This document shows positions 1-64,000 of a stretch of 64,000 nucleotides of DNA, one piece after another (position 1 is the first letter of the stretch; every line of letters begins with the position of its first letter). Origin of the DNA: Winogradskyella forsetii (GTDB lineage: Bacteria; Bacteroidota; Bacteroidia; Flavobacteriales; Flavobacteriaceae); assembly GCF_013394595.1 (NCBI RefSeq), contig NZ_CP053348.1, positions 1,886,001 through 1,950,000 on the forward strand, read 5' to 3'. Made by a program: the position numbers and the translations under genes. Below the pieces are notes generated by a model. It made no database searches, was not told the origin of the DNA, and saw nothing but the letters and a program-made list of their open reading frames with translations.

Positions 1-201
1 ACTTGGTAATTTTTGAGATTGTTTCTCATCCTTAATTTTTATAGTGGCGTTGGCCTTATATTGAGATGTTTCATATCTTAAAAAAGTGAATGCTAAAAAT
101 ATGGCTATAATTAAGCTTAAAGAAATTATCTTCCAATAAGATAAAATTAATTCAAATTGCTCTTTTAATTCGTTATTAGCTAATTTAGAATTGCTTTTCA
201 T
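1..201 (-). CDS. Wzc/Wzz-type polysaccharide chain-length/tyrosine kinase protein (partial, N-terminus only)
   Basis: The start codon is at 201 and the frame stays open to the window edge, so only the first 67 residues are visible. They show a short charged N-terminus, one hydrophobic segment (about residues 22-41, rich in Leu/Ile/Ala), then RYETSQYKANATIKIKDE. This is the typical start of Wzz/Wzc chain-length determinants: a membrane helix followed by a periplasmic 'Y.A.A.I.I' strand. The position just downstream of a Wza-like export lipoprotein fits the Wza-Wzc order of capsule export operons. Whether it carries the cytoplasmic tyrosine kinase domain lies outside the window. Confidence 0.75.
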   Translation of the reverse strand, partial: MKSNSKLANNELKEQFELILSYWKIISLSLIIAIFLAFTFLRYETSQYKANATIKIKDEKQSQKLPS

Positions 202-229
202 AAACGTTTACTATTATTAAAATCTAAAT

Positions 230-1006
230 TTATTTTACTAAGAAAACGGCGATAATTGTGGTAAGTGTCCCAATAGCCGATATTAATACACCGTTGTTTT
301 GATTAAATGTGGAAGATCTGATTTTTGCTTTATTGGGTTCTACGTAAATAACATCGTTTTGCTGTAAGTAATAAAAAGGCGAATTTACTGTGTTTATAGA
401 AGTTAGGTCAATATTTGCAAATTTCTTTTTTCCATCGACTTCCCTAATTAGCAAAACGTTTTTTCGTTTACCAAATATGGTTAGATCATTAGCATACCCA
501 AGAGCTTCTAAAAGCGTTATGCTTTCGTCCTGTATAGTAAAAGTTCCCGGATTTGCAACTTCACCTATGACAGTGATTGTAAAATTTGCCAATCTAACAT
601 TAATTATTGGGTCATTAACCATAACTTTAATACGTTCTAGAAGTAATGCTGTTAAATCTGTGCGTGTCAATCCTTCAACTTTAATAGTTCCTAATACAGG
701 GAATTCAATATTACCATTATAGTCTACCAAGTAGGTTTGTTGTTGCGTCGAACTTCTAGCGGTTATTAAATCGTTTGTATTATTCGACACCGTTGGTAGA
801 TTAAATGGTCTTACGGTTTCTGGATCTAGAGCAGAAACATTTATGGTTAATATATCGTCTGGTTTATATGTTAATTGTAATGGTTCGGTAGTTAACTGCC
901 CATCTTCAAGTGCCTCATCTTGAAAATAAACTATTTTTTTTCTTGATGCACATGAGGAAGCGGTAATAATCGCTAATATCGAAATAATAAGAATACGTAT
1001 TTTCAT
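230..1006 (-). CDS. Polysaccharide export lipoprotein, Wza/BexD family
   Basis: 258 aa. A lipoprotein signal peptide ends in the lipobox ASSC with Cys19, so the mature protein should be lipid-anchored in the outer membrane. The next part (about residues 45-140) fits the polysaccharide export (Poly_export) domain, with 'YKPDDILTINVSALDPE' and 'YLVDYNGNIEFPVLGTIKVEGLT'-like strands. A SLBB-like domain follows, around 'ITVIGEVANPGTFTI' (about 145-220). A C-terminal hydrophobic helix ends the protein, as in Bacteroidota homologues. It would form the outer-membrane exit channel with the Wzc-type protein encoded 28 bp downstream. Confidence in the family is high; the polymer exported is unknown. 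Confidence 0.92.
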   Translation of the reverse strand: MKIRILIISILAIITASSCASRKKIVYFQDEALEDGQLTTEPLQLTYKPDDILTINVSALDPETVRPFNLPTVSNNTNDLITARSSTQQQTYLVDYNGNIEFPVLGTIKVEGLTRTDLTALLLERIKVMVNDPIINVRLANFTITVIGEVANPGTFTIQDESITLLEALGYANDLTIFGKRKNVLLIREVDGKKKFANIDLTSINTVNSPFYYLQQNDVIYVEPNKAKIRSSTFNQNNGVLISAIGTLTTIIAVFLVK

Positions 1007-1034
1007 TGGAGTTAATTTATAGGTTAAAAAGGGC

Positions 1035-2930
1035 TTATTTTTTTTGATCTAAAACTTCGTAAGTAGAGTTGTTAGAAATATATTCAGGTATTAAAAATTT
1101 TATCGAAGATACAATTTCTAATGGCTGTGTTAAAGAGTTTATAGTGGTGAGTTTATTAATTTGTTTTTCTACATTGCTAATATCTACATGTCTCGATTTA
1201 GCAATCATTATTTTCTCATGGTACGTTTTCTTGGTGTTCTCTCCATCAGCCAAAAGCTCTTCATAAATTTTTTCCCCAGGTCTTAAACCTGTGATTTTAA
1301 TATCTATGTCTTCAGGATAGCGTAAACCGGAAAGAATAATCATATTGGTAGCCAAATTGAAAATCTTTATAGGTTCTCCCATGTCAAAGACATAAATTTC
1401 TCCACCATTACCCATGGCAGCAGCTTCAAGAACTAGCTGACAGGCTTCTGGAATAGTCATGAAATAGCGTGTTATATCTTTATGTGTTACAGTTAATGGG
1501 CCTCCTTTTTCAATTTGCTTTTTAAATAATGGAATTACAGAACCATTCGATCCTAAAACATTACCAAATCTTGTAGTGATAAACTTTGTACTTCCCTTTC
1601 CTTTCAGACAAGTGGCATAAAGCTCCGCAATACGCTTAGTCGCTCCCATGACGTTTGTTGGGTTTACGGCTTTATCTGTAGAGATTAGCACAAATTTATC
1701 AACACTATGCTTTACGGCTATATCGGCTACATTTTTAGTGCCTCCAATATTTACACTAACAGCTTCAAAAGGATTGTTTTCCATCAATGGAACGTGCTTA
1801 TATGCGGCTGCGTGAAAGACAATTTTTGGCTTGTATAGGTTGAATATTTGGTCTATTCTAGTTCTATTGCGCACATCAGCAACAATGGCATCAATATTCT
1901 CTAAACCTTGTTGTTTAAATTCTTGTTGAATATCATAAAGTGCAGACTCAGCATTATCTACGAGGATTAATTTTTTATAATTATACAAGCTCACTTTTCT
2001 ACAGATTTCACTTCCTATAGATCCAGCAGCTCCAGTAATGATGATGACTTTGTTATCGTATTGTTCTTCTAAATCTGGGTTTTTGATGTTGATAGGATCT
2101 CTTCCTAAAAGATCCTCAATTTTAACTTCTTTTATTTGGCCTACGCTTAAATCGCCATCAATCCAACTTTGAACAGGAGGAACAATCTTCACTTTAAGTC
2201 CAAGTGAAAAAAGACTACCTGTAATTTGTAGCAATCTTGTAGGATCTATATTTTGAATTGAAATTATAACCTCTTCAACCTTGTGCTTTTCAATGAAATC
2301 TTCATCAATAGAATCAATACTATAGACATTTAATAGGTTTATTTTCTTACCTATTTTACGTTCATCATCATCAATAAAACCGACAACTTCGACGCCATTT
2401 TTGGTGTCATTTCTAATGGCATCATAGGTTAACATTCCTGAATTACCCGCGCCAAATATTAAAACATTGGAAATAGATTGAAAATCTTGTGTGATATGGT
2501 TATAAAGGGATTTTATAAATAGTTTCGCTCCAATGAGGAATAAAATGTTCAGCAATAAATGAATATAGATTATAGAGCCCGATATATTCAAAATACTCGA
2601 TTCACCGAGATATCGTCTACTTAAAAATGTACAACATATAAGGATAGTTGCCAATATGTTCGCTCCAATGATGAGATTAACGATATCCTTAAATCCTGTA
2701 AATCTAACAACACCTTTGTAAGAGCCTACAGCTATGAGGCTAATGGCTGAAACGGCAACAACATAAGGGATTTGTTTAAAAAGTGTAAAAAAGTCGAATT
2801 CAATTACGAAGTTGAATCGAATTAAATACGCCATAAAAAACGTTGCGACGATGATCGCTATATCAAATAAAAGCACTAGCCATTTAGAGGCATATTTCTG
2901 CGATATTTTATTTAAAAATTTAACAATCAT
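1035..2930 (-). CDS. Membrane-bound UDP-sugar 4,6-dehydratase, WbpM/PglF/FlaA1 long form
   Basis: 631 aa. The N-terminal 150 residues contain four or five hydrophobic helices. A Rossmann-like domain follows with FGAGNSG at about 158, then the SDR dehydratase domain with GAAGSIGSEI at about 303. In the catalytic region the segment STDKAVNPTNVMGATKR keeps the Lys but has Met where classical SDR enzymes have Tyr; this is a hallmark of the WbpM/PglF group that converts UDP-GlcNAc to the 4-keto-6-deoxy sugar. Its start overlaps the aminotransferase stop by 4 bp, so the two are translationally coupled and likely act in sequence to make a UDP-4-amino-4,6-dideoxy sugar. The exact sugar is inferred. 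Confidence 0.92.
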   Translation of the reverse strand: MIVKFLNKISQKYASKWLVLLFDIAIIVATFFMAYLIRFNFVIEFDFFTLFKQIPYVVAVSAISLIAVGSYKGVVRFTGFKDIVNLIIGANILATILICCTFLSRRYLGESSILNISGSIIYIHLLLNILFLIGAKLFIKSLYNHITQDFQSISNVLIFGAGNSGMLTYDAIRNDTKNGVEVVGFIDDDERKIGKKINLLNVYSIDSIDEDFIEKHKVEEVIISIQNIDPTRLLQITGSLFSLGLKVKIVPPVQSWIDGDLSVGQIKEVKIEDLLGRDPINIKNPDLEEQYDNKVIIITGAAGSIGSEICRKVSLYNYKKLILVDNAESALYDIQQEFKQQGLENIDAIVADVRNRTRIDQIFNLYKPKIVFHAAAYKHVPLMENNPFEAVSVNIGGTKNVADIAVKHSVDKFVLISTDKAVNPTNVMGATKRIAELYATCLKGKGSTKFITTRFGNVLGSNGSVIPLFKKQIEKGGPLTVTHKDITRYFMTIPEACQLVLEAAAMGNGGEIYVFDMGEPIKIFNLATNMIILSGLRYPEDIDIKITGLRPGEKIYEELLADGENTKKTYHEKIMIAKSRHVDISNVEKQINKLTTINSLTQPLEIVSSIKFLIPEYISNNSTYEVLDQKK

Positions 2931-4051
2931 GATACAAAATACGTATTTATTGCGGAAACAACCCTATCTAATTCAGCATCAGTTAAATTGGATCCACTAG
3001 GCAAACATAAGCCTTTTTCAAATAACTCGTCCGAAACACCATTGAGATACCGTGGAGCACCTTTGAATACGGGTTGTTGATGCATTGGTTTCCAAAGCGG
3101 TCTTGACTCAATATTTTCTTTTTCTAGGGCCAGTCTTAATCCTTCTCGTGTACTTTTAGAATCTAAAAGAATACAAGATAACCAACGGTTTGAGAAAAAA
3201 CCATTTGGTTCTTTTAAAAATGTGATTTTGTTATTGTTTTTAAAGGCATTAAAATAAAATTCATGATTAGAACGGCGTTTAGCTACATGACTATCTAAAA
3301 TGGTCATTTGTCCACGACCAATACCTGCAACGATATTAGACATTCTATAATTATAGCCGATATGTGAGTGTAAATAATGTGGAGCATTGTCTCTAGCTTG
3401 TGTAGCTAAGAAAACGGCTTTTTCCTTATTTTCTATAGTTTTTGTAACAATAGCACCTCCTCCTGAAGTGGTTATAATTTTGTTACCATTAAATGATAAT
3501 ATTGAAAAATCCCCAAAAGTTCCGCATTTTTTTTCTTTATAGCGACTTCCCAAGGATTCTGCACTGTCTTCTATAATTGGAATATCGTATCGAGATGCCA
3601 CTTCATTGATTTCATCAACTTTATATGGCATGCCATATAAATGAACTGCGATAATGGCTTTTGGTTTCGTTCCGTTTGCCATTCTATCTTTAATAGCAAT
3701 TTCTAATTGTTGAGGACAAATATTCCAAGTGTCTCTTTCGCTATCTACAAATATAGGAGTAGCGCCTTGGTATACTATTGGGTTAGCTGAAGCAGAAAAT
3801 GTTTTACTCTGGCAGATCACTTCATCTCCATGTTTAACTCCTAACAAAATAAGACTTAAATGTAGGGCAGAAGTGCCAGATGCTAAAGCGGCAACATGTA
3901 TGTTATTGTTAAGATAAGATTGTAAATCGCTTTCAAATCCATTAACATTCGGACCTAAAGGGGCTACCCAATTAGAATCGAAAGCTTCTTTTATGTAAGA
4001 TTGTTCATTACCACTCATGTGTGGTGATGATAGCCATATTTTAGGTTTCAT
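2927..4051 (-). CDS. DegT/DnrJ/EryC1/StrS family PLP-dependent sugar aminotransferase (PglE-like)
   Basis: 374 aa from the ATG at 4051. The frame stays open upstream to 4162, but the extra 37 residues lack family character, and MKPKIWLSSPHMSGNE is the usual start. The PLP-binding lysine is in SFNGNKIITTSGGG, and the family signature EDSAESLGSRY lies upstream of it. C-terminal features (RPLWKPMH, GLCLPSGSNLT) match the PglE/WbpE/PseC group. It probably aminates the 4-keto sugar made by the overlapping dehydratase gene, with glutamate as donor. No PglD-type N-acetyltransferase lies next to it, which leaves the fate of the new amine open. Confidence 0.92.
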   Translation of the reverse strand: MKPKIWLSSPHMSGNEQSYIKEAFDSNWVAPLGPNVNGFESDLQSYLNNNIHVAALASGTSALHLSLILLGVKHGDEVICQSKTFSASANPIVYQGATPIFVDSERDTWNICPQQLEIAIKDRMANGTKPKAIIAVHLYGMPYKVDEINEVASRYDIPIIEDSAESLGSRYKEKKCGTFGDFSILSFNGNKIITTSGGGAIVTKTIENKEKAVFLATQARDNAPHYLHSHIGYNYRMSNIVAGIGRGQMTILDSHVAKRRSNHEFYFNAFKNNNKITFLKEPNGFFSNRWLSCILLDSKSTREGLRLALEKENIESRPLWKPMHQQPVFKGAPRYLNGVSDELFEKGLCLPSGSNLTDAELDRVVSAINTYFVS

Positions 4052-4452
4052 AAGTAAAATTGTTAAGTAATGATAAAAATTACTATTCAATTTCATGTCA
4101 TATAGAGGGATCTGGGACACGATCAAATTATGGGATAAATATGCGGCATTATGTTGGAACACCCCAAATTAAAACGTTTAAATGTAAATATTTACGTTGA
4201 TAACGGTAATCAATTGTAAAATAAATTCCTTTTTAGAGCTTTGGTTAGTTTTTCTCATGGTTATTAATAACAGCATTCAATATAGTTATTAATCTTCTGT
4301 ACTAGTAATGAAAGATTATTCCTTCAATTAAAGTAAGGGTAAATTTAAATTATAACTTAGTTTTCGGTTATATACCGTAACTTTAATAAGGATAATTTAT
4401 TCTATCTTATATTTGTCAGCCCATAAAGAAATTGGAGAACTAAACCCATCGC
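4052..4452. other. Divergent intergenic region between sugar aminotransferase and ATP-grasp genes
   Basis: About 400 bp, AT-rich, between divergent genes. It contains a perfect 12-bp palindrome (GTTATTAATAAC, 4260-4271), a half-site-like repeat of it near 4284, and a short inverted repeat CGGT-TATAT-ACCG (4365-4377) just upstream of the plus-strand promoter candidate. No additional ORF is convincing. The upstream extension of the aminotransferase frame (4052-4162) occupies part of it but is probably not translated. Confidence 0.5.
4382..4415 (+). promoter_or_regulatory. Candidate Bacteroidota promoter for the ATP-grasp/HAD pair
   Basis: The -7 box TATATTTG (4408-4415) matches the Bacteroidota consensus TAnnTTTG exactly. 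A weak -33 element TTTA lies 22 bp upstream. Transcription would begin near 4422, giving a leader of about 30 nt before the ATG at 4453. It rests on consensus matching only. Confidence 0.45.
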
Positions 4453-5424
4453 ATGAATATCTTAATTACTTCCGCAGGTCGCAGAGTATCACTTGTAAGA
4501 TCATTTCAAAAAGAATTGAAAAAGGCCAGCCTTGAGAGTAAAGTATTTGCCACAGATTCTAGTCCTGAATTATCTGCAGCTTGTCAGGTTGCAGATGGAT
4601 ACTTTGAAGTACCTACATTAGATCACCCAGATTATATATCCATACTAATAGATTATTGCAAAAAGCATGATATCGTTTTGTTGATACCAACTATAGATAC
4701 TGAATTGCAAACGCTAGCAAATTATAAAGAGCGGTTTGCTAGTGAAGAGATCACAGTTGTTGTTTCTTCCGCTGATTTTGTATCAAAATGCCGGGATAAA
4801 AGGATTATTCATCGATTTTTTGAATCACAAAATGTCAATGTGGCTAAAGAATATGCTAAAGACGATTACCAATTACCACTTTTTATTAAACCAACGGATG
4901 GTAGTAGGAGTGTCGATACCTACATTATTAGGTCCAAAGAGGATTTGACTGAATATCATTTTAGTAATGACAAATTAATGTTCTTGGAGTATTTAGATCA
5001 TGATGAGTACGATGAATTTACATGCGATTTATATTATGGAAAAGACCATAGTTTGAAATGCGTTGTACCAAGAAAAAGAGTAGAAGTGCGAGATGGCGAA
5101 GTGTATAAAGCTTTGACAGTCAGAAATATTTTAGTATCTTACTTAAAGAAAAACTTAAGTTTTATTGATGGCGCTGTTGGATGTCTTACTGCCCAGTTTT
5201 TTTTACATAGAACTGATGAAGAAAAGATTTTTGCGATTGAGATCAATCCTAGATTTGGAGGTGGTTATCCACTAACTTATTTGTCTGGAGCAAATTATTC
5301 TAAATGGATCATAGAAGAATATATGCTAGATCAATCGATAGCAGAACAATTTGATGTATGGGAAAGTGATTTATTAATGATTAGATATGATGATGAAATA
5401 TTAGTGCATGGATATAAAGGTTAA
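4453..5424 (+). CDS. ATP-grasp ligase (CarB-like) in polysaccharide locus
   Basis: 323 aa. It begins with a preATP-grasp Rossmann-like segment (ILITSAGRRVSLVRSF), then the ATP-grasp fold: a nucleotide-binding lysine strand LPLFIKPTDGSRS at about 140-152, the FLEYLDHDEYDEFTCDL region, and the metal-binding EINPRFGGGYPL near 275. Family members form an acyl-phosphate and ligate it to an amine. Homologues annotated 'carbamoyl phosphate synthase-like' are frequent in polysaccharide loci, but their substrate is not established. It lies on the strand opposite to the rest of the locus and overlaps the HAD gene by 17 bp, so the two are made as a unit. Ligation of an amino acid to a 4-amino sugar is a hypothesis. 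Confidence 0.85.
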   Translation: MNILITSAGRRVSLVRSFQKELKKASLESKVFATDSSPELSAACQVADGYFEVPTLDHPDYISILIDYCKKHDIVLLIPTIDTELQTLANYKERFASEEITVVVSSADFVSKCRDKRIIHRFFESQNVNVAKEYAKDDYQLPLFIKPTDGSRSVDTYIIRSKEDLTEYHFSNDKLMFLEYLDHDEYDEFTCDLYYGKDHSLKCVVPRKRVEVRDGEVYKALTVRNILVSYLKKNLSFIDGAVGCLTAQFFLHRTDEEKIFAIEINPRFGGGYPLTYLSGANYSKWIIEEYMLDQSIAEQFDVWESDLLMIRYDDEILVHGYKG

Positions 5425-6064
5425 TGATCAAACTGTTATCGTTTTCGACTTAGATGATACATTATATAATGAGCTGGATTATCTAACATCTGCATATAAG
5501 TCTATTGCGGTACATTTTGAACCTGAGGATTGGAAACCGCTGTATTCTAAAATGTTTTCATTATACAGAAGTAGGGTTAATGTTTTTGAATTTATTGTAA
5601 ATACCTACACAATAGAGATGGGTTTCTTAATAGAGATGTATAGAAGCCACCATCCAAACATCCAATTGTTCGATGGTGTTTTAGACGTATTTGAAGCTAT
5701 AAAAGCCAAAGGTGGAAAAATAGGGATAATCACAGATGGTCGTTCTAAAACCCAACGAGCGAAGCTTGAGAGTTTGAATATTTTAAAATACCTTGATAAG
5801 ATCATTATATCCGAAGAAATAGGTTCTGAAAAACCTAGCGTAGAGAATTTTAAAGCGATTCAAAAAGCTCTACCAGCATCCGAATATTATTATATAGCTG
5901 ATAATTTAAAGAAAGATTTTGTTGCACCTAATGTCTTAGGTTGGAACACTGTGGCATTGATAGACAATGGTAAGAATATTCATTGTGATGCGCATAAATA
6001 TTTGGATAATGCCCACCAACCTCAACAATTCATTATTGTATATAATGAAATAAATATTATTTAA
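5408..6064 (+). CDS. HAD-superfamily hydrolase (phosphatase) paired with ATP-grasp protein
   Basis: 218 aa. HAD motif I is FDLDDTLYNE (DxDxT at residues 14-18), motif II is IITDGRS (about 106-112), and motif III/IV is around SEEIGSEKP and YYIADNLKKDF. The size and cap placement resemble the phosphoglycolate phosphatase-like C1-cap group. Its ATG lies inside the end of the ATP-grasp gene (17-bp overlap), indicating co-translation and a joint pathway. It ends 12 bp from the convergent sugar transferase gene. The substrate is not predictable; a sugar phosphate or phosphorylated intermediate of the ATP-grasp reaction would fit. Confidence 0.87.
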   Translation: MDIKVNDQTVIVFDLDDTLYNELDYLTSAYKSIAVHFEPEDWKPLYSKMFSLYRSRVNVFEFIVNTYTIEMGFLIEMYRSHHPNIQLFDGVLDVFEAIKAKGGKIGIITDGRSKTQRAKLESLNILKYLDKIIISEEIGSEKPSVENFKAIQKALPASEYYYIADNLKKDFVAPNVLGWNTVALIDNGKNIHCDAHKYLDNAHQPQQFIIVYNEINII

Positions 6065-6076
6065 ATGCTATAAAAT

Positions 6077-6697
6077 TTAGATATTACGCTCCTTTGTGCC
6101 TGTGAATATAGGCATGTCGTCATTATCAGAATTATTGACATCTTTTCTACTGATAACCTTGTCTATGGTTTTAAAAATTATTTTCAAATCCAATAAGAAA
6201 GATTGGTTATCTACATAGTATACATCAAACTCAAACTTTTCTTCCCAGCTAATCGCATTTCTACCGTTAACTTGTGCCCAACCTGTAATACCAGGTATAA
6301 CTTCGTGTCTTCTATTTTGTCGTTTGTTATAAAGTGGCAAATACTTAGGCAAAAGCGGGCGCGGACCCACTAGGCTCATATCGCCTTTTAAAATATTAAT
6401 CAACTGAGGAATTTCATCCAAAGAGTATTTTCTACAAAAGTTACCCATCTTAGTAATGCGATAAATTACAGGCAATAGATTACCGTCTTTATCCGTTTTA
6501 TCGTTCATGGTTTTTAACTTAATAATGGTAAAGAGCCTCCCGTTTATACCAGTTCGCGTTTGATAGAAAAAGGGTTTTCCATTATTGGAAATCGCCAATA
6601 CAATAATTAATGTCAGCAATAGTGGAGAAACAATTATGAGTCCTACCAAAGCTGCTAAAAAATCAAAAAAACGTTTTATACTTAGGTATAGTTCCAT
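6077..6697 (-). CDS. Initiating undecaprenyl-phosphate sugar-1-phosphate transferase, PglC type
   Basis: 206 aa, the short monotopic form. An N-terminal hydrophobic re-entrant segment (about residues 10-35: KRFFDFLAALVGLI then SPLLLTL) precedes the catalytic domain. The Asp-Glu dyad is in YSLDEIPQLINILKGDMSLVGPRPLL, followed by GITGWAQVNGRN. The short length and adjacency to a PglA-like glycosyltransferase, together with PglF- and PglE-like genes nearby, suggest transfer of a phospho-diamino-trideoxyhexose to undecaprenyl phosphate as the first step of repeat-unit assembly. The family is certain; the donor sugar is inferred from context. Confidence 0.93.
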   Translation of the reverse strand: MELYLSIKRFFDFLAALVGLIIVSPLLLTLIIVLAISNNGKPFFYQTRTGINGRLFTIIKLKTMNDKTDKDGNLLPVIYRITKMGNFCRKYSLDEIPQLINILKGDMSLVGPRPLLPKYLPLYNKRQNRRHEVIPGITGWAQVNGRNAISWEEKFEFDVYYVDNQSFLLDLKIIFKTIDKVISRKDVNNSDNDDMPIFTGTKERNI

Positions 6698-6723
6698 GTG
6701 ATGAAATTATAGGTGGATAATAT

Positions 6724-7863
6724 TTATGATTGCTGCAGAACATAGTTGATTATATCTATTAAATCTTTATTTATAATATCAACATCAAAACGTTCTTCTG
6801 CATATTTTCTACTGTTTATGCCCATTTCTCTTATTTTTTTTGGATTGGTTATAAAATATTCCATTGGTTTAATAAGGGCTTCAAGATTTTGAGGTTCGAT
6901 TAGGAAACCATTTATCCCTTCTTTGACTGATTCCCTGCAGCCAACAGAATCTGTTGTTATAATTGGGTTGCCACATGCACAAGCTTCTAAAGTAGTTCTT
7001 GGTAAGCCCTCTCTGTAATAACTTGGTAGTACAAAAACATCTCTTTTGTGAAGGTGCTCTTCAATATTTCTTTGTTTACCATGAAATACAATTATGCCTT
7101 CTTTATGCAATTCGTTTATTTCATTTTCACTAATGGCAGAAGGGGAGGTTTCTGTTGCACCAATTAAATGAAATTCTGCTTGGGGATACTTCGCTTTCAA
7201 AATTTTGGCAGCTTCCATGTATAAAGCGATTCCTTTTTCCTTAATCAATCTCGCCACCAAAAGAAAACTGACTTTATCTGAAGTATTTTTTTCTTGAAAT
7301 GAAAATTGATTAAGATTAACACCAGAACCACTCACAAAGGCTACGCTCTGTTCCTTGGAAATAATATTGCGATCCAAGAATAATTGATGGTCATCTTTAT
7401 TTTGAAAAACGATCACCTTATTCTTTCGAATTGATAATTTATACAAGGTTTCATTAAACCGCTGTAATAATCTGGCCTTAGTAGATAAACCTGTGAAGGC
7501 ATAGCCTAAGCCCGTAATTAATGAAACCACTGGCACGTTGCATTGGTTTGCGGCAATCGAACTATAAATAACAGGTTTTACGGTATATGGAAATACTAAA
7601 TCTATATTATTGTCTTTAATTAATCCTTTTAATTCGCTAATAGAGGTCATATCCTTAAAGGGGTTGAGACCAGTTCTATTTAAATTAAATTGTAATGGTG
7701 TAGCTCCAAGTGAAACAAGTTTAGAACGAATATTGCTAGGATGGTCTGGTGCTGCTGCAAAAACCATATATCCATTATCCACTAAACTCTTAATAAAATC
7801 TCCTCTAAAATTTATTAATGAAGCAGATAGTGATGCTACAATCATTATGTTTTTATTATCCAT
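6724..7863 (-). CDS. Glycosyltransferase family 4 (PglA-like)
   Basis: 379 aa, GT-B fold. The N-terminal domain begins MIVASLSASLINFRGDF, and the segment SLITGLGYAFTGLSTK is typical of the PglA-like group. The C-terminal nucleotide-binding domain has FLLVARLIKEKGI and the EX7E motif in EGLPRTTLEACACGNP. In Campylobacter-type systems PglA adds the second sugar to the product of PglC, and here the two genes are 26 bp apart. It is 3 bp from the upstream asparagine synthetase gene, so they are one operon. Linkage and donor cannot be read from sequence. Confidence 0.88.
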   Translation of the reverse strand: MDNKNIMIVASLSASLINFRGDFIKSLVDNGYMVFAAAPDHPSNIRSKLVSLGATPLQFNLNRTGLNPFKDMTSISELKGLIKDNNIDLVFPYTVKPVIYSSIAANQCNVPVVSLITGLGYAFTGLSTKARLLQRFNETLYKLSIRKNKVIVFQNKDDHQLFLDRNIISKEQSVAFVSGSGVNLNQFSFQEKNTSDKVSFLLVARLIKEKGIALYMEAAKILKAKYPQAEFHLIGATETSPSAISENEINELHKEGIIVFHGKQRNIEEHLHKRDVFVLPSYYREGLPRTTLEACACGNPIITTDSVGCRESVKEGINGFLIEPQNLEALIKPMEYFITNPKKIREMGINSRKYAEERFDVDIINKDLIDIINYVLQQS

Positions 7864-7866
7864 CTC

Positions 7867-9774
7867 TTATTCATTATGTTTAAGGAAATTATATTTGTAC
7901 CATTTTTGAAAGCAGTAATAAGACCATACTCTAAAGGTGCTATCTTTTTTACTGTCCAAATGATCTTTTACTAATTTTGTTATTACTTCTACGTTAAAGA
8001 TGCCCTGTGATTTAAGCAATTCTGGCTCTATGTAACCCTCGAGTTCTTTTCTGAGACTTTGTCTTAGCCAATCTCCTGTTGGGCTACCAAATCCACTTTT
8101 CCCTTTTTCTAAAAATTCATCAGGAAACTGATCTCTAAAGGCTTCTTTTAAAATGTGTTTTTTGTTCCAACCTTTCATTAAATAGTTTTCTGGTAGCGTA
8201 TTGGTAAACTCCCATAAATCCCTATTTAGAAATGGAGCTCTACATTCTAGAGAAGTCAGCATACTGGTTCGATCCACTTTTGCCAGCATACCACCTTCTA
8301 GACTTAATATTTTATCTACAAGTCTAAAATCTGTAAGGGTTTCTGTCTTTTGCTTTCCAAGTACTTCTTTATATTCTTGGAAAACATTGGCATCAAAATA
8401 ATCAGGAGACATTATTTCGGCCAATTGATTACTTGTGTTTGCTAAAGAAATAATATCCCAATAGAAAGCACCATCATAATCTATAGCATTTAGTAATTTA
8501 TTAATTTGAAATTTTCTTCCACGAGAATCATCCTTGTCAATCAGATATTTGTTACTAAGACCGGCAATAGTTTTATGAAGGGCTTTTGGTACCATACTAG
8601 AGTACCTTTTGTTCATTTTTCCAATATAGTATTTATTATAACCACCAAATACTTCGTCGCCACCATCACCAGTTAATGCAACCGTTACGTGTTCTCTTGT
8701 CTTTTCGGAGAGTAGGTGTGTAGGTAAGGCTGCCGTATCTGAAAAAGGTTCATCAAAATTGACTAAAATTTCGTGAATATTATTTTTAAGATCGTCTTCA
8801 TCTATAATGAACTCATGATGATTACTATTTAATAGTTTAGCAACCACCCTCGATTTATCGGTCTCATCATACGATGCTTTTTTAAATCCGATAGAAAATG
8901 TATCGATTTTCTTATCCGTGGTTTGTGCTAAACAGAGTGAAATAATTGAAGAATCTACACCACCAGATAAAAATGTTCCTAAACCAACATCTGCAATAGA
9001 ACGGCTATCTACACTTTTATAAACTAAATCTTTGGTTTTTGCTTTTGCATCGTCAAAAGAAATATCAATAGTTTTCGGTATTGGTTCAGCGTTTATTTTA
9101 TTTATAGTTGTATTATGTGAGGCTAAATCATATTCAATATAATGATTAGCTTCTAACTTTAAAATGTTTTCATATATGGTATGTGGTGCAGGAATATAAG
9201 TCAATCTAAAATAAAGATTCAATCCTTTTTTCGAAATGTTGGGTGTAAAATCAATAGTATTTATGATAGACTTTAATTCTGAAGCCCAAATAAATTCCTT
9301 ATCCGTATGTATGTAATACAAGGGTTTTTCGCCAAAAAAATCACGAGCAATAAATAGCTTATTGATATTTTTATCATAAATGCTAAAACCGTACATGCCA
9401 TCTAACCACTGAAAAGATTCTACTCCATATTTTTCGTAAGCTTTCAGTATAACTTCAGTATCACTCGATGTTTTGAAAGAGACACCTTCTGCTTCTAACT
9501 TTGCCTTTAATACCTTATAATTATAGATTTCTCCATTAAAAACTATAACGATTTGTTTATCATCTGAAAAAATAGGTTGCTTACCAGAAGATAAATCTAT
9601 AATAGATAGTCTTCGCATTCCCATACCAACGGTAAATTGGTCGTTTTCTTCAGAAAATAGACCATCTTCATCTGGACCTCTGTGAATAATTAAATTATTC
9701 ATAGTATTAAGGATAGACGATATTTCGTCCTTATTTCGATTGGTTTTAGCTATAATGCCGTTAATTCCACACAT
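7867..9774 (-). CDS. asnB: Glutamine-dependent asparagine synthetase homologue in polysaccharide locus
   Basis: 635 aa. It starts with MCGINGII, so Cys2 is available as the N-terminal nucleophile of the class II glutaminase domain (about 1-215; RRLSIIDLSSGKQP and FNGEIYNY are visible). The synthetase domain has the PPi-binding loop FLSGGVDSSI near 267 and TGDGGDEVFGGYNKY. All key residues are present, so the enzyme should be active. Its place between two glycosyltransferase genes argues for amidation of a polymer component such as a uronic acid, as proposed for homologues in O-antigen loci, although plain asparagine synthesis cannot be excluded. Confidence 0.93.
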   Translation of the reverse strand: MCGINGIIAKTNRNKDEISSILNTMNNLIIHRGPDEDGLFSEENDQFTVGMGMRRLSIIDLSSGKQPIFSDDKQIVIVFNGEIYNYKVLKAKLEAEGVSFKTSSDTEVILKAYEKYGVESFQWLDGMYGFSIYDKNINKLFIARDFFGEKPLYYIHTDKEFIWASELKSIINTIDFTPNISKKGLNLYFRLTYIPAPHTIYENILKLEANHYIEYDLASHNTTINKINAEPIPKTIDISFDDAKAKTKDLVYKSVDSRSIADVGLGTFLSGGVDSSIISLCLAQTTDKKIDTFSIGFKKASYDETDKSRVVAKLLNSNHHEFIIDEDDLKNNIHEILVNFDEPFSDTAALPTHLLSEKTREHVTVALTGDGGDEVFGGYNKYYIGKMNKRYSSMVPKALHKTIAGLSNKYLIDKDDSRGRKFQINKLLNAIDYDGAFYWDIISLANTSNQLAEIMSPDYFDANVFQEYKEVLGKQKTETLTDFRLVDKILSLEGGMLAKVDRTSMLTSLECRAPFLNRDLWEFTNTLPENYLMKGWNKKHILKEAFRDQFPDEFLEKGKSGFGSPTGDWLRQSLRKELEGYIEPELLKSQGIFNVEVITKLVKDHLDSKKDSTFRVWSYYCFQKWYKYNFLKHNE

Positions 9775-9799
9775 ACTTTAATTCGTTTTTCTAATCCTA

Positions 9800-10945
9800 T
9801 TAATCCATTTCAATTATTAGATCTGTATATTGTTTCAAAATATGATTTTTTTCATAAATCATAATTCGTTTTTTGCCATGGTTTTTGCAATCCTCTAAAT
9901 AATTTTTATTATTAACAAAATAATTAATTCCTTTAGCCATTAGATTAACATTTTTAATAGGAACTAGAATTCCATAATCAGTGATCATTAAATCATCCTT
10001 AGCTGATTCCAATTCCATTATTTCATCTGGTCCTGACTTGCAATTAGTTGTTAATATAGGAAGTTTACATGCCATAGCTTCTAATATTACATTAGGAAAT
10101 CCTTCATGGTTTGATCCAAAGATAAATATGTCTGCGGACTTTAGATATTTATAAGGGTTGGCATCAAAGCCCATTAAAAAAACTTGCTCTCCAACATTTA
10201 ACTTTTTTATAAGTTCCTCAAGTTCATCCTGCATGTCTCCTACACCAAAAATATACAATCTTAATAACGGGTTGTTTAGTTTGTGAATCGCCTCAATGAG
10301 CATTATATGGTTTTTGCCAACATCCAAGCGTCCTAGAGTAATCATGTTGAATTTATTCTTATCAAAAAACGAGTCTATAGGTTCAATCTTATATATCTTT
10401 TCCAAATCAATAGGGTTGTGAACAACTTCCATAATTTTAGGAGGTACTCCAAAATTATCAATTAGGTCTTTGGCATTGCCTATAGAATTACCAATTATCA
10501 TATCCGACTTTTTATATAATAATCGAATCATCGTTTTATTAAAACTAGATTGAAAACCCTTGTAGCTATACTGTAGCGTAGGAAAAGCTAATTCATTTGC
10601 TATCGTTTTAAATTTGTAACGCGTTAATTTACTGGCAATAATATTAATAAAATTGGGTCTGGTTAAAAGGCTTACACTATGGGTAATCTTTAATTTTTTT
10701 AATAATTTGGCGTATTTATAAGCAAGAAAAGGAATTTTTAATGCTTTAATTATACCATTTTCGTTTGCTTCTGATTTTTCTAAATAATGAATTGGTAATC
10801 CTTCAGGTAATTCATATTTAATAATAGTATTCATTAAGATCAAATGAACGTCTATATTATGTTTAGTGCAATAAGATAATATATAAGAACACTGTCTTTC
10901 GGCTCCTCCGCCAGATAATGAGTAAATTAAAAAACCTAATTTCAT
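9800..10945 (-). CDS. Glycosyltransferase family 4
   Basis: 381 aa. The start LGFLIYSLSGGGAERQCSYI carries the GGAER signature common in GT4 enzymes of polysaccharide loci. The C-terminal domain shows MITLGRLDVGKNHIMLIEAI and the EX7E motif in NHEGFPNVILEAMACKLPILTT. It lies 25 bp upstream of the asparagine synthetase gene and 10 bp downstream of another GT4, indicating one transcript. It is predicted to be cytoplasmic or peripheral to the membrane, adding one residue to the lipid-linked repeat unit. Donor and linkage are unknown. Confidence 0.88.
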   Translation of the reverse strand: MKLGFLIYSLSGGGAERQCSYILSYCTKHNIDVHLILMNTIIKYELPEGLPIHYLEKSEANENGIIKALKIPFLAYKYAKLLKKLKITHSVSLLTRPNFINIIASKLTRYKFKTIANELAFPTLQYSYKGFQSSFNKTMIRLLYKKSDMIIGNSIGNAKDLIDNFGVPPKIMEVVHNPIDLEKIYKIEPIDSFFDKNKFNMITLGRLDVGKNHIMLIEAIHKLNNPLLRLYIFGVGDMQDELEELIKKLNVGEQVFLMGFDANPYKYLKSADIFIFGSNHEGFPNVILEAMACKLPILTTNCKSGPDEIMELESAKDDLMITDYGILVPIKNVNLMAKGINYFVNNKNYLEDCKNHGKKRIMIYEKNHILKQYTDLIIEMD

Positions 10946-10955
10946 ACTAATCTTA

Positions 10956-12026
10956 TTACTTTATTATATTGATGAATAAGTCTTCATACTGTTGAAGAAT
11001 TACATCTTTATTAAACTTTTTGTTTACAGATTCCCTGACATCAATTGGATTCCATTGACGAGTATCCTTCAATTTTTCAATATAATCTTCTTCATTTTCA
11101 ACCATATAACCATTTATACCATCTTCAATGATTTCTTTAGTACCGCCAGGAACATTAAATGCCAAGACAGGTGTTCCTACAGAACAAGATTCAATTAAGC
11201 AATTTGGAAAACCTTCGAAATAAGAACCTTGCAGAAAAAAATCACTTTTAGCAAGGTATTTTGAAACCTCCTTGGTAAAATTGATATGTGTAATTTTATC
11301 TGTTAAGCCAAATTGCTCTATTAAAGAAAAAATAGTGTCTTTCTCACTGCCATTGCCAATTATTGTGTAGTGAAATGGAAAATCAAGTTTCGATAGGATT
11401 TTTAAAATCCTCTCATAGCCTTTTTCTTTGCTTAATCTTCCTACGGTAATATATTGAATGGGGTTGTTTTTGGTTTTTTGCTCTTTTAATTTAAAACTGT
11501 CTGTAATAGGATTGTTAATTACAATCATTTTTTCAGCACTTATATTGTAACTGTCTTTTATGTCATCTAGCATATCTTGAGATTGACATATAATCTTATC
11601 AAAGCGATTAAATCGTTTATTCCCTATAAAAGAAAGAGGGTTAAATTCCTTTGTTTTAAAAAAATCAGTGTCCAAACTAAGCACGGTAACTTCCCTGGAT
11701 ATAAATTTTGTTTTAGGAAAAAAGACAGACATGTATGCCGTAACTGTATTAAGATGACCAACAGCACTTACTAATATGTCTGGTTTGTTTTTTCTAACAT
11801 ATTTAAACAGTGAGGTAACGCCATCCAAAACTCTGGCTTTTTCTAAGAAGACGAGTTTTATATCTTTTACATCGTAAGAGGCATCTTTTGAATAACCTAC
11901 TATTAGTAAAGTAACTTCAAACTTTTCTGGATCAATATTTTGAGCAATGTAAGAAAACACGCGTTCTGCACCACCTGGTAGAAGATTGGGAAGCGCAAAT
12001 GTGATATTAATTTTTCTTGTTTTCAT
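10956..12026 (-). CDS. Glycosyltransferase family 4
   Basis: 356 aa with the GT4 layout: NITFALPNLLPGGAERVFSY at the N-terminus, YITVGRLSKEKGYERIL opening the C-terminal domain, and SYFEGFPNCLIESCSVGTP as the EX7E region. It resembles the neighbouring GT4 genes in organisation but is clearly diverged. It is separated by 65 bp from the acetyltransferase gene upstream and 10 bp from the GT4 downstream. It probably adds one sugar of the repeat unit. Confidence 0.88.
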   Translation of the reverse strand: MKTRKINITFALPNLLPGGAERVFSYIAQNIDPEKFEVTLLIVGYSKDASYDVKDIKLVFLEKARVLDGVTSLFKYVRKNKPDILVSAVGHLNTVTAYMSVFFPKTKFISREVTVLSLDTDFFKTKEFNPLSFIGNKRFNRFDKIICQSQDMLDDIKDSYNISAEKMIVINNPITDSFKLKEQKTKNNPIQYITVGRLSKEKGYERILKILSKLDFPFHYTIIGNGSEKDTIFSLIEQFGLTDKITHINFTKEVSKYLAKSDFFLQGSYFEGFPNCLIESCSVGTPVLAFNVPGGTKEIIEDGINGYMVENEEDYIEKLKDTRQWNPIDVRESVNKKFNKDVILQQYEDLFINIIK

Positions 12027-12091
12027 AACACTTATTATTTATTCTATTTTTATTAACCAATAATTTACTTTTAAAACAGCTTGGATATAAT

Positions 12092-12631
12092 TTATTCTAA
12101 GATATTGTTTATATATCCTTCTGTTGGGTTTTCCTTTGCTATAATTTTCGCAGGGTTACCAATAACTAAAGACTTATCGGGAACATCAAAATTCACAAAA
12201 GAATTGGGCGCTATTAATACATTATTTCCTATAGTTATTTTGCCAGCAATCACAGAACCTGTACCAATCCATACATTATTTCCTAAAGTAGGACAACCCT
12301 TATTTTTACCTCTATTTGCTTGACCTATTGTAGTTAAATGAGAGATATTGCAATGCTTTCCAATTATAGCATCTTTGTTAATTACGATTGTGCCAAAATG
12401 CCCAATATAAAAACCTTCTCCAATTGAAGTTGAAACAGGGATTTGAAACCCATATTTGTAGCTTAGTCTTTTTACAATAAGACCAAAGTAAATTCCTAAT
12501 AAAGAGAATCTTTTGTATTTCGATGCTTTACGTAGGTAGTACATATAATGAAAACCTGGATTTCTTTTTCCTTTATATATTTTTGTTAAGCCACCGTAGC
12601 GGAATAGATCTGCTTTGATTATTTCTTTCAT
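12092..12631 (-). CDS. Serine acetyltransferase-like hexapeptide acetyltransferase (CysE/WcaB type)
   Basis: 179 aa. The C-terminal half is a left-handed beta-helix of hexapeptide repeats (IGKHCNISHLTTIGQANRG, then LGNNVWIGTGSVIAGKITIG). The putative catalytic His residues are in GEGFYIGHFGTIVIN and ISHLTTIG. The N-terminal 80 residues are short and basic, as in O-acetyltransferases of polysaccharide loci, rather than the longer domain of true CysE. It most likely O- or N-acetylates a sugar of the repeat unit with acetyl-CoA. It is the only acetyltransferase of this fold inside the locus, so it could also be the N-acetyltransferase for the 4-amino sugar. Confidence 0.85.
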   Translation of the reverse strand: MKEIIKADLFRYGGLTKIYKGKRNPGFHYMYYLRKASKYKRFSLLGIYFGLIVKRLSYKYGFQIPVSTSIGEGFYIGHFGTIVINKDAIIGKHCNISHLTTIGQANRGKNKGCPTLGNNVWIGTGSVIAGKITIGNNVLIAPNSFVNFDVPDKSLVIGNPAKIIAKENPTEGYINNILE

Positions 12632-12746
12632 TTTTTTAATTTATCGATTACACAAATTGATTGAAATTACGTCTGAACATTAAAATATAACTGCTGTTGT
12701 GATACATGCCATCTATCAATACTAAATTATTTGCATAAAATGGATT

Positions 12747-13700
12747 TTATCTTAATAAATGTTTAAAATGCCATCCTATATTAAATATAAATCTCAACGT
12801 TATATTTGGAAGTTCGCGTAAGTAATCTTGCTTTTTAAAATTTAAATAATGTGCGGCTCTCAAAAGTGTATACGTTCGTTTTAAAAAGTATGTTGGTTTT
12901 TTTAAAAAATAATCTTTTGAGAACCAATTGATAACAGATAATGAATAGACAGCCATACCAAAAGAATTCTTTTCGTGATCTCTATTAGACAATCTGTTAT
13001 GGGTATCGAGATAATAGATTCTTAAGACTTCATTAATGTATAATGTCTCATAACCTAGGCTAGAGATAAATTCCCAGATTAAACCTTCAGGAATAAGTCC
13101 TTTTGCAAACATATCTGGATTTATTTTTATTCTTTTCAATATTTCGGTCTTTGTGAATCCCCATCTTTCCATAACAACAGGATGATAAAGGTTTTGTCTA
13201 AACGTGCTACTGTAATAGGGGTACTCCGGAAATTTTTCTCCAATCACTTGTCCTGATTCGTCTATGCACATTGCAGTAATGCCACTAATCATCTTCTTTT
13301 TATTTTCAGGAATAGAATCATAAGAATCACTAAAAACCTCTAAGGCATTTTCTACACATTCGTCGTCAGAATCTAATATGATTAAAAATTCACCTTGGGC
13401 TAGATCTATGGCTTGAAAGTAACAAGCCATTTTATGTTGGTTTTTGGCATTATTAATATAATTGACCTTGAATTTGGCAGTTTTTAAAAGTTCCAATATC
13501 GTTTGGTGGGAATTGTCAGTAGAACCATCATTGATCAATATCAATTCGAAGTCCGTGAAGGTTTGACTATTCAATGAATCAAAAACACGATGAATAGTAT
13601 CTGCTCTATTATACACTGGAGTGAAAATAGAAAATCTATACTCGGAATTTTCTATAATGTCTTCAGTATTGAATGTTGGTATAAAATCAATAAAATTCAT
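12747..13700 (-). CDS. Glycosyltransferase family 2
   Basis: 317 aa, GT-A fold. It begins with FSIFTPVYNRADTIHRVFDS, followed by LILINDGSTDNSHQTI and the DxD-like metal site in LIILDSDDECV. The middle part has RWGFTKTEILKRI and a C-terminal basic, aromatic tail (KRTYTLLRAAHYLN). Gaps of about 100 bp flank it on both sides, wider than elsewhere in the operon, but no terminator is visible in them. It probably adds one sugar of the repeat unit; the donor is unknown. Confidence 0.88.
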   Translation of the reverse strand: MNFIDFIPTFNTEDIIENSEYRFSIFTPVYNRADTIHRVFDSLNSQTFTDFELILINDGSTDNSHQTILELLKTAKFKVNYINNAKNQHKMACYFQAIDLAQGEFLIILDSDDECVENALEVFSDSYDSIPENKKKMISGITAMCIDESGQVIGEKFPEYPYYSSTFRQNLYHPVVMERWGFTKTEILKRIKINPDMFAKGLIPEGLIWEFISSLGYETLYINEVLRIYYLDTHNRLSNRDHEKNSFGMAVYSLSVINWFSKDYFLKKPTYFLKRTYTLLRAAHYLNFKKQDYLRELPNITLRFIFNIGWHFKHLLR

Positions 13701-13798
13701 AATACGTTGGTTTTTAATATTTTAATTTCTAAATAATTTTAAATAAGATTATTTAGTTTTTTTAACCTATATCCAATAAAAAACATTTGATATTTTTT

Positions 13799-15013
13799 TC
13801 ATGTCTCTAATGTTTTTAAAGTCTTAAAAGATTCTTTAGATGTATTATGGTCTATCAAATAGCCAACAAATACAAAGAAAACGATTAAATTAGGTTGATT
13901 AATAACACTTTGCAGACTGACCATAAATATGTATAGTACAATCAAAATAGACATTCCAAAATATCGAATATGAGGACTTAAGGTTAGTGTTTTTAAGAAA
14001 AAATAACCTAGCATAAAAATAAAGAACAGAAAAGTAAATAAACCTGCATCGACCCATATAACAATATAAGTATTATGAACATGCTGGTCGATTGCAAAAT
14101 CTACACCATTACCTAAAATTGGATTTTCGTATAGGTAATAAAGTGCCCGTTCTATCAAATTTGAACGTCCAGAACTATCCACGTCTTCGAGATTAAAAGT
14201 CAGTAGATTAATTATATTATTGACTTTTCCTGTTTGTGCAGCAGACAAGCCCAGACTATTAACTTGAGATTTAAGAGCAAAAATTGCGGTATAAAATAAT
14301 GGAATTATAACGGCGATTAAAACTAGCTTGATACCTGTGAAAAACTTATGATTTATAAGAAAGAATACAATAGTGAATACGAATAAACCCGTTGTAGAAT
14401 AGGTTAAAAATAAGCTATAGAACAAAGTAACTAAAACTAGTACTTTTATAAGTCTAAATAAAAACGTTTTTGGTTGGAATAATTGATTAAACAATATAAA
14501 AGCAAAAATACTAGTATAAGCGGCAGCATTCGGGTCTCCTGTTATACCGCCTGCACGATCCAATGCCCATCCATGTTCTTCTCCTGTATAGGCATTAATA
14601 TTAAGTTTGATTAATATAATGGTAACAAAAGAAGATATAACGAAACAGGTTGTTATTACTTTAAAAAAAACTTTGAACTGTTCCGTATTACTTAAGAGAA
14701 AATAAAATCCTATAAAATATATGACGGGAACAAAGGTTGCAATTATAGAGGTTTGAAAACCAGAAACTCCTGATGCCAGTAAACCAAAACTATAATATAA
14801 AATATAGAAAATAAACCATAATTTATTAGTACTGGATAAGGACATTATATTTTGACGAAATAAAATAGTTCCAAGTATTAAAAGCATCAAATTTAAATAA
14901 GCGACTAACTGCGACGTACTTGGTGAAATAAATTGAGATATTAGGCCCTGTATATTAAGGCAACTAATCACCAGAGGTATATAAAAGCATATTATAATTA
15001 TAATTTTATACAT
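13799..15013 (-). CDS. O-antigen polymerase/ligase family membrane protein (Wzy-like)
   Basis: 404 aa with about ten to eleven hydrophobic helices and a large periplasmic loop between about residues 255 and 320. That loop carries SSGRSNLIERALYYLYENPILGNGVDF and the QHVHNTYIVIWVDAGL signature found in the Wzy/WaaL family. It sits between a GT4 and a GT2 gene in a locus that also has a flippase and export proteins, so polymerisation of flipped repeat units is the likeliest role. As usual for Wzy proteins, sequence conservation is weak outside the loop. Confidence 0.85.
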   Translation of the reverse strand: MYKIIIIICFYIPLVISCLNIQGLISQFISPSTSQLVAYLNLMLLILGTILFRQNIMSLSSTNKLWFIFYILYYSFGLLASGVSGFQTSIIATFVPVIYFIGFYFLLSNTEQFKVFFKVITTCFVISSFVTIILIKLNINAYTGEEHGWALDRAGGITGDPNAAAYTSIFAFILFNQLFQPKTFLFRLIKVLVLVTLFYSLFLTYSTTGLFVFTIVFFLINHKFFTGIKLVLIAVIIPLFYTAIFALKSQVNSLGLSAAQTGKVNNIINLLTFNLEDVDSSGRSNLIERALYYLYENPILGNGVDFAIDQHVHNTYIVIWVDAGLFTFLFFIFMLGYFFLKTLTLSPHIRYFGMSILIVLYIFMVSLQSVINQPNLIVFFVFVGYLIDHNTSKESFKTLKTLET

Positions 15014-15016
15014 TAA

Positions 15017-16111
15017 TTATTTAACTATGTTAGTAATTAAATTTTCGTAACGCTCCGAAATACTTGAAATGCTATATTTATTGAGTGAGTTAATACCATT
15101 TTCAGAAAGTCTATTTCTTAAACTCTCGCTATTTATAAGTTCTCTTAGACCTTCTTGCATTTTGGTCATGTTTTGATCTTCAATCAGTAAGCCATTCACA
15201 TTATTTTCTATAATATCGGAAGGCCCAGTTTTACAATCGTAAGAAATACATGCCATTCCTTGGGACATAGCTTCTAATAATACCATAGGTAATCCCTCAA
15301 ATCTTGAAGGCAATATAAAAATTGAAGATTGGTGCATGACCTTAGAGATATCCGTTATAAAACCAATGAATTCGACTTTATCTAATATATTATTATCCTT
15401 AGCCAATTGGGTTAAATGATTTAACCCTATATCCCCATCTCCAGTTCCAGCAATTTTTAATTTCCAATCGGGATTCTCTTTAAACACGGGAGCTATTAAT
15501 TCAATTAAATTATCGAGCCCTTTATGATGGTAACGCGTTAAATTTCCAACCGCTAAAATTGATTTTTCCCGAACATGTGAATTATCTTTAATAGGAGAAA
15601 AGCTGCAAGGATTTGGCATAACATATGTTTTTACGCCATTTTTCTTATAAAAATCAATATCAAATGAAGTCAAAACAGTGACCGTATTAGCTAATCTGTA
15701 AACATACCTTTTAGTGAAATTTGAAATTCTCTTTCTTCCTTCCATAAATCGTAGATAGGAATTGTGTTCTTGCGCAATAATTTTTATCGAAAATAATTTA
15801 GCTACGGTTATAGCTAAAAGATTTGTGAGTGTAATATAAGATATAATTATGTCAGGTCTATTAGCTTTAATTTTATAATATTTAATTAGACCAGTAATAT
15901 TTTTCAAAGTGTAATTCGTAATAATTCTTGGCGGATTTAACTTTATTCTATTGATAGATGGGTCAAGTGGATAATCTGTATCCATTTCATCATAAAAAGT
16001 TATAATAGAAATCTGGTGTGCTTTGTTCTTAGCTAAATGATTTGCGACCAATGCAACTACGCGTTCAGCTCCTCCGCTACTTAAAGCTGATATGATAAAA
16101 TCTATTTTCAT
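15017..16111 (-). CDS. Glycosyltransferase family 4
   Basis: 364 aa. It starts KIDFIISALSSGGAERVVAL, has SILAVGNLTRYHHKGLDNLI at the domain junction and the EX7E region in SRFEGLPMVLLEAMSQGMACIS, followed by GPSDIIENNVNGLL. The start codon touches the flippase stop (1-bp overlap at 16111), and the polymerase gene follows 3 bp downstream, so flippase, glycosyltransferase and polymerase are tightly coupled. It is probably an alpha-retaining transferase of the repeat unit; the sugar is unknown. Confidence 0.89.
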   Translation of the reverse strand: MKIDFIISALSSGGAERVVALVANHLAKNKAHQISIITFYDEMDTDYPLDPSINRIKLNPPRIITNYTLKNITGLIKYYKIKANRPDIIISYITLTNLLAITVAKLFSIKIIAQEHNSYLRFMEGRKRISNFTKRYVYRLANTVTVLTSFDIDFYKKNGVKTYVMPNPCSFSPIKDNSHVREKSILAVGNLTRYHHKGLDNLIELIAPVFKENPDWKLKIAGTGDGDIGLNHLTQLAKDNNILDKVEFIGFITDISKVMHQSSIFILPSRFEGLPMVLLEAMSQGMACISYDCKTGPSDIIENNVNGLLIEDQNMTKMQEGLRELINSESLRNRLSENGINSLNKYSISSISERYENLITNIVK

Positions 16112-17643
16112 TATTTCAGTTTTACTAGGGTAAATATTCTTTTAGAAACATTTCTAAATCCAAGACTCGATATGTAAATAATAGGTGTATATGCTACAAA
16201 CGCAATTACTAATATTTTGAAAGCATAAATGATTAAATTAAAGAGGTTTATGTCTCCCAAGATTAAGAATTTCTGAATTTCATAGCAAATATAAAATGGT
16301 AAAATCAACGACAATACTAAAATCAAAAATCTTTTCCAATAATGCCATAGGTTTTCCTTAAAGCCATGTTTATATAAAAAATAAGGTCTCCACAATAATA
16401 TAACAATTGAAAATGCGATTGTTGTTCCCATAAGAATACCAGCAAGATCAAAATAATGAAGTAAGATTATGGACATCCCTAAATTTATAATGCTCTGTGC
16501 AACTGGTGCCCAAATATCTTGGTACAATCCATAGGCATCTTTGAAGTGATCTACAGGAACTCTAATTTGCATTATGAACATATTCAAAAGAAACAATATT
16601 AAGACATATTTACTTAAAATGTAGGTCTTATCGGATAACCAAACTAAAATAAAAGGTTCCGTTACAAAATAAAGAACTATTATGGCTAAACCACCTATAT
16701 AAAATCGAAGCGCCATCATTTCCCAAAAAACTTTGTTAATATTCTTTTTGTCGTTCTCTGCTACTAAATTGCCTATTCCGGCAGCTGTACCCGCAAAAGC
16801 CGTATTTACTAATTGCAATAGTCTGCTAAATACTAACTCATAATTACCAAAAAAAGCTACCGTTTCAATACTTATAAAAACAAAAATCAATATTTGGTCT
16901 GTGCCACCTGTGACAAACGTTCCTAACTTGTGCAAAGAGATTTGCTTAACTTTTTTGATAATTTCAGGGTTGGTCTTTAAGATCGAATTTGTTGTCTTTT
17001 GATTGATCCCTAACCATGGATAAATTTGTTTTACTTTCCTTCTTAAAATATAACTATTAACTATATAGTATATCAATTCTAAGGTAATCCATCCATAAAC
17101 ACTTTGATAATAATACACTATGATGCATTGGAGTAAGATTTTTATCAAGTTTAAGGATTGTGAACTTGAAGTTATAACATAGTCCTTTTGATCCGCCTGA
17201 AGAAGAATAATATGGTAGTTGAAGAAAAAATTTAAACACATACCAAATAAGAATGTGTAATAGGTATAATAGACAACCGTTAACGGTGCATTAAGCGAAT
17301 CAAATATAATAGGGAAAAAACATGAAATTACGACTCCAACAATTATGATAAATAGCCCTATTTTTTTGTATAGATGGCCAAATAGACTGATTAGTTCATT
17401 AATTTTATGATGTTCTTTATTGAAAATTGGTTTATAGAGACTAAAACCAACAGCCGCACCGATACCCAATTCTGCTAAATTCAAAAAGCCCAGAAAACTT
17501 CTCAGCGTGCCTGAAAGTCCCATGAATTCATCTCCTAAATTATCTAAAAACAATTTTCTCGAAACAAATTGTAGAATCAAAAACGTAAGATAGAAAAACA
17601 TGCTAAACTTCATGTTTTTCAAGGCATGGTTTACTCTAGACAT
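16111..17643 (-). CDS. Oligosaccharide flippase, Wzx/MATE-like
   Basis: 510 aa with roughly 12-14 transmembrane helices. The N-terminus (NMKFSMFFYLTFLILQFVSR, then LGDEFMGLSGTLRSFLGFLNLAELGIGAAVGFSL) is typical of polysaccharide biosynthesis flippases. It would move undecaprenyl-pyrophosphate-linked repeat units across the inner membrane for the Wzy-like polymerase. It overlaps the GT2 gene upstream by 8 bp and the GT4 gene downstream by 1 bp. No unusual feature is seen. Confidence 0.9.
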   Translation of the reverse strand: MSRVNHALKNMKFSMFFYLTFLILQFVSRKLFLDNLGDEFMGLSGTLRSFLGFLNLAELGIGAAVGFSLYKPIFNKEHHKINELISLFGHLYKKIGLFIIIVGVVISCFFPIIFDSLNAPLTVVYYTYYTFLFGMCLNFFFNYHIILLQADQKDYVITSSSQSLNLIKILLQCIIVYYYQSVYGWITLELIYYIVNSYILRRKVKQIYPWLGINQKTTNSILKTNPEIIKKVKQISLHKLGTFVTGGTDQILIFVFISIETVAFFGNYELVFSRLLQLVNTAFAGTAAGIGNLVAENDKKNINKVFWEMMALRFYIGGLAIIVLYFVTEPFILVWLSDKTYILSKYVLILFLLNMFIMQIRVPVDHFKDAYGLYQDIWAPVAQSIINLGMSIILLHYFDLAGILMGTTIAFSIVILLWRPYFLYKHGFKENLWHYWKRFLILVLSLILPFYICYEIQKFLILGDINLFNLIIYAFKILVIAFVAYTPIIYISSLGFRNVSKRIFTLVKLK

Positions 17644-18646
17644 TTTGAAAAAGTTGAAATGTTTTACGCTGAATATTAATCCTTTCCTTATTTAGAGTCA
17701 GAAATATTTTGTACAGCAATGGTGGTAAAAACACAATGGCAAAACTATAAAACTGACTATTTTCTACTTTATAATGTTTTTTGATAGTATTTCGAATATT
17801 TTTACGATGTACACCGTTTTGATCGAGGTCAGTATTATAGTACAACGAATCATAATGATAAGTCAAAAACTTGCACAAATATTGTTTTGCTAAATCTTGT
17901 ATGTCTTTACCGTAATGAGCTGTATGTTCCACAACATAAGCTCCTGCGTTTATAGAATTTAATTTTTTTATTGAATAATCACTTCTAATAATACTGGTCA
18001 GGTTTTGAATATTGTAAACATAAAATTGATTTTCAAAATAACCGATATTAGAAATTTCATTTAAAATATCAATGGTATAATAAACATCTTGATGCAAAAT
18101 GCCTTCAATAAAAAATCGATCTTTTAGTATCGATTTATGGTATATTCTTCTCCAAACGGCAAATTCTGCATTACTAATTATTCTTCTTAAAGCTGAATGT
18201 CTGTCTTCAATTCTTGCATTTATTACGCTTTTTTCTGGTTCACCTGCTTCTACTAAATGAGAATGCGTAGAACTGGTCTCAACAACTTTTAAATCATTAG
18301 CGGTAGCGAATTTAATTAGTTCGTAAAACATATTTGGCTTTACCCAATCATCACTATCTACAAATCCAATAAAGTCGCCTTTGCTTTTTTTAAGTCCGTA
18401 ATTTCTTGCAATACTAGACCCACCATTACTAATATGATAAACCCTGATGCGTTTGTCTTTTAACGCATACTTATCACATATACTACCGCTCAAATCTGTT
18501 GACCCGTCATTAACCAGAATGACTTCTATATTTTTATGTGTTTGTTGAATGAGGGATTCAATACATCGGTCTAGGTATGACTCAACATTATAAACAGGAA
18601 CAATTATAGATATTAAAATGTTCATTTTTTCGATTTGGGTTAACAT
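17636..18646 (-). CDS. Glycosyltransferase family 2 (first gene of the minus-strand polysaccharide operon)
   Basis: 336 aa from the ATG at 18646; MNILISIIVPVYNVESYLD at residue 9 (start 18622) is an equally good start. GT-A motifs are VEVILVNDGSTDLSGSI-like and FIGFVDSDDWVKPNMF (DxD site). The SxSIVVPVYNxExYL type of start is common in EpsJ/WaaB-like enzymes of exopolysaccharide loci. It is the promoter-proximal gene of the run of overlapping genes; the 580-bp region upstream must hold their promoter, though no consensus box was found there. Confidence 0.88.
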   Translation of the reverse strand: MLTQIEKMNILISIIVPVYNVESYLDRCIESLIQQTHKNIEVILVNDGSTDLSGSICDKYALKDKRIRVYHISNGGSSIARNYGLKKSKGDFIGFVDSDDWVKPNMFYELIKFATANDLKVVETSSTHSHLVEAGEPEKSVINARIEDRHSALRRIISNAEFAVWRRIYHKSILKDRFFIEGILHQDVYYTIDILNEISNIGYFENQFYVYNIQNLTSIIRSDYSIKKLNSINAGAYVVEHTAHYGKDIQDLAKQYLCKFLTYHYDSLYYNTDLDQNGVHRKNIRNTIKKHYKVENSQFYSFAIVFLPPLLYKIFLTLNKERINIQRKTFQLFQNV

Positions 18647-19226
18647 TACTTAATAACAGGCTAATACGCTAATTTTATCTAATAAAAAATAGATTTAAAA
18701 ATATTGATTAATCAAATTATGATGTATAGACATTATTAAATATATCAGCTAAGTTGTTATTCGCAAATATTGATATTTTTTTTGAGTAACAGTAATAATC
18801 TTGACAAAGCATAGTTTTTTACGTTTAAATTCATTTTTTAGATATCAAAGATTTTAAACGTCGATAAAATACATAGTAATCCTGCCTAATCGCTTGTAAA
18901 TAAGTAGTCATATATTGACATTCAACCATTTATTATATGTAATATTTTACTTTGATAAGTTAAATTTAATTTTCTATAGTCCAAATCTAAATCCAAGACG
19001 TAATTATAACTGTTAATCGGATATTTTTGCATTTGATTCCTTTTAAATATTTTAGGCGATATGTATTTCACTATTGCAATAATATAAAAAAGTAAGTAAA
19101 TTATTGCATTAACGTACGCTTTATCGAATAATATTGATTTTAAACCTGTATTTATAATTTAATTTCTAGATTAGCCCTTAGAATATAATTGAGTAGCCCC
19201 AAGTTTCTCTAAAACTAATAACCCTT
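18647..19226. other. Divergent intergenic region between the polysaccharide operon and the giant lyase gene
   Basis: 580 bp, very AT-rich, between divergently transcribed loci. A perfect 9-bp inverted repeat, ACGTTTAAA (18821-18829) and TTTAAACGT (18853-18861), brackets 23 bp and could be an operator or an RNA hairpin. No ORF above about 30 codons is convincing and no exact TAnnTTTG box was found on either strand. It probably contains promoters for both directions. Confidence 0.45.
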
Positions 19227-22200
19227 ATGATTTTTTTTACTAAGCCTACTAACGCTTTTATAAAAGTAATTTTTGTTTTTTTATTATTTTTCTCAAATTT
19301 ATCAATACAGGCTCAGCTGCCTGCATTTCCCAGCGCAAAAGGAGCTGGCGCCTACACAACAGGTGGTCGCGGAGGTATAGTTGTTCATGTAACTAACCTT
19401 AATGCAAGCGGGCCAGGTAGCTTAAAAGCGGCCTTGACAATGACTGTGCCTAGAACAATAGTGTTTGATGTAAGTGGGATTATTTCAATAGATAAATTAC
19501 TTTATATAGGACCAGAGAGTGGCGATTTTACACTCGCTGGACAAACAGCCCCAGAAGGAGGAATCACAATTGCAGGAGGAAGAGTTTATTTTGCAGGTGT
19601 CACCAACTATATAATGCGTCATATTAGGTTTAAAGGTGGTTTTGAGGCAGATTGGGTACCTAATACAGGAGATAATTTAGGTTCAGCGTCTTTCTCAGCA
19701 GTCAGTGATATATATGAATCTATAATAGATCACTGTTCATTTGGTTTTGCTAAAACAATGCCTAATTGGGTTAAACAAGGTAGTCAAGTAGGACTTGTAG
19801 ATAAAACGACAATTCATAGATGCTTTTTTTCTGAGACAGTCAAAGGTGCTTTAATAGGTCAGGATGTTGATAATACGCCTTACTACTTATCAGGAGACAT
19901 GACATTCTCAAAGAATGTTTTTTATAATGTAAGATATAGAACTCCCAACATTACGGGTAATCATGGCCCAGGGAATTCATTTGATGTTATAAACAATTTA
20001 ACGTGGCAAGCACAAGGTCGGATAACAAGATCATCTGGAGATACAAATATAAATCAGTTAAATAATGCGACATATCAAGGATCCTTGCCACTTGGAGATA
20101 AAAATTTAAATCTATATTCAGAGGGCTGGAATCCTAAGATATATACCAGTGGAAATATAATAAATGCTCCAAATATCCATAGTACGTTATCAAATACTCT
20201 TGATGAGATGAATGCTGATAACACTTTAACTTGGAAATACTTTGTTGGTTCAAATTATGGTGTACAATTACCAGAAAGTTTTTTTATGAGCACGCCTTAT
20301 CCTATTAGAGGTATATCACAACCTATACTAGATGCAAGTGAATTGAGATTAACATTACCTAATGATGTTGGATGTAACGCAAGACTTAATGCGGATGGGA
20401 GTGTAAGTCCTAATTTAGATAGTTATGATGCTGAATATTTACAAAATATATTGAATAATGTCATGGTAACACCTATTGACAACTATTCACTTAATCCAAT
20501 ACCATCAGTAACCAGACCAGACAATTTTTACGCAAGTAACCCACACATCCCAGAAATTTGGTTTAATGCTAACGTACCCTCTGGTCAAAACCATAATGAT
20601 ATAGCTCCTAGCGGTTATACCTGGTTAGAAGAATATTTAAATCAAGTTGATAGTCCTACGAATTCTATTGGAGTTGAGAGTGTTGAAGTTACTCCGGCAA
20701 CTGAGGATCTTGAAATAACAGACACACTGCAATTAGCTACTACTTTTCTTCCATCAAATGCCACCAATACAAATGGAGTATGGACGTCAAGTGATCCGTC
20801 TATAGCAACAGTGGACAATAACGGTTTAGTGACACCTGGTACTACCACAGGTCTTGTTACAATTACTTTTACGAGTGATTATGACCCTAATATCTCCAAT
20901 TATTCCGAAATAACGGTTTTCGCTGAAGCGCTCGAGACGAGCGCAGGTATTGACCAACAGATTTGTGAAGGCGAAAGTGCCACCCTTGAAGCAAGTGGAG
21001 GTACAAACTATGTATGGAATAATGGAGAAACTACAGCTACTATCGAAGTAACGCCAGAGGTAACTACAACTTATACCGTAACAATTTCAGATGATTTCGG
21101 TCAATCTGAGGATGCTAGTGTTACAATCACGGTGAATGCCTTACCAATAGCATTGGCAGGTGAAGACCAATCGATATGTCAAGGTGAAACAGCTACTCTA
21201 ACTGCAACCGGTGGCACGTCATATTTATGGAGTACAGGTGAAACTACTGCATCCATTGAGGTAAGTCCAACAGAAGAGACTATTTATAGTGTAGAAGTAA
21301 GTGATGATAACTGTTCTAGTACAGATGAAGTTGCCGTTTTTGTAAATCAAGCTCCCGAATTAGTAATAACTGAAGATCTAGTTATTGTAGAAGGTGAATC
21401 CGCATTACTTACGGCTAGCGGTAGTGACAATTACGAATGGAGTACCGGAGAAACCACATATTCTATTACTGTAAATCCAACTGCTACTGAAACATATACA
21501 GTTACTACATTAGGTATTGGCAATTGCTTAAGTACTGCCGAAGTTACAGTCACAGTAATTCCAGTAGTAATTGCCAATGCAGGTCAAGATGTTACTATTT
21601 GTAATGGTGAAACCGTTACATTGTCTGCTACAGGAGGCTCAACTTACACATGGAGTACAGGGGATGTAGATTCTGAACTGATTGTTAGTCCAACGGAAAC
21701 TACGATATATACTGTTACCGTAGAAGATGACTATGGTTATACAGATACAGATGAAGTCACCATTTTTGTGAATGAAGCTCCAGAAATTACGATAACAGAA
21801 GACATTGTAATTGTTGAAGGTGAATCTGTGACACTTACAGCCACAGGTAGTGACAATTACGAATGGAACACAGGCGAGACTTCAGACTCTATTATAGTAA
21901 ACCCATTGGTTACAACGACATTTACGGTTAGTACTATTGGCGTTAATGGTTGTTCTAGTACTGCTGAGGTTATTGTTACGGTAATTCCAGTTGTAGTCGC
22001 CAATGCTGGTGAAGATATAACTATCTGTAGTGGAGAAACGGTTACATTAAACGCTACAGGTGGCTCTACTTATTTATGGAATACAGGAGTTACAGATGCT
22101 GAACTAATAGTAAATCCAATTGAAACTACAACTTACGTTGTTACTGTTGAAGATGATTATGGGTATACGGCTACAGATGAGGTTATCGTTTTTGTTAATG

Positions 22201-25200
22201 AAACACCTAACATGACCGTAAACGATACCGTCTATGTAATGATAGGAAACTCAGCTACTCTTTCAGCAAATGGCGCAAGTTCGTATTCTTGGAGTACCGG
22301 TGAAACTACAGCTGAAATTTTAGTAAGTCCTGAAGTCACTACTACATATACCGTTGTTGGTGAGGGAGATAACGGTTGCCAAACTACTGCAGATATTATC
22401 GTAACTGTTGTAGATCAATTAAATGCAAATGCAGGGCAGGATGTTTCAATTTGCTTAGGAGACTCTGTGACTTTAAACGCTTCTGGAGGGGTCACTTACA
22501 CTTGGAATACAGGCGGAACAGGTGCAACGCCAACTATGACACCTACTGAAACTACAACTTATACAGTTACCGTTGAAGATGGATTTGGTAATTCTGACTC
22601 GGATGAGGTGACGGTTACGGTTAACCCAGTTCCAACCGCTAATGCAGGTGAAGATCAAACGATTTGTCAAGGTGAAGCGGTTACATTGACTGCGTCTGCA
22701 GAAGGTGGTAATTCATACTTATGGAGTACAGGTGAAACAACGGCATCTATTACCGTAAATCCTACTGAGGATACAATTTATACAGTTGAAGTGTCTAATG
22801 ATTTCTGTTCACATAATGATGATGTAACGGTCTTCACATTACCAACTCCAGAATTAATTGTAAGTGATGATATTGTAATTGTGAATGGTAATTCTGCAAC
22901 TCTTGAAGTTTCAGGTGCTGACTCTTATTTATGGAATACAGGAGAGACTATAGGTTCTATAATAGTCAATCCAATAGAAACAACAACATACACCATCACA
23001 GGATTTTTAAATAATGGTTGTGAAAGTATGGCACAGGTTATTGTAACTGTAGTTCCTCAAGTGGTTGCCGATGCAGGTGATGATGTTACGATTTGTAATG
23101 GAGAAAGTATAACACTAAATGCTTTGGGAGGAGATAATTATTTATGGAATACTGGAGGTACAGAGGCGTCTCCAACTTTTAATCCAACCGAAACAACAAC
23201 TTATACAGTTACAGTAAGCGATAATTTCGGAAATTCAGACTCGGATAGTGTTACTGTTACAGTAAATGAATTACCGAATATGACATTGAGCGAGGATATA
23301 ACAATAATTGAAGGGGAAAATATAACTTTAACAGTGACTGGTGCAACTAATTATTTGTGGAATACAGGCGAAACTACCGATTCTATTGTTGTTAACCCTA
23401 TGCAAACTACAACTTATAGTGTCACTGGTTATTCAGCTGAGAATTGTGAGATTACAGAAGAGGTTACCGTTACTGTAATCCCAGAAGTAATTGCAAATGC
23501 TGGTAATGACGTTGCAATTTGTACAGGGGAAAGTATAACTTTAAGTGCTTCTGGTGGTGGAGGAACAAATTACTCTTGGAGCACAGGAGAAACAAGTTCT
23601 TCAATAATATTAACCCCAACCGAAACTGCAACCTATACGGTTACAGTAAGCGATAATTTCGGAAACTCAGACTCGGATAGTGTTACTGTTACAGTAAATG
23701 AATTACCAAATATAACCTTGAGTGATGACATAACAATATTTGAAGGAGAGAGCACAAACTTAACCGTAAGTGGAGCAGCAACCTATCTTTGGAGTACAGG
23801 AGAAACTTTAAGCTCAATAGTTGTGAACCCAACGGAAACCACAACTTATAGTGTAACAGGATTTTCAGATAGCAATTGTGAAGTTACAGAAGAAGTAACA
23901 GTTACAGTAATACCAGAATTGAATGCTAATGCTGGTAACGATATTTCTATTTGTATAGGTGAGATTGTGACATTAAATGCTTCAGGAGGTACTAACTATT
24001 CTTGGGACACTGGAGAAATAGGGCCATCAATAACCTTGATACCTTCAATGACTACGACCTATACGGTTACGGTAAGTGATGATTTCGGAAACTCGGATTC
24101 AGATAGTGTTACGATCACGGTAAATGAATTACCAAATATAACGGTAAGTGAAGACATTACAATCTTTGAAGGAGAGAGTGCAAACTTAACGGTAAGTGGA
24201 GCAGAAACGTACTTTTGGAATACGGGAGATACAAGTAATTCAATTGTTGTGAGTCCTGCACAAACAACAAGCTATACGGTTACTGGTTATTCTGAAAGTG
24301 AGTGTGAATCTACAGTAGAAGTTACAGTTACTGTGATACCAGAAGTCTTAGCAAATGCTGGTGATGATGTTGTTATTTGTATTGGCGAAAGTGTAACATT
24401 GAACGCATCTGGTGGTATTAATTATTCGTGGAATACTGGGGCAACCAGTCCAGATTTAACATTGAGCCCAACAGCGACGACAACGTACACTGTTACAGTA
24501 AGTGATAATTTTGGAAACTCTGATTCAGATAGTGTTACTGTTACGGTAAATGAATTACCAAGCATAACGGTTAGTGAAGATATTACAATCGTAGAAGGGG
24601 AAAGCAATAATTTAAGCGTAAATGGAGCGGATACATACCTTTGGAATACTGGAGAAACTACAAGCTCTATTGTAGTCAGCCCACAAGAAAACACAACTTA
24701 TACCGTTACAGGTTTTTCTACAAGTAATTGTGAAATTACAGAAGAAGTGATTGTAACAGTCATACCTGCACTTAACGCAAATGCTGGTAACGATGTTACT
24801 ATTTGTTTTGGAGAGAGTGTGACCTTAAATGCATCTGGTGGTACAAACTACTCATGGAACACAGGAGAAACCAATGCATCTATAACGTTGAGCCCAACAG
24901 AAACTGCAACATACACCGTTACAGTAAGTGATGATTTCGGAAACTCGGATTCTGATAGTGTTACAGTTATTGTTAATGAAATACCTATTTTAAACGTGAG
25001 TGAAAACATTACAATAATTGAAGGAGAAAGCACAACTTTAAGTGTAAATGGTGCAGAGACTTATGTTTGGAATACTGGAGAGACTTCTAGTTCAATTGCA
25101 GTAAGTCCATTACAAACTACTACATACAATGTTACAGGTTTCACAAACTCATGTAGTAGTGAACTGGCGCAAATAACAGTAACAGTAATACCAATATTCT

Positions 25201-26132
25201 CCGTTTCTGCTGGCGTGGATGAATATGTATGTGACAACCAGACTTATGAAGTGGAGTTAACTGCTAGTGAAGGTGACACGTATTTGTGGAGTACAGGAGA
25301 AACAACCCAAAGTATTGTAGTTAGCCCATTATCTACGACGTTATATACAGTAACAGTAATTCTTGATGGGCAAGAAGCTTCTGATGATGTTACAGTTAAT
25401 GTAGATCCGAGTCCTATTGTAGAGATAGCAAATGGAGAAAGTGTTGAAATATTAAATGGTGATTTTGTTACATTATCCGCTTCTGGGGCAAATACATATG
25501 AGTGGAATAATGGTGCAACACAACCCAATATTGCTGTAAGTCCATCTGTTACAACCACATATGAAGTTAGAGGATTTATAGGTGATTGTTATGACGAAAA
25601 ACAGGTTACCGTAAATGTATTGCAACCTGTTTTGGCAAATGCGGGTGAAGATGTCCTTATCTGTTTAGATGAAACAACAACATTAACGGCATCTGGAGGA
25701 GATGAATATGTCTGGAGTACAGGTGAAACTACACAGTCTATTCAAGTATCTCCGCAAGAAACAACGGATTACGTTGTTACTGTATTCAATGCTATGGATT
25801 TTGATGAAGCCACTGTTAGAGTAGAGGTTGATTTAAATTGTAATGAACAAATTGCTGATCCAACAGGAATTCCTAAAGATTTTAAACTTAATGTATATCC
25901 TAATCCAGCTTCAGATATTGTTAATATTAAATATTCTGGTGTGTTGGTTGTTTCAGATGTACATATTTATAATGTGACAGGAAAGTTAGTTCAACGTACT
26001 AAAATACTTAATGAGAATATCAGTACAAGTTCAACAAAGCAAATAGATATTAGTTCGCTTCAATCTGGAGTTTACTTCGTAAAACTGATAGGTGAAGAAA
26101 AAGACATTACGGAGAAGTTACTCGTTAAATAA
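19227..26132 (+). CDS. Giant secreted pectate-lyase-like protein with 23 Ig-like repeats and T9SS sorting domain
   Basis: 2301 aa. The layout is: signal peptide (about 1-30, ending IQAQ); a right-handed beta-helix lyase-like domain (about 31-475) with FPSAKGAGAYTTGGRGG, ASGPGSLKAAL, FTLAGQTAPEGGITIAGG, SIIDHCSFGF, KGALIG and the YRTPNITG region expected near a PL1-type catalytic Arg; a BIG2-like Ig domain (about 480-566, VWTSSDPSIATVDNNGLVTPG); 23 tandem Ig/PKD-like repeats of about 71 aa (about 569-2205); and a type A T9SS sorting domain (about 2222-2301, LNVYPNPASDIVNI ... GVYFVKLIGEE). It is therefore exported and anchored or released at the cell surface. It may degrade or bind pectin-like uronic-acid polymers, or form an extended surface fibre. 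Catalytic activity is inferred from fold motifs only. A strong terminator follows. Confidence 0.88.
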   Translation: MIFFTKPTNAFIKVIFVFLLFFSNLSIQAQLPAFPSAKGAGAYTTGGRGGIVVHVTNLNASGPGSLKAALTMTVPRTIVFDVSGIISIDKLLYIGPESGDFTLAGQTAPEGGITIAGGRVYFAGVTNYIMRHIRFKGGFEADWVPNTGDNLGSASFSAVSDIYESIIDHCSFGFAKTMPNWVKQGSQVGLVDKTTIHRCFFSETVKGALIGQDVDNTPYYLSGDMTFSKNVFYNVRYRTPNITGNHGPGNSFDVINNLTWQAQGRITRSSGDTNINQLNNATYQGSLPLGDKNLNLYSEGWNPKIYTSGNIINAPNIHSTLSNTLDEMNADNTLTWKYFVGSNYGVQLPESFFMSTPYPIRGISQPILDASELRLTLPNDVGCNARLNADGSVSPNLDSYDAEYLQNILNNVMVTPIDNYSLNPIPSVTRPDNFYASNPHIPEIWFNANVPSGQNHNDIAPSGYTWLEEYLNQVDSPTNSIGVESVEVTPATEDLEITDTLQLATTFLPSNATNTNGVWTSSDPSIATVDNNGLVTPGTTTGLVTITFTSDYDPNISNYSEITVFAEALETSAGIDQQICEGESATLEASGGTNYVWNNGETTATIEVTPEVTTTYTVTISDDFGQSEDASVTITVNALPIALAGEDQSICQGETATLTATGGTSYLWSTGETTASIEVSPTEETIYSVEVSDDNCSSTDEVAVFVNQAPELVITEDLVIVEGESALLTASGSDNYEWSTGETTYSITVNPTATETYTVTTLGIGNCLSTAEVTVTVIPVVIANAGQDVTICNGETVTLSATGGSTYTWSTGDVDSELIVSPTETTIYTVTVEDDYGYTDTDEVTIFVNEAPEITITEDIVIVEGESVTLTATGSDNYEWNTGETSDSIIVNPLVTTTFTVSTIGVNGCSSTAEVIVTVIPVVVANAGEDITICSGETVTLNATGGSTYLWNTGVTDAELIVNPIETTTYVVTVEDDYGYTATDEVIVFVNETPNMTVNDTVYVMIGNSATLSANGASSYSWSTGETTAEILVSPEVTTTYTVVGEGDNGCQTTADIIVTVVDQLNANAGQDVSICLGDSVTLNASGGVTYTWNTGGTGATPTMTPTETTTYTVTVEDGFGNSDSDEVTVTVNPVPTANAGEDQTICQGEAVTLTASAEGGNSYLWSTGETTASITVNPTEDTIYTVEVSNDFCSHNDDVTVFTLPTPELIVSDDIVIVNGNSATLEVSGADSYLWNTGETIGSIIVNPIETTTYTITGFLNNGCESMAQVIVTVVPQVVADAGDDVTICNGESITLNALGGDNYLWNTGGTEASPTFNPTETTTYTVTVSDNFGNSDSDSVTVTVNELPNMTLSEDITIIEGENITLTVTGATNYLWNTGETTDSIVVNPMQTTTYSVTGYSAENCEITEEVTVTVIPEVIANAGNDVAICTGESITLSASGGGGTNYSWSTGETSSSIILTPTETATYTVTVSDNFGNSDSDSVTVTVNELPNITLSDDITIFEGESTNLTVSGAATYLWSTGETLSSIVVNPTETTTYSVTGFSDSNCEVTEEVTVTVIPELNANAGNDISICIGEIVTLNASGGTNYSWDTGEIGPSITLIPSMTTTYTVTVSDDFGNSDSDSVTITVNELPNITVSEDITIFEGESANLTVSGAETYFWNTGDTSNSIVVSPAQTTSYTVTGYSESECESTVEVTVTVIPEVLANAGDDVVICIGESVTLNASGGINYSWNTGATSPDLTLSPTATTTYTVTVSDNFGNSDSDSVTVTVNELPSITVSEDITIVEGESNNLSVNGADTYLWNTGETTSSIVVSPQENTTYTVTGFSTSNCEITEEVIVTVIPALNANAGNDVTICFGESVTLNASGGTNYSWNTGETNASITLSPTETATYTVTVSDDFGNSDSDSVTVIVNEIPILNVSENITIIEGESTTLSVNGAETYVWNTGETSSSIAVSPLQTTTYNVTGFTNSCSSELAQITVTVIPIFSVSAGVDEYVCDNQTYEVELTASEGDTYLWSTGETTQSIVVSPLSTTLYTVTVILDGQEASDDVTVNVDPSPIVEIANGESVEILNGDFVTLSASGANTYEWNNGATQPNIAVSPSVTTTYEVRGFIGDCYDEKQVTVNVLQPVLANAGEDVLICLDETTTLTASGGDEYVWSTGETTQSIQVSPQETTDYVVTVFNAMDFDEATVRVEVDLNCNEQIADPTGIPKDFKLNVYPNPASDIVNIKYSGVLVVSDVHIYNVTGKLVQRTKILNENISTSSTKQIDISSLQSGVYFVKLIGEEKDITEKLLVK
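20934..25850 (+). repeat. 23 tandem Ig-like repeats of about 71 codons (alternating A and B types)
   Basis: This is internal coding repetition. An A-type unit (AGxDxxICxGExVTLxASGGxxY then W.TGE..) alternates with a B-type unit (xITVSEDITIxEGE then W.TGETxxSIVV), giving a period of 142 codons (426 bp; for example, GCC AAT GC at 21573 and 21999). A-type units have one Cys near residue 8; B-type units have one Cys near residue 57; units 2 and 9 have both. Units 11-19 are the most alike: long stretches such as the codons for SDNFGNSDSDSVTVTVNELP are nearly identical at the DNA level, indicating recent duplication or gene conversion. Confidence 0.9.
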
Positions 26133-26154
26133 ATCATTTTTATTATGAATAATC

Positions 26155-26189
26155 AAAAAAGCACCAATTTTAGAATTTGGTGCTTTTTT
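26155..26189. terminator. Bidirectional Rho-independent terminator
   Basis: A perfect 13-bp stem, AAAAAAGCACCAA (26155-26167) with TTGGTGCTTTTTT (26177-26189), closes a 9-nt loop. T-runs on both strands let it terminate the giant lyase gene and the convergent acyltransferase gene. Confidence 0.9.
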
Positions 26190-26232
26190 GCTTTATTAAT
26201 CTTTAATTACAATAAGTTCTATCTAAAAATAA

Positions 26233-27255
26233 CTAGGAGCCAATTAGGGCACGACCTATTTTTAATTTCATCAGTAAGTTTCCTAAAAACAATGAAATTC
26301 CCATTGAAAGTATAAAAGCCAATGATATAGCAAACACTATTGGCATTTTTTGCACAAAAAGAAAAGTGAAAAAAACCTTCAGTAATGGCTCATGGATTAA
26401 ATAGAGATAATAACTATTATGATTTATATAAGATATTACGGGCTTAATTTTTGACACGAATTTGACATATTTTACGGTAACGATGTTTAAGAATCCATAA
26501 ATGAAACACAATGCCAAAATACTTAAGACTAGAAGAAATTTGGAAATACCGAATAAAACATACTTATTTTCAAATACATTAATAGCATAAAAATAGATTC
26601 CAAAAAGAAATAAATGCATTAAAAACAAGACTAATACTTTTTCTTTTAAATAACCCAAAATTTCAGTAGAATACTTATTAAATAGATTGCCCATTTGAAA
26701 GAAAATAAAATACTTACAAACCAGAGCTAGAGGCTGAAGGTTTATGTAACTTAAGGGTAACACTAGCATATATAAAAAAACACCAAGAAGAATGCTAAAA
26801 ATATAATGCTTGCAAAGAAAGTTTTCAAATTTATAATACAAAAGAAACATTACGAACATCATTAATAGAAACCATAAATGTCCAGCTCCAGTCCACATGT
26901 GGGATAAAAATGAAAGCATGGAGTCATAGTCCAATAAAAAATAAATGTAAATTGGAGCTAATATTAAATAGGGTACAATTAAACGTCGTGATTTTTTCTT
27001 AAAAAGTGTTTTGTAATCTGAATATTTACCGTAATTATTTCTCAGAAAATAGTAGATATAGCCAGAGATAAAAACAAAGAGCGGCATTGAAATAGTAGAA
27101 ATATACTTTCCTAAGCAATCTGCAATAATGTTATATTCATAATATTTACTCACATCCCAACTTCTTCTAAAAGGTGAGAAGGAATGCCTTAGAACAACCA
27201 AAGTGATTCCAACTGCTCTTAGCAAATTCATGTGACTCAAATCTTTCTTTAGCAT
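26233..27255 (-). CDS. Acyltransferase family 3 membrane protein
   Basis: 340 aa with about ten hydrophobic helices. The N-terminus shows NLLRAVGITLVVLRHSF, where the Arg/His pair (LRHSF) is the usual catalytic-site signature of the OafA/NodX acyltransferase-3 family. Further on come PLFVFISGYIYY and GHLWFLLMMF. Such proteins O-acetylate or O-succinylate surface glycans. It lies between the giant lyase and ugd, near the polysaccharide locus, so decoration of that polymer is a reasonable guess. ATG at 27255; MNLLRAV at residue 9 is an alternative. Confidence 0.85.
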   Translation of the reverse strand: MLKKDLSHMNLLRAVGITLVVLRHSFSPFRRSWDVSKYYEYNIIADCLGKYISTISMPLFVFISGYIYYFLRNNYGKYSDYKTLFKKKSRRLIVPYLILAPIYIYFLLDYDSMLSFLSHMWTGAGHLWFLLMMFVMFLLYYKFENFLCKHYIFSILLGVFLYMLVLPLSYINLQPLALVCKYFIFFQMGNLFNKYSTEILGYLKEKVLVLFLMHLFLFGIYFYAINVFENKYVLFGISKFLLVLSILALCFIYGFLNIVTVKYVKFVSKIKPVISYINHNSYYLYLIHEPLLKVFFTFLFVQKMPIVFAISLAFILSMGISLFLGNLLMKLKIGRALIGS

Positions 27256-27444
27256 TTCTGGCTGTCTTTCGTAGGTTATAAAGTCATTAAATTATGATAT
27301 TAGTTGGGCAAAGTAATTTAGAAACTAAGAGAATCTAGGTTCATAAAAAAAGCATAAGCGATTGGTATAATTAACCTAACTTAAAAGTCCAAATAACTTT
27401 TTTTGACTATGTTCTATTACTCGATAGGAAAAGGTTTAAAATAA

Positions 27445-28824
27445 TTACTTCCCTATAGAAGAATATTCAAACCCTATAGCTGCCATTTCTTTTTGATCTA
27501 ATATATTTCTACCATCAAAAATAAAGGCAGGTTTCTTCATATTGTCATATATTTTTTGCCAATCGTAGGTTTTGAACTCATCCCATTCTGTCATAATAGC
27601 TATGGCATGGGCATCTTTAATAGCTTCATACGGATTTTCAAAAGAAGTGACAAGTTCTTTATTTTCCTCTTTAGATCTTGTGTTAAGATAGTTAAGATCG
27701 GCTTGTACCTTTATATCGTTTACTTTTGGATCGTATACAGCAATATGAGCTTGTTCATTCAACAAATGATCTGCAACGTAAATCGCAGCAGATTCCCTGG
27801 TGTCATTGGTGTCCTTCTTAAAAGCCCAACCTAACATGGCAATTTTTTTACCAGAAACAGTATTGTATAATGTGCTTATTAGATTATCAGAAAAACGTTG
27901 TTTTTGATGATCGTTTAGAATAATAACTTGTTCCCAATAGTCGGCAACGGCATTAAGACCATAACTTCTAGCAATATAAACAAGATTCAAGATGTCTTTC
28001 TGAAAACAAGACCCACCAAAACCAATTGAAGCGTTTAAAAATTTTGGTCCAATTCTAGAATCCATACCAATTGCTTTAGCAACTTCGTTTACATTGGCTT
28101 CTGTATGTTCGCATAATTCAGAAATGGCATTTATCGAAGAAATCCTTTGTGCTAAAAACGCATTAGCAGTCAATTTTGACAATTCAGATGACCAAACATT
28201 GGTTCTCAAAATCCGTTCTTGTGGAACCCAACTTCCATAAACATTTGCCAAGCTTTCTATGGCTTCTTCTGATTCGCCTCCAATCAAAACACGATCTGGA
28301 TTTAACAAATCTTGAATAGCTGTCCCTTCAGCTAAAAATTCTGGATTGGATAAAATGCTAAAATTAACATCACTTCCTGTATTGTGTAAAATACTTTTTA
28401 TCGCTTGAGCCGTCCTCACAGGTAACGTAGATTTTTCTACTACAATTTTATCAGTTGTTGCAACCTCAGCAATGTTTCGAGCACATAATTCCACGTACTT
28501 CAAATCCGCAGCCATACCTTTACCTTTACCATAAGTTTTGGTCGGTGTATTAACCGAAATAAAAATCATTTCAGATTCTTGAATCGTTTTGTCTATTTCT
28601 GTTGAAAAAAACAGGTTTTTTCCTCTGGTTTGTTCAACAATTTCTGCCAAACCTGGTTCGTAAATAGGTAATTTTGAAACGTCTTTGTCGTTCCAAGCTG
28701 CGATGCGTTCTGCATTTATATCAACGATAGTAACTTTTATATTCGGATTCTTTTTTGCAATTACTGCCATTGTAGGTCCACCTACATAACCAGCTCCAAT
28801 ACAACAAATTTTTGTGATTTTCAT
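27445..28824 (-). CDS. ugd: UDP-glucose 6-dehydrogenase
   Basis: 459 aa. The NAD-binding motif is [15 protein letters not shown] at the N-terminus, and the catalytic Cys lies in [14 protein letters not shown] (about residue 272). Other signatures are [20 protein letters not shown] and [27 protein letters not shown] is in the C-terminal UDP-binding domain. The length and the GGPT variant match the longer eukaryote-like UGD subgroup. It oxidises UDP-glucose to UDP-glucuronate, the substrate of the epimerase encoded just upstream on the same strand, so the pair should provide UDP-GlcA and UDP-GalA for the polysaccharide locus. Confidence 0.95.
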
Positions 28825-28976
28825 TTTTTAAGTTTATAATGATTTGAGTCAAATTTTAAAATGTGCACAAATTTGACCTAATTAATTTAATTCAAATAAT
28901 ATTTTATACCAACGACCTCTTTTTACGATAAGTTTCATACCATTACGAAAAAAAGACACATCGTAAGGATTATCAG

Positions 28977-29996
28977 TTACTTGTAATAACCTTTAAACCA
29001 ATCGATAAAGGATTTTACACCATGCTTTATAGAAGTATTAGGCCTATAATCGTAATCCTTTATTAATTCATCTACATTTGCCCAAGTGCGTTCCACATCA
29101 CCTGGCTGCATTTCCATCATGTTTTTGGTTGCTACTTTATCTAGGTTTAGTTCAATTTCTTTTATAAAGTCTAATAATTTTACGGAGTTATTATTTCCAA
29201 TGTTATAGACTTTATAAAGATTATTGGATTCTTTTCTCTTTGCCGGTGATTTTTCAATGATTCTAACGACACCTTCGACGATATCATCTATGTAAGTAAA
29301 ATCACGTTCCATATTACCATGGTTAAACACTTTAATCGGTCTATCATTTACAATGGCGTCTGTAAATAAAAACATGGCCATATCTGGTCGTCCCCAAGGT
29401 CCGTAAACGGTGAAAAATCTAAGCCCAGTAGTAGGTATCTTAAAAAGATGACTATACGTATGAGCCATCAATTCATTACTCTTTTTAGTGGCTGCATACA
29501 AACTAATAGGGTGGTCCACATTGTCATCAGTTGAGAATGGTATTTTCTTGTTCATCCCATAAACACTAGAACTACTGGCATAGACCAGATGTTTAATAGC
29601 ATTATTTCTGCAACATTCCAAAATATTTAAAAAGCCTACCAAGTTTGAATCTACATAAGTTTCAGGATTTTCCAAACTATAGCGAACTCCTGCTTGAGCG
29701 GCAAGATTGCAGACAATATCGAATTGTTCCTTTTTGAATAATTTTGGAAGTTCTTCTCGATTCTCAAGATTCATTCTAACAAAAGTGAAATCTTCTGATT
29801 TACCCTGACAAAGTACATTAAATTCAGAAGCTTCATTTTTGTCAACACCTAACTCATTTAGTCGCGCAAACTTTAAATCAATATCATAATAATCATTGAT
29901 GTTATCTAAACCAACGACTTCATGACCTTTAGATAAAAGAACCTTCGAAACATAATATCCTATAAAACCCGCAGCTCCTGTTACTAATATTTTCAT
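28977..29996 (-). CDS. UDP-glucuronate 4-epimerase family (SDR extended)
   Basis: 339 aa. The NAD-binding motif is VTGAAGFIGYYVSKVL. The active site has the Ser in YASSSSVYG and the YxxxK motif in SLYAATKKSNELMAH. FFTVYGPWGRPDMA and the ERDFTYIDDIVEG segment are typical of the CapI/Gla UDP-GlcA 4-epimerase subgroup, as opposed to GalE. It is 152 bp upstream of ugd on the same strand, and sequential action to UDP-galacturonate is likely. Confidence 0.92.
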   Translation of the reverse strand: MKILVTGAAGFIGYYVSKVLLSKGHEVVGLDNINDYYDIDLKFARLNELGVDKNEASEFNVLCQGKSEDFTFVRMNLENREELPKLFKKEQFDIVCNLAAQAGVRYSLENPETYVDSNLVGFLNILECCRNNAIKHLVYASSSSVYGMNKKIPFSTDDNVDHPISLYAATKKSNELMAHTYSHLFKIPTTGLRFFTVYGPWGRPDMAMFLFTDAIVNDRPIKVFNHGNMERDFTYIDDIVEGVVRIIEKSPAKRKESNNLYKVYNIGNNNSVKLLDFIKEIELNLDKVATKNMMEMQPGDVERTWANVDELIKDYDYRPNTSIKHGVKSFIDWFKGYYK

Positions 29997-30087
29997 ATTA
30001 AATGTTTTTTCTTTTTTCAGAAATAGTGTCCAAAGATGACTATTTTGATTGATACTTCTAAATTATACCGTCAACAATTTCAATTTA

Positions 30088-30465
30088 TTAGATGTTTGTA
30101 TAATTTATATCGAGGAGTGTCGCCATAGAATCACAATTCTTAACGATCAGTTCCATGTTTTGCTTTTTATAGCTATTATCTATATGATAAACTTTACATG
30201 AATCTAAATCGGTATTACTTTGGGAAAAATCTACATTTCCAAATTTTATCAAATTGGAAATCGTTAAACTGTCTAACTGATTATGATTAATAAATTCTGA
30301 AGCGTTCGTTGAATAATGCAAGGGTTTAGAGCTAATGTTTTTAACTGTTCTTGCATTGGGGCTGTAATCACAAGAGGCATCTTTCCCGTTAAGAAAAAAC
30401 ATGAGAAGGATTAAGCCAATTGCAAAGCCACCAAGATAGTAGCCTAAACGATGTATAAATTTCAT
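30088..30465 (-). CDS. Conserved flavobacterial membrane-anchored protein (DUF4258-like)
   Basis: 125 aa. An N-terminal hydrophobic helix (about 9-25, GGFAIGLILLMFF) is followed by a soluble domain of about 95 residues with Cys in ASCDYSPNAR, LDSCKVYH and VKNCDS. The layout resembles small DUF4258-type proteins that I recall next to alanine dehydrogenase in flavobacteria; that assignment is from memory and uncertain. It begins 2 bp after the alanine dehydrogenase stop, so the two are co-transcribed. No function can be assigned. Confidence 0.7.
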   Translation of the reverse strand: MKFIHRLGYYLGGFAIGLILLMFFLNGKDASCDYSPNARTVKNISSKPLHYSTNASEFINHNQLDSLTISNLIKFGNVDFSQSNTDLDSCKVYHIDNSYKKQNMELIVKNCDSMATLLDINYTNI

Positions 30466-30467
30466 AG

Positions 30468-31667
30468 TTAGAAAATCAATAAATTGGCATCGCTAAATTC
30501 TAAGCCAAACCATTCTGCAACAGATTTGTTAGTTAAAATGCCGTGGTAAAAATACAACCCATTTTTTAAACCACGATCAAATCGAAGTGCATTTTCTATG
30601 CCACCATGGTCTCCAATTTCCAAGAGGTATGGCGTGCAAAAATTGCTGATGGAAACCGAAGCGGTTCTTGAGTAGCGTGCAGGAATATTGGGAACACAGT
30701 AGTGCGTTACTCCATTATATTCAAAGGTAGGTTTGTCGTGTGTGGTAACTTCGCTGGTTTCAAAGCAGCCTCCCATATCAATACTCACATCTATAATTAC
30801 CGAACCAGATTTCATATGGCTCATCATACTTTCGGTAACTACAATTGGCGCACGATTAGTTCCTCTTACGGCTCCTATTGCTACATCGCAGCGCTTTAGA
30901 GCTTTTAAAAGATTTTTGGGTTGCATTGTGGAAGTATAAATCGTACGCCCCAAATTATTTTGAAGTCGACGCAACTTTGTAATGGAACTATCAAATACTT
31001 TAACGTTGGCGCCTAAACCAATAGCAGACCTAGCGGCAAATTCGCCAACAGTACCAGCACCCAAAATTACAACTTCTGTAGGAGGCACACCATTAATATT
31101 GCCTAGCATTAAACCATTACCGCCATTAACGTTGGAAAGCAATTCTGAAGCAATTAATATGGAAGCTGTACCTGCAATTTCACTTAAAGAACTCACCGCA
31201 GGATATGCGCCATCGTCATCCTTTATATACTCAAAGGCTAAAGCGGTAATTCGCTTTTTGGCCAAAGCTTCAAAATAGGATTTATTTTGGGTTTTTATTT
31301 GAAGCGCAGAAATTAAAAGTGTTTGTGGGTTAATTAGTTTTATTTCATCTAAAGATGGTGGTTCTACTTTCAGAACAATAGGGCAGGAGTACACTTTTGC
31401 CTTATCCTTGGTGACTTCCGCACCAGCTTCACTATAATTTTTATCTTTGAAATTGGCGCCCTCACCAGCACCAGACTCAAATAAAACGCGGTGACCATTT
31501 GCCGTTAAAGCCGAAACCGCATCTGGTGTCAGGCAAATACGACGTTCTTGAAAATGGGCTTCTTTGGGAATCCCAATAAAGAGTTCTCCTTTCTGTTTAA
31601 GAATCTCTAAGGTTTCTTCTTGGGGTAATAATTGGGCTTTGGTAAATGGCGACAGCGATATGCTCAT
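30468..31667 (-). CDS. ald: Alanine dehydrogenase / PNT-family NAD(P)-binding protein
   Basis: 399 aa from the ATG at 31667 (MSISLSPFTK); the frame is open 13 codons further upstream, but that part is unlike the family. The AlaDH/PNT N-domain has FIGIPKEAHFQERRICLTPDAV and LISALQIKTQ. The NAD-binding domain has VVILGAGTVGEFAARSAIGLGANVKVFD, and VIIDVSIDMGGCFETSE with HYCVPNIPARYSRTAS follows. It probably interconverts alanine and pyruvate with NAD. The protein is of the Bacteroidota-type group, somewhat longer than classical Ald. Confidence in the family is high and in substrate moderate. Confidence 0.9.
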   Translation of the reverse strand: MSISLSPFTKAQLLPQEETLEILKQKGELFIGIPKEAHFQERRICLTPDAVSALTANGHRVLFESGAGEGANFKDKNYSEAGAEVTKDKAKVYSCPIVLKVEPPSLDEIKLINPQTLLISALQIKTQNKSYFEALAKKRITALAFEYIKDDDGAYPAVSSLSEIAGTASILIASELLSNVNGGNGLMLGNINGVPPTEVVILGAGTVGEFAARSAIGLGANVKVFDSSITKLRRLQNNLGRTIYTSTMQPKNLLKALKRCDVAIGAVRGTNRAPIVVTESMMSHMKSGSVIIDVSIDMGGCFETSEVTTHDKPTFEYNGVTHYCVPNIPARYSRTASVSISNFCTPYLLEIGDHGGIENALRFDRGLKNGLYFYHGILTNKSVAEWFGLEFSDANLLIF

Positions 31668-31778
31668 TGAAGTGGTTGACTTTGGTTTACCATTGCAATA
31701 TAGCAAATTAGGCTATATAATTGGTATCATTAATCGAACTTCAAAGTATAAATAAATATTTAAGATTGATTGATAACT

Positions 31779-32330
31779 CTAAAAATACTGCTTAACCTTG
31801 CTCCAAAGACCTTTAGGCTTAATCATAAATTCTTCTTCCATTTCCTCTAATGTTTTATCCGCATTGTTAATTTGGTTAAACATTTTTGCTCTGATTAAAT
31901 AGATTGAAGGAACTACTAAAACTAAAACGGGTAGTAATACTAGTATCTGGTTTTCATCAATATTTGTTTTTTCGACATTATACATTTGAATAATTTGATA
32001 CGCATACATTATAATAGGAACTAGTAATGCATGATACCACCAATGTCTATTAGTAAAAAACCAAATTAAAATAAGTGCGAGGGGTACAATTTTTCCTGTG
32101 AAAACCCACATAGCATATTGTGCATCTTCCCAAAAATTACTGTCATACGTAAATAAAAAAGTGTTCCAAACTTTACCGCTTGGAACACTTTCATACAAAG
32201 AAAATAATAAAGGTGTAGAAGCAATAAAAGTAGAAATCAATGTTCCTACAATAGCTCTTCTACTAAGTTTTTTAGTGGCTTTTGATAAGCTTTCTTTTTC
32301 CTTTCTCAATTTGTGTTGTAGTTTGTCCAT
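31779..32330 (-). CDS. Uncharacterised membrane protein with four predicted helices
   Basis: 183 aa. A charged N-terminal stretch (KLRKEKESLSKATKKLSRR, probably a short coiled coil) is followed by four hydrophobic segments at about 28-48, 70-88, 93-112 and 125-146, and an acidic-then-basic tail. No family was recognised. Its start lies inside a smaller ORF (32272-32418) that is read in another frame and sits closer to a good promoter, so the two may be translationally coupled. Confidence 0.7.
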   Translation of the reverse strand: MDKLQHKLRKEKESLSKATKKLSRRAIVGTLISTFIASTPLLFSLYESVPSGKVWNTFLFTYDSNFWEDAQYAMWVFTGKIVPLALILIWFFTNRHWWYHALLVPIIMYAYQIIQMYNVEKTNIDENQILVLLPVLVLVVPSIYLIRAKMFNQINNADKTLEEMEEEFMIKPKGLWSKVKQYF

Positions 32331-32418
32331 CTAAGTCAATAATGTTAGTAGCTTGTACAGTAAATAACATTCCTCCAAAGATGGCAATAGCTAGTACTAG
32401 ATTTTTTTTAGTTTTCAT
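32272..32418 (-). CDS. Small ORF encoding a predicted secreted or membrane peptide (48 aa)
   Basis: 48 aa: MKTKKNLVLAIAIFGGML, then FTVQATNIIDLDGQTTTQ and a basic tail ending KSH. The first 24 residues look like a Sec signal peptide (three lysines, hydrophobic core, VQA cleavage site), leaving a mature peptide of about 25 residues. The ATG lies 24 nt after the expected start of transcription from a near-consensus promoter (32449-32480). The last 59 bp overlap the start of the four-helix membrane protein gene in another frame. It may be a real secreted peptide or a leader coupling translation to the next gene. Confidence 0.5.
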   Translation of the reverse strand: MKTKKNLVLAIAIFGGMLFTVQATNIIDLDGQTTTQIEKGKRKLIKSH

Positions 32419-32448
32419 AATTTAAGGGATTTAATTAATTAATTGAAA

Positions 32449-32480
32449 CAAATGTAAGTGCATTATGGGCTGCTTACAAA
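32449..32480 (-). promoter_or_regulatory. Near-consensus Bacteroidota promoter (TTTG-N20-TACATTTG)
   Basis: On the minus strand, TTTG (32480-32477) and TACATTTG (32456-32449) are separated by 20 bp, matching the Bacteroidota -33/-7 consensus TTTG-N19-21-TAnnTTTG. Transcription would start near 32442. It should drive the 48-codon ORF and the membrane protein gene after it. It is the best promoter match noticed in the window. Confidence 0.65.
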
Positions 32481-32518
32481 TGAGAAACTGTTAAAATCCA
32501 GTAAATTTAGAGGCATTC

Positions 32519-32537
32519 ATTACGGTTTTTCCGTAAT
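32519..32537. other. Short hairpin downstream of tsaE
   Basis: ATTACGG (32519-32525) and CCGTAAT (32531-32537) form a perfect 7-bp stem with a T5 loop. It lies beyond the tsaE stop on the minus strand but has no T-run following on that strand, so it may be a weak terminator, an RNA 3'-end stabiliser or an operator. Confidence 0.35.
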
Positions 32538-32575
32538 ACTAGTGCTTTTTTGTAGGAATATTAATAAAATCTTGT

Positions 32576-33040
32576 TTAAAATTTCACTGTTTTAATGGCT
32601 GTTTTTTTGATTAAATGTTTCGTTTTTATAGTTAATTTGAGGGATCTTACATGGTCGTTCAAGTCAGTAATAGTAATAGTTTGCGAATCTTCCGGTAGGA
32701 GTTCTTCTACGCGCTCTGGCCATTCCATAAACAACCAATGGTTGCTGTCCAGATAATGTTCGATTCCAAAGTTATAAGCTTCATCTATGGATTCTAGTCT
32801 ATAAAAATCAAAATGATAGACTTTATCGTCTGGTATAGCGTACTCATTTACTATTGAAAACGTTGGGCTAGTAGCAACATCGCTACTCCGCATTGCTTTT
32901 AATAATGCATTGATAAATGTGGTTTTTCCAGCGCCCATACTGCCATTAAAAAGTATGGTCTTAGTGTCCAAATGCTCCAACACACTGGCTGCAATGGCAT
33001 CAATATCTTTTAAATGGTATGTGAACTCTATTGTTTTCAA
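32576..33040 (-). CDS. tsaE: tRNA threonylcarbamoyladenosine biosynthesis ATPase TsaE
   Basis: 154 aa, normal for the family. The Walker A motif is FNGSMGAGKTTF (residues 32-42), with SSDVATSPTFSIVNEY, the Walker B-like VYHFDFYRLES, and FMEWPERVEELLPED. TsaE supports the TsaBD complex in forming t6A37 on ANN-decoding tRNAs. It is separated from porX by 383 bp holding a terminator, so it is transcribed on its own. Confidence 0.95.
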   Translation of the reverse strand: MKTIEFTYHLKDIDAIAASVLEHLDTKTILFNGSMGAGKTTFINALLKAMRSSDVATSPTFSIVNEYAIPDDKVYHFDFYRLESIDEAYNFGIEHYLDSNHWLFMEWPERVEELLPEDSQTITITDLNDHVRSLKLTIKTKHLIKKTAIKTVKF

Positions 33041-33423
33041 AATTGGTCAACGTAGTTATCGGTACAAGATTAAGAAAAATAATTCAGATAACCTAAAAAA
33101 AAGTGTATTTCGTCGATTAATTATGCCGTTTAAGGATTTTTATCAACATTATGGTGTCGAACTTTAGTTTTTTTACAACCAATATAATGATCATATTTTC
33201 ATGTTGTATTTATATAGGAATTAGAAATAAAAAAATTTTCGGCAGCCAAGCCGAAAATCTTTGCATATCGATTAGTGCCAATTAGTGAAATTCGTGTCTT
33301 TTTTGATTTAATCTGTGGAAAACTCTTCCTAACAAATTTTAGCCCAAAATCTTAAAATTTTCAATGAAATTTTTGTCTATGTTCCAATATCTAAAAGCAA
33401 AGCGGTCTAGTTCCTTTCCATGC
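33041..33423. other. Intergenic region between porX and tsaE (terminator plus short repeat)
   Basis: 383 bp. It contains the porX terminator (33228-33258) and, next to it, a repetitive stretch with ATTAGTG twice followed by AAATTCGTG (about 33271-33298), which resembles dispersed intergenic repeats of flavobacteria. No gene is supported; a short plus-strand frame at 33364 runs antisense into porX and is discarded. Confidence 0.5.
33228..33258 (-). terminator. Rho-independent terminator downstream of porX
   Basis: On the minus strand, ATTTTCGGC (33258-33250) pairs with GCCGAAAAT (33243-33235) around a 6-nt loop, followed by a run of T. GC-rich for this genome and well placed beyond the porX stop, although 165 bp away from it. 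Confidence 0.75.
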
Positions 33424-34971
33424 CTACTTAGGTTCCATAACCACAAAAGGTATAACCATTTCTTCAAGGGAGACGCCTCCATGCTGATAGGTATTTCTAT
33501 AGTAACTCACATAATGGTTGAAATTATTCGGATAGGCCAAAAACATATCGCCTTTAGCAAAAATAAAAGAGCTGCTCATATTTAATGAAGGTAAATGAAT
33601 GGACTTAGGATCTTTAACTGCCAACACATCTTTATCCTGATAGGTAAGGCTTCGACCTGTTTTGTAACGTAGATTTAAACTGGTGTCTCTATCTCCAATA
33701 ACTTTAGAAGGCGCTTTTACATTTATAGTACCATGATCGGTGGTCAATATAAGTTTGAATCCCAATTGTTGCGATAGCTGAATCATTTCCAATAATGGGG
33801 AATTCTTGAACCAACTTACAGTCAACGATCGATACGCCTTATCATTAGACGCCAATTCTTTTACGACTTCCATTTCTGTTTTGGAATGAGAGAGCATATC
33901 TACAAAATTATAGACAATTACATTAAGGTCATTGTCTTTTAATGACCTAAAATTTTCAACCAGCTTTTTACCCGATTTTAGATTGGTAATTTTATGATAC
34001 TCATGTTTAATATGTCCTAATCCTAAACGTTTTAATTGCTCTTTCAAGAAATCACCTTCGTGCATGTTTTTTCCGCCATCGTCAGTATCGTTTTTCCAAT
34101 ACTGCGGAAATAAACTTTCCATATCTGCGGGCATCAAACCAGAGAAAATGGCATTTCTAGCATATTGTGTTGCCGTTGGTAAGATGCTGTAAAACGCTAA
34201 TTCTGACGCTTTTTTATAGTAATTGTTAACAATAGGTTCAAACGCTTTCCACTGATCGTAACGCAGATTATCAATAACTACCAATAGTGTGGGTTGCTTA
34301 TCGCTTAGTTCTGGTACAACTTTATCCTTAAACAATGTATGTGACATCACAGGTGCATCCGTGTTTGGTTGGAACCAGTCTTCGTAATTTTTCTCAATAA
34401 ACTTACCGAATTGCATATTAGCTTCGGTTTTTTGGGATTCGAGAATGTCTGTCATTCCGACATCTTCAATGCCTTCAAGTTGTAATTCCCAGTAAATTAG
34501 TTTTTGATATAATTCGACCCATTCTTCATAAGAGTTAACCATGGACAAATCCATGGCAATCTTCCTGAATTCTTGTTGATAGTTAGAGGTCGTTTTTTCA
34601 GATACTAAACGCGAGTGGTCTAGATTCTTCTTCAAGCTCAATAAAATCTGATTCGGGTTTACGGGTTTTATCAAATAATCGGCAATCTTGTTACCAATGG
34701 CCTCTTCCATAATGTATTCCTCTTCACTTTTTGTAATCATCACAATAGGTAAATTGGCACGTCGCTCCTTAATTTCATTCAAAGTTTCCAGACCTGTGAG
34801 TCCAGGCATATTCTCATCTAAAAAGACAATATCGAAATTCGTATCCGTAATAATTTCTAAAGCTTCAGTACCACTTTGGCATTTGGTAACGTTATAACCT
34901 TTTTGCTCTAAAAAAATAATATGAGGCTTTAGTAAATCGATTTCATCGTCAACCCAGAGAATATTTATCAT
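33424..34971 (-). CDS. porX: T9SS response regulator with PglZ/alkaline-phosphatase-like domain, PorX
   Basis: 515 aa. The N-terminal receiver domain has ILWVDDEIDLLKPH, the phosphoacceptor Asp52 in FDIVFLDENMPGLTG, and MITKSEEEYIM and DYLIKPVNP. A helical linker leads to a PglZ domain of the alkaline phosphatase superfamily, with LLVVIDNLRYDQWKAF, PTATQYARNAIFSGLMP, LTTDHGTINV and the C-terminal YQHGGVSLEEMVIPFV. Domain order and length match PorX, which with the kinase PorY and the sigma factor SigP controls type IX secretion. No PorY or SigP gene lies nearby; in this phylum porX is commonly unlinked. T9SS cargo is encoded elsewhere in this window. Confidence 0.94.
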   Translation of the reverse strand: MINILWVDDEIDLLKPHIIFLEQKGYNVTKCQSGTEALEIITDTNFDIVFLDENMPGLTGLETLNEIKERRANLPIVMITKSEEEYIMEEAIGNKIADYLIKPVNPNQILLSLKKNLDHSRLVSEKTTSNYQQEFRKIAMDLSMVNSYEEWVELYQKLIYWELQLEGIEDVGMTDILESQKTEANMQFGKFIEKNYEDWFQPNTDAPVMSHTLFKDKVVPELSDKQPTLLVVIDNLRYDQWKAFEPIVNNYYKKASELAFYSILPTATQYARNAIFSGLMPADMESLFPQYWKNDTDDGGKNMHEGDFLKEQLKRLGLGHIKHEYHKITNLKSGKKLVENFRSLKDNDLNVIVYNFVDMLSHSKTEMEVVKELASNDKAYRSLTVSWFKNSPLLEMIQLSQQLGFKLILTTDHGTINVKAPSKVIGDRDTSLNLRYKTGRSLTYQDKDVLAVKDPKSIHLPSLNMSSSFIFAKGDMFLAYPNNFNHYVSYYRNTYQHGGVSLEEMVIPFVVMEPK

Positions 34972-34978
34972 GTTATGG

Positions 34979-34986
34979 TATATTTG
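34979..34986 (+). promoter_or_regulatory. Candidate -7 box for the HD-domain gene
   Basis: TATATTTG matches TAnnTTTG exactly and lies 28 bp before the TTG start at 35014, in the short gap to the divergent porX. No good -33 box is visible. Confidence 0.4.
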
Positions 34987-35013
34987 TTTATTAATTTTTG
35001 AATTCTATAAATT

Positions 35014-36249
35014 TTGCCTACAAATAATAAGCTTAAAATCTTTAACGATCCAATTTACGGATTTATTACGATTCCGAATTCGTTAATTTTCGATATCATT
35101 CAGCATAAATACTTTCAAAGGTTACGTCGTATTAGTCAAATGGGTTTGTCGTATTTGGTTTATCCTGGTGCACATCATACACGTTTTCATCATGCTTTAG
35201 GTTGTATGCATTTAATGCAAAAAGCTGTCAATGTGCTTAGTTTTAAAGGGGTTGCGCTTTCTGAAGATGAAGAAAACGGTTTATTAATCGCTATTCTTTT
35301 GCACGATATTGGACACGGCCCATTTTCACATGCCATGGAACATAGCATTGTAAATGATGTTTCACATGAAGAAATTTCGCTGCGTTTTATGGAAGAACTC
35401 AATGCAGAGTTTAACGGAAGTTTAACGTTAGCGATCTCCATTTTTAAACGGGAGTATCCAAGACAGTTTATGTGCGAGCTTATTTCTAGCCAATTAGACA
35501 TGGATAGGGCAGATTATCTTAAACGCGATAGTTTTTATACAGGTGTTGCTGAAGGGAACATTAATAGTGAACGTTTAATTACGATGCTAAACGTTGTTGA
35601 CGACCAGCTAGTGGTTGAAGAAAAAGGTATTTTGAGCGTTGAGAAGTTTTTAATTGCCAGACGTTTTATGTATTGGCAAGTATATATGCACAAAACAGGC
35701 GTTGTTGCAGAGCAATTATTAATGGAAACTTTAAAACGCGCCAAAGAACTGGTACAACAAGGTATAAAGTTGAATTGCAGTGACGCATTATTTTATTTTT
35801 TGCTTTCAGAAATAAATTCGGAAAATTTTAATTCAGAAACCTTAGCTGTTTTTTCCAAATTAGACGATTACGATATTATTGCTGCCATGAAAGAATGGCA
35901 AAATCACGAAGATTTTGTATTGAGCAATCTTTGCCGAATGATTTTAGATAGAAATTTATTGAAAGTGAAGTTAAAAAATAAGCCAATAAATAATTCTGAC
36001 TTAAAAATGCACGCAGAAGCTTTAATTAAAAAACATAACATAACAGAGCATGAAGCCTCTTATTTTGTGTTTTATGGGGAATTAATTAATCAGGCATATC
36101 AAAATAAATTTCAAAAGATTAATATTTTATTTAAATCTGGAAAAATAAAGGATATTGTTAAGGCTTCTGACCAATTAAACCTAAAAGCATTGAGCAAACC
36201 CATAACTAAATATTATATGTGCTATCCTAAAAACCTGAATTCGACCTAA
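35014..36249 (+). CDS. HD-domain phosphohydrolase (dGTPase-like)
   Basis: 411 aa from a TTG codon; the next in-frame ATG (residue 43) would remove the conserved start KLKIFNDPIYGFITIPN, so TTG is preferred. HD motifs are HHTRFHHALGCMHLM (first His/Arg), LLHDIGHGPFSHAME (the HD pair) and the later LDMDRADYLKRDSFYTG (final Asp). This is the deoxyguanosinetriphosphate triphosphohydrolase-like/YdhJ-type family. The last residues and stop codon (NLNST, 36235-36249) lie inside the left arm of a long inverted repeat, so the 3' end of the gene borders, or was changed by, that element. Substrate is unknown. Confidence 0.9.
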   Translation: MPTNNKLKIFNDPIYGFITIPNSLIFDIIQHKYFQRLRRISQMGLSYLVYPGAHHTRFHHALGCMHLMQKAVNVLSFKGVALSEDEENGLLIAILLHDIGHGPFSHAMEHSIVNDVSHEEISLRFMEELNAEFNGSLTLAISIFKREYPRQFMCELISSQLDMDRADYLKRDSFYTGVAEGNINSERLITMLNVVDDQLVVEEKGILSVEKFLIARRFMYWQVYMHKTGVVAEQLLMETLKRAKELVQQGIKLNCSDALFYFLLSEINSENFNSETLAVFSKLDDYDIIAAMKEWQNHEDFVLSNLCRMILDRNLLKVKLKNKPINNSDLKMHAEALIKKHNITEHEASYFVFYGELINQAYQNKFQKINILFKSGKIKDIVKASDQLNLKALSKPITKYYMCYPKNLNST

Positions 36250-36496
36250 TATTTGTTTACAGTTTGAATGAATTTTTATTCAATTCGATTCTATAATTTA
36301 GAAGGACTAACGTGTTAATTTGATAAATTATAGTGAGCAATTGGGGAAAATTCATAAAATCCCATGGAAACCCTAAGAAAATGCAATCTTATCGTATAAA
36401 ATTATTAAAATATCTAGATATTAATTCTAATTTTATACTTCAAATCTCACACTTTCTTAGGGTTCTGTATTTAAATCTTAGGTCGAATTCAGGTTT
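36231..36496. repeat. Nested inverted-repeat element (MITE-like or long hairpin) between HD gene and lpxD
   Basis: The outer arms are 36231-36262 and 36465-36496 (32 bp, 28 matches; the terminal 19 bp AAACCTGAATTCGACCTAA are perfect). The inner arms are AACCCTAAGAAA (36369-36380) and TTTCTTAGGGTT (36453-36464), then GTATAAAATTA (36394-36404) and TAATTTTATAC (36428-36438), around the palindrome AATATCTAGATATT (36409-36422). The inner and outer right arms abut directly, while on the left they are 106 bp apart. This is what a 160-bp hairpin with an insertion in, or a deletion from, one arm would look like. It fills the space between the HD gene and lpxD. Confidence 0.8.
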
Positions 36497-36529
36497 AAAA
36501 GAAAATGTAATCCTTTTTTTCTATTTTTG
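36494..36529 (+). promoter_or_regulatory. Candidate promoter for the lpxD-lpxC/fabZ-lpxA cluster
   Basis: The -7 box TATTTTTG (36522-36529) matches TAnnTTTG. A weak TTTA lies 24 bp upstream at the outer edge of the inverted repeat. The leader to the TTG start at 36562 would be about 26 nt. It rests on consensus matching only. Confidence 0.4.
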
Positions 36530-36561
36530 TGGAAACCAACCATGACTTTAAAATCTAATAA

Positions 36562-37590
36562 TTGAAATTTACAGCAGAACAAATCGCAGGTATTTTAGAA
36601 GGAACTGTTGTTGGCGACCCTAATGTTGAAGTTTTCAAGCTTTCAAAAATCGAAGAAGGCACACAAGGTTCTCTGACTTTTCTTTCCAATCTAAAATACA
36701 CACCTTATATATATAAGACAGAAGCGTCTATAACTATTGTAAATGCAGATTTTGAACCAGAAAAACCGATTTTCACAACACTCATAAAAGTTGAGGATGC
36801 TTACGAAGGCTTTTCAAAATTGTTGGAATATTACAATCAGATTAAGTTAAACAAATCTGGTATTGAGCAACCAAGCTTTATTTCAGATTCGGCGAAAGTT
36901 GGTAATGACATATATATAGGAGCGTTTTCTTATATTGGAGATAATGTGATTCTTGGTGATAATGTTAAGATTTTTCCGAATGCGTATATTGGAGATAACG
37001 TCACTATTGGAGATAACAGCATTGTATTTTCTGGCGGAAAGATATATTCAGATTGTCTTATTGGTAAAGGTTGCGTTATAAATTCTGGTGTTATAATAGG
37101 AGCAGATGGTTTTGGTTTTGCGCCTAATAAAGTAGGAGGCTATTCTAAAATCCCTCAAATAGGAAATGTGATATTGGAAGATTATGTTGATATTGGTGCA
37201 GGAACAACTATAGATCGCGCCACTATGGGATCTACAATATTGAGATATGGTGTGAAATTAGATAATCAAATACAGATTGCCCACAATGTAGAAATTGGGA
37301 AGAACACGGTAATTGCAGCCCAAACAGGTGTTGCTGGTTCTACCAAAATTGGAGAACATTGCCAAATTGGAGGCCAAGTGGGTATCGCTGGTCATTTATT
37401 GATTGGTAATAATGTAAAAATTCAAGCGCAATCTGGCATTGGTAGAAATGTAAAAGACAACGAAGTATTGCAAGGGTCGCCAGCATTAGGTTACGGTGAT
37501 TATAATAAATCCTATGTTTATTTTAAAAATTTGCCTAAGATTGTAAAAAATATAAACGAAATAGAAAAAAGAGTAGATGGCCATAATTAA
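36562..37590 (+). CDS. lpxD: UDP-3-O-acylglucosamine N-acyltransferase LpxD (first copy)
   Basis: 342 aa, the usual length. Translation probably starts at TTG 36562 ([17 protein letters not shown]), because no in-frame ATG precedes the conserved N-domain. The uridine-binding N-domain ([17 protein letters not shown]) is followed by hexapeptide beta-helix coils and the catalytic His in [16 protein letters not shown]. It adds the N-linked 3-hydroxyacyl chain in lipid A synthesis. It overlaps lpxC/fabZ by 14 bp and heads the lipid A cluster. Confidence 0.95.
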
Positions 37591-38983
37591 AACGGAAACG
37601 AAACAAAAAACCATTGAAAAGGAAGTTACACTAACAGGAGTTGGACTTCATACTGGTGCAGAAGTAAAGTTGGTGTTTAAGCCAGGTGCAGAAAATTCTG
37701 GATTTGTGTTTGTACGCGTAGATTTGGAAGGCAGTCCAAAAATAGAAGCGGATGCCAATTATGTTACCAGTACACAGCGTGGCACCTGTTTAGAAAGAAA
37801 TGGTGTAACCATTCAAACCTGTGAGCACGTTTTGGCGGCATTAGTAGGTTTAGATATCGATAATGCAGTTTTAGAATTAGATGCTTCAGAGCCACCAATA
37901 ATGGATGGGTCTTCCAAATATTTTGTGGAAGCTATCGAAAAGGCTGGTATAGTTGAACAAGATGCATTTAGAGAAGAATATGAAGTCACCCAAGTGGTAT
38001 CTTATACAGATGAAGAATCTGGTAGTGAGATTATTTTAATGCCTTCTAATTCTTATCAAATTACAACGATGGTTGATTTTGGAACCAAAGTTTTAGGAAC
38101 TCAAAATGCAACTTTAAATAATGTTTCAGATTTTAAATCTGAAATAGCAAATGCGAGAACGTTTAGTTTTTTGCATGAGATTGAAATGCTTCTAGAACAT
38201 GGATTGATTAAAGGTGGTGACCTAAATAATGCTATTGTGTATGTAGATAAAGAGCTCTCTCCAAAAACTATGGATAAATTAAGAGTCGCTTTCAAAAAAG
38301 ATAATATTGCAGTAAAGCCAAATGGTATCTTGGATAATCTAACATTACATCATCCAAACGAAGCTGCACGTCATAAGCTACTTGATGTGGTTGGCGATTT
38401 AGCATTGATTGGTACACGGCTAAGAGGAAAAGTCATTGCCAATAAGCCAGGTCATTTTGTAAATACACAGTTTGCAAAAAAGATGTCCAAGCTTATAAAG
38501 AACGAAAGAAGAAATAACGTTCCTCAACTCGATCTGAATTCACCACCACTAATGGATGTGAATCAAATAATGGATATGTTACCGCATAGACAACCATTTT
38601 TATTGCTCGATAAAGTTTATGAGCTTACCGACAACCATGTTATTGGTATGAAAAATGTGACTATGAACGAAGAGTTCTTTAAAGGACATTTTCCGGGTGC
38701 ACCAGTGATGCCAGGCGTTTTAATTATAGAAGCTATGGCACAAACAGGAGGGATTTTAGTATTGAGCACAGTTCCTGATCCTGAAAATTATTTAACATTT
38801 TTCATGAAAATGGATAATGTGAAATTCAAACAAAAAGTAGTGCCTGGCGATACCTTAATATTCAAATGTTCATTAATTACACCAATAAGACGAGGTATTT
38901 GCCACATGCAAGGTTATGCCTATGCCAACGGTAAATTATGCGCAGAGGCTGAACTAATGGCACAAATATCAAAAGTAAAATAA
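37577..38983 (+). CDS. lpxC/fabZ: Bifunctional LpxC deacetylase / FabZ hydroxyacyl-ACP dehydratase
   Basis: 468 aa fusion. The LpxC part (about 1-305) has [38 protein letters not shown] and the zinc/catalytic region [22 protein letters not shown]. The FabZ part (about 320-468) has [13 protein letters not shown], the catalytic His in [15 protein letters not shown], and the Glu-containing IEAMAQTGG. The fusion is well known in Bacteroidota. It couples the committed step of lipid A synthesis with 3-hydroxyacyl-ACP use. Its start lies inside the end of lpxD (14-bp overlap). Confidence 0.97.
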
Positions 38984-39066
38984 ATTGAATAACGTTTAAT
39001 TGTTCGTTGGTTAGGCGTTATGTCGAACAACTTTAAAACAAACAATAAACAACAAACAGTATTAGA

Positions 39067-39852
39067 ATGAACCAACCGTTAGCATACGTACATCCAGGAG
39101 CAAAGATTGCTAAGAATGTCGTCATAGAACCTTTTACCACCATACATAACAATGTAAAAATTGGTGAAGGCACTTGGATTGGAAGTAATGTAACTATTAT
39201 GGAAGGTGCTCGTATAGGAAAGAACTGTAATATTTTTCCAGGAGCGGTAATTTCTGCTGTACCGCAAGATTTAAAATATAATGATGAAGATACTACTGTA
39301 GAAATAGGAGATAATGTCACCATCAGAGAATGTGTAACGATTAATCGTGGTACAACAGACAAAATGAAAACAGTTATTGGTGATAATTGTTTGATAATGG
39401 CCTATTGCCATATTGCTCACGATTGTATTGTGGGTAACAATTGTATTTTTTCAAATAACAGCACCCTTGCAGGTCATATTAATGTCGGTGACTATGTGGT
39501 CTTAGCAGGTATGACAGCAGTTCATCAATTTTGCTCTATTGGAAATCACGCTTTTGTAACTGGTGGGTCATTAGTGCGTAAAGACGTTCCACCTTATGTT
39601 AAGGCAGCAAGAGAGCCTTTGTCTTATGTTGGAATTAACTCCGTAGGCTTAAGGCGAAGAGGTTACACTACCGAAAAAATAAGGGAGATTCAGAATATTT
39701 ACAGAATACTCTATCAAAAAAATTATAATAATACCCAAGCTTCAGATTTAATTGAAGCGGAAATGGAAGCCACACCAGAACGTGATGAGATTCTTCAGTT
39801 TATAAAGAATTCGCATCGTGGAATTATGAAAGGGTATTTTAAATCGAACTAG
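39067..39852 (+). CDS. lpxA: Acyl-ACP--UDP-N-acetylglucosamine O-acyltransferase LpxA
   Basis: 261 aa, the standard length. The hexapeptide beta-helix starts YVHPGAKIAKNVVIEPFTTI. The catalytic His is in LIMAYCHIAHDCIVGNNCIFSNN, with the downstream HQFCSIGNHAFVTGGS and a C-terminal helical domain (SYVGINSVGLRRRGYT). It catalyses the first step of lipid A synthesis. It is 83 bp behind lpxC/fabZ and on the same strand, consistent with one operon. Confidence 0.96.
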   Translation: MNQPLAYVHPGAKIAKNVVIEPFTTIHNNVKIGEGTWIGSNVTIMEGARIGKNCNIFPGAVISAVPQDLKYNDEDTTVEIGDNVTIRECVTINRGTTDKMKTVIGDNCLIMAYCHIAHDCIVGNNCIFSNNSTLAGHINVGDYVVLAGMTAVHQFCSIGNHAFVTGGSLVRKDVPPYVKAAREPLSYVGINSVGLRRRGYTTEKIREIQNIYRILYQKNYNNTQASDLIEAEMEATPERDEILQFIKNSHRGIMKGYFKSN

Positions 39853-39961
39853 TAGATTTAAGTCTATTGGTTATGATACGAGTAAGGTCTAAAGAAGAAA
39901 TTTTGAAGACTGTATGAGCTCGAGAAAAAGTAAACAACTATTTATTAATTATTAAAAGATA

Positions 39962-39975
39962 CCCACTTACGTGGG
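39962..39975 (+). promoter_or_regulatory. Hairpin just upstream of the efp start codon
   Basis: CCCAC (39962-39966), TTAC, GTGGG (39971-39975): a perfect GC-rich 5-bp stem with a tetraloop, 7 nt before the ATG at 39983. In this AT-rich leader it could hinder or tune translation initiation. The GTG inside it (39971) is in frame with efp but is unlikely to be the start. Confidence 0.4.
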
Positions 39976-39982
39976 CAATATT

Positions 39983-40549
39983 ATGGCAAGCACATCAGAT
40001 ATTAGAAACGGATTATGTATAAGATACAATAACGATATTTACAAGATCATAGAGTTTCTTCATGTAAAACCAGGTAAGGGACCAGCTTTTGTAAGAACTA
40101 AAATGAAAAGTGTCACAACAGGTAAGGTATTGGATAATACATTTTCAGCTGGACATAAAATTGAAGACGTACGTGTTGAAACGCATAAATTTCAATATTT
40201 ATATAACGATGGTGAGTTTTATCATTTCATGAATGAAGCCGATTACACGCAAATACGATTATTGGAATCTGCTATCGATAGAACCGATTTAATGAAAGAA
40301 GGAGAAGTAGTCACCATTCAAATTAACACAGAGGACAATATGCCACTTTCTGTAGATTTACCAGCTTCTGTAATTTTAGAAGTCACTGCAACAGAGCCAG
40401 GTGTAAAAGGAAATACAGCAACCAATGCAACTAAACCAGCCACTGTCGAATCTGGAGCGGAAGTAAATGTGCCATTATTCATCAATGAAGGTGACAAGAT
40501 TAAAGTTGAAACTGAAAAAGGTACATACAAAGAACGAATTAAAGAATAA
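39983..40549 (+). CDS. efp: Elongation factor P
   Basis: 188 aa from ATG 39983 (MASTSDIRNG); the in-frame GTG 12 bp upstream sits in a hairpin and is rejected. The three EF-P beta-barrel domains are present. The KOW-like N-domain carries LHVKPGKGPAFVRTK, with the Lys that contacts the peptidyl-transferase centre in the PGKGPA loop. The C-terminus has TNATKPATVESGAEVNVPLFINEGDKI and ends near GTYKERIKE. EF-P relieves stalling at polyproline stretches. It stands between lipid A genes, a neighbourhood I recall as usual in flavobacteria. Confidence 0.96.
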   Translation: MASTSDIRNGLCIRYNNDIYKIIEFLHVKPGKGPAFVRTKMKSVTTGKVLDNTFSAGHKIEDVRVETHKFQYLYNDGEFYHFMNEADYTQIRLLESAIDRTDLMKEGEVVTIQINTEDNMPLSVDLPASVILEVTATEPGVKGNTATNATKPATVESGAEVNVPLFINEGDKIKVETEKGTYKERIKE

Positions 40550-40568
40550 CTAAGTTGTCGCTATTTGG

Positions 40569-40629
40569 TCCTCAGTTTGGAGTACTCACTGAAGACTGCT
40601 TACTGAGAACTGTATACTGAGGACTGAAA
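40569..40629 (+). repeat. Three 14-bp tandem repeats with a flanking inverted repeat
   Basis: ACTGAAGACTGCTT (40588-40601), ACTGAGAACTGTAT (40602-40615) and ACTGAGGACTGAAA (40616-40629) are imperfect tandem units ending one base before the ATG region of the second lpxD. GTCCTCAGT (40569-40577) is a perfect inverted copy of ACTGAGGAC (40616-40624), so the leader can fold into a hairpin that ends about 7 nt before the start codon. Confidence 0.7.
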
Positions 40630-40630
40630 T

Positions 40631-41569
40631 ATGAAATTCCAAAAACCGCATACTCTAAAACAAATCGCCACATTAATTGATTGTGAATTTAAAGGTGCGG
40701 AAGATTTCGAAATTTTAGGTATCAATGAAATTCATGTGGTTGAACCAGGAGACATTGTATTTGTAGATCATCCTAAATATTATGATAAAGCTTTAGAATC
40801 TGCTGCAACCATTGTTTTAATCAACAAAGATGTTGAATGTCCTGATGGAAAAGCACTTTTAATCTCAGATGATCCTTTTCGGGATTTTAATAAACTTACA
40901 GAACATTTTAAACCATTTAGAGCTTCCAATTCAGCCATTGCAAGTGATGCTATAATTGGAGAAGGCACCGTGATTCAGCCCAACTGTTTTATAGGCAATA
41001 ATGTAACTATTGGTAAAAACTGTATCATTCACGCTAACGTAAGCATTTATGATGATGCTATAATAGGAGATGAGGTTACTATCCATGCAGGAACAGTCTT
41101 AGGTGCAAGTGCCTTCTACTATAAAAACAGACCAGAAGGGTACGATCAGTTAAAATCTGGAGGTCGTGTTATCATAAAAAACAATGTAGATATTGGTGCA
41201 CTTTGTACGATAGATAGAGGTGTTACTGGAGATACAACCATTGGAGAAGGGTCAAAATTGGATAATCAAATTCAGGTTGGACATGATACGGTCATTGGCA
41301 AGAAATGTCTAATAGCTTCACAAACAGGAATTGCTGGATGTGTTGTTATTGAGGATAATGTGACCATTTGGGGGCAAGTAGGCATAAAAAGTGGAATCAC
41401 ATTGGCAAAAGGAACGGTTCTTTATGCACAATCTGGTCTAGGGCATTCTACGGAAGAGGGTAAAACATACTTCGGTTCACCAGCTCAGGACGCTAGAGTC
41501 ATGTTTAAAGAGATGGCTTACATTAAAAAAATTCCAGAAATTCTTCAAAAATTAAAAAACTTATCATGA
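40631..41569 (+). CDS. Second LpxD-like UDP-3-O-acylglucosamine N-acyltransferase paralogue
   Basis: 312 aa, somewhat shorter than the first copy. The N-domain has [24 protein letters not shown] and [17 protein letters not shown], followed by hexapeptide coils. The putative catalytic His is in [16 protein letters not shown], aligned with the first copy. It lacks the typical C-terminal helical extension of the first paralogue. The two could differ in acyl-chain or acceptor choice, or one may act on another sugar nucleotide. It overlaps the NTF2-like gene by 4 bp. Confidence 0.88.
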
Positions 41570-41964
41570 CTGCAAAAGACATTGTAAAAGCATTTTATGA
41601 ATCTGATCTAGCCAATGATCCAAAGGTTATGGAACGGTTTTTTCATAAGGATTGCGAATTACACTGGACCAATAGTCAAGGATTTGTATTGTTGGATTAT
41701 AGTGATTTGAAAGATTTTTTTAAAGATACACGTAAATCATACAACAGTCTTCGTTTTGAATTTACCCATTTCATAGAAGCCGGAAATTTCGTCACCTCAA
41801 GACATACACTCTTTGGTAACACTATAGAAAACCCAGATTCGGAAACTACCTTGGCGCATTTCACAACCATTTGGGAGGTAAAAGACGATAAATTATATCG
41901 TGGTTTTGAGATCAGTCAACAAGCTGACGAATCCGACGATATTAGCATGGCATCATACATGTAA
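41566..41964 (+). CDS. NTF2-like / SnoaL-like small protein
   Basis: 132 aa. It has the cone-shaped NTF2-like fold signature: an N-terminal helix ([22 protein letters not shown]), [17 protein letters not shown] and then alternating strands ([39 protein letters not shown]). Such proteins can be small-molecule isomerases, hydrolases or ligand binders, and the fold alone does not tell which. Its start overlaps the second lpxD stop (ATGA), so it is translated from the same message. Confidence 0.82.
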
Positions 41965-41987
41965 ATAAAATTAAAAAAGAGGTCGCT

Positions 41988-42013
41988 TTTGCGTTTTAAA
42001 TCTCTTATTTTTG
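41988..42013 (+). promoter_or_regulatory. Candidate promoter for sucD
   Basis: TATTTTTG (42006-42013) matches the -7 consensus. A TTTG lies at 41988-41991, but the 14-bp spacer is shorter than usual. The leader to the ATG at 42053 would be about 33 nt. Confidence 0.35.
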
Positions 42014-42052
42014 TGCAGCAGAATTAATAAAACTTAAAATTAATAATATCAA

Positions 42053-42925
42053 ATGAGCGTTTTAGTTAATAAAAATTCCAATATTATAGTTCAAGGCTTT
42101 ACAGGTAGTGAAGGTACGTTTCACGCAGAGCAAATGATTGAATACGGTACAAACGTTGTTGGAGGTGTTACACCAGGAAAAGGTGGTCAAACACATCTAG
42201 ACAAGCCTGTTTTTAATACAGTTTCTGAAGCTGTTGAAAAAGTGGGTGCCGATACGACCATTATTTTTGTACCACCAGCTTTTGCTGCTGATGCTATTAT
42301 GGAAGCTGCAGATGCAGGAATTAAAGTCATTATTACCATAACTGAAGGCATTCCTGTTGCAGATATGATTAAAGCCTCTAACTACATAAAAAATAAAGAC
42401 TGTCGTTTAATTGGTCCTAACTGTCCTGGTGTTATTACACCTGGTGAAGCTAAAGTTGGTATTATGCCAGGTTTTGTGTTCAAAAAAGGGAATGTTGGAA
42501 TCGTTTCTAAATCTGGAACATTAACGTATGAAGCCGCTGATCAAGTAGTAAAGCAAGGTTTAGGAATTACAACAGCTATTGGTATTGGTGGTGATCCAAT
42601 TATTGGAACTACCACTAAGGAAGCGGTTGAATTATTAATCAACGATCCGGAAACTGAAGCTGTAGTGATGATTGGCGAAATTGGAGGTCAGTTGGAAGCA
42701 GATGCTGCACATTGGTATAAAGAAAGCGGAAGTAAGAAACCTGTTATTGGTTTTATTGCTGGTGAAACAGCTCCTGCTGGTCGTACAATGGGTCATGCTG
42801 GTGCTATTGTAGGAGGAAGTGATGATACTGCGCAAGCCAAAAAGAAAATTATGAGAGCATGTGGAATCCATGTCGTGGATTCACCTGCTGAAATAGGAAA
42901 GAAAGTAGCTGAAGTTTTAGGCTAA
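42053..42925 (+). CDS. sucD: Succinate--CoA ligase (ADP-forming) alpha subunit
   Basis: 290 aa, full length. Features are [22 protein letters not shown], the CoA-binding [51 protein letters not shown] and the phospho-His site in [13 protein letters not shown]. It forms the TCA-cycle ligase with SucC, whose gene is not in the window; unlinked sucC and sucD are usual in this group. A strong terminator follows. Confidence 0.97.
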
Positions 42926-42961
42926 ACTTCTGTTAAAATATATCTAAACACATTACGTTAT

Positions 42962-42999
42962 AAATCCATTAGCTATATTTTTAGCTAATGGATTTTTTT
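42962..42999 (+). terminator. Rho-independent terminator after sucD
   Basis: A 14-bp perfect stem, AAATCCATTAGCTA (42962-42975) with TAGCTAATGGATTT (42982-42995), is followed by T residues. Confidence 0.9.
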
Positions 43000-43026
43000 A
43001 TTCAATTAATCAACTAAAATCAAAAA

Positions 43027-45999
43027 ATGAAACACATTAAATCAATTTGGTTGTTTTTAATGATTGCAGCAGTTTTTGGCTGTAAAAATGAAAGCAATGA
43101 CAAGAAAATGTCTTATGTTGTTGAGACCAATGAAGGCACCAACGGCTTTAATTTTGAAACCGTATCGGACGACCCAACGGGTTTGAGACTATACACTTTA
43201 GACAATGGTCTTAAAGTCTATTTAGGTCAAAATAATGAAGAACCAAAGATTCAAACACTTATAGCTGTTAGAGCTGGTTCTACTTATGATCCTGCAGATA
43301 ACACCGGTTTAGCTCACTATTTAGAGCACATGGTTTTTAAGGGAACCGATAAAATTGGAACTCAAAATTATGAAGAAGAAGCTAAGTTAATTAAACAAAT
43401 TTCTGATTTGTATGAGGAGCATAAGAAAGAACAAGATCCTAAAAAGAAAAAAGCTATTTATAAAGAAATAGACGAAATTTCTTTAGAAGCTTCAAAATTA
43501 TCTATAGCCAATGAATATGATAAAATGACAAATTCATTAGGAGCAGAAGGCACCAATGCGTTTACATCTAACGAACAAACCGTTTATGTCAACAAAATTC
43601 CTTCAAACGAAGTTGATAAATGGTTAAAAGTAGAAAGTGAGCGATTTAGCAAATTGGTATTGCGTCTGTTTCATACAGAACTAGAAGCTGTTTATGAAGA
43701 ATTTAATAGAGGACAAGACAGCGATGGCCGTAAGCAATATTTCGCTACACTCGAAGGATTATTTCCAACACATCCTTACGGAACGCAATCTACCATTGGT
43801 ATTTCAGAGCATTTAAAAAATCCATCTATGGAAGCCATAAATGCTTATTTTGATAAATATTATGTACCAAACAACATGGCAGTAATCATGGTTGGTGATT
43901 TAGATTTTGACGAAACCATCAAAAAGGTAAACGATGCATTTGGTAGTTATGAGAAGAAGGAAGTGACACATCCTACGTTTCCAAAATTAGAGCCACTTTC
44001 AACGCCAGTAAAGAAAGAGGTTTTAGGACCAACTGCGGAATCCATATATGTTGCCTTTAGATCTAAAGGAAAAGGATCTGATCAAGAAGTATTGTTGAAG
44101 TTGGTAGATTACATGTTAGCAAACTCCCAAGCTGGTTTAATTGATTTGAATCTTAACCAGAAGCAATTGGTTCAAAATGCATCATCTTATACAAATTTTG
44201 ATAATGACTACGGCTTCCATTTACTTTATGGTTCTCCAAAAGCTGACCAATCTTTAGACGAAGTTAGAGATCTTTTACTAGCGCAAGTGGAAAAAATTAA
44301 AAAGGGTGAATTCGAGGATTGGTTATTAGATGCTGTTATAAATGATTTACGTTTATCTCAAATTCAACAATACGAAAATGCGTCATCAACAGCTTATGCG
44401 TATTTGGATGCATTTATTGGCGAGCAAGATTGGAACAACCGTCTAAAAATGCTTGATGAAATGAAGAAAATCACGAAGCAAGAAGTAATTGATTTTGCCA
44501 ATTCATTTTATGGAAACAACTATGTAGAAGTGCATAAACTTAAAGGCGAAGACACCTCAATCGTTAAAGTAGAAAATCCAGGAATAACACCGATTGAATT
44601 AAATAGAGGAAAAGAATCTGAGTTTTTAAAGTCTTTAAATGCTATGGTTTCTCCAGATTTGAAACCGCAATTTATTGATTACAAAACCGCAATAAAAGAA
44701 ACAAAAACCGATAATGGTCTTAAACTTTCTTATGTAGAAAATCCTAACAATGATATTTTTAATTTGAATATCATTTTTGATATGGGACAAGATAACGACC
44801 GTATGGTTTCTCTTGCTGCTGGTTATTTAGATTATTTAGGAACTGACACCTACACCCCAGAACAGTTAAAACAAGAGTTTTATAAAATAGGCATTCAGTA
44901 TAATGTCTTTTCGTCTAGTGATAAAACTTATGTAGGCATTTCAGGGCTTAAAGAAAATCTAGATGCAGGTTTAGCACTTCTGGAACATTTATGGAATAAC
45001 GCTGAACCAAACCAAGAAACTTATGACAAGTATGTTGAAAGTATTTTGAAAGGCAGAGAAGATGGCAAAACACAAAAAGGAAATATTTTCTGGAATGGTT
45101 TAATGAATTATGGGCAATATGGCGAAAATTCAAGGTTAAGAAATATTTATTCCCAGGCGGAATTAAATGCTATGAGCCCAACGGAATTAGTAAACAAAAT
45201 AAAAGAAATGCGTGCTTATAACCAACGTATCTTTTATTATGGTAATGCCATAGGCGAAGCCAAAGAGGCTTTAAACAAACATCACAAGATTCCTGAAACT
45301 TTGTTGGATTATCCTGAAAAAACAGAATATACCAATTTAGAAACTGGAGGTAACGTTTATTTTGTCGATTACGATATGGTGCAGAGTGAAATTTTACTAT
45401 TGGCTAAAGGAGAAGAGTTCAGTCCAAAGAAAATGGCAGCTTCGCAATTGTTCAATACGTATTTTGGTAGTGGATTATCGTCAATTGTGTTTCAGGAAAT
45501 AAGAGAATCTAAATCTTTAGCCTATTCTGCATTTTCTAGCTATAATAATGCCAGTGAAGCTGGCAAGCCAGATTACACAATGGCTTACGTTGGTACACAA
45601 GCCAATAAATTGGGGCAAGCTGTAGATGCCATGATGGAATTAATGACTAATATGCCAGAGGCTGAAGATCAATTCAACCAAGCAAAAGAAGCAACATTAA
45701 AGAAAATTGCGGCTAAACGAATTACCAAGTCAAATATTTTTTGGACGTATGAAGGTTTGAAAAAACAAGGTATTGATAATGATAATCGCGAGGAAATCTA
45801 TAATGCCATTAAAAACATGACGATGGCAGACCTAAAAACATTCTTTGACGATAACATTAAAGGAGAAAACTATAACGTCATGGTTATTGGCAACAAAAAA
45901 GACATGGATTTTGATGCCTTGAGCAAATTAGGAACCATAAAAGAATTGGATATCGATTATCTTTTCAATTATAATCAACCTGAAGCCTTAAAGCAATAG
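43027..45999 (+). CDS. M16 (insulinase/pitrilysin) family zinc peptidase lipoprotein
   Basis: 990 aa. A lipoprotein signal ends VFGC with Cys19, so it is probably anchored in the periplasm or outer membrane. The first M16 domain has the inverted zinc motif HYLEH at about 97-101 and the downstream Glu in ELEAVYEEFNRGQ. The C-terminal half is a second M16 domain without the motif (GLKLSYVENPNNDIFNLNIIF, SGLSSIVFQEIRESKSLAYSA). The single-chain two-half layout resembles periplasmic peptidases that remove peptides. Terminators lie on both sides, so it is monocistronic. Confidence 0.93.
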   Translation: MKHIKSIWLFLMIAAVFGCKNESNDKKMSYVVETNEGTNGFNFETVSDDPTGLRLYTLDNGLKVYLGQNNEEPKIQTLIAVRAGSTYDPADNTGLAHYLEHMVFKGTDKIGTQNYEEEAKLIKQISDLYEEHKKEQDPKKKKAIYKEIDEISLEASKLSIANEYDKMTNSLGAEGTNAFTSNEQTVYVNKIPSNEVDKWLKVESERFSKLVLRLFHTELEAVYEEFNRGQDSDGRKQYFATLEGLFPTHPYGTQSTIGISEHLKNPSMEAINAYFDKYYVPNNMAVIMVGDLDFDETIKKVNDAFGSYEKKEVTHPTFPKLEPLSTPVKKEVLGPTAESIYVAFRSKGKGSDQEVLLKLVDYMLANSQAGLIDLNLNQKQLVQNASSYTNFDNDYGFHLLYGSPKADQSLDEVRDLLLAQVEKIKKGEFEDWLLDAVINDLRLSQIQQYENASSTAYAYLDAFIGEQDWNNRLKMLDEMKKITKQEVIDFANSFYGNNYVEVHKLKGEDTSIVKVENPGITPIELNRGKESEFLKSLNAMVSPDLKPQFIDYKTAIKETKTDNGLKLSYVENPNNDIFNLNIIFDMGQDNDRMVSLAAGYLDYLGTDTYTPEQLKQEFYKIGIQYNVFSSSDKTYVGISGLKENLDAGLALLEHLWNNAEPNQETYDKYVESILKGREDGKTQKGNIFWNGLMNYGQYGENSRLRNIYSQAELNAMSPTELVNKIKEMRAYNQRIFYYGNAIGEAKEALNKHHKIPETLLDYPEKTEYTNLETGGNVYFVDYDMVQSEILLLAKGEEFSPKKMAASQLFNTYFGSGLSSIVFQEIRESKSLAYSAFSSYNNASEAGKPDYTMAYVGTQANKLGQAVDAMMELMTNMPEAEDQFNQAKEATLKKIAAKRITKSNIFWTYEGLKKQGIDNDNREEIYNAIKNMTMADLKTFFDDNIKGENYNVMVIGNKKDMDFDALSKLGTIKELDIDYLFNYNQPEALKQ

Positions 46000-46021
46000 C
46001 AATAAAAGTAACCGTATAATT

Positions 46022-46058
46022 AAACCTCATATTTATGTTAAAATATGAGGTTTTTTTT
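46022..46058 (+). terminator. Rho-independent terminator after the M16 peptidase gene
   Basis: AAACCTCATATTT (46022-46034) pairs perfectly over 13 bp with AAATATGAGGTTT (46041-46053), followed by T residues to 46058. Confidence 0.9.
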
Positions 46059-46059
46059 A

Positions 46060-46088
46060 TTTGATGCAATTTGGAATTGGTATATTTG
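46060..46088 (+). promoter_or_regulatory. Candidate promoter for fabG (TTTG-N17-TATATTTG)
   Basis: TTTG (46060-46063) and the exact -7 match TATATTTG (46081-46088) are 17 bp apart. The leader would be long (about 135 nt) and contains palindromic sequence around 46107-46150. Confidence 0.45.
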
Positions 46089-46228
46089 AAGCAGTTCGTC
46101 GTCCATGAAATCATCAGTTCGAGTGATTTTCAATTTTTTTGAAGTTGACAACAGTACAGAGAACATTTTCTTAATAAAAAACGACAACAATGTTAAATAT
46201 TGAAAAAACTAACCAAACCTATTAAAAC

Positions 46229-46975
46229 ATGAAACTACTAGAGGGAAAAACAGCCATAATAACAGGTGCAAGTAGAGGCATTGGAAAAGGAATCGCTGAA
46301 GTTTTTGCCGATCATGGTGCAAATGTAGCATTTACCTATAGCTCATCCGTTGAAGCTGCCAATGAACTGGAAAAAGAATTAAATGCCAAAGGTATAAAAG
46401 CCAAAGGCTACCAAAGCAATGCTGCCAATTTTGATGAATCCCAAAAATTGGCAGAAGACGTTTTAGCGGAATTCGGTTCTATTGATATTCTTGTGAATAA
46501 TGCAGGAATCACAAAAGATAATCTCTTAATGCGAATGGGAGAAGAAGATTTTGATAAGGTCATTGAAGTGAACTTAAAATCGGTTTTTAACATGACCAAA
46601 GCCGTTCAGCGCACTATGTTAAAACAGCGAAAAGGGTCTATAATTAATATGAGCTCTGTAGTTGGAGTAAAAGGTAACGCAGGACAAACCAATTATGCAG
46701 CCTCTAAAGCCGGAATTATTGGGTTTTCTAAATCCGTAGCTTTAGAATTAGGCTCACGGAATATTAGAAGTAACGTCATCGCACCTGGTTTTATAGAAAC
46801 TGAAATGACGGCAAAATTAGACGAAGAAACCTTAAAAGGATGGCGAGCAGGTATTCCACTAAAAAGAGGAGGAACACCAGAAGATATTGCTAATGCTTGT
46901 GTGTTTTTAGCGAGTGATTTAAGCGCTTATGTTACTGGACAGACGCTTAATGTTGATGGCGGTATGCTAACCTAA
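46229..46975 (+). CDS. fabG: 3-oxoacyl-[acyl-carrier-protein] reductase FabG
   Basis: 248 aa. SDR signatures are ITGASRGIGKGIAEVF, VNNAGITKDNLLMRMGEEDFD, the catalytic Ser in NMSSVVGVKGNAGQ and YAASKAGIIGFSKS, and the C-terminal ASDLSAYVTGQTLNVDGG. The NNAGITKDNLLMRM segment is characteristic of true FabG of fatty acid synthesis. It uses NADPH to reduce 3-oxoacyl-ACP. The VWA gene follows after 73 bp. Confidence 0.96.
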   Translation: MKLLEGKTAIITGASRGIGKGIAEVFADHGANVAFTYSSSVEAANELEKELNAKGIKAKGYQSNAANFDESQKLAEDVLAEFGSIDILVNNAGITKDNLLMRMGEEDFDKVIEVNLKSVFNMTKAVQRTMLKQRKGSIINMSSVVGVKGNAGQTNYAASKAGIIGFSKSVALELGSRNIRSNVIAPGFIETEMTAKLDEETLKGWRAGIPLKRGGTPEDIANACVFLASDLSAYVTGQTLNVDGGMLT

Positions 46976-47048
46976 TTTACGATTTTGATTTTATAAATGC
47001 CGAATATGATTGGCACGAAAGGGTAAATCGTAGATTTAAAATCATTTA

Positions 47049-49082
47049 ATGCAAAAGGAAACAATAATTTACATAACTATTGCTGCAATTACAGCGCTTT
47101 TATTAGCGCTGTTTCAGTATTTGTATAAATCGAAATTTAAAAATAATCTAAAATACCTGCTTACAGCACTGAGAGCGATTTCAATCTTTGGAATCTTGTT
47201 ATTACTGATCAATCCCAAGTTTGAATCCTTCACCTATTTTGATGAAAAACCTACCCTTGTAGTTGCTGTGGATAATTCAGAATCGATCTCGTATTTAAAA
47301 CAAGATGAAAAGGCTAGGGAAGTAGCTAATGCATTAACCAATAGTTCAGAACTTAATGATCGTTTTAATATTCAAACCTATAGTTTTGGGAAGACCGTTA
47401 AGTCATTAGACAGTTTAAATTTTAACGAACGTCAATCTAATGTAGCTTTGGCTTTAAAACAGTTTGGCGAAGTTTATGCCAATCAAACCGCTCCAATTGT
47501 GGTGTTAAGTGATGGTAACCAAACCTATGGCGCCGATTACAGTTTTATGGCAAAAGGGATTAAACAGCCTATTTACCCAGTCATTCTTGGAGATTCAACA
47601 GTACATTCCGATTTAAGTATTAAGCAACTGAATGTGAATCGATATGTCTATCTCAAGAATAAATTTCCGGTTGAAATTATTACGAATTATAATGGTAACG
47701 AAGCTATAACTTCAGAACTTAAAATTTGGTCTGGCAATACCATAGTGTTTAGAAAAACATTACAATTTAATGCTTCCAAGTCTTCTGAAATTGTGTCCAC
47801 AGCTTTAACGGCAAATAGTGTTGGCGTAAAAACGTATAGAGTTGAGTTGGTCGCTTTAGATAGTGAGAAGAACAAAGTAAATAATTATAAAAATTTTGGA
47901 GTAGAAGTCATTGACCAAAAGACAAATATCGCCTTAGTATATGATCGTATGCATCCTGATTTAGGAGCTTTGAAAAAGGCGATAGAAAGTAATGAGCAAC
48001 GAAGTGTTTCCATTATAAAACCAAAAGAATTAATAGATAAAATAAATGATTTTCAATTGGTTATACTCTATCAGCCAAATAATAACTTTAATACCGTTTT
48101 AAAAACAATAAAAGAACAGAAAATCAATACTTTTGTTATTACAGGAGCAACAACCAACTGGAATATTTTAAATCAAAGTCAATACTATTTTAAACAAAAA
48201 ATAACTAATCAAACTGAGAACTATCAACCGAGTTTAAACAGAAACTATGGCGTTTTCATTGTAGAAAATCTCGATTTCAATAGTTTTCCACCTTTGATTG
48301 CTGAGTTTGGAGCGCTTCAAATTTCGGTGCCTCATGAAACTCTATTATTCAAAGCGGTCAATGGCATTACAACTGAAGATATTTTATTGGCAACATTTGA
48401 AGCCGATGGCACGAAACACGCCATTTTAAATGGAGAAGACATTTGGCGATGGCGAGCACAATCCTTTCTCAATACCAATAGTTTCAATAATTTTGACGAA
48501 TTTATAAATAAATTGGTTCAATATTTAAGTTCAAATAAAAAACGAAAACGCATTAATATCGATTACAAATCTTTTTATAACGGTAATGATGATGTAATTA
48601 TAACGGCGCAATATTTTAATAAAAACTTTGAGTTTGATAATTCGGCATCGCTAAGTATCGTCTTGAAAAATAAGGAAGATGAAAGCATAAGAGAAGTGCC
48701 ATTATTACTGAACAATGGCAATTTCACTGTAGATCTAAGTGGGATAAAGGCTGGCTTATATGATTTCACGGTAAAGCACAATTCGGAATCCGTTGCTGCA
48801 TCCGGAAGTTTTCAAGTTTTGGAATATAATGTAGAACAACAATTCCTAAATGCTGATTTGACCAAATTGAGATCTCTGGCAGTAAATAGTGGAGGAGAAG
48901 TTTATTTTATAAATGATTCTGAGGTGTTAATTGATAATTTACTAAATGACAATCGCTACAGAACCATACAGAAAAGCACTAAAAATATCGTACCTTTGAT
49001 AGATTGGAAATATCTACTTGGTTTAATCGCTTTAAGCCTTTTTGCGGAGTGGTTTATCAGAAAATATAACGGATTAATTTAA
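47049..49082 (+). CDS. VWA-like domain membrane protein, function unknown
   Basis: 677 aa. Two hydrophobic helices lie at about 6-25 and 36-54. A VWA-like domain follows with the MIDAS-like DNSES at 74-78 (DxSxS) and VVLSDGNQTYGADYSF. A central region (KTNIALVYDRMHPDLGALKK, then VILYQPNNNF, FVITGATTNW) resembles a class I glutamine-amidotransferase-like fold. A beta-rich segment comes next and a C-terminal helix (about 652-668) ends the protein. The layout matches uncharacterised BatA-like membrane proteins of Bacteroidota. It lies 10 bp upstream of the SPFH gene, so they are co-transcribed. Confidence 0.8.
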   Translation: MQKETIIYITIAAITALLLALFQYLYKSKFKNNLKYLLTALRAISIFGILLLLINPKFESFTYFDEKPTLVVAVDNSESISYLKQDEKAREVANALTNSSELNDRFNIQTYSFGKTVKSLDSLNFNERQSNVALALKQFGEVYANQTAPIVVLSDGNQTYGADYSFMAKGIKQPIYPVILGDSTVHSDLSIKQLNVNRYVYLKNKFPVEIITNYNGNEAITSELKIWSGNTIVFRKTLQFNASKSSEIVSTALTANSVGVKTYRVELVALDSEKNKVNNYKNFGVEVIDQKTNIALVYDRMHPDLGALKKAIESNEQRSVSIIKPKELIDKINDFQLVILYQPNNNFNTVLKTIKEQKINTFVITGATTNWNILNQSQYYFKQKITNQTENYQPSLNRNYGVFIVENLDFNSFPPLIAEFGALQISVPHETLLFKAVNGITTEDILLATFEADGTKHAILNGEDIWRWRAQSFLNTNSFNNFDEFINKLVQYLSSNKKRKRINIDYKSFYNGNDDVIITAQYFNKNFEFDNSASLSIVLKNKEDESIREVPLLLNNGNFTVDLSGIKAGLYDFTVKHNSESVAASGSFQVLEYNVEQQFLNADLTKLRSLAVNSGGEVYFINDSEVLIDNLLNDNRYRTIQKSTKNIVPLIDWKYLLGLIALSLFAEWFIRKYNGLI

Positions 49083-49092
49083 ATTAAAAATA

Positions 49093-49905
49093 ATGGAAAA
49101 ATTACCAAAGGTTGGATTACCGATTTTAATTGGAGTCGTAATTTTAATAATTGTAATAGCTAAATCAGCTGTGACAATAGATTCTGGAGAAGCTGGGGTT
49201 TTATTTAAAACATTTGGAGAAGGTGTTGTGACTGATGAGCCACCAATGGGTGAAGGGTTTCATATAGTGGCACCTTGGAATAAGGTGTTTGTTTATGAGG
49301 TAAGAAGACAAGAGATTTTTGAAAAAATGAAAGTGTTGTCTTCCAACGGCCTGGATATTCAATTGGATGCTTCAGTATGGTATCAGCCAGATCAGGCAAA
49401 TTTAGGAAAATTACATCAGGAAATTGGAGATAACTATCTAAACCGTATTATATTGCCTACTATACGGTCGGCAGCGCGAAGTGTGGTAGGTCGCTATACA
49501 CCGGAACAATTGTATTCCAGTAAACGTGATGCCATTCAAGAAGAGATTTTTGAGGAAACCAAAAAAATTGTCAAAGGTCAACATATTCTTATTGATGAAA
49601 TTTTAGTGAGAGATGTCACATTGCCGCCAACAATTAAAGACGCCATTGAGCGGAAGTTGAAGCAAGAACAGGAATCTTTGGAATACGAATTCAGATTGGT
49701 CACCGCAGATAAAGAAGCGCAGCGACAAATTATTGAAGCACAAGGTAAAGCTGATGCCAATAAAATTTTAAGTGCCTCTTTAACGGATAAGATTTTACAA
49801 GATAAAGGTATAGAAGCGACTATTAAATTATCTGAATCCACAAATAGTAAAGTGGTAGTTATTGGTTCTGGAGATAGCGGAATGCCTATTATTTTGGGTA
49901 ATTAG
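49093..49905 (+). CDS. SPFH/Band 7 (prohibitin-like) membrane protein
   Basis: 270 aa. One N-terminal membrane helix (about 7-27, LIGVVILIIVIAK) is followed by the SPFH domain (VTIDSGEAGVLFKTFGEG, GFHIVAPWNKVFVYEVRRQE, then RSAARSVVGRYTPEQLYSSKR). A helical, probably coiled-coil, C-terminus follows (ADKEAQRQIIEAQGKADANKI). Prohibitin-like proteins form membrane-bound oligomeric rings that scaffold proteases and microdomains. The gene neighbour is a VWA membrane protein, which may be a partner. Confidence 0.92.
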   Translation: MEKLPKVGLPILIGVVILIIVIAKSAVTIDSGEAGVLFKTFGEGVVTDEPPMGEGFHIVAPWNKVFVYEVRRQEIFEKMKVLSSNGLDIQLDASVWYQPDQANLGKLHQEIGDNYLNRIILPTIRSAARSVVGRYTPEQLYSSKRDAIQEEIFEETKKIVKGQHILIDEILVRDVTLPPTIKDAIERKLKQEQESLEYEFRLVTADKEAQRQIIEAQGKADANKILSASLTDKILQDKGIEATIKLSESTNSKVVVIGSGDSGMPIILGN

Positions 49906-49931
49906 TAATTAAAACTAAGACAAAATTTTTT

Positions 49932-49962
49932 AAAACCCTTTTGAGAAATCATTAGGGTTTTT
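49932..49962 (+). terminator. Probable terminator after the SPFH gene
   Basis: AAAACCCT (49932-49939) and AGGGTTTT (49954-49961) form an 8-bp stem with a 14-nt loop, followed by T. Weaker than the other terminators here. Confidence 0.6.
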
Positions 49963-50105
49963 CTATGCATACGCCTTCAATTTTATGATTTTCAATTGAC
50001 TATAAAAATGCATACGACCTTCCTTTTATCGATTATCTTCATATTCTTAAGTATTTTATCTATGAAAAATGTACTTTAACGGTTTTGTTATCAGACCCTA
50101 AACTT

Positions 50106-53100
50106 ATGAAACCTACTAAAAGCGCCTTTTTATTCTATTTGTTTTTTCTTTCTTTTACACTATCCTTTGCACAAAATCAATGTGGTTTTGATGCTCAAAG
50201 AGAACAACTTCGCCAAGATCCCAACTTTGTGACCTTGGAAAAGGCAGCAGAAAAAAGATTACAGAAAGCCATCGAGAACAGAAGTTTTTCTAGAATGGCC
50301 GGAGACATACTCACCATACCTGTAGTAATTCATGTATTGCATTTAGGTGAGGCTGAAGGTGTAGGAAGTAATATTTCCGATGCTCAAATACAAAGTAGTA
50401 TAGATAATTTAAATGATTATTATAGAGGACGTATTGCAACAAGTCCAATAGATTTTGAAATTGAATTTGTCCTGGCTCAAAGAGATCCGAACTGTAACGC
50501 GACTTCTGGTATTAATAGAATTGACGCTTCTGGGCTTCCAGGCTATTCGGATTATGGGGTAAATGTTAACAATTCCAATGGAGTGAGTTATAATGACATA
50601 GTGGCATTAAGTAGCTGGCCAAAAAATGATTATTTTAATATTTGGATTGTGACAGAGTTAGATGGGAATAATGGAGGGTTTGGCTTTCAAGGCTATGCTT
50701 ATTTTTATAACGACAATGCCAACTTTCATGGTTCGGTAATGATGTCCACCGTTTTTGGTTATGACCCTGGAAATACCAATGGTTGGGGACTAAATTCTAA
50801 TGGAGATAACAGTACGGTTGTCCATGAAGCAGGTCATTTTTTTAATCTATATCATACTTTTCAAGGTGATGGTAGTGGAGGTTCGTGTCCTGCGGATACA
50901 ACCATTGGAACAGACAGTGATGGTTGTGCAGACACAGTTCCGCATAGAAGAGAAACAAGTACTTGCCCTTCAAATAATAGTTGTACAGGTAATCCTTGGG
51001 TAGATAATAATACCATTAATAATATAATGAGTTATTATAATTGTGCCGACCGACTTACTAATGATCAAAAAACAAGGGTTCGTGCAGCAATGGAAGATAC
51101 AGCAATTGTAAACTCAAAAGGACATTTGGCGCCAATTATCGGATTTACTGCACCAAATGCCGTATGTACTACCAATACAGTTTTAACCTATTTTGCCGGA
51201 ATTGTTAGTGTGGAATTGAATGGAGTTTCCGCTATTTCATCAGTTTCTGCAATTGATGGCGGAAACTTAGATAAAAGTGGAGGTTGTACACATCCCTTTG
51301 AAATTGATACATCTGTTTCTAATACACTAAATATTGGTGTCTCAGACAATTTGAATCAATTAGGAGTGTGGATTGATTGGAATAATGATGGTGATTTTGA
51401 CGATGATGCGGAGGAACAATATTTAATAACTCAAGACATTGCCGCATTTAGTACTGTGCCTGTAAATCTTATATATCCTACTAACATACCTTATGGTGAT
51501 TTTATTAGAATTAGAATAATTAATGAGTTGGATAGCAGATATGCTGAAACTGAAGCTATTGATTCTGCATGTTTTCAAAATTTATATTACGGCCAATCCG
51601 AAGATTATACGATTTATGTTAAACCAAGCGGTTCAACCACATATACCTATAATAACGGATGGTCACCAAATGACCCGAATGGTACTGCAGGTGCTAATGA
51701 TGATATCATCGTTGAAACTGGTAATGCAGTCATCTTAAGTAACACCACATGTAATACCCTAACTATTAATCCAGGAGCTGCATTAATCGTTAATTCGGGA
51801 GTTATTTTAACCACTAATGAATCTAACTTAAACTCTACTTCACAATTATACTCAAGTTTGATTGTTGACGGAACTATTACAGGAACCGTAAACTATCATA
51901 GATATACAGCCCAAATAGGAACAAATGACCTAATTTCAGCACCTGTAGTTGATCAGACTTTTGGTGCGTTTGAAATGGCAAATTCAAATTTGGCTTCATC
52001 TGGAACATTAAGGGCATTTGCACCTTATGTTACTAGCGCAGGAGCATATCAAAATTACGATACAAGTACGAATGCTTCCACGGTAATTAATGCTGGTACT
52101 GGTTATAAAGCCGCAACAACGGATGGAAGTACGCTAACCTTTACAGGAACAGTTAGAACTAATGATGTTTTAGATGTTCCTATTTCTGATGCCACCGCTG
52201 GTTCTGCTTGGAACCTTATTGGGAATCCGTATCCTTCGTATATGAATTTTGAAACCTTCTTTACGACCAATGCTGGCGAGTTTGACCCAAACAATGCTTA
52301 CCAAGCTATTTACGGCTATGATGGCAATGGAGGATGGACAGTTTGGAACTTTACATCTATAGTTGATATCTCAGAGGATGAATACCTTGCACCTGGCCAA
52401 GCCTTTTTTGTAAAAGCAAAATCAGGAGGCGGTTTAGTGGATTTTACAACCAATATGCGAACGACAGGTACTTCTGATGATTTTATTGCTGGAAGGGATA
52501 TTTCGACAAATGTTGCTTTATGCAAATTGAACTTAAGCAGTTCCTCAAATACTACATCCACTAAAATTTACTTTATAGAAGGCACCACCAGAGCATTAGA
52601 CGTTGGCTATGATGCAGCATCTTATGCCGGAAGTACGGCGGGGTACTCAATTTTCTCCAATCTCGTGGAAGATAATTCTGGTTTGGGTATGGAGATTCAA
52701 GCACTACCTTATAATGATTTGAACAATGTTATTATTCCCATCGGAGTTAAGGCACATGCTCATGAGCAGTTAACTATATCCATTGCTGATGTATCCTATT
52801 TACCTTCAGGTGTTAATGTTTATTTGAACGATACTGTAGAAAATACAGTTACATTATTAAATACCAATGATTACACCTTTATAGCATCTCATCAACTTGT
52901 TGGAACTGGTCGATTTTATATTCAATATGCAACCCAAGCGCTATCTGTTACTGATGGCGAATTGAACAATTTAAATATTTATGCAACCACAACACCAAAG
53001 GAAATTGTGATTAAAGGTGTATTGAAAGGTAAAAGCGAAGCTAAATTATATGATGTTCAAGGGCGTTTGGTTTTAATTAAAGTCTTAAATGCATCTCAGA

Positions 53101-53201
53101 TCTCAAATAGAATTGATGCTTCATCGCTAAGCGCAGGAATTTATGTTCTAAAAGTTGCTCATGAAAATCAGGTTGAAACAAAAAAGTTGATAATTAAGTA
53201 A
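50106..53201 (+). CDS. Secreted M43 (pappalysin/cytophagalysin-like) metalloprotease with GEVED and T9SS domains
   Basis: 1031 aa from ATG 50106; an in-frame TTG 21 bp upstream is rejected because the shared leader CCCTAAACTTATGAAA points to this ATG. A signal peptide (about 1-23, ending SFAQ) comes first. The M43 catalytic domain has the zinc site VVHEAGHFFNLYHTF (HExxHxxxxxH, about residue 238) and a Met-turn NIMSYYNCAD. A GEVED-like domain follows (LGVWIDWNNDGDFDDDAEE ... YGQSEDYTIYV, about 400-505). Then comes a module of about 500 residues shared with the next gene, ending in a T9SS sorting domain (LYDVQGRLVLIKVLNASQ ... AGIYVLKV). It is exported and digests proteins outside the cell. 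Confidence 0.92.
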   Translation: MKPTKSAFLFYLFFLSFTLSFAQNQCGFDAQREQLRQDPNFVTLEKAAEKRLQKAIENRSFSRMAGDILTIPVVIHVLHLGEAEGVGSNISDAQIQSSIDNLNDYYRGRIATSPIDFEIEFVLAQRDPNCNATSGINRIDASGLPGYSDYGVNVNNSNGVSYNDIVALSSWPKNDYFNIWIVTELDGNNGGFGFQGYAYFYNDNANFHGSVMMSTVFGYDPGNTNGWGLNSNGDNSTVVHEAGHFFNLYHTFQGDGSGGSCPADTTIGTDSDGCADTVPHRRETSTCPSNNSCTGNPWVDNNTINNIMSYYNCADRLTNDQKTRVRAAMEDTAIVNSKGHLAPIIGFTAPNAVCTTNTVLTYFAGIVSVELNGVSAISSVSAIDGGNLDKSGGCTHPFEIDTSVSNTLNIGVSDNLNQLGVWIDWNNDGDFDDDAEEQYLITQDIAAFSTVPVNLIYPTNIPYGDFIRIRIINELDSRYAETEAIDSACFQNLYYGQSEDYTIYVKPSGSTTYTYNNGWSPNDPNGTAGANDDIIVETGNAVILSNTTCNTLTINPGAALIVNSGVILTTNESNLNSTSQLYSSLIVDGTITGTVNYHRYTAQIGTNDLISAPVVDQTFGAFEMANSNLASSGTLRAFAPYVTSAGAYQNYDTSTNASTVINAGTGYKAATTDGSTLTFTGTVRTNDVLDVPISDATAGSAWNLIGNPYPSYMNFETFFTTNAGEFDPNNAYQAIYGYDGNGGWTVWNFTSIVDISEDEYLAPGQAFFVKAKSGGGLVDFTTNMRTTGTSDDFIAGRDISTNVALCKLNLSSSSNTTSTKIYFIEGTTRALDVGYDAASYAGSTAGYSIFSNLVEDNSGLGMEIQALPYNDLNNVIIPIGVKAHAHEQLTISIADVSYLPSGVNVYLNDTVENTVTLLNTNDYTFIASHQLVGTGRFYIQYATQALSVTDGELNNLNIYATTTPKEIVIKGVLKGKSEAKLYDVQGRLVLIKVLNASQISNRIDASSLSAGIYVLKVAHENQVETKKLIIK

Positions 53202-53614
53202 GCTAAGGAGAGGTGTAAAAACATATAGCAGCTATAATTATAGATTATGGCTGTTTTTTTATGCCCATACTACAAATGATAAATAATTAAAGCATACTAC
53301 TGACCAACTTTAAAATTGATATAGAGGCAATGACGAAGATGATTGTTCAGAAAAAAATCTGCCGTTTATCATCTCATTAATTATTGGTGTTCCAAATTCT
53401 AAACGTTCACATTTTGTATATAAATCTACACATGATTTAAGAAAACACCATAAAAACATTTTGTCGGATTAATATACTTTTTGTCGATTTTATATGAATT
53501 TTATCGATTTTTGATTTTTTGTAATCGACAAAATCTACATTTAATCGATTAGTATTAAGGATTTTATAAATTTACTTTACCAAAATGTTTAACTCAAATC
53601 AAAACCCTAAACTT
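53202..53614. other. Intergenic region with terminator and clustered TCGATT elements
   Basis: About 410 bp. After the M43 gene terminator, the part before the next gene (53459-53552) holds five variants of a TTTTGTCGATT-like element on both strands. These include a perfect 11-bp inverted repeat, TTTTGTCGATT (53479-53489) and AATCGACAAAA (53523-53533), plus ATCGATT at about 53503 and 53543. No small ORF is convincing. The in-frame ATG at 53585 of the next gene is within this region. Confidence 0.55.
53229..53260 (+). terminator. Rho-independent terminator after the M43 protease gene
   Basis: CAGCTATAAT (53229-53238) pairs with ATTATGGCTG (53244-53253), with one G-T pair, and is followed by seven T. 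Confidence 0.8.
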
Positions 53615-55333
53615 ATGAAAAACTTAAAAACTACTTTGATTATTCTCTTTGTTTTGTGCGTTTTCAATCCATCGAATGCACAAGAAAACTCTGGATTCGA
53701 TATCCAAAACCGAAATGCTGATGGCAATTATACTGCTAGCGCAAGAGCAGAAACTTCAGGAATAACCTATACCTATAATAATGGATGGTCGCCAAGCAGC
53801 CCGCTTAGTGCCGCGACTTCCCTTGATGATATTATTATTGAGTCAGGTACGGCAAACATTACGGCAAACACATCATGTAATATTTTAACCGTAGATCCTG
53901 GTGCTGCTATAGTTATTGATTCTGGTGTTACTTTGACTACAGACGCTATAAACTTAAATTCTAATTCCCAACAATATTCAAGTTTGATCTCCGATGGAAC
54001 TATTGTTGGAACTGTAACTTATAAAAGATATACATCTCAAATAGGTACGAACGATTTAATTTCTGCACCAATTTCAGGGCAACTTTTTCCTGATTTTGCA
54101 GCTTTAAATCTAAATTTAGCGGCTTCTGGTACATTAAGAGCTTTCGCCCCTTTTGACACATCATCTGGAGCTTATCAGAATTATGACGTGCTTTCCAATG
54201 AGACAACCTCAATTGATGCAGGCATGGGATATAGAGCGGCAACAACGGACGGAAGTGCATTAACCTTTACAGGTGTAGCTAGAACGGACGATGTTTTAGA
54301 TGTCGTAATATCAGATGACACTGCTAGTGGAGCCTGGAACTTAATTGGAAATCCATATCCATCATATCTTGATTTTGACGCGTTCTTTACTCTAAATAAA
54401 TCACAATTAAATAATACCTCGTACCAAGCTATCTATGGTTATGACGGCGATTTATCTAATGGTTGGACAGTTTGGAACCAGGCAACAGCAGACTCACCAG
54501 CTATCGTTGAGTTGATTGCTCCTGGCCAAGCCTTTTTTGTAAAAGCTAAATCTGGTGGTGGACTAATTGATTTTACAACAGCAATGCGATGTACAGGTTC
54601 TTCTGATGATTTTATTTTAGGTAGAGCGTCATCATCTGCTCATCACGGATTTATAAGATTAAATTCATCTTCAGGCAGTTTGGAATATAGCACAGATTTT
54701 TATTTCAATAGTAATGCCACACAGGGTTTTGATCCTGGTTATGATTCAGCACTATACAGTGCAATACCTCCTGCATTTTCACTTTATTCCCATTTAGTAG
54801 AAGGCAATTCAGGAACTCCTTTCGGTGTTCAATCATTTGATCCAGATTCAATGTATAATGTTGTAGTGCCTTTAGGCGTTAACGTTAACCAAGGACAAGA
54901 AACAACATTCCATATTCTTGAGACCGATATGCCAGATGACATCAATGTATACTTAGAAGATACTGCTAATAATTCCTTTACATTATTAAATACTAGTGAT
55001 TATGTTTTTACACCTAATGACAATTTAACTGGTACTGGTCGTTTTTATCTTAGATTTAGTACAACTGCGCTTAGTGTGGTTCAATCAGACTTCGAAACCA
55101 TAGTTATCCAAGCTGATAATAAGAATAAGACAATTAATATTAATGGTCAATTACATAGTGAAACCAACACGAAATTGTACGATGTTAATGGTCGGGTTAT
55201 TCTTACTAATGTATTAAGTGCCAATACTTCAAAGCAAGTTATAGATGTGAGTCATTTAAGTGCTGGCATTTATATCATAGAATTAAATAGTAATACAAGT
55301 CAAAGACGAGTAGAAAAGCTGATAATCAATTAA
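53615..55333 (+). CDS. T9SS-sorted secreted protein paralogous to the C-terminal half of the M43 protease
   Basis: 572 aa from ATG 53615. An in-frame ATG at 53585 would add 10 residues before the signal peptide; the leader CCCTAAACTTATGAAA is shared with the M43 gene and supports 53615. Signal peptide ends near NAQ (about 22). From about residue 49 the protein matches M43 residues 512-1031 closely: TYTYNNGWSP, SCNILTVDPGA, GTNDLISAP, SGTLRAFAPFDT, WNLIGNPYPSY, APGQAFFVKAKSGGGL. It ends in the same kind of T9SS sorting domain (LYDVNGRVILTNVL ... AGIYIIEL). No catalytic domain is present, so it may bind the same ligand as the protease. Confidence 0.85.
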   Translation: MKNLKTTLIILFVLCVFNPSNAQENSGFDIQNRNADGNYTASARAETSGITYTYNNGWSPSSPLSAATSLDDIIIESGTANITANTSCNILTVDPGAAIVIDSGVTLTTDAINLNSNSQQYSSLISDGTIVGTVTYKRYTSQIGTNDLISAPISGQLFPDFAALNLNLAASGTLRAFAPFDTSSGAYQNYDVLSNETTSIDAGMGYRAATTDGSALTFTGVARTDDVLDVVISDDTASGAWNLIGNPYPSYLDFDAFFTLNKSQLNNTSYQAIYGYDGDLSNGWTVWNQATADSPAIVELIAPGQAFFVKAKSGGGLIDFTTAMRCTGSSDDFILGRASSSAHHGFIRLNSSSGSLEYSTDFYFNSNATQGFDPGYDSALYSAIPPAFSLYSHLVEGNSGTPFGVQSFDPDSMYNVVVPLGVNVNQGQETTFHILETDMPDDINVYLEDTANNSFTLLNTSDYVFTPNDNLTGTGRFYLRFSTTALSVVQSDFETIVIQADNKNKTININGQLHSETNTKLYDVNGRVILTNVLSANTSKQVIDVSHLSAGIYIIELNSNTSQRRVEKLIIN

Positions 55334-55658
55334 TATTTGAAGAAACATTACTTAGAATAACAAGCTTCCATAATTTACTATTATGGAAGCTTTGTTTTTT
55401 AGGCGATTTCAGTAAGTTTTTTAACAGCTGGAATAATTTTAAGCCTAGGGTAATTTTCTTTTAAAATGTTTCTAAATCCATAAAACAAGAGTTCCTACCA
55501 TCGGCGATAATAGTTTCCAAACTGCTAAGATTTAACTAAAGAGTATAGGCTATTTACTAACAGGGAAAAGTAGATAGAAACGCTTTGAAGACTATAGTTT
55601 GTATCATAAAAATACATATTGTTTTCGGATTCTTGAAGAAAATAGCGTTCTTGTAATT
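55334..55658. other. Intergenic region upstream of the TruA-like gene
   Basis: About 325 bp. It holds the terminator of the T9SS protein gene (55362-55400) and then featureless AT-rich sequence. A TATAGTTTG near 55593 resembles a -7 box with one extra base. The upstream in-frame extension of the TruA-like gene (from 55599) is not supported by similarity. Confidence 0.45.
55362..55400 (+). terminator. Rho-independent terminator after the T9SS protein gene
   Basis: A perfect 12-bp stem, AAGCTTCCATAA (55362-55373) with TTATGGAAGCTT (55381-55392), is followed by TGTTTTTT. Confidence 0.9.
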
Positions 55659-56444
55659 ATGTTTAACAAACGCTATTACTACTTAATAAAAATTCAATAT
55701 TTAGGCTATCGTTTTCATGGTTGGCAAAAACAACCCGATGTAAAAACGGTACATCTAATGATTGATCGCACTTTGAAGTTCATTCTTCAAGATATAAAAT
55801 TTAAAACTTTAGGCGCAGGAAGAACAGATGCCATGGTATCTGCCAATGAAGCTGCTTTAGAACTATTTATATACAATGAACCTATCGAAGACTTCGAGGC
55901 TTTCTTAGACTTGTTCAATCATAATTTACCACAAGATATAAGAGCTTTATCTATTGAAGAAGTTGACAAGGAATTCAATATCATTCAAGATTCTAAACTA
56001 AAGGAATATCATTATGTGTTTTCAGAAGGGAGAAAAAACCATCCATTTTGTGCTCCAATCTTAACGACCATTCTTGAGCCTTTAGATGTTGAATTAATGA
56101 AACAAGGTGCCAAATTATTTGAAGGTTCACATAATTTTAAAACCTATTGTTATCGCGCTACGGACAAAGGTGAATATTTTAGAACTATAGAATCTTCTGA
56201 AATTATGAATAATACGCTCTATACAGCTAATTTTTTTCCTGAGGTATCTTATGTTTTTAAGGTCATAGGGAAGGGGTTTATGAGAAACCAAATTCGATTA
56301 ATGTTTGGTTGTTTGATTAAATTGGGTAGAGGAGAAGTCACACTTGATTATATAGAGGAGACTTTAAAAAAAGACAGCACAGAAGTTATGGACTTTATAG
56401 CACCAGCTTCCGGTTTAATATTACATTCTGTGAATTTTGAATAA
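55659..56444 (+). CDS. TruA-like tRNA pseudouridine synthase family protein
   Basis: 261 aa from ATG 55659 (FNKRYYYLIKIQYLGYRFHGWQ); an in-frame ATG 60 bp upstream adds residues unlike the family. The conserved N-terminus IQYLGYRFHGWQKQP and the catalytic Asp in LGAGRTDAMVSA are present. The residues after the Asp (MVSA) differ from the GVHA seen in standard TruA. C-terminal motifs are HNFKTYCYRA and FIGKGFMRNQIRLMFG-like (KVIGKGFMRNQIRLMFGCL). The differences suggest a divergent subgroup whose RNA target may not be the usual tRNA 38-40 positions. Confidence 0.82.
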   Translation: MFNKRYYYLIKIQYLGYRFHGWQKQPDVKTVHLMIDRTLKFILQDIKFKTLGAGRTDAMVSANEAALELFIYNEPIEDFEAFLDLFNHNLPQDIRALSIEEVDKEFNIIQDSKLKEYHYVFSEGRKNHPFCAPILTTILEPLDVELMKQGAKLFEGSHNFKTYCYRATDKGEYFRTIESSEIMNNTLYTANFFPEVSYVFKVIGKGFMRNQIRLMFGCLIKLGRGEVTLDYIEETLKKDSTEVMDFIAPASGLILHSVNFE

Positions 56445-56471
56445 GTATATTAAAAGTCATTTCGTAAAAAA

Positions 56472-56504
56472 GGTAGTGGATTAAAATCCATTACCATTTT
56501 TATT
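56472..56504. terminator. Bidirectional terminator between convergent genes
   Basis: GGTAGTGGAT (56472-56481) and ATCCATTACC (56486-56495) form a 10-bp stem with one G-T pair. T-rich sequence follows on the plus strand, and an A-run before it serves the minus strand. Confidence 0.8.
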
Positions 56505-56522
56505 TTTGTTGATTATAAGTAT

Positions 56523-56948
56523 TTAGTCAATCCAGTGTTTGGCTATAGCATTTCTGGCAAACCAAATTAAAAACAGGCATACAATAATTACCATTATAGG
56601 CATTACCAATGCTGCACCTGTCATCTCAATATTAATAAAAAGGTAAACTTGTTGAATGATAGCAGCTAATGCAGAAACAATAAATAATAAATGTGCCCAT
56701 TTTTTTCTTATCAATAAAGCAATACATCCCAATGCACCGCAAAATACGGCTAAAGCAAAAGCAGCCGTGTACCACGCAGGATACTCTGCTAAAAATTCGG
56801 CTTGTTGTTCTTTCGGTAACTGTGCGATCATATCGTCCGTCATAAAGGCTCTACCAATATATGCCATGACTCCAGCACCATTCCATAATAGTGCCAATAC
56901 ACTTACAATCCAGAACCAAATCGGTGGTTTGTTCATAGAATTTTTCAT
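56523..56948 (-). CDS. Uncharacterised four-helix membrane protein
   Basis: 141 aa. Four hydrophobic segments lie at about 9-31, 56-80, 85-103 and 109-133. Sequence marks include PPIWFWIVSVLALLWNGAGVMAY at the start and an acidic loop (TDDMIAQLPKEQQAEFLAEYP) between helices 1 and 2. Similar small membrane proteins without known function are frequent in flavobacteria. The start could also be the second Met (MNKPP). It is monocistronic between a terminator and a divergent promoter region. Confidence 0.75.
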   Translation of the reverse strand: MKNSMNKPPIWFWIVSVLALLWNGAGVMAYIGRAFMTDDMIAQLPKEQQAEFLAEYPAWYTAAFALAVFCGALGCIALLIRKKWAHLLFIVSALAAIIQQVYLFINIEMTGAALVMPIMVIIVCLFLIWFARNAIAKHWID

Positions 56949-57074
56949 ATTAAAGTTGATTAGTTTAGTTTAAATAGGGCACAAAAAAGCACCATTTTAA
57001 TCAACAATGTATGAAAAAAATTATGAAACGTTAATTTCTAATAGAAATTAAGTTAGAAAAAAAGAAGTTGAAAG

Positions 57075-57296
57075 TTAATCAGCAACGTGAAGTTTTGGCT
57101 CCTTGTCTACAAATTTTCCATCGACAGATTCACCTAAAATGATCACTTCTTTTGAGCGTTCATACATTTTAATTGCGCGATGCATCTGTAATTTGGTGCC
57201 ACTGTAAAGTTTTACACCTGATCTTGAGCCTTTATTTCTGATTTCGATATAGTAACCGTCCTTTAGTTTCGTTGGTCTTGTTGCTGGTCTACCCAT
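57075..57296 (-). CDS. Small conserved basic protein, function unknown
   Basis: 73 aa from ATG 57296 (MGRPATRPTKLKDGYYIEIR); the open frame continues upstream to 57371, but that part is hydrophobic and looks like non-coding sequence. The protein is basic, with KLKDGYYIEIRNKGSRSGVKLYSG and then a helix (MHRAIKMYERSKEVIILGE). It is soluble, with no signal peptide. I recall similar short proteins from many flavobacteria, without a known role; DNA or RNA binding is possible given the charge. Confidence 0.7.
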   Translation of the reverse strand: MGRPATRPTKLKDGYYIEIRNKGSRSGVKLYSGTKLQMHRAIKMYERSKEVIILGESVDGKFVDKEPKLHVAD

Positions 57297-57544
57297 AAAA
57301 AGTAATGTGTGTTTTAAAAGTAGTGCATAATAGCAAAAAATCTCACAACTCACAAGTTTATTTAAAAACATTTCTCAATGGAGTTATTCATAGTGTTAAA
57401 TCTATTTAGGAATCAAGACTTTACTTATCATAAATTTATGTTAATGAAGTCAACACGCTGTTAAACCTTGTTAATTACCATTCTAAAAAGGACTTATGTT
57501 TTTAAATTATAGGGAACAGATTTAACACTTTAAAAATATAAATT

Positions 57545-58042
57545 ATGAGTTATTTAAATATAAAGGACGATAAACTAATGCCAACAGTTGTAGAACTAAA
57601 TACATTATTGGCAGATTATCATATTTACTATCAAAATTTAAGAAATTTTCATTGGAATATTCTTGGAGAGAACTTTTTTGACCTTCACGTAAAATTTGAA
57701 GAGCTATATAATGATGCGCGCCTCAAGATTGATGAAATCGCAGAGCGTATTTTGACATTGCGTTATCATCCAATGAGTAAACTAGAGGATTATTTGAAAT
57801 CAGCATCCATAAAGGAAGTTTCTTCTAAGTTGACAGATAAGGAAATGGTTTCAACAATTTTAAACAACCACGCCATTCTTCTAAAGCAAATGTCTAATGT
57901 TGTAAACAAGGCGGATGAAATTGGCGACGAAGGAACTATCGATCTTATTGGGGCATACATTAGGGAATTGGAAAAAAACAGTTGGATGTTAGACGCATTT
58001 TCAAAGGAAACGTCTTCCCAATTAAATGAAAGTTTAGTTTAA
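57545..58042 (+). CDS. dps: Dps family ferritin-like DNA-protection protein
   Basis: 165 aa, a four-helix ferritin-like fold. The inter-subunit ferroxidase ligands are visible: His in NLRNFHWNILGENFFDLHVKFEELYND, with the second His/Asp side, and Glu in ARLKIDEIAERILTL. Dps dodecamers oxidise and store iron and protect DNA in stationary phase or oxidative stress. Its neighbours are a mechanosensitive channel and a small lipoprotein, a stress-type group. A terminator follows. Confidence 0.94.
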   Translation: MSYLNIKDDKLMPTVVELNTLLADYHIYYQNLRNFHWNILGENFFDLHVKFEELYNDARLKIDEIAERILTLRYHPMSKLEDYLKSASIKEVSSKLTDKEMVSTILNNHAILLKQMSNVVNKADEIGDEGTIDLIGAYIRELEKNSWMLDAFSKETSSQLNESLV

Positions 58043-58063
58043 ATTAACAAGCTTATTTATAGG

Positions 58064-58108
58064 ACTCGCTTAAAGTATCAAGAAATTGAAATCTTAAGCG
58101 AGTTTATT
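58064..58108 (+). terminator. Probable terminator after dps
   Basis: A perfect 10-bp stem, ACTCGCTTAA (58064-58073) and TTAAGCGAGT (58094-58103), with a 20-nt loop, followed by a T-rich run. Confidence 0.65.
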
Positions 58109-58137
58109 ATAAGATATGTTTTATAGGTTTCGGGTTA

Positions 58138-58192
58138 GAGCTAAACCTTATAGGGTACGAGCAAATACAATCCTAACGACATTCCGATATTT
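58138..58192 (+). promoter_or_regulatory. Upstream block A, shared with the small lipoprotein gene
   Basis: This 55-bp segment matches 59201-59255 over its full length without gaps at 38 of 55 positions. The best-kept parts are GAGCAAATA (58159-58167), TAAC (58174-58177) and CGATATTT (58185-58192). It ends 74 bp before the mscS start. It is likely a promoter/operator unit used by both genes. Confidence 0.55.
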
Positions 58193-58266
58193 ACTCTAAA
58201 TTTTTAGATTAGCCATTAAGCTATACACACCAAAAGAATCGTAAATAAACAATAATCTTAATTATA

Positions 58267-59172
58267 ATGAAAGAACAGTTCAATACCGCTTTAGGAAATC
58301 TCGTAGACAAATTAATTGGTTGGTTCAATGCCATAATTTCTAATATCCCCAATTTAATTTTGGCCATTTTAGTAATGGTGGCAGCCTATTTTTCTGCAAA
58401 ATATGTCAGTAAATTGGTTAATAAATTAGTTGACAAAAGAGTTGAGCAAGATTCAATTAAAAGAGCTATTGCCCGTGTAAGTGCGGTAGTAGTAGTGGCA
58501 TTAGGTCTTTTCATAGCACTCGGCGTTCTAAACTTGGGTAAAGCCTTGACGTCTTTACTTGCTGGTGCAGGTGTGGTTGGTTTAGCTATTGGTTTAGCCT
58601 TACAAGGTACTTTGGCAAATACATTTGCAGGACTACTTTTGTCTTTCAGAAAGAAAATACAAATTGGTCATTGGGTAGAAACTACTGGATTCTCAGGTGA
58701 AGTCATGGATATTAATCTGAAATATTTTACTTTAAAAGAAGCCGACAATAATATGGTGGTCATTCCCAACAGAACGATATTAGATAATCCTCTAAAAAAC
58801 TATTCCTTAACTACAAAAATGAGGATTTTTCTAGAATGCGGAGTAGGGTATGAGTCTGATTTGGAAAAGGTAGAACAATTGACCAAAGAAACAATCGCCA
58901 ATACATTTGACCAAGTAGAGTCTGCAGACGATGTGGAATTTTATTACACGGAATTTGGTGGAAGCTCTATCAACTATTTGTGCCGTTTCTGGATTGATGC
59001 CGAAAGCATGCTAGAAAAATTAAGGGCAAAGACCAAAGCTATCATCGCAATTAAAAAAGCATATGATAAAGAGGATGTTAATATCCCATTCCCAATTAGA
59101 ACCCTTCAATTTGATAATAAGTTAGGTGTAAATTCAGCCGATTTGAAAGAAGCATATTCTAAAAATCAATAA
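58267..59172 (+). CDS. mscS: Mechanosensitive ion channel, MscS family (small form)
   Basis: 301 aa. Three membrane helices are seen (about 21-42, 68-88, 95-125). The pore-lining TM3 region is LTSLLAGAGVVGLAIGLALQG, with TLANTFAGLLLSFRKKIQIG. The cytoplasmic beta-domain follows, with VVIPNRTILDNPLKNYS and a C-terminal alpha/beta domain ending DVNIPFPIRTLQF. The size equals E. coli MscS. It releases solutes on hypo-osmotic shock. A shared upstream block links its expression with the next gene. Confidence 0.94.
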   Translation: MKEQFNTALGNLVDKLIGWFNAIISNIPNLILAILVMVAAYFSAKYVSKLVNKLVDKRVEQDSIKRAIARVSAVVVVALGLFIALGVLNLGKALTSLLAGAGVVGLAIGLALQGTLANTFAGLLLSFRKKIQIGHWVETTGFSGEVMDINLKYFTLKEADNNMVVIPNRTILDNPLKNYSLTTKMRIFLECGVGYESDLEKVEQLTKETIANTFDQVESADDVEFYYTEFGGSSINYLCRFWIDAESMLEKLRAKTKAIIAIKKAYDKEDVNIPFPIRTLQFDNKLGVNSADLKEAYSKNQ

Positions 59173-59200
59173 AGTTATTTGTATCAAGTTTTATGTAATT

Positions 59201-59255
59201 GAGTTAAAACTCTTAGGTTAAGAGCAAATAATACCATAACTTAGAGTCGATATTT
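59201..59255 (+). promoter_or_regulatory. Upstream block B, homologous to the mscS upstream block
   Basis: Ungapped 38/55 match to 58138-58192. It contains CTCTTA-GGT-TAAGAG (59210-59224), an inverted repeat partly kept in block A, and ends with gATATTTG, one base off the TAnnTTTG -7 consensus. It lies 46 bp before the lipoprotein ATG, which fits a promoter. Confidence 0.55.
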
Positions 59256-59300
59256 GTACTTATCAAAAACACTAACTATTAACCATTAAAACTAAAAACA

Positions 59301-59468
59301 ATGAAAAAATTAAGTTATCTTTTTATAGCCTTATTTAGTTTGAGCCTAATGACAACTAGTTGTAGAGAACAAAAATCTACAGAAGATAAAGTTGAAGACG
59401 CTGTTGACGATGCAGGAGATGCAATTGAAGACGCTGCAGATGATGTAGGAGATGCCATTGACGGCTAG
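59301..59468 (+). CDS. Small acidic lipoprotein with DA-rich repeats
   Basis: 55 aa. The lipobox MTTSC has Cys21 after a hydrophobic signal, so the mature part is a 35-residue lipid-anchored peptide. It is very acidic and repetitive: KVEDAVDDAGDAIEDAADD then VGDAIDG, an alternating D/A/V pattern that would form an amphipathic helix. Similar tiny entericidin-like or stress lipoproteins occur in many Bacteroidota. It lies between two elements that support expression, the homologous upstream block (59201-59255) and a terminator (59499-59532). Confidence 0.8.
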   Translation: MKKLSYLFIALFSLSLMTTSCREQKSTEDKVEDAVDDAGDAIEDAADDVGDAIDG

Positions 59469-59498
59469 AAATATGTAGTTTCAATAATATTATAACTT

Positions 59499-59532
59499 AA
59501 AAGCCATCTTTTTGATGGCTTTTTATATTTTT
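59499..59532 (+). terminator. Rho-independent terminator after the small lipoprotein gene
   Basis: A perfect 10-bp stem, AAAAGCCATC (59499-59508) with GATGGCTTTT (59514-59523) around a T5 loop, followed by a T-rich run. Confidence 0.9.
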
Positions 59533-59563
59533 ATAGAAATTAACTTTTTAGACTATTTCCCTC

Positions 59564-60241
59564 ATGAACCTTTCCATTCCTAAAGAATTACTGACGTTTT
59601 TTAAAAAGCTTGAAAACAATAACAATCGTGATTGGTTTAACGAACACAAGCCAGAATTTAAGGCCATTGAAGCCAAGGCAAAAAAAGCTTACAACCATTT
59701 GGGTGAATTGATGGGTGTTCACGATCAAATTGAAAAAATTAAAATATTTAGAATTTATAGGGATGTAAGATTTTCTAAAAACAAATTGCCATATAAAACC
59801 CATTTTGGAGGTTCCTTTACCAGAAAGAAACCAGAGCTAAGAGGTGGTTATTATTTGCATATACAACCAAATAACGAATCATTTATTGCGACTGGCTTTT
59901 GGGATCCCAATAAAGAAGATCTTTTACGCATCAGGAAAGAATTTGAAATGGATGATTCAGAAATACGTGATATTTTAAAAGATAAAACCTTTAAATCCAC
60001 CTGGGGAAATTTTACAGGAGACGAGCTTAAAACAGCACCTAAAGGCTTCGACAAAGAGCATTCTGCCATAGATTTAATACGAAGAAAACAATTCATCTTT
60101 GTTAAGAAATACTCGGACGAAGAGGTTCTTGCAGATGATTTTATCAATGAAGTGAATCAAGCGTTTAAAAACGTGAGACCCTTTCTGGATTACATGAGCG
60201 ACGTATTAACTACCAATTTGAATGGCGAATCTTTACTATAA
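59564..60241 (+). CDS. DUF2461 family protein
   Basis: 225 aa. It starts with LLTFFKKLENNNNRDWFNEHKPEF and has IFRIYRDVRFSKNKLPYKTHFGGSF, GYYLHIQPNNESFIATGFWDP and the C-terminal region EVNQAFKNVRPFLDYM. These are hallmarks of the DUF2461/TIGR02453 family, for which no function is established. It is cytoplasmic, with no signal peptide. Its stop overlaps the stop of the convergent GreA/B-C-domain gene by 6 bp. Confidence 0.9.
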   Translation: MNLSIPKELLTFFKKLENNNNRDWFNEHKPEFKAIEAKAKKAYNHLGELMGVHDQIEKIKIFRIYRDVRFSKNKLPYKTHFGGSFTRKKPELRGGYYLHIQPNNESFIATGFWDPNKEDLLRIRKEFEMDDSEIRDILKDKTFKSTWGNFTGDELKTAPKGFDKEHSAIDLIRRKQFIFVKKYSDEEVLADDFINEVNQAFKNVRPFLDYMSDVLTTNLNGESLL

Positions 60242-60682
60242 AACCTCTTTAATCAAATAGCGCTTATCATTAAATTGAAATTGATCACCTTTTTTACGCA
60301 GTTTTAAAAGCTGACCTAGAGGCGAAGCAAGTGAAATGATATAATATTCAGACCCTTCTAATTCCACCTTGCCAATACTTAAAGCAATAAAAAAGGTGAT
60401 GCTATCCGTTTTTACCAAACTCCCTAAAACAACTGAGTCAGAGACCAAGTTAGGTCGTACCAATTTTAACTGTTCTCGCATTTTATGGGCATCATTGAGA
60501 TACGTCATGTTTTTCTCTAGATCATCCAATAATTTGGAATTTCCGGAATCATCCTCCTCATTGCTCACTTTGTCATTGTTTTCAATAGATTCCTTAATTA
60601 AATCGATTTCATTTTTGTAGCCCAGTACACGTTTGTCCGCATAGCGTTGGCACAGTTCTAATAGTTGTGTTTTTATTTTCAT
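60236..60682 (-). CDS. GreA/GreB C-terminal-domain-like protein
   Basis: 148 aa. The N-terminal 70 residues are charged and helical but shorter than the GreA coiled-coil. The C-terminal half has SVVLGSLVKTDSITFFIA then YYIISLASPLGQLLKLRKKGDQF, which resembles the FKBP-like C-domain of GreA/GreB (the ISPxSPxGxAL and GD pattern). It lacks the acidic tip sequence of true cleavage factors, so it is likely an RNA-polymerase-binding Rnk/Gfh-like modulator, though binding is inferred. It is 9 bp behind the gene at 60692-61108. Confidence 0.75.
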   Translation of the reverse strand: MKIKTQLLELCQRYADKRVLGYKNEIDLIKESIENNDKVSNEEDDSGNSKLLDDLEKNMTYLNDAHKMREQLKLVRPNLVSDSVVLGSLVKTDSITFFIALSIGKVELEGSEYYIISLASPLGQLLKLRKKGDQFQFNDKRYLIKEVL

Positions 60683-60691
60683 TAAAATAGA

Positions 60692-61108
60692 CTAAACCTC
60701 CTGAAGACTTTCAGGTCGTGTAAAAAGTTGAACACTTTGAATCAAACGTTCCTTAACAATATTCATCATTCGTTTATTGAGCGCTGATGAATTCTGAATA
60801 TAAAGTTCATATTCTTCTACCGTAAACTGACCAATAATCATTCCTTTCAGTGAATTCCTGAATTTGATATCCTTCTGGATAGCATTGGAAATATAGTTGA
60901 GCTGATCTTCCATGGGTAGATCGAAAAATATGTTTTTGTGTTTCACAATATAATTTTCAAAAACAGCAACTAATAAATTGTGCTGTAGTTTGATTATAGG
61001 TCTTAAAGTTGTATTCTGAAATGCCTCTTCTGCACTTATGCCTTCATACACTTTCGCAGATAAAATTTGAGGTCTAATGGATAGTAGGTTATTAAATCTT
61101 GAAGCCAT
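60692..61108 (-). CDS. Conserved flavobacterial protein of unknown function (often named 'glyoxalase')
   Basis: 138 aa from ATG 61108 (MASRFNNLLSIRPQ). The frame continues upstream to 61225, but that part is Ile-rich and unlike the rest. The protein is helical, with NTTLRPIIKLQHNLLVAVFENY, IQKDIKFRNSLKGMIIGQFT and SSALNKRMMNIVKERL. I recall it as a conserved flavobacterial family frequently labelled glyoxalase without visible glyoxalase motifs; no metal-binding pattern is seen here. It shares an operon with the GreA/B-C-domain gene 9 bp downstream. Confidence 0.7.
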   Translation of the reverse strand: MASRFNNLLSIRPQILSAKVYEGISAEEAFQNTTLRPIIKLQHNLLVAVFENYIVKHKNIFFDLPMEDQLNYISNAIQKDIKFRNSLKGMIIGQFTVEEYELYIQNSSALNKRMMNIVKERLIQSVQLFTRPESLQEV

Positions 61109-61243
61109 AACAATATGATTAAGGTTTGAATTCGGAATTAAAATTAATGAAATAGGGAGCATTTCAATTTTCTTTGACAATATCTTGTTAACGGTCTTAT
61201 TAACAATAATGATTATAGGATTCAAAAATCGAATTCATTTCAG

Positions 61244-61274
61244 TTCGCATACTGCATTCAATATTTTATCTTTG
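61244..61274 (+). promoter_or_regulatory. Candidate promoter for the thioesterase gene
   Basis: TATCTTTG (61267-61274) matches the -7 consensus, and TTCG (61244-61247) is one base off TTTG with a 19-bp spacer. The leader to the ATG at 61312 would be about 30 nt. Confidence 0.45.
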
Positions 61275-61311
61275 AGTAGTTTATAAACCGAATATAATAC
61301 CATATTAAAAC

Positions 61312-61704
61312 ATGAGATTCCACACCAGAAAATGGGTAAAACCCGAAGACCTAAATCCAAATGGCACTTTATTTGGCGGACAGCTTTTAGCTTGGATAGA
61401 TGAAGAAGCTGCGCTTTATACCATCATTCAATTTGAAAATTCCAAAATTGTAACCAAATATATATCTGAAATTAATTTTATGAGTTCTGCCGTACAAGGC
61501 GATATTGTAGAACTAGGAATAGAGGTTATTAAATTTGGTAGATCTTCAATTACATTAAAATGTGAAGCCCGAAATAAAATGACCAGAGCAACCATATTAA
61601 CCGTAGATAATATTGTCATGGTAAATTTAGGGGAAGATGGTAAACCAACGCCTCATGGAAAAACGGAAATAGAATTTGTAAAGGATAGGTTAAAAGATTC
61701 TTAG
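61312..61704 (+). CDS. Acyl-CoA thioesterase, hotdog fold (YciA-like)
   Basis: 130 aa. The hotdog signature is NPNGTLFGGQLLAWIDEEAAL, with the Gly-Gly turn and the conserved Asp-Glu in the central helix. The strand region is KIVTKYISEINFMSSAVQGDIVEL. The C-terminus has PTPHGKTEIEF. It hydrolyses acyl-CoA to free acid and CoA in the cytoplasm; chain-length preference cannot be read. It ends 14 bp before the convergent MscS gene. Confidence 0.9.
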   Translation: MRFHTRKWVKPEDLNPNGTLFGGQLLAWIDEEAALYTIIQFENSKIVTKYISEINFMSSAVQGDIVELGIEVIKFGRSSITLKCEARNKMTRATILTVDNIVMVNLGEDGKPTPHGKTEIEFVKDRLKDS

Positions 61705-61718
61705 GGTTAAGGTAAATA

Positions 61719-62957
61719 TTACACTTTGTTGCCTAAGGCCAATTCATAAATTTCCAGTTCAAAATATTGAACAGCTGCCAAAACGTGGTCAAAGATATCA
61801 CCTATGATAAACTCGTAATTTTCCCAACGCTGATCTTTACTAAAACAATAAATTTCCATAGGAATTCCTTGAGGCGTCGGTTCTAATTGACGTACCATTA
61901 AGGTCATTTTTTCATTGATGGCAGAATGCTTTTCAACATAGGTTTGGAGGTATTTTCTAAACACTCCAAAGTTGGTTAAATTGATTCCGTTTATCAACAC
62001 CGATTTGTCTGCACCATGTTCCGTGTTGTATTCAATGATTTCTTTAGATTTGGTTTCAATATATTCGGAGACCAATTGAATTTTTTTGAGCTTTTCAATG
62101 TCTTCTTCCGTCAAAAATTTAATAGTAGAAACTTTAATGATCACCGAGCGTTTAATACGTCGTCCTCCAGAAGACTGCATACCTCTCCAGTTTTTAAACG
62201 AATCTGAAATTAAGGCATACGTAGGAATTGTGGTAATGGTCATGTCCCAATTCTGAACTTTTACGGTCGCTAAATTGATCTCTATAACATCACCATCTGC
62301 ACCATATTTCTCAAACGTGATCCAGTCGCCAATGCGCACCATATCATTTATTGAAACTTGAATACTGGCTACAAAACCAAGAATGGTATCTTTAAAAATT
62401 AAAATAATAATTGCTGAAGCTGCTCCTAAAGTCGTAGCAAATTTAAAGAATGATATGCCTGTTAATATGGCGATAGCAGAAAACGCACCTATAAGCCACG
62501 CAAAGATCATAAAGACTTGAATGTAACTGTCTATGGGCTTGTCTCTATAACTCGGAATGGTTTTAAGATAGTCTTTTATTGATTTTAATATACTGCGTAT
62601 AATACTTAATGTTAGTATAATTCCAACAACTTTTAAAGTTTTGGAAATTATGGATTCGGCATATTGAAAATCAGAGAAAATTTGTGGTAAAAATTCAATC
62701 AGTATAATTAACGGAACAACATGCGCTACATTTCTAGGTAGCTTATTGTCAATTAAAATATTATCAAAATCCGTTTTGGTACGCTTAGCGATACCTGCAG
62801 AAAATCGCCAAAGAAGTCGTTTGGTTACATAGTCTATGGCAAACGCAATTATAATAACTGCAATTAGTAAAACTAACATATTCAAAAAACTGGCGGTATC
62901 TTTTGATAAGCCTTTTTCTATGAGAAAATCGTAAAAAATATGTTTTATATTAAGCAC
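61719..62957 (-). CDS. Mechanosensitive ion channel, MscS family (YbdG/large form)
   Basis: 412 aa. Five membrane helices are seen (about 20-40, 72-90, 100-120, 146-166, 172-196). The TM3-like region is FFKFATTLGAASAIIILIFKDTILGFVASIQVSIND, shorter in Gly/Ala pattern than in small MscS. The beta-domain carries VRIGDWITFEKYGADGDVIEINL and TIPTYALISDSFKNW. A C-terminal domain (MTLMVRQLEPTPQGIPMEIYC) matches the YbdG group. It overlaps the DUF3817 gene by 8 bp at its start. Confidence 0.92.
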   Translation of the reverse strand: MLNIKHIFYDFLIEKGLSKDTASFLNMLVLLIAVIIIAFAIDYVTKRLLWRFSAGIAKRTKTDFDNILIDNKLPRNVAHVVPLIILIEFLPQIFSDFQYAESIISKTLKVVGIILTLSIIRSILKSIKDYLKTIPSYRDKPIDSYIQVFMIFAWLIGAFSAIAILTGISFFKFATTLGAASAIIILIFKDTILGFVASIQVSINDMVRIGDWITFEKYGADGDVIEINLATVKVQNWDMTITTIPTYALISDSFKNWRGMQSSGGRRIKRSVIIKVSTIKFLTEEDIEKLKKIQLVSEYIETKSKEIIEYNTEHGADKSVLINGINLTNFGVFRKYLQTYVEKHSAINEKMTLMVRQLEPTPQGIPMEIYCFSKDQRWENYEFIIGDIFDHVLAAVQYFELEIYELALGNKV

Positions 62958-63246
62958 GGCGAGATTTTGTTAAATATTTTTTATCAATGTAAAATGTACC
63001 CAAAGGAATAACGGAAGCCAATAAAACTACCCATAGCGTTCGGGTTGGCCACTTCATGTCAGAACTAATTAAGATAGCGATAACCACATAGGCCATAAAT
63101 AAAATTCCATGTGGCATGCCTAACCATTCAACATATGTAGGCTCATTATAAAACCATTTTAATGGTGAAGCAATAAACAATAATAAGATATACGAAACAC
63201 CTTCCAATAACGCTATAATCCTAAAAAGTGGTAACAATTTGAGCAT
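62950..63246 (-). CDS. DUF3817 family small integral membrane protein
   Basis: 98 aa from ATG 63246 (MLKLLPLFRIIALLEGVSY); the open frame upstream to 63348 is not typical. Three hydrophobic helices are seen. The family marks are FRIIALLEGVSYILLLFIASPLKW and EWLGMPHGILFMAYV, both characteristic of DUF3817 proteins. No function is established. It overlaps the large MscS gene by 8 bp, so the two are co-translated and may act together in the membrane. Confidence 0.85.
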   Translation of the reverse strand: MLKLLPLFRIIALLEGVSYILLLFIASPLKWFYNEPTYVEWLGMPHGILFMAYVVIAILISSDMKWPTRTLWVVLLASVIPLGTFYIDKKYLTKSRRA

Positions 63247-63848
63247 GATCTTAAATTTTCTGCAAAAGTACTTTAGAATTAATGAATAAGCGCAGGTTTT
63301 AACAGCTTTTAAGAAATATTTTGTAACAAAGAAAACACTTTCAAGCATTCATATTCAGTATATAAATGACTTAGCTTATAATTGAGCTTAGACTTATCTA
63401 ACAGATTCATTTGAAAACTTAATGTTGGGATTTCACTATAAACAGAATACAGTAACAAATACGGCCTCAGCAACCCATTTTAAGTGACTTATTTAGTTAG
63501 AGACGAGCAGTATCTCATAAATGTATTAATTTACAACAGCATCAAACGCATCAAAAAATGCCATAAAAATACAGTAGCTAAATATCATAATGGCGCTATT
63601 ATAGAACATATTAGCCAGAATTTTGACCTAAAGTAATCTTATGTGTTTGTTTATAAGCTTTAAAATTTAAATATTTGGTATAGAAATTGTATCTTTGTTA
63701 TCAGTTTATTGAAAATATACTACACAAATAACTTTATCCTTAAGTTATTTCTCTAGATTTTAATACTATTCATTGTTAAGTTAATTAACTTGTCTGCATT
63801 ATACATATTTTCAAAAGCACACACACATATTAATTTTTAAAACTACGA
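63247..63848. other. Intergenic region upstream of the cold-shock-domain gene
   Basis: About 600 bp, AT-rich, between divergent genes. No ORF, tRNA or strong hairpin was seen. The last 150 bp hold the promoter candidate and a long leader of about 145 nt typical of cold-shock genes, which often carry regulatory 5' UTRs. The function of the rest is not visible. Confidence 0.45.
63666..63697 (+). promoter_or_regulatory. Candidate promoter for the cold-shock-domain gene (TTTA-N20-TATCTTTG)
   Basis: TATCTTTG (63690-63697) matches TAnnTTTG, with TTTA (63666-63669) 20 bp upstream. This predicts a leader of about 145 nt before the ATG at 63849. Confidence 0.45.
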
Positions 63849-64000
63849 ATGGCTAAATCACAACAGACTTTTAGTAAAAGTGAAAAAGAAAAAAAACGAT
63901 TAAAAAAACGGGAAGACAAGCGCAAGAAAATGGAAGCGCGTAAACTCGAAAAAGAAGAAAATGGATCAGAAGGAATTCCTATGGCTTATGTTGACCATAA
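63849..64000 (+). CDS. Cold-shock-domain protein with basic N-terminal extension (partial)
   Basis: The ATG is at 63849 and the frame is open to the window end, giving 50 residues. These are very rich in Lys/Arg/Glu (KSEKEKKRLKKREDKRKKM then EARKLEKEENG), a helical charged extension, and end SEGIPMAYVDH. I recall flavobacterial cold-shock-domain proteins with this kind of N-terminus followed by an 'AYVDE' segment; the CSD itself lies beyond the window. The role (RNA chaperone) is inferred, and the long leader upstream supports it. Confidence 0.6.
   Translation, partial: MAKSQQTFSKSEKEKKRLKKREDKRKKMEARKLEKEENGSEGIPMAYVDH

What the first reader, a model, noticed from the sequence alone, without database searches (positions are those of the whole stretch)
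20934..25850. Cysteines in the 23 Ig-like repeats follow a strict i to i+1 rule, predicting disulfides between neighbouring domains
Two Cys positions exist: an N-type (ICxGE, before the A-B turn) and a C-type (F-G loop, as in SNCEITEE). N-type occurs in repeats 1,2,4,6,8,9,11,13,15,17,19,21,23. C-type occurs in 2,3,5,7,9,10,12,14,16,18,20,22. Every repeat with an N-type Cys is followed by one with a C-type Cys, and no other repeat has a C-type Cys. Even the irregular repeats 2 and 9, which carry both, obey it (1-2, 2-3 and 8-9, 9-10). After repeat 23 a lone Cys sits in DLNCNEQ, where repeat 24 would begin. In an Ig-like fold the A-B turn is at the bottom of domain i and the F-G loop at the top of domain i+1, so the two would touch. 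This would give an extended, disulfide-stapled rod on the cell surface. I know of no description of it, but cannot search.
Basis: partly seen in the sequence, partly recalled or inferred. Interest (0 to 1): 0.7.

Follow-up and report, generated by a model that had tools for sequence, protein, structure and literature searches.

The report
Cysteine code linking neighbouring Ig domains
A long bacterial surface protein built from 23 similar beads appears to be held together by sulphur bonds between one bead and the next, and the same pairing rule is kept in many related surface proteins of other bacteria.

Summary
ORF 19227-26132 (2301 aa; pectate-lyase-like N-part, Big_2, 23 Ig_7-like repeats, T9SS type A tail) carries 13 N-type and 12 C-type Cys exactly as listed, plus one Cys after repeat 23; the 26 array Cys pair as N(i)-C(i+1) or N(23)-cap with none left over. 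The rule is not peculiar to this protein. In 120 long proteins (this one and 119 homologues) N(i) and C(i+1) agree in 2738 of 2743 scorable neighbouring pairs, in 120 shorter ones in 521 of 523; 0 of 2645 N-type Cys lacked a partner in a scorable next domain. Position 17 of domain i and 63 of domain i+1 covary most strongly of all pairs tested; on a tree 13 of 15 changes of the first coincide with changes of the second. Before a short C-terminal tail, arrays ending in an N-type Cys have a cap Cys in 130 of 132 cases, arrays without one in 0 of 8. Best reading: interdomain disulfides. In the window 12 of 22 junctions would be stapled; the rest have a different, hydrophobic junction. S-S distances could not be measured; the solved relative GhpA could settle it. 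No description was seen in the search listings.

The parts
19227..26132 (+). whole gene, 2301 aa secreted multidomain protein
19299..19832 (+). pectate-lyase-like N-terminal part (aa 25-202)
   Evidence: NF041900 E 2.5e-23 but far below its cut-off; PDB 9buj pectate lyase E 2.7e-15
20673..20879 (+). Big_2 domain (aa 483-551), no Cys, before repeat 1
20916..25859 (+). 23 Ig_7-like repeats and the residues just after, order N B C N C N C N B C N C N C N C N C N C N C N (N = N-type Cys only, C = C-type only, B = both)
20964..21314 (+). proposed pair Cys580-Cys696, repeats 1-2
21177..21527 (+). proposed pair Cys651-Cys767, repeats 2-3
21600..21953 (+). proposed pair Cys792-Cys909, repeats 4-5
22026..22379 (+). 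proposed pair Cys934-Cys1051, repeats 6-7
22452..22808 (+). proposed pair Cys1076-Cys1194, repeats 8-9
22665..23021 (+). proposed pair Cys1147-Cys1265, repeats 9-10
23094..23447 (+). proposed pair Cys1290-Cys1407, repeats 11-12
23520..23879 (+). proposed pair Cys1432-Cys1551, repeats 13-14
23952..24305 (+). proposed pair Cys1576-Cys1693, repeats 15-16
24378..24731 (+). proposed pair Cys1718-Cys1835, repeats 17-18
24804..25154 (+). proposed pair Cys1860-Cys1976, repeats 19-20
25230..25589 (+). proposed pair Cys2002-Cys2121, repeats 21-22
25662..25841 (+). proposed cap pair Cys2146 (repeat 23) - Cys2205 (just after repeat 23)
   Evidence: cap Cys present in the 4 relatives aligned and in 130 of 132 arrays that end in an N-type Cys before a short tail
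25893..26129 (+). T9SS type A sorting domain (aa 2223-2301)
   Evidence: TIGR04183 47.6 bits, cut-off 23; PF18962 60.1 bits, cut-off 27

Best explanation
The array is a surface stalk of Ig-like domains in which the Cys at the A-B turn of one domain bonds to the Cys at the start of the last strand (F-G turn) of the next domain, so that neighbouring domains are joined by a disulfide as well as by the peptide linker. N starts a stapled block, B (both Cys) continues it, C ends it; the last N is closed by a cap Cys straight after the array. Blocks in this protein: 3-2-2-3-2-2-2-2-2-2 domains plus a capped last domain. Junctions between blocks lack the staple and instead tend to have a hydrophobic residue at position 17, a hydrophobic linker residue at position 6 and often an aromatic residue at 61. 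Shown: the Cys rule, its conservation, covariation and co-change, and the two junction types. Inferred: that the bonds are disulfides, that they stiffen the stalk and protect it, and that the stalk holds the pectate-lyase-like head away from the cell after T9SS export.
For: N(i)-C(i+1) agree in 2738 of 2743 and 521 of 523 scorable pairs; 0 of 2645 N-type Cys lack a C-type partner. Covariation of 17(i) with 63(i+1) is the highest of all pairs at least 4 columns apart, z 19.6 among interdomain pairs, same-domain 17-63 about -0.04. 13 changes fall on the same branch in the same direction (of 15 and 14), 0 for the same-domain pair. Cap: 130 of 132 with N-type Cys last, 0 of 8 without. Set 1 blocks of 4 or more domains: where the first domain has a C-type Cys 58 of 60 have a Cys in the 90 aa before it, otherwise 10 of 71. 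In frames from 11 other genomes 12 of 20 scorable tails have a Cys 110-130 aa after the last N-type Cys, and in 8 of these it is the only Cys left, at 117-125 aa, close to the spacing inside arrays. The AlphaFold2 model of repeats 1-5 (pLDDT 93, pTM 0.59) has N-type Cys at the end of the first strand and C-type Cys at, or one residue before, the start of the last strand of a domain. The own genome has one DSBA-family match, with CSWC and by eye a signal-like N-terminus.
Against: No S-S distance or mass spectrum: the predictor gave no coordinates. 7 C-type Cys have no N-type Cys at the expected place. In type B (CHU_C) proteins 6 of 7 arrays that end without an N-type Cys still have a Cys before the sorting domain; 4 of these 6 have a second Cys close by in that domain, 2 do not. 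In 8 of 20 distant tails no Cys lies 110-130 aa after the last N-type Cys, and in two more (L033, L034, near copies) the match at 111 is one of seven Cys. In set 1 blocks 9 of 134 that end in an N-type Cys have no Cys within 20 aa. One event on the tree carries 581 of 2759 tips, and 5 of the 13 co-changes involve the single protein P0057. No VKOR was found in the genome. The five-domain fold match to GhpA is loose (TM about 0.5, rmsd 8-10 angstrom).
Confidence: 0.9

Rival explanations
1. Ordinary intradomain disulfide: each domain bonds its own N-type and C-type Cys, and the pattern in the window is decay.
For: In relatives taken from other genomes of the phylum both Cys occur in 121 of 124 scorable domains.
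Against: In mixed arrays same-domain agreement is 172 of 1249 (phi -0.757) and 27 of 317 (phi -0.843); no same-domain co-change; in the model one site ends the first strand and the other begins the last strand, which in an Ig fold as generally known are opposite ends of the domain.
Confidence: 0.02
2. Chance plus history: a two-domain unit with alternating Cys was duplicated many times, so the rule is copied, not selected.
For: Repeats alternate with a mostly two-domain period and one tree event explains 581 of 2759 tips.
Against: Irregular blocks of 2 to 6 domains obey it, 13 same-branch co-changes, the cap follows the state of the last domain, and 8 distant arrays show a lone partner Cys in an unlike terminal domain.
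Confidence: 0.05
3. Cysteines bond between two chains lying side by side on the cell surface.
For: Not excluded by sequence.
Against: An offset of exactly one domain, a cap Cys in the same chain and covariation of 17 with linker positions 3, 5 and 6 of domain i+1 point to the same chain.
Confidence: 0.03

Closest known systems
GhpA, grappling hook protein of Aureispira sp. CCB-QB1 (PDB 9flp, 9fls, 9flu, 9flv, 9flw, 9flx, 9fly, 9g8b)
   Different: Part of a hook, with other lengths and heads; both Cys in the domains I could read, so every junction there would be stapled. Its paper was not found in the library and not read; whether it reports these bonds is unknown to me.
Siglecs (CD33 and others)
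   Same: An interdomain disulfide involving the C2-set domain is known (one passage of PMC7426717 on C169 of Siglec-3).
   Different: Animal proteins with, as I recall, one such bond between the V-set and the first C2-set domain; no repeating start-continue-end code.
Mobiluncus mulieris giant adhesin (PMC10619420, passages seen)
   Same: Very long Ig-like stalk with covalent cross-links.
   Different: The cross-links described are intramolecular within a domain, including a disulfide joining two adjacent strands of one sheet.

Membership tests
Ig_7, PF19081 | score over Pfam cut-off | tested here: met
   86.4 bits against 27.3 for the whole protein
T9SS type A cargo | C-terminal sorting domain over cut-off | tested here: met
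   TIGR04183 47.6 bits against 23
pectate lyase PelZ | score over NCBIfam equivalog cut-off | tested here: not met
   82.6 bits against 840, residues 25-202 only
tandem Ig domains joined by interdomain disulfides | Cys of neighbouring domains present together and lost together | tested here: met
tandem Ig domains joined by interdomain disulfides | S-S bond shown by structure or chemistry | not testable with these tools
   no coordinates returned
GhpA-like stalk | same repeated fold in tandem | tested here: met

The most novel reading that the evidence does not exclude
Bacteroidota use a general cysteine code, start (N), continue (B), stop (C) and cap, to write disulfide-stapled rigid blocks and unstapled hinges into long T9SS-exported stalks; the widespread ICxG...GC pair of these Ig-like repeats, easily taken for an intradomain bond, is an interdomain one throughout the phylum.
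Probability: 0.6. Interest if true: 0.75.

Novelty: new variant of a known kind. Interest (0 to 1): 0.65.

Why it matters
Many proteins carry these repeats (6436 of 7996 scored candidates had E <= 0.001; the both-Cys domain was found in 22 of 61 genomes drawn across the phylum, own genome included). If their two conserved cysteines bond across domain borders, the stiffness and hinge places of a stalk could be read from sequence, and the role of periplasmic oxidation before T9SS export becomes directly testable. The deposited GhpA maps could confirm or refute it at once.

Tried and rejected
Cys-Cys distances: two AlphaFold2 jobs ran but return no coordinates, and no model file was in the script folder after the first of them. 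The second model (repeats 21-23 and tail, 5 sequences, pLDDT 80, pTM 0.47, residues 222-231 just after the cap Cys under 50) is too weak to judge the cap.

Raw counts before truncated domains were set aside were lower: 2778 of 2830 and 541 of 593. The 87 and 70 junctions dropped are those where the model did not cover a site. 41 of them follow an N-type Cys and were printed; by eye 17 show a Cys in place within 25 aa past the match, 12 are split by an inserted stretch, and 12 end at or near the end of the sequence, look broken or are unclear.

VKOR in the genome: none. The own genome's other Ig-like proteins (L019, L020) were read by eye only; the blanked model listed no match in them.

Literature: ten searches (for this question, 62 for Siglecs). 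I saw listings with the start of each abstract, and passages of three papers; several searches had more papers than were listed. Nothing listed described such bonds in bacterial Ig arrays. The library lacks most subscription papers, and the GhpA paper was not found in it, so absence from print is not shown.

Full report
What it is. The gene at 19227-26132 (+) encodes 2301 aa: a pectate-lyase-like N-terminal part, one Big_2 domain, 23 Ig_7-like repeats and a T9SS type A sorting domain. Many of the best named homologues are Winogradskyella proteins. The N-terminal part does not reach the PelZ cut-off, and I did not test for catalytic residues.

Observation. Three more Cys lie in the N-terminal part.

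Homologues. Set 1 is the 120 proteins listed of 6436 hits, the window's own protein included; set 2 is the 120 listed of 1751 hits to a profile of five repeats. Members of a set are related to each other. A model built from the window's repeats found 3036 domains in set 1 and 721 in set 2. Where the model covers both sites, N(i) and C(i+1) agree in 2738 of 2743 and 521 of 523 pairs; 87 and 70 pairs were dropped as not covered. N without C did not occur (0 of 2251 and 0 of 394); C without N occurred 5 and 2 times. In arrays with under 60% both-Cys domains (71 and 63 proteins) the counts are 1174 of 1175 and 253 of 254, while same-domain agreement is 172 of 1249 and 27 of 317. Among offsets -4 to +4, i+1 gives phi 0.998 and 0.992; the next best, i+3, gives 0.530 and 0.739. 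N-to-C spacing is 108-136 aa in 2645 pairs, mostly 115-119.

Independent events. In 2842 two-domain segments (effective number 1228 at 70% identity) the pair 17(i)-63(i+1) has the highest covariation of all pairs at least 4 columns apart. 17(i) also covaries with linker positions 3, 5 and 6 of domain i+1, which fits contact at the junction. On a tree of 2759 distinct segments with the Cys columns left out, 13 of 15 changes at 17(i) coincide with a change at 63(i+1) (14 in all); none coincide with a same-domain change. One of the 13 covers 581 tips in 135 proteins, the others 1-3 tips each, and 5 of the 13 involve one protein, P0057. The number of independent events is thus about a dozen, not thousands.

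Ends of arrays. In both sets together, tails of 60-125 aa without a type B motif (most are type A sorting domains; the tail class was set by length, not by a domain search) follow arrays of 4 or more domains in 141 proteins: a Cys lies within 25 aa in 130 of 132 that end in an N-type Cys, in 0 of 8 that do not, and not in 1 of unknown state; 20 proteins with fewer than 4 final domains and 69 with other tails were left out. In the two misses the match to the last domain is truncated or the tail is unusual. An earlier count on set 1 blocks gave 125 of 134 and 0 of 6 within 20 aa. For type B tails the simple rule fails: a Cys before the sorting domain in 3 of 3 arrays ending in an N-type Cys but also in 6 of 7 that do not. 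Set 1 blocks whose first domain has a C-type Cys have a Cys in the 90 aa before it in 58 of 60 cases, others in 10 of 71; 9 blocks too near the start were left out.

Distant genomes. The both-Cys domain was found in 22 of 61 genomes across the phylum, own genome included. From 11 other genomes 20 stretches were taken; a model with the Cys sites blanked found the domain in 26 open frames. Of 124 scorable domains 121 have both Cys, and 81 of 82 scorable junctions agree, which alone cannot tell intra- from interdomain bonds. The ends can: of 20 frames with a known last N-type Cys and more than 100 aa left, 12 have a Cys 110-130 aa downstream, and in 8 of these it is the only Cys in the tail, at 117-125 aa, in a terminal stretch that the model did not recognise. 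Two of the 12 (L033, L034) are near copies with seven Cys in the tail, and 8 of 20 have none in that range.

Two kinds of junction. In 2195 stapled pairs position 17 is Cys, linker position 6 is Pro in 79% and position 3 Asn in 63%. In 606 unstapled pairs position 17 is V, M, I, L or F in about 71%, position 6 is V, L, I or F in 97%, position 61 Y or F in 43% and position 65 Asp in 79%. The window's own linkers look alike. Closed blocks N B* C count 456 of two domains, 164 of three and 5 of four to six.

Mechanism. Shown: Cys rule, co-loss, cap before short tails, junction types. Inferred: disulfides form in the periplasm, perhaps with the DSBA-family protein found, before T9SS export; the stapled blocks stiffen the stalk that carries the head. 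A precedent for an interdomain bond between Ig domains exists in Siglec-3 (one passage). A 2025 paper reports disulfides linking gliding and T9SS components (start of abstract and one passage of PMC12635249), so disulfides in this envelope are not unusual.

Verdict. Direct proof of the bonds is missing.

Noticed in passing
window 17636-18646 (-), 26233-27255 (-), 27445-28824 (-): The gene is flanked by what look, from the sequences and recalled motifs, like a glycosyltransferase, an acyltransferase and a UDP-glucose dehydrogenase, that is a polysaccharide locus on the other strand.
   Followed up: no
L020 (own genome 3133500-3143500): A 2363 aa frame with 60 Cys and a different Ig-like repeat in which, by eye, repeats also show one Cys early and one late; it seems to end in a type B sorting domain.
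   Followed up: partly
P0016, P0046, P0076, P0087: About 310 aa inserted inside an Ig repeat, the N-type half before and the C-type half after the insert, with extra Cys in the halves.
   Followed up: partly
L023 (own genome 1985300-1986500): DSBA-family protein (265 aa frame) with CSWC and a signal-like N-terminus, about 36 kb beyond the window.
   Followed up: partly
L001-L004: Related genes in named Winogradskyella and near relatives have 6, 11, 23 and 23 repeats with the same start (NBCNC) and a capped N-type end, so the array seems to grow and shrink inside.
   Followed up: partly
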